A DNA stretch of 34,942 nucleotides from a bacterium (GTDB lineage: Bacteria; UBP6; UBA1177; JAGLDR01), in assembly GCA_023145475.1 (NCBI GenBank), contig JAGLDR010000095.1:1-34942 (forward strand), given 5' to 3'. A program made the translations under genes and the position numbers. Shown piece by piece: positions 1 to 34,942 of the stretch. The notes beneath the pieces are model-generated. The model did no database searches. It saw nothing but the letters and a program-made list of their open reading frames with translations, and was not told where the DNA came from. The stretch's first letter is position 1. Every line of letters begins with the position of its first letter.

Positions 1-559
1 CACCGGCAGTTGCAGCCATAATCATCTTGCCTGTTTTATAGAGATTTATCCGATCAAGAGTTTCACAATTACGACTCTTTTCGGGAAGTGTTGCATCAAG
101 TGTCTGTCCAACCACCATCCCTCTGCCACCTGCCGATTCAGAAAGATATTTTCCCCCTTTGATAAGATCGCCTCTCGGCATTTCAAACAGCAAAGTGAAC
201 GCCTCTGTAAGCAGTGCGTCACCAGCGAGAATGGCAACATCCTCACCAAAAGCTTTATGACAACTTGGCTTTCCACGACGCAAATCATCGTCATCCATCG
301 CAGGCAAATCATCGTGAATCAGAGAGTAGGTATGAATAAATTCAAGTGCGATAGCATAGGGCATCATATCTTCTTGAGAACGACCGCACAACTCTCCAAC
401 TATAAGTGCCAAAAAGGGACGCAACCGTTTTCCGCCAGCAGTCAAAGAGTGGAGTGCCGCATCTCGGAGAACTCCTTCCGTGATAAAACGGGCTGCATAT
501 TCTTCAGCTCTCTTCTCAATAAGTGGCAACAACTCTTTATGTGTTTTTTTCCAGCTCAA
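1..559 (-). CDS. ispA: Polyprenyl (farnesyl/geranyl) diphosphate synthase, C-terminus cut by window edge
   Basis: Condenses isopentenyl diphosphate with allylic diphosphates to make C15-C20 prenyl diphosphates in the cytoplasm. About 186 N-terminal residues are visible. They contain the GGKRLRP motif that binds IPP phosphate, and the first aspartate-rich motif DDLPAMDDDDLRRG followed by a GK-P-x-H segment, the classic short-chain trans-prenyltransferase signature. The second Asp-rich motif lies beyond the left edge. I chose a TTG start at 559-557 because GGGAG sits 6 bases upstream and no ATG fits the N-terminus. The start is only 3 bp after the xseB stop, so the two are co-transcribed and probably translationally coupled. 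xseB-ispA(-dxs) is a common bacterial gene order. Chain-length specificity cannot be read here. Confidence 0.93.
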   Translation of the reverse strand, partial: MSWKKTHKELLPLIEKRAEEYAARFITEGVLRDAALHSLTAGGKRLRPFLALIVGELCGRSQEDMMPYAIALEFIHTYSLIHDDLPAMDDDDLRRGKPSCHKAFGEDVAILAGDALLTEAFTLLFEMPRGDLIKGGKYLSESAGGRGMVVGQTLDATLPEKSRNCETLDRINLYKTGKMIMAATAG

Positions 560-562
560 CTC

Positions 563-775
563 TCACTCCCCATCTTGCTCTTCTGTTATATCATCAGCCG
601 ATAAAACAGTGATTTTATCTCGCGCTGCATCAAGCTTTTTCTCTATATCTTTCAACAACTTACTGCCTTGCTCATAGAGCGCAACAGCCTCTTCAATCTC
701 TACATCACCATCAAGAGTATCAACTAGCGTTTCTAGCTGCTTGAACAGTGTTGAAATGCGTTCTTTTTTTGCCAT
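563..775 (-). CDS. xseB: Exodeoxyribonuclease VII small subunit
   Basis: Small subunit of the single-strand-specific exonuclease VII, which binds in several copies to the XseA catalytic subunit. The 70-residue product is the usual family length and is one helical hairpin. It has the conserved F-x-x-x-L-E-x-L-V segment, the E-x-A-V-x-L-Y-E-x-G-x-x-L core and an acidic tail. The ATG at 775 is preferred over an in-frame TTG one codon earlier, because GGAGGG (787-782) lies 6 bases upstream of the ATG. It is the first gene of an operon with ispA. No xseA is visible in the window. Confidence 0.94.
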   Translation of the reverse strand: MAKKERISTLFKQLETLVDTLDGDVEIEEAVALYEQGSKLLKDIEKKLDAARDKITVLSADDITEEQDGE

Positions 776-800
776 CAAAGACCCTCCTTCACCAAACTTA

Positions 801-829
801 TTGACATATTAGGCTATAAGGAGTAAAAG
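801..829 (+). promoter_or_regulatory. Candidate sigma-70 promoter for the zinc-ribbon gene
   Basis: TTGACA at 801-806 and TAAAAG at 824-829 are separated by 17 bases and point at the gene starting at 868. The -10 matches consensus at 4 of 6 positions. This promoter overlaps the opposing xseB promoter. Confidence 0.45.
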
Positions 830-833
830 TCAA
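806..833 (-). promoter_or_regulatory. Candidate sigma-70 promoter for xseB-ispA
   Basis: On the minus strand TTGACT (833-828) and TAATAT (811-806) are 16 bases apart, about 30 bases upstream of the xseB start. Its -35 box overlaps the -10 box of the divergent promoter, so polymerase can probably occupy only one of the two at a time. Confidence 0.45.
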
Positions 834-867
834 CCGTCTTATGTTTTTTCTCAGGAGGAATAACGGT

Positions 868-1224
868 TTGAAATATCAACAGAAAAAAGAGAGTTCCATC
901 CTCTCTAAAATAATATGTACCCGCTGTAGCAAAACGGATTATATCTCGTTTATTCCTGCTGGAGACAGACCGTATTACTGCTCTGAGTGTCTTGAAGAGA
1001 TGCACGCCCATCGTAAACAAAATAAAGTTGAAGAGATGCCCTCAAAAAAAGGGACTGTCTACCGCTTCTTCTGTGTTAAGTGTGATCGTATTGTAAAACA
1101 GCTCGATAAACCACTCGCACGCGATGGAGTCCTCTATTGTCGCCACTGTACTGATGAAATGCTCAGAAAAGAACGCACCGCAAATCGTGGAAAAGTGACT
1201 ATGATTAAACCAAAAGATAAGTGA
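868..1224 (+). CDS. Small double zinc-ribbon protein, function unknown
   Basis: A 118-residue protein with two tandem zinc-ribbon-like units. Unit 1 is C17-x2-C20 ... C38-x2-C41 (CTRC ... CSEC) and unit 2 is C69-x2-C72 ... C91-x2-C94 (CVKC ... CRHC). The units share a similar layout, with a tyrosine just before the second Cys pair, which suggests internal duplication. The rest is rich in Lys and Glu, with a basic C-terminus ending KPKDK. I place the start at TTG 868 because AGGAGG (853-858) precedes it by 9 bases; the ATG at 841 has no ribosome site. Such modules usually bind Zn2+ and nucleic acid or a protein partner. I do not recognise a named family. It is divergent from xseB and convergent with the lipoprotein gene 3 bp away. 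Confidence 0.8.
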   Translation: MKYQQKKESSILSKIICTRCSKTDYISFIPAGDRPYYCSECLEEMHAHRKQNKVEEMPSKKGTVYRFFCVKCDRIVKQLDKPLARDGVLYCRHCTDEMLRKERTANRGKVTMIKPKDK

Positions 1225-1227
1225 TAA

Positions 1228-2325
1228 TTAGAAAGAAAACTCTGCTCTCACAGCGGCGTGATCTGACTCTTGAAATGAATATTGAGTAGCACCATTTTTA
1301 AAAATCTCACCGCTTCCAGGAAGAAAGGTCCCTCCAGCGCGCGTTGACATTAAAATATGGTCTATTGCAATTGCTCTTTTATACCAATATGTTGCGTCTC
1401 CTGGGTGACCTAGTTCATCTGCAACTCGCAAGAAATCCCCTGCATCAAGTAGTGCATCAAGCGGTGGCGAGCTAGGAACATCATTCAAGTCTCCACCCAT
1501 TACAACGAGAGTATCTTGATTATCCATCGCAACTGCCGTTACAATATCATGCGTTTTTTCAGCTTCTGCAAGCCGAAGTTCAGGGTTATCGTTACTTTGA
1601 GACTTAAAATGTGCAACAAATACAATAAATTCAGAACCATAGTCAATTGTCGCCTGCAAAAGAGGCCTCGAAAAATAACCAGAATCAGTCTTTTCGTATT
1701 GCTTGTGAGCCACAATTGTCCCTTTGGTCATAATAGCAGTATAAACATCACCTTTTCTAAAACGGTTTTCAACAATTATCCACTGACTTGCACTATAGCC
1801 AAGCCGTGATGCGAGCGCCTCCATACAGCGTTCACTCTCCACCTCTTCAAGCAAAATCACATCGGCATTAATCTTCTTAATTCCATTGGCAATATCATCA
1901 GCCTGAGCGTTAAATTCTGCATCGCTTGGCAACTCTTCATAATCACCAGAACCACACTGCCCACTATCGCACACCGTGTCAAAAAAGCGGTAAACATTCC
2001 ATGTCGCTATTGCAACCTCCTCTGTGTGGAGCGGAGTATCTTCATCAGGAAGAGTGGCGTCTTCGTCTTCATCATAATCTTCATCATGCCGTACAACGGT
2101 ATCGTCATCTGGCATCTCAACACTATCTTTATCAGATGGTATCACGGTATCATCTATTTCAGCTGAATCGTCATCGTGAGCAGTGTTATCGTCAACAGAT
2201 GCATCACTATCGTCTTTTTCGATAGAATCGACATCTATACTCTTTTTGCCTGTTGTCTGAAAATCACAAGCAACAAAAAGAAGCAAAACCACCATCAAAG
2301 CGGCAATTCGGACTATTTTCATCAT
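1228..2325 (-). CDS. Lipoprotein with endonuclease/exonuclease/phosphatase domain
   Basis: Residues 1-20 are a lipoprotein signal with lipobox F-V-A-C (Cys20). Residues 31-95 form a strongly acidic Asp-rich linker. Residues 103-365 are an EEP (DNase I-like) fold with its expected catalytic set: TWN near 109, LLEE at 158-161, a His in VAHF at 239, GGDLND at 277-282, IDH at 321-323 and the terminal SDHAAV around 354-359. All metal and general-base positions look intact, so activity on extracellular DNA or on a phosphoester is plausible; the substrate is not readable. ATG-ATG at 2325/2322 follows GGAGGA, and either codon may be used. It lies 39 bp downstream of valS, likely in the same transcript. 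Asp at +2 after the Cys would favour inner-membrane retention under the enterobacterial Lol rule, which may not apply here. Confidence 0.87.
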   Translation of the reverse strand: MMKIVRIAALMVVLLLFVACDFQTTGKKSIDVDSIEKDDSDASVDDNTAHDDDSAEIDDTVIPSDKDSVEMPDDDTVVRHDEDYDEDEDATLPDEDTPLHTEEVAIATWNVYRFFDTVCDSGQCGSGDYEELPSDAEFNAQADDIANGIKKINADVILLEEVESERCMEALASRLGYSASQWIIVENRFRKGDVYTAIMTKGTIVAHKQYEKTDSGYFSRPLLQATIDYGSEFIVFVAHFKSQSNDNPELRLAEAEKTHDIVTAVAMDNQDTLVVMGGDLNDVPSSPPLDALLDAGDFLRVADELGHPGDATYWYKRAIAIDHILMSTRAGGTFLPGSGEIFKNGATQYSFQESDHAAVRAEFSF

Positions 2326-2364
2326 GATTCCTCCATCAAATAAGAAGAGCGCATATCTATCTAG

Positions 2365-5028
2365 CTACTGTGAAATCTCTTCAAGCCGTGTTGTCAAATG
2401 GTGCACCTTTTCTTGCATTTCAGTGTGCTTCTTCTTCTCTTTTTCAACAACTTGAGGATTTGCATTCTCTAAAAACCGAGGATTTTTCAACTTGCCATCG
2501 GTTATCTTAAAATCTTTCTCAACCTTTTTAAGCTCTTTTTGCAAACGGGCAATCTCTTCAGAAAAATCGACTAATCCAGCAAGTGGAAGAAAAACCTTTC
2601 CGCCTTTTACAACGGCTGACGCATCCTCTTTTGCTGGCTGATAGCCACTTTCATACCGAACTTCTGAAACACGAGCCAACTTCTTAATATAGCTCTCTTT
2701 ACTGAGAATTGCAGTATGCAGTGCCTCATTGGTCACATCAAGAATAAGCTCCACCTCAACTTTTGGCTTAATGTTATTCGAGCTTCGGATTGTGCGTACC
2801 GTGCTAATAATCTCAATGAGATGTCCCATTGTCTCCGCATCAGCTTCAAAAACGGGAATATTTTTCAATTGAGGAAAGTCACTAATCATAATCGACTCTT
2901 TCTTCCCTTCAAAATCAAATGGAAGACTTTGCCACAACTCTTCAGTTACATGTGGCATAAAAGGGTGAAGCAACTTGAGTGACGCATCAAGAACTTTTAA
3001 CAAAACTTTACGAGAAACCTCTTTTTCTGCTTCATTCTCACCAAAAAATGTCGGTTTTACTAGTTCAATATACCAATCACAAAACTCATGCCAGAAAAAG
3101 TGATAAATCGAGCCAGCAGCATCGTGGAAACGCATCTCTTCAAGTGAATTGCGAACCTTTTTCGTCGCCTCATTCAGCCGCGTGAGAATCCACTTGTCAG
3201 CCGGAGTAAAATCATCACTGCTATAGTCATTTGGATTAAATGTTAGGGTAACATCTTCAGGAAACTGCATAAGTGAAAAACGGGTAGCATTAAAAACCTT
3301 ATTAATAAAAGAGGAATATCCCTCAATCCAGTCCATTGACAGCTTAATATCGCGCGCAGTCAGTGGCATCATTGCAAAAGTAAACCGAAGTGCATCGGCC
3401 CCATACTGCTCTGTTACGACAAGTGGATCGATAACATTGCCTTTGGTTTTAGACATCTTCTGCCCTTTTTCATCTCGCACCAGTCCGTGGAAATAGACCT
3501 TTTCAAAGGGAATCTCACCCATAAACTTCTCACCCATCATTATCATTCTAGCAACCCAGAAAAAGATAATATCAAAGCCTGTTTCCATCAGTGATGTTTT
3601 ATAGTATTTCTTCAGTTCTGGTGTTTTTTCAGGCCACCCAAGCGTTGAAAACGGCCAGAGAGCCGAGCTAAACCATGTATCAAGAACATCAGAATCTTGG
3701 TGCACTTTTGTCGAATTACACGCATGGCAGTGAGTCACCTCATCACGAGAGACGGTAATTTCACCACACTCTTCACAATACCACGCAGGAATGCGATGTC
3801 CCCACCAAAGTTGACGAGATATACACCAATCGCGAATGTTATACATCCACTCAAAATAGGTCTTCTTCCAATGTTCAGGTTGGATGACAATATCGCCATC
3901 TTCAACAGCTTTGATTGCGGGGTCTGCAAGTGGCTGAATTTTCACAAACCACTGTTTTGAAAGTTGAGGTTCAACAACGGTTTTACATCTGTCACAGTGA
4001 CCAACAGAGTGTCCGTGCTCTTCTATTTTCAACAAAAGCCCTTCGCTTTCGAGTGCTTCAACAATTGCTTTGCGAGCATCTGTTGTTGTCATTCCAGCAA
4101 ATTTTCCACCGACTTCGGTTATCTTCCCATCTTCATCAATAACATTTATCTCTTCAAGATTGTGCCGCTTTCCTGTCTCAAAATCGTTGAAATCGTGAGC
4201 AGGAGTAACTTTTACTGCTCCTGTTCCAAACTCCATATCAACAAGTGTTGCATCTCCAACAATCGGAATCTCACGATCAGTCAGAGGAAGTTTTATCATC
4301 TTGCCAATCAAATGTTTATATCGTTCATCTTCAGGATGCACTGCAACTGCAGTATCCCCAAGCATCGTCTCTGGGCGTGTTGTCGCAACAATAAGTGCCG
4401 TATCTTCACCTGCAACAGGATAGGAAATATACCACAACTTTCCTGGTTTATCTTGGTGATCAACCTCTAAATCACTCAGGGCAGTTCGGCAACGAGGACA
4501 CCAATTTATGATGTAACTGCTGCGATAAATCAATCCATCTTCATAAAGCCTCACAAAAACCTCTTTTACCGCTTTTGAAAGCCCTTCATCCATCGTAAAT
4601 CGCTCTCGTGTCCAATCAAGTGAAGTGCCAAGATGGCGTAACTGCTTGGTAATTATCGAGCCATTCTCCTCTTTCCACTCCCACACCTTTTCAAGAAACT
4701 TTTCACGACCAATATCGTGGCGAGAGATACCCTCTTCCATCAACTTTCTCTCAACAACCATCTGAGTGGCAATCCCCGCGTGATCTGTTCCTGGCAACCA
4801 GAGAACATCAAAGCCATCCATCCGTTTGTAGCGTGCCATAATATCTTGCACAACCGCCATAACCGTATGTCCCATATGAAGAACACCCGTAACATTTGGA
4901 GGCGGAAGAACAATAGAAAACGGCGGCTTATCTGACGAGGGATCTGCAGTAAAGTAGCCTCGCTCTTCCCATATTTTATACCACTTTTGTTCAATATCTT
5001 TGTGACTGTATTTCTTGTTGATGTCCAT
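2365..5028 (-). CDS. valS: Valine-tRNA ligase
   Basis: Class I synthetase that charges tRNA-Val and edits mis-activated Thr in its CP1 domain. The 887 residues match the usual ValS length. The HIGH-type motif is HMGH (51-54, within [13 protein letters not shown]) and the KMSKS-type motif is KMSKT (within [10 protein letters not shown]). The connective region holds a CEEC ... CHAC zinc-ribbon pair followed by the typical [14 protein letters not shown] segment. The last about 65 residues form the coiled-coil arm seen in bacterial ValS ([18 protein letters not shown]). GGGAG lies just upstream of the ATG. It is downstream of tsaE with a 73-bp gap that carries its own candidate promoter. Confidence 0.98.
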
Positions 5029-5053
5029 TGGAGCTCCCTTTCAAAAAACAACA

Positions 5054-5062
5054 ATTATAACA
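5054..5062 (-). promoter_or_regulatory. Extended -10 promoter element for valS
   Basis: On the minus strand TGTTATAAT has a perfect -10 hexamer with the TGn extension, 26-34 bases before the valS ATG. No good -35 is visible, as expected for an extended -10 promoter. Transcription may also read through from tsaE. Confidence 0.4.
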
Positions 5063-5101
5063 AGGCTCTTTTTACTGTAATGTGTGAAAAAGTAAAGAAA
5101 A

Positions 5102-5557
5102 CTATCTTAAATGCCACTCTGTTTTGAACTCTCTTCGCTCGCTCCCCTCTTCAATTGAAATCGCAATATTACAACGAGGAACGATATCATTCCAGGCAGC
5201 AGGAAAGAGCGAAGCCCACTCCACGATTGTAATACTTTTTTTGTCTGCGGTCAGCTCAAAGAAATCGGTTGCCTCTAACTCATCAAGTGAAGAAATTCGA
5301 TAGAAATCCCAATGGTTAATCGTTAAATCATCATGAAAATATTGGCGGAGAATGGTATAGGTCGGGCTTGCGACAGCCTCTCGTGGAAGTGAAAATCCTT
5401 GGCACAGTGCTGCGGTAAACGCAGTCTTTCCTGCACCAAGTTGCCCATCTAACAAAATCACATCACCAGGCAACAAAAGCGCAGCAAAATCCTTGCCTTG
5501 CACCTCACTCTCCTCTGGCGAAGCGGTATAGAAAACGCCACTTTCGCCCCTTTTCAT
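5102..5557 (-). CDS. tsaE: tRNA threonylcarbamoyladenosine biosynthesis ATPase TsaE
   Basis: ATPase partner of TsaB/TsaD in t6A37 formation on ANN-decoding tRNAs. The 151-residue protein has a P-loop GQLGAGKT (38-45), the switch-like SPTYTI (64-69), the H-x-D-F-Y-R element (82-87) and V-E-W (112-114), all diagnostic of TsaE. The ATG is preceded by GGAG and overlaps the stop of nnr by four bases (ATGA), so translation is probably coupled. The nnr-tsaE pair is a recurrent bacterial arrangement. Confidence 0.97.
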   Translation of the reverse strand: MKRGESGVFYTASPEESEVQGKDFAALLLPGDVILLDGQLGAGKTAFTAALCQGFSLPREAVASPTYTILRQYFHDDLTINHWDFYRISSLDELEATDFFELTADKKSITIVEWASLFPAAWNDIVPRCNIAISIEEGSERREFKTEWHLR

Positions 5558-7005
5558 AGTAGCTCCTTCATTGCATCGCCCACCAAATCAATTAAAAACT
5601 CTACATTGTGATAGTGCCGACTTGAGTGTTGCTCTAAAAGCAGACCCGCTTTTCTATGGACCATTGCGGCAGCAAGCACTGCATCAGCAAGTGGCAGGTG
5701 GTGGACAAATGCGGCACAAATACCACTCAAAACATCACCTGTGCCACCAAATGAAAGCGCAGCAGCACCATGCGGTACAATCCACTTTTCACTACCAAAT
5801 CTCACAATTGAGGCACTATTTTTTGCAAGCAAAACATATGATTTTTCAAGAGGAAAACGGTCAACGGCTTCAAACCACTCCTCGCTCTTCTCCCTCTCCA
5901 TAAAACGGGATAACTCTCCGAGATGTGGCGTAAAAACAATCGTGCGATTTGTCAGCTCTTCTAACAGGGTTGCATCACCGTTAAGCAGATCAAACATTCC
6001 TGCATCAAAAATCAGTTTTGCACTACTTGAAACCACTGTTTTCCATACATCTGCTCGCAGTTCAGAAAGTCCAGGACCAACAACAATAACATCCCATTTC
6101 TCGCTCTTTTCAAGAGAGTCGTGGTCAGTTATCAGCATCAAATCAGGCCAACGGCCAGCAAAACTTATCATACTCTCTCTATCAGGCAGACTTATCGTTG
6201 CTAAACCTCCTCCAGCACGCAAAAAAGCGCGAGCCGCAAGGATAATTGCACCCACTTTATCAAAATCACCCAAAATAAAGAGTGCGTGACCATTTTTTGT
6301 TTTATATGAGGTAAGTGGCACCTGTGGAATGACAATATCACACTCCTCAACTACCTGATATTCTACCGCCTCATAAGACTCCTCTGGTGCAGAAATATTC
6401 CCTAACACAATTCGTCCCGCAAAGAGCGGCCCGCTGTTAAAGAAAAGTCCTTTTTTGAGAATACCCATGCTCACCGTTACTGTTGCATAGAGCGCATCAG
6501 GGAGTGGGCGACCAGTGTTGCTATCAAGACCAGTCGGAATATCAATTGCCAAAACAGTGAGAGCAGCGTGGTTAATCTTTTGGATAATTGCCAACAAATC
6601 ATCAGTAAGATTCCGAGAGAGTCCCGTCCCCATAATTCCATCAATCACCAGTGGATTCCCAGACAAGTCATCTTCACCAACTTCAATGCCAACAGGCAAC
6701 ATTTCCCAATTCTTTAAGGTCTCGCCACTTAAATCGTTTGAATCATCAAACAGAGGCACCAAAACAAGCGGAAGTGTAGACCCTCTATCATGCAAAATAC
6801 GCAGGAGAGCCATAGCGTCACCACCATTCCCGCCCCGACCTGCAAACGCTACAATGCGATCACACTTTTTAATTTCAATCAGATTAATGGCTTGAATATA
6901 GAGCGAGAATGCGGCATTTTCCATCAAAATCAGTGATGGAACACCGTTTTCCACTGCAATTGCGTCAAATCTTCTCGCTGCCTCTCGTCCACCTGTACCT
7001 ATCAT
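5554..7005 (-). CDS. nnr: Bifunctional NAD(P)H-hydrate epimerase / ADP-dependent dehydratase
   Basis: Repairs damaged NAD(P)H hydrates. The N-terminal half epimerises the R and S forms and the C-terminal half dehydrates the S form with ADP. N-terminal landmarks are GRGGNGGDA, DGIMGTGLSR and DIPTGLDSNTG. C-terminal landmarks are FILGDFDKVGAIILAARAF, VVGPGLS, FTPHLGELSRF and GGTGDVLSG, the nucleotide-binding ribokinase-like core. I start at the ATG at 7005 (483 aa) because GGAGGAGG lies 5 bases upstream and the N-terminus then matches the family; an in-frame open stretch to 7077 has no good ribosome site. The usual LDADAL segment reads FDAGMFDLL here, a mild deviation. It is the first gene of nnr-tsaE. 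Confidence 0.93.
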   Translation of the reverse strand: MIGTGGREAARRFDAIAVENGVPSLILMENAAFSLYIQAINLIEIKKCDRIVAFAGRGGNGGDAMALLRILHDRGSTLPLVLVPLFDDSNDLSGETLKNWEMLPVGIEVGEDDLSGNPLVIDGIMGTGLSRNLTDDLLAIIQKINHAALTVLAIDIPTGLDSNTGRPLPDALYATVTVSMGILKKGLFFNSGPLFAGRIVLGNISAPEESYEAVEYQVVEECDIVIPQVPLTSYKTKNGHALFILGDFDKVGAIILAARAFLRAGGGLATISLPDRESMISFAGRWPDLMLITDHDSLEKSEKWDVIVVGPGLSELRADVWKTVVSSSAKLIFDAGMFDLLNGDATLLEELTNRTIVFTPHLGELSRFMEREKSEEWFEAVDRFPLEKSYVLLAKNSASIVRFGSEKWIVPHGAAALSFGGTGDVLSGICAAFVHHLPLADAVLAAAMVHRKAGLLLEQHSSRHYHNVEFLIDLVGDAMKELL

Positions 7006-7070
7006 CGCATCCTCCTCCATTCTCTTCGTCACCGAAGAATAACACTTCTGCTCGCTATTGTAAATTTCAT

Positions 7071-7099
7071 TTGACATTCAATCGTCAAAAGTGTAAAAA
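7071..7099 (+). promoter_or_regulatory. Candidate promoter of the KilA-N operon
   Basis: TTGACA (7071-7076) is followed after 17 bases by TAAAAA (7094-7099). The -35 box is one arm of a small inverted repeat, TTGAC-N8-GTCAA, which could be an operator. Confidence 0.4.
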
Positions 7100-7119
7100 T
7101 AGATAGCTTTCTGGAGGTC

Positions 7120-8004
7120 ATGAAAATGGATAAAAAAAACAAAACAATACAAGTAAAAGGAACAGCTATTACAATTGTTAACAGTGAGGTAGAAGATTAC
7201 ATTAGCTTGACAGATATAGCACGCTTTAAAAAGTCAGACAGAACAGATGATTTAGTTAGAAATTGGCTACGAAACAGAAATACTATTGAATTTTTAGGTA
7301 TCTGGGAAAAACTTAACAACCCTGTTTTTAAACCCGTCGAATTCGACGGGTTTAGAAAAAAAGCGGGACTAAACAGCTTTACTCTTACCCCAAAACAGTG
7401 GATTGAGAAAACAAATGCGAGAGGCATAATATCAAAAGCAGGGAGATATGGTGGAACTTATGCACATAAAGATATTGCATTTGAATTTGCAACTTGGATA
7501 TCTGTTGAATTTAAAATATATCTTATAAAAGAATTCCAACGCCTAAAAGACGAAGAACAAAACCAACTTGGGTGGGACATCAAACGAAATCTCACAAGAA
7601 TTAACTATCGAATTCATACTGATGCAATCAAAGAAAAATTAATCCCAAAAAGCTTGAGTAAAAATCAAATCAGTCTTATCTACGCATCTGAAGCAGATGT
7701 TTTAAATATGGCTCTATTTGGAAAAACTGCCAAACAATGGCGAAAAGAAAACCCCAAAGAAAAAGGCAATATTCGAGATTTTGCAAATGTATCGCAACTG
7801 GTTTGTTTAGTAAATCTCGAGAATTTAAATGCTCATTTCATAAAAGAAAATATTAGTCAAGCGGATCGATTACTAAAACTAAACATAGTCGCAATAGAAC
7901 AGATGCACTTGCTTACAACTGATACAATGAAGAAATTCGGAAATACCGAATCTCTTCAAAAACCCAATGCTATCGGCATAAAAACAGAGGAGCACGACTT
8001 GTGA
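7120..8004 (+). CDS. KilA-N domain protein
   Basis: The N-terminal part (about residues 8-145) matches the KilA-N fold common in phage and large DNA virus proteins. It reads a short beta start, ISLTDIAR, a W-L-R-N-R-N-T-I-E-FLGIWE helix, NPVFKPVEFDGF, AGLNSFTLTPKQWI, and the signature RYGGTYAHKDIAFEFATWIS-type segment ending in IYLIKEFQRL. KilA-N domains are proposed to bind DNA. The C-terminal half has the KTAKQW ... KGNIRDFA ... L-x-N-L-E-x-x-N-A segment found in many stand-alone bacterial KilA-N proteins. ATG follows GGAGG by 4 bases. A near-perfect DNA palindrome lies inside the gene at 7329-7354. No phage genes surround it. Its stop overlaps the next start (GTGA), implying coupling to a secreted protease, which is odd company for this family. 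Confidence 0.88.
   Translation: MKMDKKNKTIQVKGTAITIVNSEVEDYISLTDIARFKKSDRTDDLVRNWLRNRNTIEFLGIWEKLNNPVFKPVEFDGFRKKAGLNSFTLTPKQWIEKTNARGIISKAGRYGGTYAHKDIAFEFATWISVEFKIYLIKEFQRLKDEEQNQLGWDIKRNLTRINYRIHTDAIKEKLIPKSLSKNQISLIYASEADVLNMALFGKTAKQWRKENPKEKGNIRDFANVSQLVCLVNLENLNAHFIKENISQADRLLKLNIVAIEQMHLLTTDTMKKFGNTESLQKPNAIGIKTEEHDL
7329..7354. repeat. 26-bp perfect palindrome inside the KilA-N gene
   Basis: The left arm TAAACCCGTCGAA is followed directly by its exact reverse complement, centred on 7341/7342 with no loop. It encodes the FKPVEFDGFR part of the KilA-N domain. T on the left and A-G on the right break the symmetry beyond it. Confidence 0.95.
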
Positions 8005-9305
8005 AACAGACACTATTTATTGTTTTCTTACTACTATTTTCCACTCTATTTGCAGAGCCAGCCACCGAAAAATTGGTGGAATCACCCCTTTCTCCCTCTG
8101 AAAGTCAGAGGGTATATGAAAAGGTAAAGCCAGCGGTTTTTCAGATAAAAACAGCCAAAGATGAGCAGGCTTCAAAAGCTTCGTATGGCAGTGGATTCGT
8201 TGTTGATGCTGACGGACTGGTTCTCACGAACTATCATGTTGTTGCAACAGTGCTTCAAGATGAAGATCAGCGATACAACATCTTTCTTGTTGATGGAAAC
8301 AAATCATATCGAGCGAAAATTGTAAAATTTTCTGTTATCTATGATATTGCCCTTCTCAAGGTTGAAAGAAAGTTTGATACCGTCCTTACAATCGAGAAGA
8401 AAACACCAGAACATGGGGAAAATATCTATTCAATTGGCAAGCCAAAAGAGCTGAATATGACCATTGTTGACGGCAAGTATAATGGCGTCATAAAAAAGGC
8501 AATTTATGAACGAATTCAGATGTCTACACCACTAAATGGTGGAATGAGTGGCGGCCCAACAGTCAATGCAAATGGTGATGTAATTGGCATCAATGTCTCT
8601 GTGCTGCTCCGCTCTGATAACATCTCATTTGCGGTACCTATTAAAAATGCTACTCCTCTTCTGAAGGAGTATCGAGATTTCGCTCTTTCAGTAGAAGATG
8701 AGGAGATTGATGCGGTAGTCAAAGAGCAGCTCACCGAGATAGAATCCTCTCTTATGGACGATTTAGAAAAAGATAAACAGCCAGTTGCAACATTGGGGAA
8801 ATGGTTCTACAAAGCCCCTTCAAAATCACTAAAATGTTGGACAACATCAGACAAAAACACAAAAAAAGAGTATGACAGAACCTCTCACTCGTGTAACTTA
8901 AAAAACAGTGCCTATATCGAGCGTGGTCTCTATTCTGGAAATTACAGGATTGACTATATCACGGTGCAAAATCTCAAACTCACCACTTTTCAGTTCTACA
9001 ATCGGGTGAAATCGATGTTTTCATCGGGCATTTCAGTTAACTATGCTTCAAAAGATGACTTTTCAGGCTATCAATGTAACGAGACCATCATCGTAAACAA
9101 AAACGACATCTCTTTTAAGGTAAAATACTGTATTACTGAATATCTGCGCTATGAAGGACTCTACCGTGCAACTATCGGAGCTGCCTCATTTGGAGACTCT
9201 GAGGATGCCATCATTTTCAACATGGATATTGATGGATTCAGCAAAGAAAATATTAAAAAACTTATCAAAATGTACCTCTCATCAATAGGAAAAAATAATG
9301 ACTGA
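8001..9305 (+). CDS. Secreted trypsin-like (HtrA-type) serine protease without PDZ
   Basis: Residues 1-18 are a signal peptide ending LFA. The protease domain (about 35-220) has the full triad: His79 in TNYHVV, Asp115 in YDIALLK and Ser183 in GMSGGP, with the surrounding blocks of degradative HtrA/DegP-like enzymes. No PDZ domain follows. Residues about 255-434 form a separate domain with several Cys and no family I recognise. The start is GTG at 8001 with GAGG about 10 bases upstream. It overlaps the KilA-N stop by four bases and overlaps the FHA gene by eight bases at its end. It probably acts in the periplasm on misfolded proteins or as a signalling protease. Confidence 0.88.
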   Translation: MKQTLFIVFLLLFSTLFAEPATEKLVESPLSPSESQRVYEKVKPAVFQIKTAKDEQASKASYGSGFVVDADGLVLTNYHVVATVLQDEDQRYNIFLVDGNKSYRAKIVKFSVIYDIALLKVERKFDTVLTIEKKTPEHGENIYSIGKPKELNMTIVDGKYNGVIKKAIYERIQMSTPLNGGMSGGPTVNANGDVIGINVSVLLRSDNISFAVPIKNATPLLKEYRDFALSVEDEEIDAVVKEQLTEIESSLMDDLEKDKQPVATLGKWFYKAPSKSLKCWTTSDKNTKKEYDRTSHSCNLKNSAYIERGLYSGNYRIDYITVQNLKLTTFQFYNRVKSMFSSGISVNYASKDDFSGYQCNETIIVNKNDISFKVKYCITEYLRYEGLYRATIGAASFGDSEDAIIFNMDIDGFSKENIKKLIKMYLSSIGKNND

Positions 9306-10287
9306 AATCAAAGCACAACTTAAAATAAAAGAGCCAGGGATTGGCCGTTATGCGCTGTATAACATATATGAGTTTCCGTGCACAGTTGGGCGCTCATTAA
9401 ACAGTGATGTTGTCCTTCCCTATTCAGGAATATCACGGACTCACGCAGTGATTGAACATGAAGAGAGCGAGTACAGCATTAAAGATATCGAGAGCCAAAA
9501 TGGGCTGACTCTGAACGGAAAAAAGGTGAAAACAGCACTCTTTAACAAAAAAAATAGAGTGGTGATAGGCACACTGCATGCCGAACTTATTATCGAAGAT
9601 GAGCTTGAGAATACCGCATGCAGAAAATCGCCAGCTCAGCTCTATGGCGTTCAGTCGACTGTGCAATTTTTCACAACAGTTGCCCTCTATTTCAGTGCAA
9701 TTTATGCAGTTGATCTCTTGCAAAAGTGGCTTGAGAACCCTATAGACACAAAAGAGGCGGTCGGCTTGCTGTGGACCAATCTCTCTCTGATGATATCGGT
9801 AACAATACTCATTGCGATAGCGGGATTAATGGGGAAAATCCAAGTGAAACGCTATGTTTTTCGACCGATTTTAATTGTGTCGTTTCAAGTATGGCTTATC
9901 GGCAAACTTATCTCTCTTCCACAAAACTATCTCTCTTTTACATTCAACAGTCGAACGACAAATGATATACTCTCTTTTATTCTCGACGCTGCTATCGTAC
10001 TCTATGCACTCTACCACTTTGGACGACAACTTTTCCCACTCTCTTCATTCAAAAGAGTGGCAGTAATCTCAGTTGCCATATATGCAACGCTCTTCTCTCT
10101 CATCTCTATTTCAAAATATGTTAAGAAGAGTGGCTATGAGTATGATTTTAGAGCGAGTTACTCCTATCCTCTGCTCAGCTATAATCAACAAGATGATTCT
10201 CTAGACAAGCTATGGAAAGAGATGGACATAAGCTTTGAAGAGGCAAAAGAAAAGCGCATTGAAGCCAACAAAGAGAAAGAGGATTGA
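9298..10287 (+). CDS. FHA-domain protein with about five transmembrane segments
   Basis: Residues 22-100 are a forkhead-associated phosphothreonine-binding domain with the canonical GRS (31-33), SRTH (46-49) and two NG turns (68-69, 73-74). A hydrophobic region (about 115-270) follows with roughly five helices, then a charged C-terminus ending EEAKEKRIEANKEKED. The FHA domain should face the cytoplasm and read Ser/Thr-kinase phosphorylation. No kinase gene is nearby. The membrane part resembles small RDD/Yip1-like bundles only loosely. It overlaps the protease gene by eight bases, so the two are likely made together and may be partners across the inner membrane. Confidence 0.85.
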   Translation: MTEIKAQLKIKEPGIGRYALYNIYEFPCTVGRSLNSDVVLPYSGISRTHAVIEHEESEYSIKDIESQNGLTLNGKKVKTALFNKKNRVVIGTLHAELIIEDELENTACRKSPAQLYGVQSTVQFFTTVALYFSAIYAVDLLQKWLENPIDTKEAVGLLWTNLSLMISVTILIAIAGLMGKIQVKRYVFRPILIVSFQVWLIGKLISLPQNYLSFTFNSRTTNDILSFILDAAIVLYALYHFGRQLFPLSSFKRVAVISVAIYATLFSLISISKYVKKSGYEYDFRASYSYPLLSYNQQDDSLDKLWKEMDISFEEAKEKRIEANKEKED

Positions 10288-10289
10288 CC

Positions 10290-11138
10290 ATGAAGAAACA
10301 GCTCCCAGCCATCATATTGACGCTTATTATTATTGGATTTATATCTATTGCTCTTCTGCAAGATGAAGCTCCACTCACCCCGAAACTTCACTATAATTGC
10401 AGCAAAATTATCACGATGAGTCCAAGCGTAACAGATACCGTCTGGGCATTGACACTCGGCAAAAAGGTGATTGCAACTGACAAATTCTCTTCGTGGCCTG
10501 ATGCAGTAAAAAAGTTGCCGAAAGTTGGCGGATTCCTTGATCCAAATATTGAACAAATTGCCACACTTGAGCCAACAATCGTCATCATTCCTCAAAGTGC
10601 GGGAAAAACTATCTCATCACTAGAAAAACTAGGCATAAGAATACTAAACGTGGATCACTCGACACTGAAAGGTGTCGAAAAATCATTCACCACCATTGCA
10701 TCAGCATGTGGCATTCCGCAACAAGGCGAAACACTTCTGCAAACCTTCAAATCAAAACTTGCACCATCACAATCAGAGCATAAACCAACCATTTTAATTG
10801 TCGTATCACGAGAGATGACCGACAAGGGGATGAAAAACATAATTGGTGTCGGTGATGACAAGCTAATGGCAGAACTTATCACAAGAGCAGGTGGCACAAA
10901 TGCACTGAAGGGGCTTCGACCATACTCAATGATTCAGCGCGAAAAACTGCTCACTCTTCAACCAGATATTCTTGTCGATGTTAGCCTTTCATCAGATTCA
11001 AATGAGACGGTGTTAGAGGCGTGGAAAAACAGTGGAATTAAGAGTAAAATCGAAGTAGTCAATCAACAGTGGGCTGTCGTCCCAGGACCAAGAATGGTAA
11101 AATTACTAGAGTTATTAAAGAAGAATATTAAAAACTGA
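10290..11138 (+). CDS. Periplasmic substrate-binding protein, BtuF/FecB-like
   Basis: Binding protein of the cobalamin/siderophore/haem family. It has an N-terminal membrane or signal segment (residues 1-24). A first lobe follows, with IITMSPSVTDTVWALTLGKKVIATDKFSSWP, the P-K-V-G-G-F-L-DPN-x-E-x-I-A-x-LEPTIVI hallmark and then a long helix. A second lobe includes GVGDDKLMAELITRAGG and L-x-LQPDILVDV. The ATG at 10290 has GAGG 7 bases upstream; a TTG at 10284 overlapping the previous stop is a weaker alternative. It is the last gene of the KilA-N operon. No ABC permease or ATPase is encoded beside it, so its transporter lies elsewhere or it acts as a sensor. Its 3' end overlaps the convergent porin gene by 11 bp. 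Confidence 0.86.
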   Translation: MKKQLPAIILTLIIIGFISIALLQDEAPLTPKLHYNCSKIITMSPSVTDTVWALTLGKKVIATDKFSSWPDAVKKLPKVGGFLDPNIEQIATLEPTIVIIPQSAGKTISSLEKLGIRILNVDHSTLKGVEKSFTTIASACGIPQQGETLLQTFKSKLAPSQSEHKPTILIVVSREMTDKGMKNIIGVGDDKLMAELITRAGGTNALKGLRPYSMIQREKLLTLQPDILVDVSLSSDSNETVLEAWKNSGIKSKIEVVNQQWAVVPGPRMVKLLELLKKNIKN

Positions 11139-12669
11139 ATCGAACCAATGCGGTATATGCATTACCTGTTTTATCCTTACGCACAACATCTCCCGCAGCA
11201 TTTTTACCGAGAGCACCCTCTGTTTGAATTTGATGCCAATAGAACCGAAACATCAAACGGTCAAAGAAAGTATAGCTTGCGCCAACCCAAAATGCGGTAT
11301 TTTCTTCAAATGTTGTCATACTTCCTGTTTGCTCTATATCTGGTTTTTCTCCACCAACTCCAGTAAAGAGATCAAGTGCCTTAAATGGAGTCAAGTGAAG
11401 CTCGCCCCAGTATCCCATCACGCGTTGTGAGCCTATAACGCTCTTTGTACCATCCGCCGCAACAGAATAGGTCTGTCCACCACTAAACGCACCATAGGTA
11501 TCAAGATTATTTCCGATAAAAAACTTTCCTTGAACATAACCGTATTTGTGGAATATCTTCAGACCTGAGTCAAATGACCACGCCTCAACTTCTTTACCAT
11601 ACAACTTTGTAGAACTTGTAATATTGTTGATAAGAACTCCATTTTCATAATTTTCGCGATGATAGGAGCCAGCAGCAGCAAAAAAGAGTTTGAACTGCCC
11701 AGCTGAGCCACCAAATGAGAGCTGTGACTGCAAACTTGGCCAATGAGATGCAGATGAAGAATCAATATTGACCTCAATATAGGTACTTCTATTTGGACTC
11801 ATTCCAGACATCGGTTTTGCAACGGCTGCTGAAAAGTGCATCTTCCAGTCTCCGCCTAACTCTTGCTCTATATATAAATCAGCTTGCGGAAGTCGTTGCC
11901 ACAAATTACCTGCACCCCAACCACCAGAGCCAAGAATAGGAAAGAGAGTAATAGTTGCAACACTCCATGTCTGTCCAAATTTTGCGCCAATAGTTGTCCC
12001 TGTTTTGAAACGCTTAGAAATACCAAGATACCCGTGGCGCAACCTCGGAGTGTTAATAACTTCAGCCATTCCTCCATTCGCCATATTTCCATATAAATCA
12101 AATTCAAAATGGGCAAAAAGCTTCGCTGATTTTATTCCAGGAAATGCAATTTTAAGACCAAGTCTGGTATCTCTTACTGAAATACTCGCTGATGAAGCAT
12201 TTTGATCGAGCACATATATAGGAAGATCATTGGCAAGAAACTGTGCATCATTTGCCCAGCCACGCAACTCAACGCGACCATATGGAGTAAAAACAACCTT
12301 TTTCTCCTTTTTTGCCCCTTGTTTTTTCTCTTTTTCTGCCTTTTCTGCTGCTTGTTTTGCATCAAGCTCTCTGCCCTTTTTCAGAATTTCAACTTCTTTT
12401 TGGCTTTTATCATTCATCTCTTTCAGTTGCAAAAGCAGTTTTTGTTGCTCTTCACTCTGTTTTTTCAGAGATTCCATAGACTTTTTGAGCTCTTCAAGAT
12501 CTTTTTTTGTAGCATCATTAGATGGTTGAGCAGGAGTAGAAACTTCTGAATCATCACTTTTCTCAGCACTCTCTTTTGCTGACTCTACTTTTAACACCTC
12601 TTTCTCTGCATCTTTTGCGGAAATCACAAAAGGGAGCAGACAAAGTAAAATTACAAAAAATTTCTTCAT
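11128..12669 (-). CDS. Outer-membrane porin with N-terminal coiled coil
   Basis: Residues 1-18 are a signal peptide (cleavage after VISA). Residues about 50-130 are an uninterrupted Lys/Glu/Leu coiled coil with heptad leucines, likely a trimerising or peptidoglycan-spanning stalk. From FTPYGRVELRGW onward there are alternating aromatic beta strands with repeated G-x-x-F patterns, and the protein ends in ALVRFSF with terminal Phe, the outer-membrane beta-barrel insertion signal. This layout fits DcaP-like or porin_O/P-type channels; the solute is unknown. Its ATG overlaps the stop of the upstream 122-aa gene (ATGA), so the two are coupled. Confidence 0.85.
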   Translation of the reverse strand: MKKFFVILLCLLPFVISAKDAEKEVLKVESAKESAEKSDDSEVSTPAQPSNDATKKDLEELKKSMESLKKQSEEQQKLLLQLKEMNDKSQKEVEILKKGRELDAKQAAEKAEKEKKQGAKKEKKVVFTPYGRVELRGWANDAQFLANDLPIYVLDQNASSASISVRDTRLGLKIAFPGIKSAKLFAHFEFDLYGNMANGGMAEVINTPRLRHGYLGISKRFKTGTTIGAKFGQTWSVATITLFPILGSGGWGAGNLWQRLPQADLYIEQELGGDWKMHFSAAVAKPMSGMSPNRSTYIEVNIDSSSASHWPSLQSQLSFGGSAGQFKLFFAAAGSYHRENYENGVLINNITSSTKLYGKEVEAWSFDSGLKIFHKYGYVQGKFFIGNNLDTYGAFSGGQTYSVAADGTKSVIGSQRVMGYWGELHLTPFKALDLFTGVGGEKPDIEQTGSMTTFEENTAFWVGASYTFFDRLMFRFYWHQIQTEGALGKNAAGDVVRKDKTGNAYTALVRFSF

Positions 12670-13034
12670 CTCGTAAAAACCTCCTGGGGTTGCATAATAT
12701 ATTTTTGTTTTATCGGTTCAAATCCTGACTTATTCCATATAAAAATGTTTGAAACAGCCGTGGCTAACATTGTAAACTTGCCACTCCACTCCGCCTCATA
12801 AAACAGTATGTTATCAGCAAGAAGAGATAGAGCAACATCATCTGATTCCACAAAATCAAGATCAATAACCAGACACTCCTTTAACTTTTTTGGGGGAGTA
12901 ACATCTGGGGAAATCACTGCGTGCGCTTTGCTTCCTGAAAAAAAGCTGCCACGCCACAAAAAAGGAGTTGGAAGATGACGCTCTAGCGTTGGTCTATCGA
13001 TGTTAATTACCAATGAGTGTAGCGGAATAGACAT
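12666..13034 (-). CDS. Unknown 122-residue protein coupled to the porin
   Basis: I do not recognise this protein. It has no signal peptide or membrane segment. It begins MSIPLHSLVINID and has a mixed alpha/beta pattern, with LVIDLDFVESDDVALSLLADN in the middle and two aromatic, strand-like stretches later. An excellent ribosome site (GAAGGAGATATA) precedes the ATG and a promoter lies at 13057-13085. It ends in a four-base overlap with the porin start, so it is expressed with the porin in equal measure. It may be a cytoplasmic regulator or assembly factor, but nothing in the sequence proves this. Confidence 0.75.
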   Translation of the reverse strand: MSIPLHSLVINIDRPTLERHLPTPFLWRGSFFSGSKAHAVISPDVTPPKKLKECLVIDLDFVESDDVALSLLADNILFYEAEWSGKFTMLATAVSNIFIWNKSGFEPIKQKYIMQPQEVFTR

Positions 13035-13056
13035 TATATCTCCTTCTTGTTGCCTT

Positions 13057-13085
13057 TATCTACTCTCTTCAGGTGAAAATGTCAA
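13057..13085 (-). promoter_or_regulatory. Sigma-70 promoter of the unknown gene and porin
   Basis: On the minus strand TTGACA (13085-13080) and TAGATA (13062-13057) are 17 bases apart and end about 22 bases before the ATG at 13034. Confidence 0.5.
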
Positions 13086-13104
13086 GAAGGTGGGACATGA
13101 GATA

Positions 13105-13155
13105 TTACTCGACTGACTCCAAACCTTCGATGATTGCATTTTCCATGGCGGAATA
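13105..13155 (-). pseudogene. Relic of the 3' end of a second FAD/UGM-like gene
   Basis: Read on the minus strand this encodes Y-S-A-M-E-N-A-I-I-E-G-L-E-S-V-E-stop. The intact gene at 13519-14814 ends Y-S-A-M-E-N-A-I-I-E-G-L-E-S-V-stop. Seven codons differ between the two copies and every change is a synonymous third-position change; the relic has one extra Glu. Homology stops abruptly upstream of the Tyr codon. This is what remains of a diverged paralogue or allele, not a fresh duplication. Confidence 0.85.
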
Positions 13156-13177
13156 AACAAAAAAATCCGTTATTTAA

Positions 13178-13240
13178 ATTACATCACAATCCGTAGAGAC
13201 GTCCAACTTGGGCGTCTTCTCTATGATCAAATGATGTAAT
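13178..13240. repeat. Long composite hairpin
   Basis: The outer arms ATTACATCA (13178-13186) and TGATGTAAT (13232-13240) are perfect complements. Inside them AGACGTCCAA and TTGGGCGTCT pair over ten positions with one U-G wobble. The whole element could fold as one stem in RNA or single-stranded DNA. It resembles small mobile palindromic repeats more than a terminator, since no T-run follows. Confidence 0.6.
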
Positions 13241-13261
13241 AAATTACAAATATACCGCCCG

Positions 13262-13396
13262 CTCCTCGCGCCGGAGGTGCGACATCTATCTGTATTCGTT
13301 TACTCGAACGCTCAGGTAGCGCGTTCTCCCCGATGGAGCGGGAAGATGGTGGGTGGACAATTTTGATTCTACAAAGGTTTTGCTCCGCTGGAGCAA
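13262..13396. repeat. Cluster of REP-like hairpins
   Basis: At least three short inverted repeats lie in tandem. They are CTCC/GGAG (13262-13276), GAACGC/GCGTTC (13306-13326) and TTGCTCC-GCT-GGAGCAA (13380-13396, perfect 7-bp stem). GC-rich short stems spaced by AT-richer linkers are typical of repetitive extragenic palindromes. Whether copies occur elsewhere in the genome cannot be seen here. Confidence 0.5.
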
Positions 13397-13474
13397 GGAA
13401 TGTGATAATTAAAGAGATCGTTTTTCAAAACGCAAAACAGCGACTTTTTTCACGAGATTTAGGAATTACCGTAC

Positions 13475-13494
13475 GGGCAATTCATGCATTGCCC
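13475..13494. repeat. Hairpin GGGCAAT-N6-ATTGCCC
   Basis: A perfect 7-bp inverted repeat 25 bases beyond the stop codon of the FAD gene. It has no adjacent T-run on the minus strand, so it is a weak terminator candidate at best and more likely part of the same repeat cluster. Confidence 0.5.
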
Positions 13495-13518
13495 CAAGAC
13501 ACCGACGCTCAACGAACA

Positions 13519-14814
13519 TCAAACGGACTCTAACCCTTCAATAATCGCATTTTCCATGGCGGAATAGGTCCAGTTTGCATATCGGCCTGCAAGTTTGATT
13601 CCCGCATTTTTGAACTTCTCTTTTATCAACTTCATATCATCAAAATATTCATTGTGATAGATGACATAGCCATTCACAATTGTGCGGTAATCCATAAAAT
13701 CTATATCATTTTCGGACTCTATCAGCTTCATTGCAACCATCATCTTGACTGTCTCAGCGCGAAACTCATCAACACTTTTATCCATTTCGCCTTGATGGGT
13801 ATATTCAACATAGGCTGAGCCTCTGCCCTCTAGAGCCAGTTTAGAATAGATGTTAGAAAAAGAGCCGATTCTATAGGGCATAAACTTGTTTTCAGGGATA
13901 TAAAACCAGTGGCCATCGTGTCCAAGTGGCTTTTTTGTTGCTACATTCAGATAGCTGACTGACGCTATCTTCATTCTGTCTGCAATCTTCTGAAACAACG
14001 GAGCGTTATCATCACTGAACAGGCGCAAAAAATCGCGTAGTGGAATGGTTGAAATAAGCTTTTTATAGTGCACGGTCTCGCCGTTACTCAAGAGTGCTGT
14101 TCTCTTTTTTGCATCAATAGAAATCGGTTCAACACCAAACAAAAACTTCTCTTTTTCACACTTTTCAAACAGTCGTTTTGGCAATTCACCAATGCCACCA
14201 TCTTTTGGATACTTGAATGTCGCATTGTAGCCAATATCTTTCTGCTCTGGAGCGGTTACAGCACCCTCAATCACTTGATCTATTGTCGGTTTTGGAATAT
14301 AGGCATCACACCAGTGACTTGCGTACTCTTTGGGATGTACAGTATAGATTTTGGTGTTGTATGGAATCATAAAATGGTTGGAAATCCCCTTTCCAAACCA
14401 CGCCATACACCACTCATAGAAATTCTCTCCTGCACGAGATTTATCATCTTTTTTCCACGCTTCGGCAAAGCCAAGCAGACACTCTTTAATCACTTGTGGC
14501 GGAAGACCATATGTGTTTGATTGAAAAGGATACTGCGTGTAAACACCGTGTGAGAAAATCCATGTTTTTCTGACAATCTCGACCACTTCGGCATCATTAA
14601 AAAGGGTGTTAAACAGCTTTTTCGTCCGTTCATCTTTCATATGCAGCCAGTGGCCTGTCTGATCAAATGAAAACCCGTTTTTTGTCTCCGTAGTGCAGAG
14701 TCCACCAGCGGAAGGCGATTTTTCAACCACCATAAAATCTTTCCCTCGTGCGTGATAGGCAGCAGAAAGTCCGGCAAGCCCTGCCCCTAAAATCAGATAA
14801 TCTTTTTGTATCAT
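13519..14814 (-). CDS. FAD-dependent oxidoreductase, UDP-galactopyranose mutase/protoporphyrinogen oxidase-like
   Basis: The N-terminus carries the dinucleotide-binding fold YLILGAGLAGLSAAYHA (GAGLAG at 10-15) with the ribose-binding Glu31 and the GG-doublet SAGGLC. A second conserved block, FDQTGHWLH, and later PYNTKIYT and GRYANWTYSAMENAI (the C-terminal FAD contact) place it in the flavin amine-oxidase/UGM-like group often found in polysaccharide loci. The substrate is not readable. The ATG at 14814 (431 aa) has GAGGAG about 6 bases upstream and begins directly at the FAD fold; the frame stays open 13 codons further up without a ribosome site. It is the last gene of a five-gene operon. A relic of a second copy lies just downstream. 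Confidence 0.87.
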   Translation of the reverse strand: MIQKDYLILGAGLAGLSAAYHARGKDFMVVEKSPSAGGLCTTETKNGFSFDQTGHWLHMKDERTKKLFNTLFNDAEVVEIVRKTWIFSHGVYTQYPFQSNTYGLPPQVIKECLLGFAEAWKKDDKSRAGENFYEWCMAWFGKGISNHFMIPYNTKIYTVHPKEYASHWCDAYIPKPTIDQVIEGAVTAPEQKDIGYNATFKYPKDGGIGELPKRLFEKCEKEKFLFGVEPISIDAKKRTALLSNGETVHYKKLISTIPLRDFLRLFSDDNAPLFQKIADRMKIASVSYLNVATKKPLGHDGHWFYIPENKFMPYRIGSFSNIYSKLALEGRGSAYVEYTHQGEMDKSVDEFRAETVKMMVAMKLIESENDIDFMDYRTIVNGYVIYHNEYFDDMKLIKEKFKNAGIKLAGRYANWTYSAMENAIIEGLESV

Positions 14815-14887
14815 TGTCTCTCCTCTTCTCATTTCCGACAGTGCATTACACAACAGTTGTCCCTTTTTGTCAAATCAACTGCTCTTC

Positions 14888-16345
14888 CTATTCAGTAACA
14901 AACTGTTGATAGTGCGCATATCTCTCAAAAATATCATTAACATAGTTATATGGCTCTCGACCTCTCACATATCCATACTTCACAACGGGGTGGTTAAAGT
15001 GTTTTGGATTGCTCATATCAAGAATAACCCTGTCTACACTGCCGTCCCACTGGTTTTCATCAATTTTACGATGCGCAGCTAACTTTCTGGCATCTCGGAC
15101 ATGATAAAAGCCACAATTGTAGGCGGCCATGGTAAACTTTTTTCTCTGAACTGGATCTTTGACTGAATCAAAGCGACCGTGAAGATAGCGTAAAAACTTC
15201 ACCCCTCCCTTAAGATTATCTTTTGGGTTTACCCTATTTTTGACACCATACTCCTTTGCTGTTGCAGGCATCATCTGCATCAAACCCTTTGCCCCTGCCC
15301 ACGATTTCGCTTTCGGATTAAACTCAGATTCTTGATAAATCAGTGAGGCAAGAAGTCGCCAATCCCAACCAAGTAATTTTGCCTCTTTTTTTATGAGCGC
15401 ATCATATTTGCTTATTTTTCCACCCTTTTTGCTAAAGAAGTCACTCTTTGCACGACGCTTAAAGGCTGCCCTATTTTTAAAATATTTGTTATAAATAACA
15501 TGGTAATCGGCACTCTTTTTGAATTTTCTCAGCCATAAATTTATCGTATTCAACAGTTTTGGCGATTTTTTGTTGACCATCCAGCCAATTCTCTGTGATA
15601 GACTGATAGGAACACGAATATCTAAAATTGGGTAATATGCAGCGGTAATTGCGGCGATATTACTGTCCGCAACGGTATACTCTATCTTTCCATCTGCGAC
15701 CATCTTCAAAATATCTTCTGTTGTCAACTCACCTGAAAGCTCATCTATCTCTATCTTGCCACCAATCTCATCTGAAAGGGTTGTTAACCGATAGTAATAT
15801 GATGAATTTTTTCGTACAGAAACCCTCTTTCCCGCCAACTCAACAGCATCGTGAAGAAGCGATTTTTGAAGCGCTGACCACTTCATCTTTCGCCAATTCT
15901 TAGGCTGCCTCTGCACTAAAACTTGGTGAGTTAAATAGAGGTAGTCGGTGAAACTGACCACTTTTTTTCGGTTGTTTGTAATCGTCATACCGTGCGCAAC
16001 GATATCTGCGGCTCCTGACTGCAACATCTCTGGTATCGCATCCATATTTTTGACAATAACAAACTCCAGCTTAAGGCCAAGAGAGTCTGCTAATCGCTCT
16101 AAAAACTCATATTCAAACCCCATTGTCTTGCCACGATAGAGAAAATAACTGGTACTACTGTAGGTGATAAGCACCTTTAATTTCCCCGATTTCTTTATCT
16201 CATCTATATCACGAACAGGAAAAGTCGCTCCCTCTTTTTGAGACAGCATATCAGAATCGCTCACTTTTTGTTGAGGCTGCTGACCACACGAACAAAAAAA
16301 CATTAAAAGAAAGAAAATCGAGAAAAACAGAGCCTTTTTTTGCAT
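14888..16345 (-). CDS. mltF: Membrane-bound lytic murein transglycosylase F-like lipoprotein
   Basis: Cleaves peptidoglycan glycan strands to form 1,6-anhydro ends. Residues 1-20 are a lipoprotein signal ending F-C-S-C (Cys20). Residues about 50-290 are an ABC-type periplasmic binding domain (GKLKVLITYSS ... GFEYEF ... ADIVAHGMTIT), which in MltF has a regulatory role. Residues about 315-475 are an SLT domain with catalytic Glu339 in IYQESEF, GAKGLMQMMPATA and AAYNCG. The two-domain order is diagnostic for MltF and the 485-aa length fits. GGAG lies 7 bases before the ATG, just after the stop of the GT39-like gene. Its place inside a glycan operon suggests it opens the wall for surface polymer export, which is inference. 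Confidence 0.93.
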   Translation of the reverse strand: MQKKALFFSIFFLLMFFCSCGQQPQQKVSDSDMLSQKEGATFPVRDIDEIKKSGKLKVLITYSSTSYFLYRGKTMGFEYEFLERLADSLGLKLEFVIVKNMDAIPEMLQSGAADIVAHGMTITNNRKKVVSFTDYLYLTHQVLVQRQPKNWRKMKWSALQKSLLHDAVELAGKRVSVRKNSSYYYRLTTLSDEIGGKIEIDELSGELTTEDILKMVADGKIEYTVADSNIAAITAAYYPILDIRVPISLSQRIGWMVNKKSPKLLNTINLWLRKFKKSADYHVIYNKYFKNRAAFKRRAKSDFFSKKGGKISKYDALIKKEAKLLGWDWRLLASLIYQESEFNPKAKSWAGAKGLMQMMPATAKEYGVKNRVNPKDNLKGGVKFLRYLHGRFDSVKDPVQRKKFTMAAYNCGFYHVRDARKLAAHRKIDENQWDGSVDRVILDMSNPKHFNHPVVKYGYVRGREPYNYVNDIFERYAHYQQFVTE

Positions 16346-16357
16346 GCCTACGCTCCT

Positions 16358-18508
16358 CTAGAAAAATCTAATAAAATCGGAAACAAACAAGTTGTCTGCA
16401 GCACCCTTTGGCCTAATAGTTAACAGGTTGTCTCCCTGCTTTACCTCTGCTGTGAACTCTCGCTCACGCATCAAGTAGACGGGAGAATTTCCTGATATAT
16501 CGACAATAACCTTGCCATTAAGTTCGACGGTAAATGTGCCAAGATTTGGTCCAGCAAGATAGCGAATCAGACCTTTTCTCTCTCCTGAAAGAAGAAAATC
16601 ATAGTGCAATTTATACGACTGATTATGCTGAGAAAAATGGCACAGTAACCCCTTCCATGGTGTGTGTTGAAAAAGCTTATTCGGAACAGAAATATAGAAA
16701 ACTGCAGGGTCGAAAACAGGATAGACATTACAATAATCGGCTCTATTCTCTCTTTCAATAGTCAGTCGGCTATTTTCAAGCTCAATCTTCACCGTCTCTG
16801 GAGGAAGAGAGTTCACTATCGGCAATAATTTCCATCTTTTTTGATCTACTCTGACAGCAAGAAATGTGGCGCGATTAGGAAAACGATGTATCATCTGATT
16901 GTTGGCATATAAACCAAAATCATGGACAATAATATTGCCCTCTTCAAGCTGAAAAAGATTCATTGCTAAAAGTGCATTTCCATACTGTGCGTCATATTTA
17001 TCACGGCTATGAGCCACAAAAACAAGTGCTTTTTCTATCTTTTTATCTGCAAGTTCATCACGCAATCCAGGACCAACAAGCCAATAATCTCTATTATAAT
17101 TCTTTAAAACACCTGGTAAAATATAGCGAGCTTCCGTCAGCAAAGTCCCAATAAAGAATGTTGCCACAAGCAGCGAAAGTGGGAGATGCCACCGTTTCGT
17201 TCCAGAGAGTGTCCACACTCGAATAAAAGTTATTGAAAGCGGAATCATCAAAAGAAAACTCACTTCATAATAGTAGCGAGGGCCATAGGCGTTTCCATTA
17301 AAATAGAAGAAGAAATAGGCGACAAAAATTGAAAGAAACAGGGTAAGTGCAAAAAAAGCTCCTTTTCTCTCATCGCTATTCTTTGCAGCAAGTGGCGCTA
17401 ACGCAATAAAAAGAAAGATGAAAGGCTGCGTAAAAAAGTGAACAAGCAGTTGGCGCAATCGCTCGTATGAAACAAAAAAGGCATTATGCAGAGAGAACCC
17501 ACCAGGATCCATCACAAATCCGTTCGTAAAAGGACATCCCTTTCCAAGACCAGGACGAGAGCAATTTTTAATTGGCTCGGTCGCATTAAAAAAGAGTGTT
17601 TGAACAGGGGTAAAAAATTCGCCCGTATAATATCTGCTGTAGAAAAGGGCAAACAGAAGCCACGGAGCAATACCAACAAATCCCCACAGCGCAATTCTCA
17701 ATACTTTTTTCAGTGGAAAATAGAATAAAAGGAGAGGAGTAAGTCCAACAAAAAGGGCAAAAGCGTTATATGGCCGCGTTACCAGACACCAGCCAAGAGC
17801 AAACCCTGCACCACTAGCCCAGAAAAGTCGCTCTCTTCTCACTGCAATCAAAATAACCCACACTGTCAAGAGCATCAGCAGTGCACAAAAAGGGTGAGCA
17901 AGAGATGCTCCACCCATAATCATCAAAAAGGGAGAGAGGAGCGTCAACACCATAGCAAATGCTGAAATATTACGGTTTTTTGTAGTTTCAATCGCTATTT
18001 TTCCGACTAAAAGGGTATTTATTCCTGTCGCAACTGGTGAAGCAAGCCATGGGAGCCCAACTGCCATAAATGGTGCAAGAAAGAGTGAAAAGCCAGGAGG
18101 AAAAAGAGAGACAAGACCACCTTTTAATGGCAACAGAAATATATAATCAATAAAAGGGGCAAAAAGTGGACGAGGAATCGTCATTCGTCCTTCAACAAAC
18201 TGCTCAGCCATCAGCCAGTAGTGGATTCCATCTTGCACATGAGGAACTTTCTCAAAAACGAAAACGGCAATCACCGTCGCGATAACAAATGCAATCGAGG
18301 GAAATATAACAAACTGCCACTTAACAAAAAGATTTAGTTGTCTTCTAAGAAGATGTCGTTTTGCGTAGAGAACAAGAGCAATAACAAACCCGACCGCGCA
18401 CATTTTATGAAAAAATGGCCAGTAAATTCGCACAAGAATGAACAAATCAGAAAAGGTACCCCATACAAAAAAGAGAAGTATGAAAAGAGTGGCGTAAACA
18501 AATTTCAC
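16358..18508 (-). CDS. GT39-like integral-membrane glycosyltransferase
   Basis: A roughly 716-residue protein with about ten or more hydrophobic helices in the first 500 residues and a soluble, beta-rich C-terminal part (about 510-716). The first periplasmic loop holds the acidic motif HVQDGIHYWLMAEQF expected of lipid-phosphate-sugar-dependent glycosyltransferases (PMT/ArnT/GT39 group). It would transfer a sugar from a polyprenyl carrier on the outer face of the inner membrane. The start is uncertain. GTG at 18508 begins 4 bases after the guanylyltransferase stop and gives a short N-terminus before helix 1; an upstream GTG at 18580 would overlap the previous gene by 68 bp and lacks a ribosome site. 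Its operon mates supply GDP-mannose, so mannosyl transfer is a fair guess. Confidence 0.82.
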   Translation of the reverse strand: MKFVYATLFILLFFVWGTFSDLFILVRIYWPFFHKMCAVGFVIALVLYAKRHLLRRQLNLFVKWQFVIFPSIAFVIATVIAVFVFEKVPHVQDGIHYWLMAEQFVEGRMTIPRPLFAPFIDYIFLLPLKGGLVSLFPPGFSLFLAPFMAVGLPWLASPVATGINTLLVGKIAIETTKNRNISAFAMVLTLLSPFLMIMGGASLAHPFCALLMLLTVWVILIAVRRERLFWASGAGFALGWCLVTRPYNAFALFVGLTPLLLFYFPLKKVLRIALWGFVGIAPWLLFALFYSRYYTGEFFTPVQTLFFNATEPIKNCSRPGLGKGCPFTNGFVMDPGGFSLHNAFFVSYERLRQLLVHFFTQPFIFLFIALAPLAAKNSDERKGAFFALTLFLSIFVAYFFFYFNGNAYGPRYYYEVSFLLMIPLSITFIRVWTLSGTKRWHLPLSLLVATFFIGTLLTEARYILPGVLKNYNRDYWLVGPGLRDELADKKIEKALVFVAHSRDKYDAQYGNALLAMNLFQLEEGNIIVHDFGLYANNQMIHRFPNRATFLAVRVDQKRWKLLPIVNSLPPETVKIELENSRLTIERENRADYCNVYPVFDPAVFYISVPNKLFQHTPWKGLLCHFSQHNQSYKLHYDFLLSGERKGLIRYLAGPNLGTFTVELNGKVIVDISGNSPVYLMREREFTAEVKQGDNLLTIRPKGAADNLFVSDFIRFF

Positions 18509-18512
18509 AAAA

Positions 18513-19556
18513 TTACCGTAGTTGTTTGAGATTGAGTTTTCCAAGCATTTGAACAACCTCTTTAATTCGTTGATGGTCACTGAGTGATGCCGTTAAAATA
18601 GCGTCAGGAAGAGAAACCACCAGTTCATTTGATTTATTGAATACAATCAATGGTTTATCACATGCGTTATAGACCATACAACCATGAGAATCGACAAAAG
18701 TGGCAGCACCTTGTGAGGCGTTTCCATTCTCATCTTTTAGAAGCAGCTCCCAATAGGAAAACCAGCTTCCAACATCACTCCATCCACACTCTGTTGCAAC
18801 CGTAAAGATTGCCTTCTCCGTCGTCTCCATAATTGCGTAATCAAACGAAATGGAGGGAGCTTTTTTATATTCATCTTCTTCGATATTTTTAAGAGAGTTA
18901 ATCGCCTGAATAGCACTAAAAATCTCAGGTTGGAGCTTTTCAAACTGCTCTTGCATTGTCTTTGCCTTAAAAAGAAACATTCCGCCATTCCAGAGATACG
19001 AGCCATTATCAAGGTAGCGCTGGGCTGTCTGAGAATCAGGCTTTTCAACAAATTGCTCAACACGGTGAATTGCGTCTCGAAGCGAGATAGTATTCTTGAT
19101 ATATCCATATCCTGTCTCTGGTCTTGTCGGATTAATACCAATAGTTCCAATCTCTTGTGAGTTGCTCTCTAACCACTCAAAACCTTCAGAAACCGATTTT
19201 GTAAAGGCACTGTTATTCGCAATATGTTGATCGGCAGGAAGGATAAATAGTGAGCTATTTTCTCCAAAATTTTCAATAACAAAACGAGTGGCAAGCATAA
19301 GACAAGGAGCAGTATTTCGTCCAACTGGCTCATAGAGAACAGTAATCCCTTCACAATCCTTGTCTATACTCTCTTTTTGCGCAAGGGAGGAGACAACAAT
19401 CACCTCATCACTGACAAGTTTTGCCCGTTTTATCGTATTTGCAAGCATCGTTTCTGAGCCAAAAAGCGAGAGTGATTGCTTCGCCTTTGAGCTTCTACTT
19501 GCCGGCCAGAATCGAGTTCCAGACCCACCAGCCATTATAACGGTGATTGGCTTCAT
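18513..19556 (-). CDS. manC: Mannose-1-phosphate guanylyltransferase
   Basis: Makes GDP-mannose from mannose-1-phosphate and GTP. The 347 residues contain the nucleotidyltransferase signature GGSGTRFWPASR (10-21), EPVGRNTAPC, LPADQHI, PETGYGYI, the sugar-phosphate loop VEQFVEKP and YLWNGGMF, then DYAIMETTEK and WSDVGSW. This is the short GMP type, without the cupin phosphomannose isomerase domain that the long ManC/AlgA type carries. The cupin is encoded by the gene immediately upstream. ATG follows GGGAGG by 6 bases and overlaps the previous stop (ATGA). Confidence 0.95.
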   Translation of the reverse strand: MKPITVIMAGGSGTRFWPASRSSKAKQSLSLFGSETMLANTIKRAKLVSDEVIVVSSLAQKESIDKDCEGITVLYEPVGRNTAPCLMLATRFVIENFGENSSLFILPADQHIANNSAFTKSVSEGFEWLESNSQEIGTIGINPTRPETGYGYIKNTISLRDAIHRVEQFVEKPDSQTAQRYLDNGSYLWNGGMFLFKAKTMQEQFEKLQPEIFSAIQAINSLKNIEEDEYKKAPSISFDYAIMETTEKAIFTVATECGWSDVGSWFSYWELLLKDENGNASQGAATFVDSHGCMVYNACDKPLIVFNKSNELVVSLPDAILTASLSDHQRIKEVVQMLGKLNLKQLR

Positions 19557-20299
19557 GTTGTCCTCCCGTATTTATCTTCTAACCGCTCTATATCATCTTC
19601 TCCAAGATACTCTCCAAATTGAATCTCAACAATATGAAGTCCATCTGGGCCACCTTCAGCGCGGTGGATAGCACCCTTTTCAATGGTCAAAGTATCGCCT
19701 GTTAAGACAGGTATCAACTCTTTTTCAAGCGTTATTATTCCGCTTCCTTCAACAACTGTCCAGACCTCTGTTCGATGTTCGTGGCGTTGCAAACTAAGCA
19801 ACTCTCCAGCCGCGGCAAAAATATGTTTCACCTTAAACTTCTCACCAAGATAGAGACTTTCCCAATATCCCCACGGGCGTTCATCATCTTTTTTGCGGTT
19901 GAGTAGTGCATGTTTGTAGTGTCCACTGATATCGCCATCAAGCTCTTTGATAGTAATCCGAGCATTACCCGCAACATCATCACTTGGCAGAGGAGTCCAC
20001 TCATCAATCCAACCAGGAGTATAGACCAAAAGAGGCTTCAAAACTGCCCGCATCATCATTGGAATTCCTGAAAAGGAGTGAATAATGTCATAATGAGCAG
20101 TCTCACGGGCAAAACGGACAAAAAGCTGCATCAAATCAGCGCTGTTTTTCGTCTCTGTCAGCCAGCTATCCAACAAGATAGCGTGAAGCTTATCAGTTGG
20201 AGCCAAACTCTTTCGAATCTTTGCCATCATCTTCTCTGTATCGTGGGTCTTTTTTTCTTTTGTTTCAAAGAAAGCGGGGAAAACAATCATAACCTTCAT
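19553..20299 (-). CDS. Cupin mannose-6-phosphate isomerase-like protein with a GT4-like N-terminal piece
   Basis: The C-terminal half (about 138-248) is a type II phosphomannose isomerase-like cupin. It starts RPWGYWESLY and carries metal-ligand positions in QRHEHRTEVW (His173, His175) and His212 in KGAIHRAEGG. The N-terminal 130 residues are unrelated: MKVMIVFPAFF plus YDIIHSFSGIP ... LVYTPGW look like the first lobe of a GT4 glycosyltransferase, too short to be complete. I start at the fifth codon of the open frame (ATG 20299), where GGAG is 6 bases upstream. It overlaps manC by four bases. Together the pair supplies what one long ManC usually does. The role of the N-terminal piece is unknown. 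Confidence 0.8.
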   Translation of the reverse strand: MKVMIVFPAFFETKEKKTHDTEKMMAKIRKSLAPTDKLHAILLDSWLTETKNSADLMQLFVRFARETAHYDIIHSFSGIPMMMRAVLKPLLVYTPGWIDEWTPLPSDDVAGNARITIKELDGDISGHYKHALLNRKKDDERPWGYWESLYLGEKFKVKHIFAAAGELLSLQRHEHRTEVWTVVEGSGIITLEKELIPVLTGDTLTIEKGAIHRAEGGPDGLHIVEIQFGEYLGEDDIERLEDKYGRTT

Positions 20300-20330
20300 A
20301 AACATCTCCATTAGAAGAATTGTATATTTG

Positions 20331-20359
20331 ATGATAAATTTTTTTTAAATCAATGTCAA
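20331..20359 (-). promoter_or_regulatory. Sigma-70 promoter of the glycan operon
   Basis: On the minus strand TTGACA (20359-20354) and TATCAT (20336-20331, 5 of 6 consensus) are exactly 17 bases apart, giving a short leader before the ATG at 20299. It should drive the five genes down to 13519. Confidence 0.6.
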
Positions 20360-20423
20360 TATAACCTCATTCAAAGCCCTTTTCCGATATAAAGACTTTT
20401 ATGCGAACGATTTAGGCATCATT

Positions 20424-20451
20424 TTGCAATTTCACTTAAAAAAACTATACT
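20424..20451 (+). promoter_or_regulatory. Sigma-70 promoter of the SGNH-MBOAT unit
   Basis: TTGCAA (20424-20429) and TATACT (20446-20451) are 16 bases apart, about 37 bases before the ATG at 20488. It is divergent from the glycan operon promoter, which would allow shared control. Confidence 0.5.
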
Positions 20452-20487
20452 TCCCAATGACAATAGTGAGGAAGAACGCTAAAAAAG

Positions 20488-21678
20488 ATGAAGAAAACAG
20501 CACTTATATTATCAGCACTACTCCTTTTTTATCTGACAATTGAGCTCTCTCTCTTTTTTGTCGCCGTCAAACAGATGAAAAGCCCTTTTGAACACAACGC
20601 TGCAAAAGTTTACTCAAATGAAGAGTGGAAAATCGCACGAGAAATGATTGATACTCTCAATGATTTTGGAATGGAAGCCTATTCTCTCCCTGGTACAAAA
20701 CTCTATCTACACAAACCATTTAAATCAAAGCTCTACAACATAAATTCTCTCCGTTTTCGTGGAAAAGAGGTCAGCAAAAAAGAGAAAAACGAGGTCAGAA
20801 TTGCCCTGATTGGAGATTCAAATATCTGGGGAATGATGGCACCTGACTCGATGACTATTCCGGCTCAAATTGAACAAGAGTTGCAAAAACGATTTCCTCA
20901 AGTGAAAATCACAGTACTCAATCTTGGTGTTGAGGCATATGCCATAAATCGAATGAAATATCTTCTCTCCTACTACTTTGACACGCTTAACCCCGATATG
21001 TTGCTCTTTTTTACCGGCACTGGCGATATCGTCTTCTCACATATTTTCTCCACTCACCACTATGCTGCGCAGTTCCCCGCGGACGACAAAGAGATTCCTA
21101 TTAAAAACCCTATCTTTATAGAACAGGAACAAAGCTCATTTGCCCTCTTTTTGCAACAATTCCGCACTTCAAGGCTTCTGCTCAACCAAATTACAAATCA
21201 TTTTAACCGCATTGAAAAACAGGCAACGAAATCTGTCAAACAAAAAAACAATCGAAACAGAGCGAGTGACCAATTTGCTGAAAAGTTTTTAGAAGATAAG
21301 GAGGCTCTCGAAAAATTTGCGCAACAGAAGGGTGTCCCAGCTCTCTTTTTTCTGTCACCAACAGCATCCACAAAACAATTTCTTACCGATGATGAGAAAA
21401 TATTGGTAAAAGAGGCTCGTATTGCTCTTAAAAAACCAGGAATAACAGAGTTTACCCTCTCAACTTATAAAAATCTGTTGCAACAACAACAAGCGAGCAA
21501 CCTCATATCCCTCCTCGATATTTTTGATGATTACCACCAATCAATCTATTTTGACGAAGTGCATTTCAACTATCAAGGACTCACAATGGTAGCACACGCA
21601 ATGGAAGAGAGCATCCGGAAAGATAGCGCATTTCTCGAACTGGTCGCCAAGAAAGAAAAAGAGGGCAAACAGCAATGA
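20488..21678 (+). CDS. Membrane-anchored SGNH-family protein, acyl-transfer partner of MBOAT
   Basis: Residues 1-27 are a signal anchor. The SGNH hydrolase landmarks are GDSNIWG (Ser111, block I), a block-III-like FTGTGD segment in place of the usual G-x-N-D, and FDEVHFN (Asp356, His359, block V), so the catalytic triad is present. Proteins of this kind (AlgX/AlgJ, DltD, PatB types) work with MBOAT partners to O-acetylate exported polysaccharide. The ribosome site is weak: GAGGAAG lies 13 bases before the ATG. It overlaps the MBOAT gene by four bases. The substrate is probably the mannose-containing polymer of the divergent operon, which is inference. Confidence 0.86.
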   Translation: MKKTALILSALLLFYLTIELSLFFVAVKQMKSPFEHNAAKVYSNEEWKIAREMIDTLNDFGMEAYSLPGTKLYLHKPFKSKLYNINSLRFRGKEVSKKEKNEVRIALIGDSNIWGMMAPDSMTIPAQIEQELQKRFPQVKITVLNLGVEAYAINRMKYLLSYYFDTLNPDMLLFFTGTGDIVFSHIFSTHHYAAQFPADDKEIPIKNPIFIEQEQSSFALFLQQFRTSRLLLNQITNHFNRIEKQATKSVKQKNNRNRASDQFAEKFLEDKEALEKFAQQKGVPALFFLSPTASTKQFLTDDEKILVKEARIALKKPGITEFTLSTYKNLLQQQQASNLISLLDIFDDYHQSIYFDEVHFNYQGLTMVAHAMEESIRKDSAFLELVAKKEKEGKQQ

Positions 21679-23117
21679 TTTTTAGCACGCCAATCTTTCT
21701 TTTTCTCTTTTTACCACTGGTGCTAACGCTCTATTTTATTCTCACAAAAAACTATCGCAACCTCTTTTTGCTCGTCTCTAGCCTCCTTTTTTATGCCTGG
21801 GGTGAAGGGATTTTTTTGCTACTCATGCTGCTGAGTATTACGATGAACTATCTCTTTGCGCTGGCAATTGAAAGATATCGACCGAGAGGAAAAGACAAAC
21901 TCTTCTTGTGGATAGCAGTTGCGAGCAACCTCTCACTGCTCGGCTTTTTTAAATATGGAAACTTTGTTGTTGAGAATATCAATCTTCTCCTCTTTTCTAG
22001 CCCGCTCTCACCATTTACCTCTTACTTTTCACCTTTTACTTCTTCTATTATTTTGCCACTTGGCATCTCGTTTTTCACCTTTCAGGCTCTCTCCTATGTT
22101 ATTGATGTCTACAACAAAAAAGTAGCGGCAAACAGACGATTTTCTGATATTGCCCTCTACATATCATTTTTCCCTCAACTTATTGCAGGTCCAATTGTAC
22201 GATACCGTGACATTCAAGAATACCTGAGAAAACGGGTAGTAACTGCACCACTCTTTTTTGAGGGAGCATCTCGTTTTGTTGTTGGATTGAGTAAGAAAAT
22301 TATCATTGGCGATCAACTTTCAATCTTGGCAAACACCGCATTTACCTATAGTCCAAACGAAATTCCCTTTCCATTCAGCTGGATTTTTATAGTTATTTGG
22401 GCGGTACATATCTATTTTGATTTCTCAGGATACTCTGATATGGCAATTGGGTTAGGCAAAATGTTTGGCTTCACCTTTCCTGAGAATTTTAACTACCCCT
22501 ATATCTCAAAAAGTATTCAAGAGTTCTGGAGAAGGTGGCATATTTCACTCTCGACATGGTTGAGGGACTATCTCTATTTCCCTCTTGGAGGCAGCAAAAA
22601 AGGGATAAGTCGGACCTATCTAAATCTTTTTATCGTTTTTGTCCTCTGTGGTTTGTGGCACGGTGCTGCGTGGAACTTTATCATCTTTGGTATCTTTCAA
22701 GGAGCAATAATGGTCGTAGAACGGATGGGGCTTGAGAAATTTCTCAATCGCATTTGGGCCCCTCTTGCTCACCTCTACTTCTTTTTTGTAATTATTGTCA
22801 CCTTCACCCTTTTTGCGTTGCCAGATATGCAGACAATTGTGATCTATCTATCCACACTCTTTGTGCCATCTCAAGCAACTGAGTTACCACCAACACTTCT
22901 TACGCTATTCACCCCACTGAGAATGGTTATTTTATCTATTGGGCTGCTCTTTTCTATGCCGGTAGCTCCATGGGCAAAAAAACAACTCCTCAATCGAGGT
23001 ACTTCTCAGAAATCAATATATATCATTACAGGACTCATAACACTGATTCTTTTTATCGTTTCAGTGATGCTCATTGCTCAAAACAGCTATTCTCCATTTT
23101 TGTATTTTAGATTTTAG
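21675..23117 (+). CDS. MBOAT O-acyltransferase, AlgI/DltB-like
   Basis: Integral-membrane acyltransferase that moves an acyl group across the inner membrane. The 480 residues have about ten or more helices. The family core reads YFDFSGYSDMAIGLGKMFGF, NFNYPYISKSIQEFWRRWHISLS (His289) and the catalytic His329 in GLWHGAAWN. The whole resembles alginate acetyltransferase AlgI in length and motif order. A serine/phenylalanine-rich insert (SPLSPFTSYFSPFTSS, about 109-124) replaces a normal loop and is encoded by a short imperfect DNA repeat. ATGA overlap couples it to the SGNH gene. Confidence 0.95.
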   Translation: MIFSTPIFLFLFLPLVLTLYFILTKNYRNLFLLVSSLLFYAWGEGIFLLLMLLSITMNYLFALAIERYRPRGKDKLFLWIAVASNLSLLGFFKYGNFVVENINLLLFSSPLSPFTSYFSPFTSSIILPLGISFFTFQALSYVIDVYNKKVAANRRFSDIALYISFFPQLIAGPIVRYRDIQEYLRKRVVTAPLFFEGASRFVVGLSKKIIIGDQLSILANTAFTYSPNEIPFPFSWIFIVIWAVHIYFDFSGYSDMAIGLGKMFGFTFPENFNYPYISKSIQEFWRRWHISLSTWLRDYLYFPLGGSKKGISRTYLNLFIVFVLCGLWHGAAWNFIIFGIFQGAIMVVERMGLEKFLNRIWAPLAHLYFFFVIIVTFTLFALPDMQTIVIYLSTLFVPSQATELPPTLLTLFTPLRMVILSIGLLFSMPVAPWAKKQLLNRGTSQKSIYIITGLITLILFIVSVMLIAQNSYSPFLYFRF

Positions 23118-23134
23118 AGGAGAGGGAGAGACGA

Positions 23135-23614
23135 ATGGATCAACGACAAGGTGCAAGGGGCTATCTCTCTCGCAAACGACGATACGCATTTTCAGCAATT
23201 GTTCTTCTTGTTTTGCTTATTGCGCTTCTCTACGCTATCCCTAAAGTGCGTTACTGGCTCAGTGGAGAAGAGGAGCGCGGTGTCGCTACCGGCACTATAA
23301 ACTCTCTTATTGGAAGTTTTCAACATTTTTTTGACAGCCCAGACGATAAATCTCAAAAGGCTATGACCTCTCTTTTAAAGCGTCCTCTAAATCTTCGATA
23401 CCAGATGGTTGGTGATAAAATTTCAATCATGGAATCATTTAAAATTGAGAAGAAGATGGTCGGAAACGCTGTATTTTCCATAGTAACAGAAGGTAACTGG
23501 ATTTTTTCTACATCATTTGATTCGTCAGAAAAAACTCTCTTTTGTGAAGGCAGTATGAAAAAAGGTGCTGATACATTTACCGTTTTTCACTGCTCTCGCA
23601 GAAAAAAGAGATGA
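23135..23614 (+). CDS. Small single-pass membrane protein, unknown function
   Basis: 159 residues: a basic N-terminus (SRKRRY), one transmembrane helix (about 18-36) and then a roughly 120-residue soluble domain outside. This domain has two Cys (in FCEGS and HCSRR) that could form a disulfide, and a basic tail. I see no known family. The ATG is preceded by a strong purine-rich ribosome site (GAGGAGAGGGAGAG). It follows the MBOAT gene by 17 bp and so is the third gene of the acylation unit; an accessory role there is inference. Confidence 0.78.
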   Translation: MDQRQGARGYLSRKRRYAFSAIVLLVLLIALLYAIPKVRYWLSGEEERGVATGTINSLIGSFQHFFDSPDDKSQKAMTSLLKRPLNLRYQMVGDKISIMESFKIEKKMVGNAVFSIVTEGNWIFSTSFDSSEKTLFCEGSMKKGADTFTVFHCSRRKKR

Positions 23615-23630
23615 TTTTATCTTTAAAAAC

Positions 23631-23659
23631 TTGAAAAAAAGCGTAGAATGAATTAAATA
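23631..23659 (+). promoter_or_regulatory. Candidate promoter of the coiled-coil protein gene
   Basis: TTGAAA (23631-23636) and TAAATA (23654-23659) are 17 bases apart, about 48 bases before the start at 23707. Confidence 0.45.
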
Positions 23660-23706
23660 TCTGCGATGTATTGTGGGTTCTTAGAGACATTTTCCAGGAG
23701 GAAATG

Positions 23707-25101
23707 GTGAAGAAGCTGATTATTTTTGTTCTACTTGTGGTACTAGCGTCAACTCTTTTTGCAGATAAGGTGCTTCTTTGGAAGCCTATCTTTAAAGGTG
23801 ATTTTGAATCGCAAGATAAAAAAACGCTGTCCCGTACCTTGAAAAAAGTGTTTGATAAACGCTTTAACTACATCTACTATCGTAATCTTGCATCAAAAAA
23901 GAGAAAGCGATTTGCAAAATGTGGTGGAAATGAGATGTGCTGGGCGGACAAGGCGAGTGATGAGAACTTCTCCTATGTTGCTCTTGCCCTGTTCAAAATG
24001 ACAGAAGATGAAGAAATTCGCATCCGCATAATGATGATAAGTATAGAAGATGAGGAAGTTATCGGTGATGTCGACAAGACCTATTATGACATTGACGAGG
24101 CTAACTACAAAGCGATTTCGAGACAGATTAAAAAGAGTGTAGGCTCAAGCTATAAATCTGTCAAAAAAGGCTCGTCTGGTGGCGGAAACAGTCGTAACTC
24201 TGAGCTGGAAAAACGAAAACGCCTTGCAGATGAACGCGAACAAAAAGCAGTAAAAGAGAGAAAACGCCGCGAAGCTACTCGTCTTCGTAAGTTAGAGAAA
24301 GAGAGAGAGCGTCGTGAACAAGAACGCGAACGCAAAATGGCTCTTGAAAGAAAAAAGAGAAAAGAGAAAGCTCGCAAAAAGAAAATAGCTGCAGAAAAGA
24401 AACGCAGAAAAGAGGCAGCAGAGAGAAGACGATTAGAAAAAGAGATGCAGAAAAGAGAAAAAGAGAAAGCGGTAAAGAAGAAACAGAGAAGAGCAAGTAT
24501 GCGTAAAAATGCTGAAAAGTTATCCCGCGCCCGTGAGTTGGTGCTTGAATGGGTACAAGAAGGCAAATATGGAAAAGCAGCAAAAGCGATTACAAAAGTC
24601 AGTCAAATAAAGTGTGAATGTGAAGAAGATGCAAAAGTTCTTGCTCTGAAGACACAACTTCTTAACTTCCACAAGGTTGTTCAAAAGATTTTGCAAGGTG
24701 TCAAATTATTGGATGACAACTTAATCCTTGATAACATTGAGGCTGCAAAAGCACTCGATGAAGAGCTCGTTGAAGGCGGCACAAATTTCTCAACAAAAGT
24801 TGATAAATACTACTCTGTTGGATTCTACGCTCGCGGTCTTGAAGCATCTAAAAAAGATAACTATACACTTGCAGACGAAAGTTTTAATAAGTGTCTAGAA
24901 TACGATCCAGACAACCAAGATTGTCAAAGATGGCTTGATAGTAAAGATAAGTTGGTCGAGAAAATATATAAGAAAGCCGATGTTATGAGAAACTTTAATC
25001 CTACAAAGGCAAAAGAGCTGTTTAAAAGTATTTTGCGTCTTGTAACTGCTGATCACGACTACTACAAAAAAGCTGAGAAAGCTCTCGAAAGAATGGAGTA
25101 A
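23707..25101 (+). CDS. Secreted coiled-coil protein with C-terminal TPR-like repeats
   Basis: Starts at GTG 23707, 5 bases after AGGAGG; an ATG one codon earlier is only 2 bases away. The signal peptide is MKKLIIFVLLVVLASTLFA. Residues about 20-150 are a compact domain with two Cys (FAKCGGNEMCWA). Residues about 165-275 are an extremely charged Arg/Lys/Glu helix of about 110 residues, probably a long single helix or coiled coil. The remainder (about 280-464) is helical, with TPR-like features such as LADESFNKCLEYDPDNQDCQRWL and AKELFKSILRL. It may be a periplasmic scaffold. The family is unknown to me. The lipoprotein gene follows by about 14 bp. Confidence 0.82.
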   Translation: MKKLIIFVLLVVLASTLFADKVLLWKPIFKGDFESQDKKTLSRTLKKVFDKRFNYIYYRNLASKKRKRFAKCGGNEMCWADKASDENFSYVALALFKMTEDEEIRIRIMMISIEDEEVIGDVDKTYYDIDEANYKAISRQIKKSVGSSYKSVKKGSSGGGNSRNSELEKRKRLADEREQKAVKERKRREATRLRKLEKERERREQERERKMALERKKRKEKARKKKIAAEKKRRKEAAERRRLEKEMQKREKEKAVKKKQRRASMRKNAEKLSRARELVLEWVQEGKYGKAAKAITKVSQIKCECEEDAKVLALKTQLLNFHKVVQKILQGVKLLDDNLILDNIEAAKALDEELVEGGTNFSTKVDKYYSVGFYARGLEASKKDNYTLADESFNKCLEYDPDNQDCQRWLDSKDKLVEKIYKKADVMRNFNPTKAKELFKSILRLVTADHDYYKKAEKALERME

Positions 25102-25115
25102 GTGGGTTCCCCATC

Positions 25116-26054
25116 TTGCAAAAAAAAATCTTCGACTATCCATTTCCACTCATATTTTTCATATTACTATCTTTCCTTCTCTCCTGCAGTCAAAAACAGC
25201 AAAAAAATGAAATTATTCTCTGCTCGGGAGAGTGTATGGTCTCCACGCAGCTTCCCTCTTTTGTTCTTGTAGAACGACCCTTCGGAGAGGGCGTATGGTA
25301 CGGCCTCACACAGGGCACTATAGTCCCAATCTCACCACCTGTTGGGGCAAAACCGCTCTATTTTAACCATTCATCAGATATCTTGATTTCTAGCCGTGTT
25401 GAAAAAAAAGATGTATCCCTCTTTCTAGAGAATCATCAAAAGAAAAGCACTGTCTCTTTCCCTCGTGATGCCGTTATTCTCTCTGCATGTCTAACAAAAA
25501 AGAAGATGGTATGGGTGCTCTATCTTGATCAATCGGCCTTACCAATAGTCAAGGGAGTTGTCTCAATCTTTCCTGTTCATAAACCTGACAGCGGAAAAAG
25601 CTATCTCATATCGGGAAAAGAGGGCGTAAGAGCAAAAATGCGCGCACGAAACGGACGAGCAATAGAACGGGTACCAGTAACCCTCATCTGTCGCGAGGAA
25701 CCTCTTATCGTTATGGATGAATGGAGTGCTGATCTGACAATGATTCATCTCTACTCATTTAATGAAAGCGATCGCGTTTTGCGGTGGAAAACTGGACTGT
25801 CTAAGGTATCGCACAAAGAAAAAATATCAGTAAGATTTGGACAATCGGGAAGACTACAACTCTTCAATGGCAGCAGTTTAACTACACTCGATGCATCGAC
25901 AGGCTTTCCAAGAATAGAACATTTTGATGATGATGGTGAAATGCTTTTTTCTCAAGATTCAAATGATCAATCAATGATATTTATCCCTAAAAATCAAAAA
26001 GAAGACAAAAAAGTTGGAAGAATATTAAATGAGTCCCCTCAAAAGAATAAATAA
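25116..26054 (+). CDS. Lipoprotein of unknown function
   Basis: The N-terminus is a lipoprotein signal: a hydrophobic core then LSFLLSCSQ with the lipid Cys at about residue 24. The mature part (about 290 residues) is beta-rich, with no catalytic motif that I recognise; several strand-turn units (VWVLYLD, PLIVMDEWS, GRLQLFNGSSLTTLD) suggest a propeller-like fold. The start is a TTG at 25116 without a clear ribosome site, so it depends on coupling with the gene 14 bp upstream. Its last 30 bp overlap the convergent prenyltransferase gene. Confidence 0.72.
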   Translation: MQKKIFDYPFPLIFFILLSFLLSCSQKQQKNEIILCSGECMVSTQLPSFVLVERPFGEGVWYGLTQGTIVPISPPVGAKPLYFNHSSDILISSRVEKKDVSLFLENHQKKSTVSFPRDAVILSACLTKKKMVWVLYLDQSALPIVKGVVSIFPVHKPDSGKSYLISGKEGVRAKMRARNGRAIERVPVTLICREEPLIVMDEWSADLTMIHLYSFNESDRVLRWKTGLSKVSHKEKISVRFGQSGRLQLFNGSSLTTLDASTGFPRIEHFDDDGEMLFSQDSNDQSMIFIPKNQKEDKKVGRILNESPQKNK

Positions 26055-26843
26055 AAAGACAGTGATTGAAGAAATCGCGCCACTACGAATCATAATCTTA
26101 TAAAGCTTTTTCTCTTTCTCTTCTGGTGAGAGTTTAAAGGTTATAACAACGGTGATTGCAAGAAAAAGCGGTACAATCGCGGCAGGTACAAAGTGAGCCC
26201 ACACAAAAAGAGCACCAGAAAACAGTGCCGATAGAAAAGAGATAATCGAAAGAGTTTTAAGCGAGAAAGTATCTGTAATAATATTCCGCCCTGCGGCTCT
26301 ATCACCCTCAATATCACTAATGTCTTTAAATATTGTAGCAGAGAATGCAGCGAAAATAACTGCACCAGCTGCAATACCCCGTGTGGGGTTAGAGGTTATA
26401 AAAATAGGATGACCAAGACCCCACGCGGTAATAAATGATGCGAGAAGTGGATAATTCTTCAGCGGAAGTGGGGGAAGAGAGTAGAGAAATGCCGCGCCGG
26501 TAATTGCGAGCGAATAGTAGAGTTGGGGAGTATCAAAAAAGAAAAACGAGCCAACAAAAGAGAGGACAAAAAGAATTGTCGCCCAGATTTTTGCAGCAAA
26601 AAGAGAAAGTTTACCTGAAGGAATCGGCCGAAATGGCTTATTGATAGCATCCTCTTTATAATCGGCAATACTATTCAGTACATAGACAAAATTATAGAGA
26701 ATAAGTGATATGAAAAGCGAAGCAAAAAAGGAGTGGAAATTGAGATAATCTCCATTCAAATAAAATCCAGCAAAAGAGGATATAAAGGTAATAAGTGCAA
26801 CATCAAAACGATAAAGACGAGGAAAAAGAAGAAGTTTATTCAT
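26025..26843 (-). CDS. UbiA-family prenyltransferase
   Basis: Integral-membrane enzyme that attaches a polyprenyl chain to an aromatic or similar acceptor. The 272 residues have about nine helices. Both catalytic Asp motifs are present: NSIADYKEDAINKPFRPIPSGK (N-x3-D-x3-D) and KDISDIEGDRAAGRNI (D-x3-D-x3-D). The acceptor (quinone, chlorophyll-like, haem, decaprenyl-phosphoryl sugar or lipid) cannot be deduced. The ATG at 26843 is preferred because the product then begins at the normal MNKLLLFPRLYRFD; an open frame to 26885 runs into the SRP RNA. No ribosome site is visible and the leader after the RNA is about 24 bases. Likely co-transcribed with the RNA cluster. Confidence 0.9.
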   Translation of the reverse strand: MNKLLLFPRLYRFDVALITFISSFAGFYLNGDYLNFHSFFASLFISLILYNFVYVLNSIADYKEDAINKPFRPIPSGKLSLFAAKIWATILFVLSFVGSFFFFDTPQLYYSLAITGAAFLYSLPPLPLKNYPLLASFITAWGLGHPIFITSNPTRGIAAGAVIFAAFSATIFKDISDIEGDRAAGRNIITDTFSLKTLSIISFLSALFSGALFVWAHFVPAAIVPLFLAITVVITFKLSPEEKEKKLYKIMIRSGAISSITVFLFILLRGLI

Positions 26844-26867
26844 ATACCGCACCGTGTAAAGGGGTGG

Positions 26868-26957
26868 CCGGGGAGACTGCAACACACAGACAATCCGCTA
26901 CCGCTGCTTCCTCTCGGATCTGACGGGGTTAACGGGGTCTGTTGCACAGTTCCCGAC
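26868..26957 (-). ncRNA. ffs: Signal recognition particle RNA (4.5S type)
   Basis: The minus strand contains the universally conserved SRP domain IV. It reads GTCAGATCC, a GAGA tetraloop, then GGAAGCAGC and a closing strand ending GCGGAT. Flanking arms pair to extend the hairpin (for example GCAACA with TGTTGC, and ACAGAC with GTCTGT), giving a rod of about 90 nt. It binds Ffh to form the signal recognition particle. The common GGAA loop is GAGA here, still a GNRA tetraloop. The ends are estimated from the pairing. It follows tRNA-Ser(GGA) by about 16 bases in the same direction. The tadA/SRP RNA neighbourhood is known in Bacillus (tRNA-Ser, tadA, scr, dnaX); here UbiA replaces dnaX. Confidence 0.9.
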
Positions 26958-26973
26958 CATAAAAAAATCGAAA

Positions 26974-27066
26974 TGGCGGAGAAGGAGGGATTCGAACCCT
27001 CGGTAGGGGTATAAGCCCTACACACAATTTCCAATCGTGCTCCTTCGGCCGCTCGGACACCTCTCC
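26974..27066 (-). tRNA. tRNA-Ser (GGA)
   Basis: A 93-nt class II tRNA with a long variable arm and encoded CCA. The anticodon loop is TTGGAAA, giving GGA, which reads UCC and UCU. The acceptor GGAGAGG pairs with CTTCTCC and the discriminator is G, as usual for serine. It is the last tRNA of the cluster, before ffs. Confidence 0.95.
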
Positions 27067-27084
27067 ACATTATACAAAAAAGGA

Positions 27085-27176
27085 TGGAGGAGAGATAGGG
27101 ATTCGAACCCTAGGAACCCCGTAAAGAGCTCACTTGATTTCGAGTCAAGCTCCTTCGACCACTCGGACATCTCTCC
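27085..27176 (-). tRNA. tRNA-Ser (CGA)
   Basis: A 92-nt class II tRNA with a long variable arm. The anticodon loop CTCGAAA gives CGA, which reads UCG. The acceptor GGAGAGA pairs fully with TCTCTCC and CCA is encoded, but the discriminator base is T; the other three Ser tRNAs here have G. The 5' 32 nt are also the 3' end of tadA, including its stop codon. Confidence 0.92.
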
Positions 27177-27660
27177 TTCTATCAACAGTTGCCTTTGTCC
27201 ATTGGTTTTTCAAACGAATTCGCCTGAAAAACTGCGACAACAACTGTGCAGATTCATCAGCTAATATCCCTTCAATAAGTTCAACCTGATGGTTAAGTCT
27301 TGCATCACTCAAAATTGAATAGAGCGATACTACTGCACCAGCTTTTGGATCTCGCGCGCCAAAATATACTCGCTGAATACGACTTTGTTGGATGATACCA
27401 CTGCACATAATGCACGGCTCTAGTGTAACAAAAAGTTCACACTGTTCCAAACGCCAACTCTTCAGTGTTTTCGCTGCATTTTCGATGGCAATCGCTTCGG
27501 CATGAGCCGTTGGAGAAGAGAGTCCCTCTCTCTGATTGTATCCTTTTCCTATTATCCGATTCTCAAAGACCACTACCGCACCAACAGGCACCTCATCCTC
27601 AAGCTCTGCTAATCGAGCAAGTCTGAGAGCCTCTCTCATATATTGTTCATTCCTATCCAT
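27145..27660 (-). CDS. tadA: tRNA-specific adenosine deaminase TadA
   Basis: Deaminates A34 of tRNA-Arg(ACG) to inosine so it can read CGU, CGC and CGA. The 171 residues have the zinc/proton-shuttle motif HAEAIAIENA and the zinc ligands PCIMCSG, with VPVGAVVV near the N-terminus, all typical of TadA. The ATG at 27660 lies only 11 bases from the 3' end of the tRNA-Arg(ACG) gene and has no ribosome site; an internal ATG at 27639 is a weaker alternative. The C-terminal residues RRRDVRVVEGA are encoded by tRNA-Ser(CGA) sequence and the TGA stop is in that tRNA's anticodon stem. The enzyme gene sits between tRNA genes in one transcription unit. Confidence 0.96.
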   Translation of the reverse strand: MDRNEQYMREALRLARLAELEDEVPVGAVVVFENRIIGKGYNQREGLSSPTAHAEAIAIENAAKTLKSWRLEQCELFVTLEPCIMCSGIIQQSRIQRVYFGARDPKAGAVVSLYSILSDARLNHQVELIEGILADESAQLLSQFFRRIRLKNQWTKATVDRRRDVRVVEGA

Positions 27661-27671
27661 TAAAATAAAGA

Positions 27672-27748
27672 TGGCATGCCCAGGAGGATTCGAACCCCCA
27701 ACCTCCTGGTCCGTAGCCAGACGATCTATCCAGTTGATCTATGGGCAC
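27672..27748 (-). tRNA. tRNA-Arg (ACG)
   Basis: A 77-nt tRNA with encoded CCA. The anticodon loop CTACGGA gives ACG, the TadA substrate. Acceptor GTGCCCA pairs with TGGGCAT, with a G-U first pair. It is immediately upstream of tadA. Confidence 0.96.
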
Positions 27749-27759
27749 ACCTAAATGTA

Positions 27760-27855
<96 letters not shown>

Positions 27856-27873
27856 ACCTTTCTGTTCTAACGA

Positions 27874-27961
27874 TGGCGGAGGAGGTAGGATTCGAACCCA
27901 CGGACGCTCGCACGTCAACGGTTTTCAAGACCGCCGCCTTCGACCACTCGGCCACTCCTCC
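27874..27961 (-). tRNA. tRNA-Ser (TGA)
   Basis: An 88-nt class II tRNA with a long variable arm, discriminator G and encoded CCA. The anticodon loop CTTGAAA gives TGA, which reads UCA and, by wobble, other UCN codons. It is the first gene of the cluster. Confidence 0.95.
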
Positions 27962-28011
27962 ACCCCTGTAGGAACGGAAAATTCGCAATGCGAAAGAACA
28001 AAGCAGACCTT

Positions 28012-28039
28012 ATAATGTTCAGAATTGTACTCTTGTCAA
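28012..28039 (-). promoter_or_regulatory. Promoter of the tRNA-tadA-ffs cluster
   Basis: On the minus strand a consensus TTGACA (28039-28034) is followed after 16 bases by CATTAT (28017-28012); an overlapping TATAAG lies three bases further on. It is about 50 bases upstream of tRNA-Ser(TGA). No other good promoter is visible within the cluster. Confidence 0.55.
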
Positions 28040-28138
28040 ATTTTTACTTCAGACTTTTAATAAAAGCTCGGTCTAACGACAAATTTAACAAATATTCTAC
28101 GGCATTAAATTTGAAAAGTAAAAAAGAGAGAAGATTTC

Positions 28139-28498
28139 TTAGCCTTCGTTTTTAAGAAGAACATCGTTAATCGCTGACTCGAATGTCTCTTTTGGGAGTG
28201 CGCCAACAGCCATCTGTGGTTCACCCTCTTTTGGTACAAAGAGAAGAGAAGGAATAGAGCGAACACCAAACATCCCCGCAAGTTCCTGCTGATCTTCTGT
28301 ATCAATCTTATAGATATTTATTTTGCCAGCATATGCTACCGCAAGTTCCTCTAAAATAGGAGAAACAGCCTTACATGGTGCACACCAATCAGCATAAAAG
28401 TCGATAATACAAGGTAAATCACCTGCAAATGTCCACTCTTTGTTTGCTTCAAAATCAAAAATCTTCGCTTTAAATGTCTCTTTAGTCAAAAATTCCAT
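28139..28498 (-). CDS. Thioredoxin with WCAPC active site
   Basis: A cytoplasmic thiol-disulfide reductase of 119 residues, slightly longer than typical Trx owing to an N-terminal FEANKEWTF stretch. The active site is DWCAPCK (Cys39, Cys42), with Ala in place of the usual Gly between the Cys; the cis-Pro is in RSIPSLLFV and the family core IIDFYADWC is intact. GGAGGG precedes the ATG by about 6 bases. It follows an ArsR-family regulator by 50 bp and is probably in its operon, hinting at thioredoxin induced by metal or thiol stress. Confidence 0.92.
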   Translation of the reverse strand: MEFLTKETFKAKIFDFEANKEWTFAGDLPCIIDFYADWCAPCKAVSPILEELAVAYAGKINIYKIDTEDQQELAGMFGVRSIPSLLFVPKEGEPQMAVGALPKETFESAINDVLLKNEG

Positions 28499-28548
28499 TA
28501 TAACCCTCCACTAGGTTTTTATATTTATAGGCATTTGCCTTACTAAAA

Positions 28549-28917
28549 CTATCCTTCTGCAGCAAGCTGCTTACTTACCATAGCAAATAACTTTGCTATA
28601 TCACATTTTACGAGTGAATAGCAGACCATCTTCCCGTTTTTACGAAACGAAACAACCTTGGCCTGTTTCAGTGTTCTCAATTGATGGCTGACGGCTGACT
28701 GTGTCATCTCTAACATATTTGCAATGTCATAGACACACATCTCACGCAACGAAAGCGCATAGACAATTTTTAAGCGTGTAGGATCTGCAAGAACACGAAA
28801 TCTGTCAGAAATATCCTGAAAAAAGTCATCTTCTGGCATTTCACTCTTGATGCTTTCTACCAACTCGGGATCAATCGCTCGACATGAGCACCCTTTGTAA
28901 CTTCGTATTGTTTTCAT
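28549..28917 (-). CDS. ArsR/SmtB-family metalloregulator
   Basis: A 122-residue winged-helix repressor. The core is FRVLADPTRLKIVYAL, then EMCVYDIANMLEMTQSAVSHQLRTLKQAKVVSFRKNGKMVCYSL, the standard ArsR/SmtB recognition helix and wing. Candidate metal or thiol ligands are Cys10 and Cys12 at the N-terminus and Cys61 in the alpha-3 ELCVCDL-type motif, where the second Cys is Tyr; further Cys are at 99 and 105. The set recalls CadC (N-terminal Cys plus alpha-3 Cys), so a soft metal or a persulfide/disulfide signal is likely. GGAGGAGT lies directly before the ATG. Confidence 0.93.
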   Translation of the reverse strand: MKTIRSYKGCSCRAIDPELVESIKSEMPEDDFFQDISDRFRVLADPTRLKIVYALSLREMCVYDIANMLEMTQSAVSHQLRTLKQAKVVSFRKNGKMVCYSLVKCDIAKLFAMVSKQLAAEG

Positions 28918-28934
28918 ACTCCTCCGCCACCCAG

Positions 28935-28987
28935 TTATATGAACAGGTGTACAAACGAGAATATAAGCAATTCCCCTTTTATGTCAA
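28935..28987 (-). promoter_or_regulatory. Promoter with possible ArsR operator
   Basis: On the minus strand TTGACA (28987-28982) and TATATT (28965-28960) are 16 bases apart. An imperfect inverted repeat with arms TTATAT (28935-28940) and ATATAA (28961-28966) covers the -10 and start site. AT-rich dyads at this place are typical ArsR-family operators, so autoregulation of the ArsR-thioredoxin unit is plausible. Confidence 0.5.
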
Positions 28988-29047
28988 GGGAAAAAGTGAT
29001 TTCAAGCAAATGTGAATAAGGAAGAAACGGAGCAATCGAACAAAATA

Positions 29048-29545
29048 TCACTGAGACAATTTTGCCTTGATGTAATTGGTTAGCCCACCCTCTTTCATAA
29101 TTTGATCAACTTCAGGAGGAAGTGGAGGGAAAGAGATGGTATCGCCATTCGGCAACAAAACTGTTCCTGCCTCCGTATCAATCTCAACAATATCTCCTCG
29201 TTTAACTCTCGCTACAAGATTTTTAATCTCAAGAGCTGGCAAACCGGCATTTATACAGTTTCTATAATAAATACGGGCATAACTTTCTGCAATAATTGCT
29301 CCCATATTCAGATATTTAAAGCAAAATGCTGCCTGCTCACGACTTGAACCACAGCCAAAGTTTTTACCAGCAATAATAATATCACCTGCAACGACCTCTT
29401 TAACGAAGGTCGGATCTTCATCCTCCATTGCGTGTTGCGCAATTTCGTCTGGATCGGTTACTGTATAGGTATACTTACCTGGAAAAATCACATCCGTATT
29501 AATATCGTCTCCATAGACAAAAACTTTTCCCTTTATAATAGCCAT
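29048..29545 (-). CDS. leuD: 3-isopropylmalate dehydratase small subunit (or homoaconitase-type)
   Basis: Swivel domain of the aconitase family. The 165 residues are the short, archaeal-like form. It starts GKVFVYGDDINTDVIFPGKYT, carries the substrate-loop motif GKNFGCGSSREQA and ends with IVEIDTEAGTV. It works with LeuC to isomerise 2- and 3-isopropylmalate in leucine synthesis. GGAGGGG lies before the ATG, inside the leuC end, and only one base separates the two genes. leuA and leuB are absent from the window, so a related substrate such as homoaconitate cannot be ruled out. Confidence 0.93.
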   Translation of the reverse strand: MAIIKGKVFVYGDDINTDVIFPGKYTYTVTDPDEIAQHAMEDEDPTFVKEVVAGDIIIAGKNFGCGSSREQAAFCFKYLNMGAIIAESYARIYYRNCINAGLPALEIKNLVARVKRGDIVEIDTEAGTVLLPNGDTISFPPLPPEVDQIMKEGGLTNYIKAKLSQ

Positions 29546-29546
29546 A

Positions 29547-30809
29547 TTACCCCTCCAAATCGTCTGGTGTTGCTATTCGTCCCACTACTGCCGTTGCCGC
29601 TGCAACATAGGGTGATGCGAGATAGATATCAGCGGTATTACAGCCCATACGCCCCTTGAAATTACGATTTGCCGTTGAGACAGTAACTTCGCCAGGTGCC
29701 ATAACTCCTTGATGCGCCCCAAGACATGGACCACAGCCAGAGTTGAGAACAAGCGCCCCTGCCTTGATAAATATCTTGAGCAAGCCCTCATCCATCGCTT
29801 GAAGATAGACCTCATTACTTGCTGGCAAAATCAACAGACGAGTGCCATGAGCAACTTTTTTATCTGCTAAAATCTCAGCTGCTTGACGCAAATCTTCAAT
29901 TCGACCATTTGTACATGTTCCAATCAACACCTGATTGACTGAAATATCTTTAAGTGTCGAGGCATTTTTAACATTATCAACTGTATGCGGTGCTGCAACT
30001 TCATACTCAATTGTGGCAACATCAATCTCAACAACCTCGGCATATTCTGCATCACTATCGGGATAGAGTGCTTCGTATGCATCGCGAGCCACGCCACGCT
30101 CTTCTAGATAAGAAAAAACCTTTTCATCAGGAGCAATATACCCATTTTTAGCACCAAGCTCTATCGCCATATTTGTCAAAGTCAACCGCTGTTCAAATGA
30201 GAGATTTTCAATATAACTTCCTGAAAACTCTATTGAACGATAGAGTGCACCATCTGCTTTTATCTTTCCTGCAATGTGCAGCAAAACATCTTTTGATAAG
30301 ATATGTTTTTTTGGTATGCCATTCAAGACAATCTTCATACTTTCAGGCACTTTGAGCCAAATTTCTCCAAGAGCCCAAATCCCTGCGGCTTCACTACGAC
30401 CAATCCCCGTGCTAAATGCCCCGAGAGCACCATATGTCGTTGTGTGTGAGTCAGAACCAACAATAAGTGAGCCCGGTCTTGCAAAGCCCTCTTCAACAAC
30501 AACCTGATGACAAATACCACGCCCGCCATCATAAAAATGAGGAAGCTGTTGATCTGCTACAAACTCACGAACTGTTTTGTGATTGATTGCAGCCTTTTCA
30601 CTTGACGCAGGCACAATGTGATCAAGTACAATAAGCGGTTGATTTTTATCAAACACTTTTGTTGCACCCATCCCTGTGAATGTTTTGTAAATTGCAGCAC
30701 TGTTATCGTGCGTCAATACATAATCAGGTTTTACGGTTAGAATTGTTCCGGGCACAACAGCGCGTCCGGCTCTTTTTGAAAAAATCTTTTCTACAAATGT
30801 CTGTCCCAT
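29547..30809 (-). CDS. leuC: 3-isopropylmalate dehydratase large subunit (or homoaconitase-type)
   Basis: The 4Fe-4S catalytic subunit, cytoplasmic. The 420 residues match the LeuC2/archaeal-type class. Landmarks are LDHIVPA, GICHQVVVE, VGSDSHTTTYGALGAFSTGIG and the cluster ligands in GTCTNGR and CGPCLGAHQG, then STANRNFKGRMG and YLASPYVAAA. ATG follows GAGAGG by about 7 bases. It is the first gene of leuCD, downstream of the inositol phosphate synthase gene with a 134-bp gap in which I see no clear promoter or terminator. Confidence 0.94.
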   Translation of the reverse strand: MGQTFVEKIFSKRAGRAVVPGTILTVKPDYVLTHDNSAAIYKTFTGMGATKVFDKNQPLIVLDHIVPASSEKAAINHKTVREFVADQQLPHFYDGGRGICHQVVVEEGFARPGSLIVGSDSHTTTYGALGAFSTGIGRSEAAGIWALGEIWLKVPESMKIVLNGIPKKHILSKDVLLHIAGKIKADGALYRSIEFSGSYIENLSFEQRLTLTNMAIELGAKNGYIAPDEKVFSYLEERGVARDAYEALYPDSDAEYAEVVEIDVATIEYEVAAPHTVDNVKNASTLKDISVNQVLIGTCTNGRIEDLRQAAEILADKKVAHGTRLLILPASNEVYLQAMDEGLLKIFIKAGALVLNSGCGPCLGAHQGVMAPGEVTVSTANRNFKGRMGCNTADIYLASPYVAAATAVVGRIATPDDLEG

Positions 30810-30943
30810 TACACACCTCTCAGTTCATCATAGTAACAGAAAGTTGTAGCATTTTTTTTACTGAGACGCAACATCTTTATTTTTCTGATTAAAAAAAGGA
30901 GAAAAGTATCTAAGAAAAGAGGGTGTTACTGAAAAGGAGCTCT

Positions 30944-32266
30944 CTAGTCTTCAGCAAGATAGTCGTAGTACTCTTTGCCAAGATGAGTGATAAGCTCTTC
31001 GCCCATAACAAAACGCAAAGTGTTCTTCAACTTTTTGAGCTGAATAAAGATGTCATGCTCAGGATAGAGACCTGCAGCAGTTTGCGGTGACTTGAAGTAG
31101 AATGAAAGCCACTCTTGAATACCATAAAAATCAGCACGAGAGGCAAAATCCATAAAGAGTGCAATATCAAGTGCAACAGGAGCAGCAAGAATAGAGTCTC
31201 TGCAAAGAAAGTTAATTTTAATCTGCATTGGCATATTCATCCATCCAAAGATGTCGATATTATCCCACGCCTCTTTCTCATCACCACGAGGTGGATAGTA
31301 GTTAATACGAACTTTGTGATAATACTTTCCATACAAATCGGGATAACGATCTGGCTGAAGAATAGTATCAAGAACGCTCAATTTAGAGACCTCTTTGGTC
31401 TTAAAGTTGGCTGGATCATCAAGAACTTCGCCATCTCTATTTCCAAGTATATTTGTTGAAAACCACCCATTCAAACCAAGCATACGAGCTTTCAAGCCAG
31501 GTCCAAGAATCGTCTTCATCAAAGTTTGACCTGTCTTCCAATCTTTTCCGGCAATTGGAACTCTCTTTTGCTCTGCAAGCTCAAGAATCGCTGGCAAATC
31601 AACACTGAAGTTAGGAGCACCATTGGCAAAAGGAATGCCGAGAGAGAGTGCAGCATATGCATAAATAACACTTGGAGTAACCTCTTCGTGATTTTCTCTC
31701 ATCGCTTTCTCAAGACTTGCTAATGACTCATGAATCTCACCTGGAGCTTTGTAAGCTTCAGTTGACGCATTCCAAATCATAACGGCACGGTTTGCACCTT
31801 TTTCCTGCATTGTGCGCTTCATATCTTCCATCAACTGCTCGGCAAGATCCATATGGTTTTTGCCTGTTTTAACATTTGGTCCATCTATATTCTTAACCCA
31901 TTTCTTTGAAAAAACAGCAGACATTGGAGTAATTGCAGAGAGCTCATCCTTAACAGCCATAAGCTGATCTACACCCAACACTTTAGCATTCATTCCTGCT
32001 TCAAACATATTGTCTGTAAAGATGTCCCACCCAGCAAACTCAATTGTGTTCAAGTCGGCAAGTGGAATAAAATCTTTGATAAGTGGCGAATGGTTCTCTG
32101 TCCGTTTTCCAAGGCGAATATGCCCCATCTGTGTCAACGAGCCAATAGGTTTTTGCAGACCTTTGCGGATATGAAAAATTCCAGCAAGCATAGTTGAGGT
32201 AATAGCTCCCATCCCGGGAATAAAAATCAGCAGTTTGCCGTCAGCCGGCTTAATCTCTTTGTTCAT
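30944..32266 (-). CDS. ino1: Inositol-3-phosphate synthase
   Basis: Converts glucose-6-phosphate to inositol-3-phosphate with NAD+. The 440-residue protein has the Rossmann start KLLIFIPGMGAITSTMLAGIF, the NAD-binding AVMIWNAST, PFANGAPNF and IAGKDWKTGQTLMKTILGPGLKARMLGLNGWFSTNILGNRDGEVL, then RINYYPPRGDEKEAWDNIDIFGWM and INFLCRDSILAAPVALDIA, all diagnostic of Ino1. The ATG at 32266 has GGAGG 5 bases upstream; a start four codons earlier lacks one. It supplies inositol for phosphatidylinositol lipids or a compatible solute; neither route is encoded nearby. Confidence 0.95.
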   Translation of the reverse strand: MNKEIKPADGKLLIFIPGMGAITSTMLAGIFHIRKGLQKPIGSLTQMGHIRLGKRTENHSPLIKDFIPLADLNTIEFAGWDIFTDNMFEAGMNAKVLGVDQLMAVKDELSAITPMSAVFSKKWVKNIDGPNVKTGKNHMDLAEQLMEDMKRTMQEKGANRAVMIWNASTEAYKAPGEIHESLASLEKAMRENHEEVTPSVIYAYAALSLGIPFANGAPNFSVDLPAILELAEQKRVPIAGKDWKTGQTLMKTILGPGLKARMLGLNGWFSTNILGNRDGEVLDDPANFKTKEVSKLSVLDTILQPDRYPDLYGKYYHKVRINYYPPRGDEKEAWDNIDIFGWMNMPMQIKINFLCRDSILAAPVALDIALFMDFASRADFYGIQEWLSFYFKSPQTAAGLYPEHDIFIQLKKLKNTLRFVMGEELITHLGKEYYDYLAED

Positions 32267-32383
32267 GGTATCCTCCAAAAAATACAGTACAGTTCAACAA
32301 CAATCTATGCTATTAAGCAATAAATATGCCACGATTGATACCACAGAAAACCTTAATAAGCAAGCATTCTTCGGAGGAAGAGG

Positions 32384-32418
32384 GTTTACAATAGATAAAT
32401 GTGTAAACAGTTTTTACA
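32384..32418. promoter_or_regulatory. Three overlapping half-sites upstream of the ammonia-lyase gene
   Basis: GTTTACA (32384-32390), TGTAAAC (32402-32408) and TTTACA (32413-32418) alternate in direction. The first two form a perfect 7-bp inverted repeat with an 11-base spacer; the last two form TGTAAA-N5-TTTACA, whose right arm is the -35 box. This is a likely operator. Confidence 0.5.
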
Positions 32419-32441
32419 ATTGCATTTCCTCTCTTTAATAG
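32413..32441 (+). promoter_or_regulatory. Candidate promoter of the ammonia-lyase gene
   Basis: TTTACA (32413-32418) and TAATAG (32436-32441) are separated by 17 bases, about 42 bases before the ATG at 32483. Confidence 0.45.
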
Positions 32442-32482
32442 TTATAGTGCTTCGTAAAATGTTTTTTTCAAAGGAGTGTATT

Positions 32483-34009
32483 ATGACAGTTGTACTTAGT
32501 GGTGGCCATCTAAGCGTAGAGCAGTTGGTAAAAGTTGCCCGTTTTAATGAAAAGGTTGAATTATCAGCAGACGCAATCGAAAGAATTCAAAAATGTCGCA
32601 AGATGGTGGAACGCAAGATTGAAAACCATGAAATAATGTATGGTGTTAATACTGGAATTGGTGAGTTTTCTGAAACAGTCCTTGAAGATGATCAGTTGGC
32701 TGAATTTCAAAAATATCTCATTTATAATCACAGTGCAGGCATTGGCGATCCCGCTCCACTTGAGTATGTACGAGGTGCAATGACTGGTCGTATTAATGTC
32801 CACGCACACGGAAATAGCGGCATGAGGTTAGTGATTACGCAAACACTTGTTGAAATGCTGAACAAAGGCGTAACACCATTCGTTTGCCAAAAAGGCTCTG
32901 TTGGAGCAAGCGGTGATTTAGCACCAATGAGCCAGATTGCACTCACACTGCTTGGCGAAGGTCAGGCATACTACAAAGGCGAGCTTCTTCCAGGGGCTGA
33001 GGCATTCAAGCAAGCTGGAATTGAAGTTCCTGGTCTTAAAGCCAGAGACGGTCTTGCAACAATTAACGGGAGCAATGTTCTTACCGCAATGAGTGCAATT
33101 TTGCTGTGGGATACTGAAAGATGGTTAAAGCAGGCTGAAATCGGTGCGGCAATGTCGCTTATCGCCCTCAAAGCAAACTTAAAACCCTATCTTCCTAATA
33201 TCCATGTTGCTCGTGGATTTGCTGGTGCAGTCAGAAGTGCAGCGGCAATCAGAAAGTGTGTCGACAACTCCGATTTGATAACAGGAAAGGTAAAAGTAAA
33301 GGTACAAGATGCCTATTCTATGCGTTCAACACCACAAATTATTGGTTCAGCTCACGATGCACTTAAATATGCAAAAGAGCAGGTTGAAATTGAGTTGAGC
33401 GGTGTCTGCGACAATCCAGTCTTTTTTCCTGATGAAGATATGGCACTCAGTGGCGCAAATTTTCAAGGGACACCCGTTGCACTGCCAATGGAGTTGATTG
33501 GTCAAGCAATTACAATGGTCAGCGTTCTCAGTGAGAGACGAATGAACCGCCTCAACAATCCAGCACTCAGCACTGGACTTCCCCCATTTCTGGCAACAAA
33601 CCCAGGACTCTTCAGTGGTTTAATGTTGAGTCAATATACTGCCGACACTCAAATTGTAGAACAAAAAATTCTCTGTACACCAGCGGTCATTCAATCAATT
33701 CCTGCTGCTGCAGATCAAGAAGATTTTGTCTCAATGGGAATGAATACCGCTATTAAGAACTTCCAGATTCTCGATAACGCCTATGGTATTCTGGGCATTG
33801 AGATGATGGCTGCAGCTCAGGCACTTGACATCAGAAAATATGAAGATGAAGGCGACGGCGTTTCAATCGCTAAAAAAGTTATTAGAAAACATGTCGATTT
33901 CCTTGATATTGATAGACCGCTCTATCCTGATCATACAGCGATGAAGGCATTGGTTAAATCAGGTGAGATTTTAGAGGAAGTTGAAAAGGTTTTAGGCGAT
34001 TTGGCGTAG
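32483..34009 (+). CDS. hutH: Histidine (aromatic amino acid) ammonia-lyase
   Basis: A MIO-dependent lyase that removes ammonia from histidine to give urocanate. The 508 residues contain the MIO triad ASG (142-144) in KGSVGASGDLAPMS, Tyr53 in YGVNTGIG, QDAYSMRSTPQIIGSAHDAL, NPVFFPDE, and the late QE-containing AADQEDFVSMGM block. In the substrate-selecting helix the residues are Asn82-His83 (YLIYNHSAGIG); His there fits a histidine lyase rather than a Phe or Tyr lyase, although HutH usually has Ser-His. GGAG lies 7 bases before the ATG at 32483; a longer open frame upstream runs through the promoter. No other hut genes are adjacent. Confidence 0.9.
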   Translation: MTVVLSGGHLSVEQLVKVARFNEKVELSADAIERIQKCRKMVERKIENHEIMYGVNTGIGEFSETVLEDDQLAEFQKYLIYNHSAGIGDPAPLEYVRGAMTGRINVHAHGNSGMRLVITQTLVEMLNKGVTPFVCQKGSVGASGDLAPMSQIALTLLGEGQAYYKGELLPGAEAFKQAGIEVPGLKARDGLATINGSNVLTAMSAILLWDTERWLKQAEIGAAMSLIALKANLKPYLPNIHVARGFAGAVRSAAAIRKCVDNSDLITGKVKVKVQDAYSMRSTPQIIGSAHDALKYAKEQVEIELSGVCDNPVFFPDEDMALSGANFQGTPVALPMELIGQAITMVSVLSERRMNRLNNPALSTGLPPFLATNPGLFSGLMLSQYTADTQIVEQKILCTPAVIQSIPAAADQEDFVSMGMNTAIKNFQILDNAYGILGIEMMAAAQALDIRKYEDEGDGVSIAKKVIRKHVDFLDIDRPLYPDHTAMKALVKSGEILEEVEKVLGDLA

Positions 34010-34043
34010 ATATTTATTGAGCAGCGAAATCAAATCCTTTCCC

Positions 34044-34067
34044 GCAGAGACGCGTCTGTGCGTTTTT
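34044..34067 (+). terminator. Possible rho-independent terminator after the ammonia-lyase gene
   Basis: GCAGAGACG (34044-34052) pairs with CGTCTGTGC (34053-34061) with one mismatch and is followed by five T residues (34063-34067). The stem is a near-perfect palindrome without a natural loop, so a few inner pairs must open. It lies 35 bp after the stop codon. Confidence 0.5.
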
Positions 34068-34073
34068 ACTGTA

Positions 34074-34942
34074 TCACCAAATTACCACTGCTGCACAGGC
34101 GTTTCCGCCATCGCTGTCTGATGAATTTTCGCTGTCTGACGTATCCTCTGCACTGTTGGCTGTGTCACCGGTGTCGCCAGCTGTATTACCACTATCAGAC
34201 ATATCATCATAAAACTTCATAATCCCCAAATTAGAACAAGATACAAAAAGACGATTTTCATTATCAAACAGAGGGACCCCACATGATTCGGCAATATCTT
34301 CTCCTATAATCTCCCAACTTAGAGATGATGTAATATACTTCATAACATCTGTCTTCAATTCCCCATTTTCTGTGGTAACAAACGAAGCAAATAAAGTGCC
34401 TTTTCTATCAAAGGAAATATTAACATTTGATTTCATTTCCTCATATTCATGTTCTAAAAACATTGTCCATGCTTTAGAAGTCTCGTCATATTTCATGATT
34501 TTTATACTTTTATAATCTTCAGTGATAAATTTAACATAGATGTTAGACTTACTATTAACCGTAAGCTGGGGAACATTAGGAGAATCTTCCTTTCGAATCC
34601 CTGTAAAACCAGTATTCCCAAGAATCTTCCATATATTATTTGCTGTATCGTAGTAAGAAACAATAGCTACACTTGTTCCAGGAGACTCTTGAGAATACTG
34701 TATATATGATAAAAAAGGTACTCCATGCGAATCCACCTTGAAATCAAATGATGCATCACCATATGTTACCACAGGATCTGTAAGAGGATACCATTTTGTT
34801 GCATCTTCATTGCTATAAACCACTTTTATCCCATCTGTTGAGCGAAATGCAAGGTATAATTTACCATCTTTATCTGAGGTGAGAATTGTATAATTACTTC
34901 CTTGTGGTATATTTTCAGACAGATAATCCCATTGAGAAGATG
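34074..34942 (-). CDS. Exported-type repeat protein with Asp/Ser/Thr-rich tail, N-terminus cut by window edge
   Basis: The frame is open to the right edge (the visible part begins SSQWDYLSENIP), so the real start is outside the window. The visible 289 residues read as repeated beta units with W-x-x-[IL]-G/L and Asp-rich turns (DTANNIWKILGNTGF, SLSWEIIGEDIAES, SDKDGKLYLAFRS), like a beta-propeller of five-bladed or larger type. The C-terminus is a low-complexity stretch of Asp, Ser, Thr, Gly and Asn (about 40 residues), then the short tail NACAAVVIW. Such tails are linkers seen in surface lipoproteins of some delta-proteobacteria-like lineages. Function unknown. Confidence 0.78.
   Translation of the reverse strand, partial: SSQWDYLSENIPQGSNYTILTSDKDGKLYLAFRSTDGIKVVYSNEDATKWYPLTDPVVTYGDASFDFKVDSHGVPFLSYIQYSQESPGTSVAIVSYYDTANNIWKILGNTGFTGIRKEDSPNVPQLTVNSKSNIYVKFITEDYKSIKIMKYDETSKAWTMFLEHEYEEMKSNVNISFDRKGTLFASFVTTENGELKTDVMKYITSSLSWEIIGEDIAESCGVPLFDNENRLFVSCSNLGIMKFYDDMSDSGNTAGDTGDTANSAEDTSDSENSSDSDGGNACAAVVIW

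Follow-up and report, generated by a model that had tools for sequence, protein, structure and literature searches.

In this study, we found that the tadA gene of the window, the window being the whole 34,942-nt stretch of DNA that was analysed, runs 32 bases into a tRNA-Ser(CGA) gene on the same strand. We consider it likely that this overlap is one instance of a side effect that keeps recurring where tRNA-Ser, tRNA-Arg and tadA genes lie close together in an old cluster, rather than a dedicated feedback switch. It is observed in none of the tadA loci of the same order, it has independent counterparts in ten or more other bacterial families and in several frames, and it mostly follows the crowding of the two genes.

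Overlap of tadA and tRNA-Ser(CGA)

The tRNA called by ARAGORN and the coordinates of the open reading frame (ORF) agree that the tadA stop codon lies within the same-strand tRNA, as the earlier note on this DNA had reported (Table 1). The TGA (27145-27147) forms nt 30-32 of the tRNA and falls in its anticodon stem. That note had counted ten codons and the TGA in the first 32 nt of the tRNA; the length is exact, and within it the final two nucleotides of an AGG codon are followed by nine complete codons (RDVRVVEGA) and by the TGA. The description of RRRDVRVVEGA as purely tRNA-encoded is likewise right for RDVRVVEGA, whereas the first arginine is encoded entirely upstream of the tRNA and the codon of the second straddles its 5' end.

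The TadA assignment is firm. The product scored 174 bits against the 150-bit cut-off of the NF008113 profile over residues 3-157, all of them encoded upstream of the tRNA, whereas the RibD profiles gave scores far under their cut-offs. The translation displays the HAE motif (TAHAEAIAIE), the PCxxC motif (LEPCIMCSG) and the C-terminal FFRxxR motif (FFRRIR), and the core through FFRRIR is complete 37 nt ahead of the tRNA. The tRNA-Ser(CGA) itself looks like a functional gene, because it is present in one copy in the assembly and its 5' half matches that of the tRNA of the relatives.

Table 1. Positions of tadA, the tRNA genes and the accompanying sequence features in the window
Feature	Position	Strand	Basis or remark
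Promoter-like TTGACA-16-CATTAT	28012-28039	minus	about 50 nt upstream of first tRNA; 10/12 consensus; weak
tRNA-Ser(UGA)	27874-27961	minus	ARAGORN; first tRNA of cluster
tRNA-Ser(GCU)	27762-27855	minus	tRNA call
tRNA-Arg(ACG)	27672-27748	minus	known substrate of bacterial TadA; tadA ATG follows after 11 nt
tadA, tRNA adenosine(34) deaminase, 171 aa	27145-27660	minus	ORF and NCBIfam NF008113 profile match
Strong hairpin GTTTTTCAGGCG-AATT-CGTTTGAAAAAC	27205-27232	minus	near 3' end of tadA core; z about -4
TGATAG, two out-of-frame stops	27179-27184	minus	just upstream of tRNA-Ser(CGA); relatives end at this place
tRNA-Ser(CGA)	27085-27176	minus	ARAGORN; first 32 nt carry tadA end
tadA/tRNA-Ser(CGA) overlap	27145-27176	minus	exactly 32 nt, tRNA nt 1-32
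tRNA-Ser(GGA)	26974-27066	minus	tRNA call; last tRNA of cluster

Organization of the tRNA cluster

The gene is embedded among five tRNAs on one strand, a setting that the earlier note leaves unmentioned, in the order tRNA-Ser(UGA)-Ser(GCU)-Arg(ACG)-tadA-Ser(CGA)-Ser(GGA). Bacterial TadA edits A34 of tRNA-Arg(ACG) (PMC10027721), and this substrate is present in the window directly ahead of the enzyme gene. The 11-nt spacer between them (27661-27671) holds no Shine-Dalgarno-like sequence, which most other genes of the window have, and the spacer is also short in the same-order relatives (8-12 nt). The promoter scan returned three sites against 1.9 expected in shuffled sequences, giving weak support to the promoter-like site in Table 1. 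A dedicated promoter of tRNA-Ser(CGA) within tadA was also considered; in a scan for the consensus only, no promoter-like site was reported between tadA and this tRNA, including the inside of tadA. With a promoter-like site ahead of the whole cluster and no reported one separating tadA from tRNA-Ser(CGA), transcription as one RNA is probable. As a separate observation, the complete order of the six genes was found across distant phyla, in the window and in the loci L006, L027, L030, L301, L319 and L326.

Same-order relatives and origin of the overlap

The relatives comprised 19 tadA loci of the same order (L004-L022) from two families, f2 and f3, the family of the window being represented by one genome. 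Conservation of the overlap, which the earlier note had proposed to test, was not observed: tRNA-Ser(CGA) stays just downstream of tadA in all 19 loci, though tadA enters it in none of them, its stop lying 0-12 nt ahead. In f2 the gap is 2-12 nt and the whole cluster is kept wherever the contigs extend far enough, and in f3 the stop abuts the tRNA in all five loci (gap 0) and no tRNA was detected within 700 nt upstream of tadA. At the level of the order, close relatives therefore end tadA before the tRNA and lack the C-terminal residues, an arrangement that the same note had named as evidence against its reading. In another family of the same phylum, three genomes carry tadA without a linked tRNA. 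Our scan of genome contigs gave 80 further tadA loci, apparently none from the order of the window (best identity 60%), with few linked to a tRNA and none overlapping one.

The window sequence directly ahead of tRNA-Ser(CGA), TGTTGATAGAA, retains TGATAG in another frame than tadA. Any insertion of 1 nt between 8 and 75 nt upstream of the tRNA would let tadA end 5 nt before it, as in the relatives. The window overlap is accordingly best explained by a 1-nt frameshift, whether real or an assembly error. The simplest change would be a deletion of 1 nt that shifted the tadA frame past the old stop, leaving TGATAG out of frame, so that the ORF would run on to the following in-frame stop, one that lies in the anticodon stem and belongs to the conserved sequence of the tRNA. 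Across the whole order, frame 2 of tRNA-Ser(CGA) carries a stop at nt 32.

If a base were instead missing from the assembly near the 3' end of tadA, the real gene would end at TGATAG, 5 nt before the tRNA. We regard such an error as unlikely. The restoring insertion could fall anywhere in the stretch just given, which includes an A5 run (TTTGAAAAACC), the tadA genes of the relatives end at this very place, and a single genome represents the family. However, valS, a leuC-type gene and a histidine ammonia-lyase type gene in the window are all full length, and a real deletion is favoured because these other long conserved genes are intact. The overlaps in the families f25, f14 and f17 are no errors, each being present in several genomes. 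Codon usage was also examined over the 37 nt that precede the tRNA; the raw score favours the annotated frame, mainly by penalising the stop codons of the other frames, for which reason the advantage was not counted, and with stop codons excluded the score does not tell the two frames apart.

Recurrence in other bacteria

For the wider survey, 142 genomes from 117 families outside the phylum were picked by the quality of their TadA match, from a TadA search with fetched loci; the sample leans to TadA proteins like that of the window, and its counts are not frequencies for all bacteria. A tRNA-Ser on the same strand within 250 nt downstream of tadA was found in 54 of the 117 families, with the anticodon CGA in 44. 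The substrate tRNA-Arg(ACG) occurred within 250 nt upstream in 30 families, and both tRNA neighbours in 22. Since tadA and tRNA-Ser stand next to each other in 54 families, their proximity greatly exceeds what chance would give. In a minority of the linked families, 10 of the 54, the ORF enters the tRNA, and in one of these it does so by a single base.

Among the overlapping families, f25 displays an overlap of 57 nt in all five genomes from two genera, f14 one of 25 nt in six genomes and 57 nt in another, and f17 one of 14 or 22 nt. Single examples came from f139, where the tRNA is tRNA-Ser(GGA), and from f157, f150, f205, f257, f120 and f207, in the last of which the ORF passes through the whole tRNA. 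The frames and the tail sequences differ between families, indicating that the tRNA-encoded tails are not homologous. Mapped onto the f14 tree, presence or absence of the overlap implies a minimum of 2 changes and a maximum of 5. Searching DNA for a pattern of FF codons a short way ahead of the start of a tRNA-Ser gave noisy results and served only to supply extra examples (L213, L217 and L226). In L213 (G333), the tadA ORF apparently spans the whole tRNA-Ser(CGA) and ends between it and the next tRNA-Ser.

The f25 genomes deserve separate mention. Their stop lies in the variable arm of tRNA-Ser(CGA) and reads TGA, TGA, TAA, TAG and TGA in L026 and L133-L136, and the overlap is kept at tadA identities of 76-84% (four of the five genomes, gapless comparison). 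A stop that is retained while its codon changes hints that termination at this position may be under selection, and the pattern suggests that the ribosomes of these bacteria do reach the variable arm.

Crowding as the probable main cause

The overlap mostly follows crowding. Of the 10 loci in which 13 nt or less separate the FFxxxR core of TadA from the tRNA start, 7 overlap, against 3 of the 43 with a longer distance (Fisher p = 8e-5, a value that serves as a guide as the test includes some related rows). Again, the conserved sequence of tRNA-Ser often holds stops that catch a run-on frame early, and the loss of the native stop therefore costs only a short tail. The window, with 37 nt from the core to the tRNA, belongs to the three late-starting loci that overlap all the same; as this distance leaves room for a stop, its overlap needs more than crowding as an explanation.

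Translation, tRNA processing and ribosome rescue

As long as the tRNA is neither folded nor cut, ribosomes translating tadA would terminate at the TGA inside it. Cleavage by RNase P at the 5' end of the tRNA (27176) would leave the tadA mRNA without a stop, and ribosomes on this nonstop message would need rescue by tmRNA or another system. Translation and tRNA maturation thus probably compete on the shared transcript, as the earlier note had proposed; this part of its reasoning is sound, it has a published parallel in selB/selC (PMC8124441), and the tmRNA gene that it calls for is present in the genome (193 bits). The further step to a feedback device is not supported, and the competition appears to be tolerated rather than evolved for that purpose, since the cell can probably do with small amounts of TadA. 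Given that the core is complete 37 nt before the tRNA, the enzyme can probably dispense with the nine residues that the tRNA encodes. By analogy with truncated ArfA, a TadA set free where the message is cut should retain activity, as its catalytic core and FFRRIR are both complete before the tRNA.

Rescue by tmRNA is uncertain, because SmpB gave no match at E <= 0.001, an absence that is itself uncertain in an assembly that is 94.6% complete. A candidate RNase P RNA was detected in the genome (G000, contig C172:692-888, L352); its 197 nt cover the whole class A model and score 56 bits, below the 100-bit cut-off, suggesting a reduced or divergent RNA or a partial match. The hairpin near the 3' end of the tadA core has a 75-nt fold of -27.9 kcal/mol, and hairpins of comparable strength were noticed in some of the f25 and f14 overlap loci. 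It was considered as a protector of the 3' end and set aside, being absent from the f2 and f3 relatives and of uneven strength elsewhere.

Feedback, coupling and tail as alternatives

An evolved feedback, in which the speed of tRNA processing sets the output of TadA so that the enzyme and the mature tRNA are alternative products, as has been proposed for SelB and tRNA-Sec, seems to us improbable. It would gain from the repeated origin of the overlap, from its retention in all five f25 genomes, whose stop at a single tRNA position takes three forms, from the cluster that links tadA to its substrate tRNA-Arg(ACG) in 30 of the 117 families, and from the published selB/selC analogue. Nevertheless, the absence of the overlap from all 19 same-order loci and its lability within f14 speak against such a device, and crowding largely accounts for the overlap. 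Moreover, the overlapped tRNA-Ser(CGA) has C34 and is not a substrate of TadA, the A34 target tRNA-Arg(ACG) lying on the other side of tadA, and there is no apparent sensor of TadA activity. On these grounds, we do not retain the feedback device of the earlier note.

In a broader form, the tRNA-Ser/tRNA-Arg(ACG)-tadA-tRNA-Ser cluster as a whole could be a functional coupling. Full translation of tadA would then be possible only from the fresh, uncut precursor, the output of TadA would be tied to the synthesis of its substrate tRNA, and the overlaps would be the tightest form of this arrangement. We hold this to be a slim possibility. That RDVRVVEGA is a useful extension of TadA, such as an RNA-binding tail, is very improbable: the tail is basic at its start and f25 retains a constant one, but the families use different frames with unrelated sequences, relatives do without such residues, and the constancy in f25 is dictated by the tRNA sequence.

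Comparison with known systems and significance

The overlapping genes selB and selC (tRNA-Sec), for which the model of RNase P cleavage and nonstop mRNA was proposed, though not tested (Mukai 2021, PMC8124441), are direct prior art for the tadA overlap. In Dyella and Luteibacter, the selB stop lies inside tRNA-Sec, whereas close relatives have it ahead of the tRNA (PMC8124441). In both cases, an ORF that encodes a tRNA-handling protein has its 3' end overlapped by a same-strand tRNA downstream of it, the stop falls inside that tRNA, relatives have the stop ahead of the tRNA, and the nonstop model is alike. They differ in that SelB binds the overlapped tRNA, while the target of TadA is tRNA-Arg(ACG) instead of the tRNA-Ser(CGA) that its gene overlaps. 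In selB/selC the complete tRNA is commonly nested, whereas partial overlap is the rule for tadA, with f207 excepted. Clade conservation is also missing in the order of the window (0/19), although f25 conserves its overlap in five of five genomes. The tadA case is thus a same-strand overlap of a tRNA with the 3' end of an ORF in the broad sense, and not a pair of the selB/selC type.

A second parallel is ArfA, where RNase III cuts the message close to the 3' end of the reading frame and so yields a nonstop mRNA whose product is normally tagged by tmRNA, and where the truncated protein was reported to be active (PMC3985003). A nuclease cut near the coding 3' end with a resulting nonstop mRNA is proposed for tadA as well, and a truncated active protein would be possible; in ArfA, however, the cut is made by RNase III and not by tRNA processing, and the regulation was shown experimentally. 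Mitochondria also contain nested or overlapping tRNA and protein genes from which the tRNA is released by processing (cited in PMC8124441). There too, tRNA sequence lies within an ORF or straddles its end, though in mitochondria this belongs to organellar compaction, whereas the present genome is bacterial and measures about 2.3 Mb, with local packing in a tRNA cluster.

The overlap by itself is a curiosity, and the tadA/tRNA cluster is the more useful by-product of this analysis. No report of the cluster was found in the literature searched, a search to which most subscription papers were closed. The linkage of tadA to tRNA-Ser, and often to the substrate tRNA-Arg(ACG), in many families, together with the repeated slippage of the stop into the tRNA, is apparently undescribed. 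Gene callers that bar protein genes from overlapping tRNAs may truncate or drop tadA in such genomes. As a repeated natural experiment, these loci also make it testable whether tRNA processing limits the expression of an mRNA on the same transcript.

Elsewhere in the window, the ORF at 32399-34009 on the plus strand matched a histidine ammonia-lyase subfamily model with 533 bits against a cut-off of 524, and it also matched tyrosine/phenylalanine aminomutase and ammonia-lyase models below their cut-offs.
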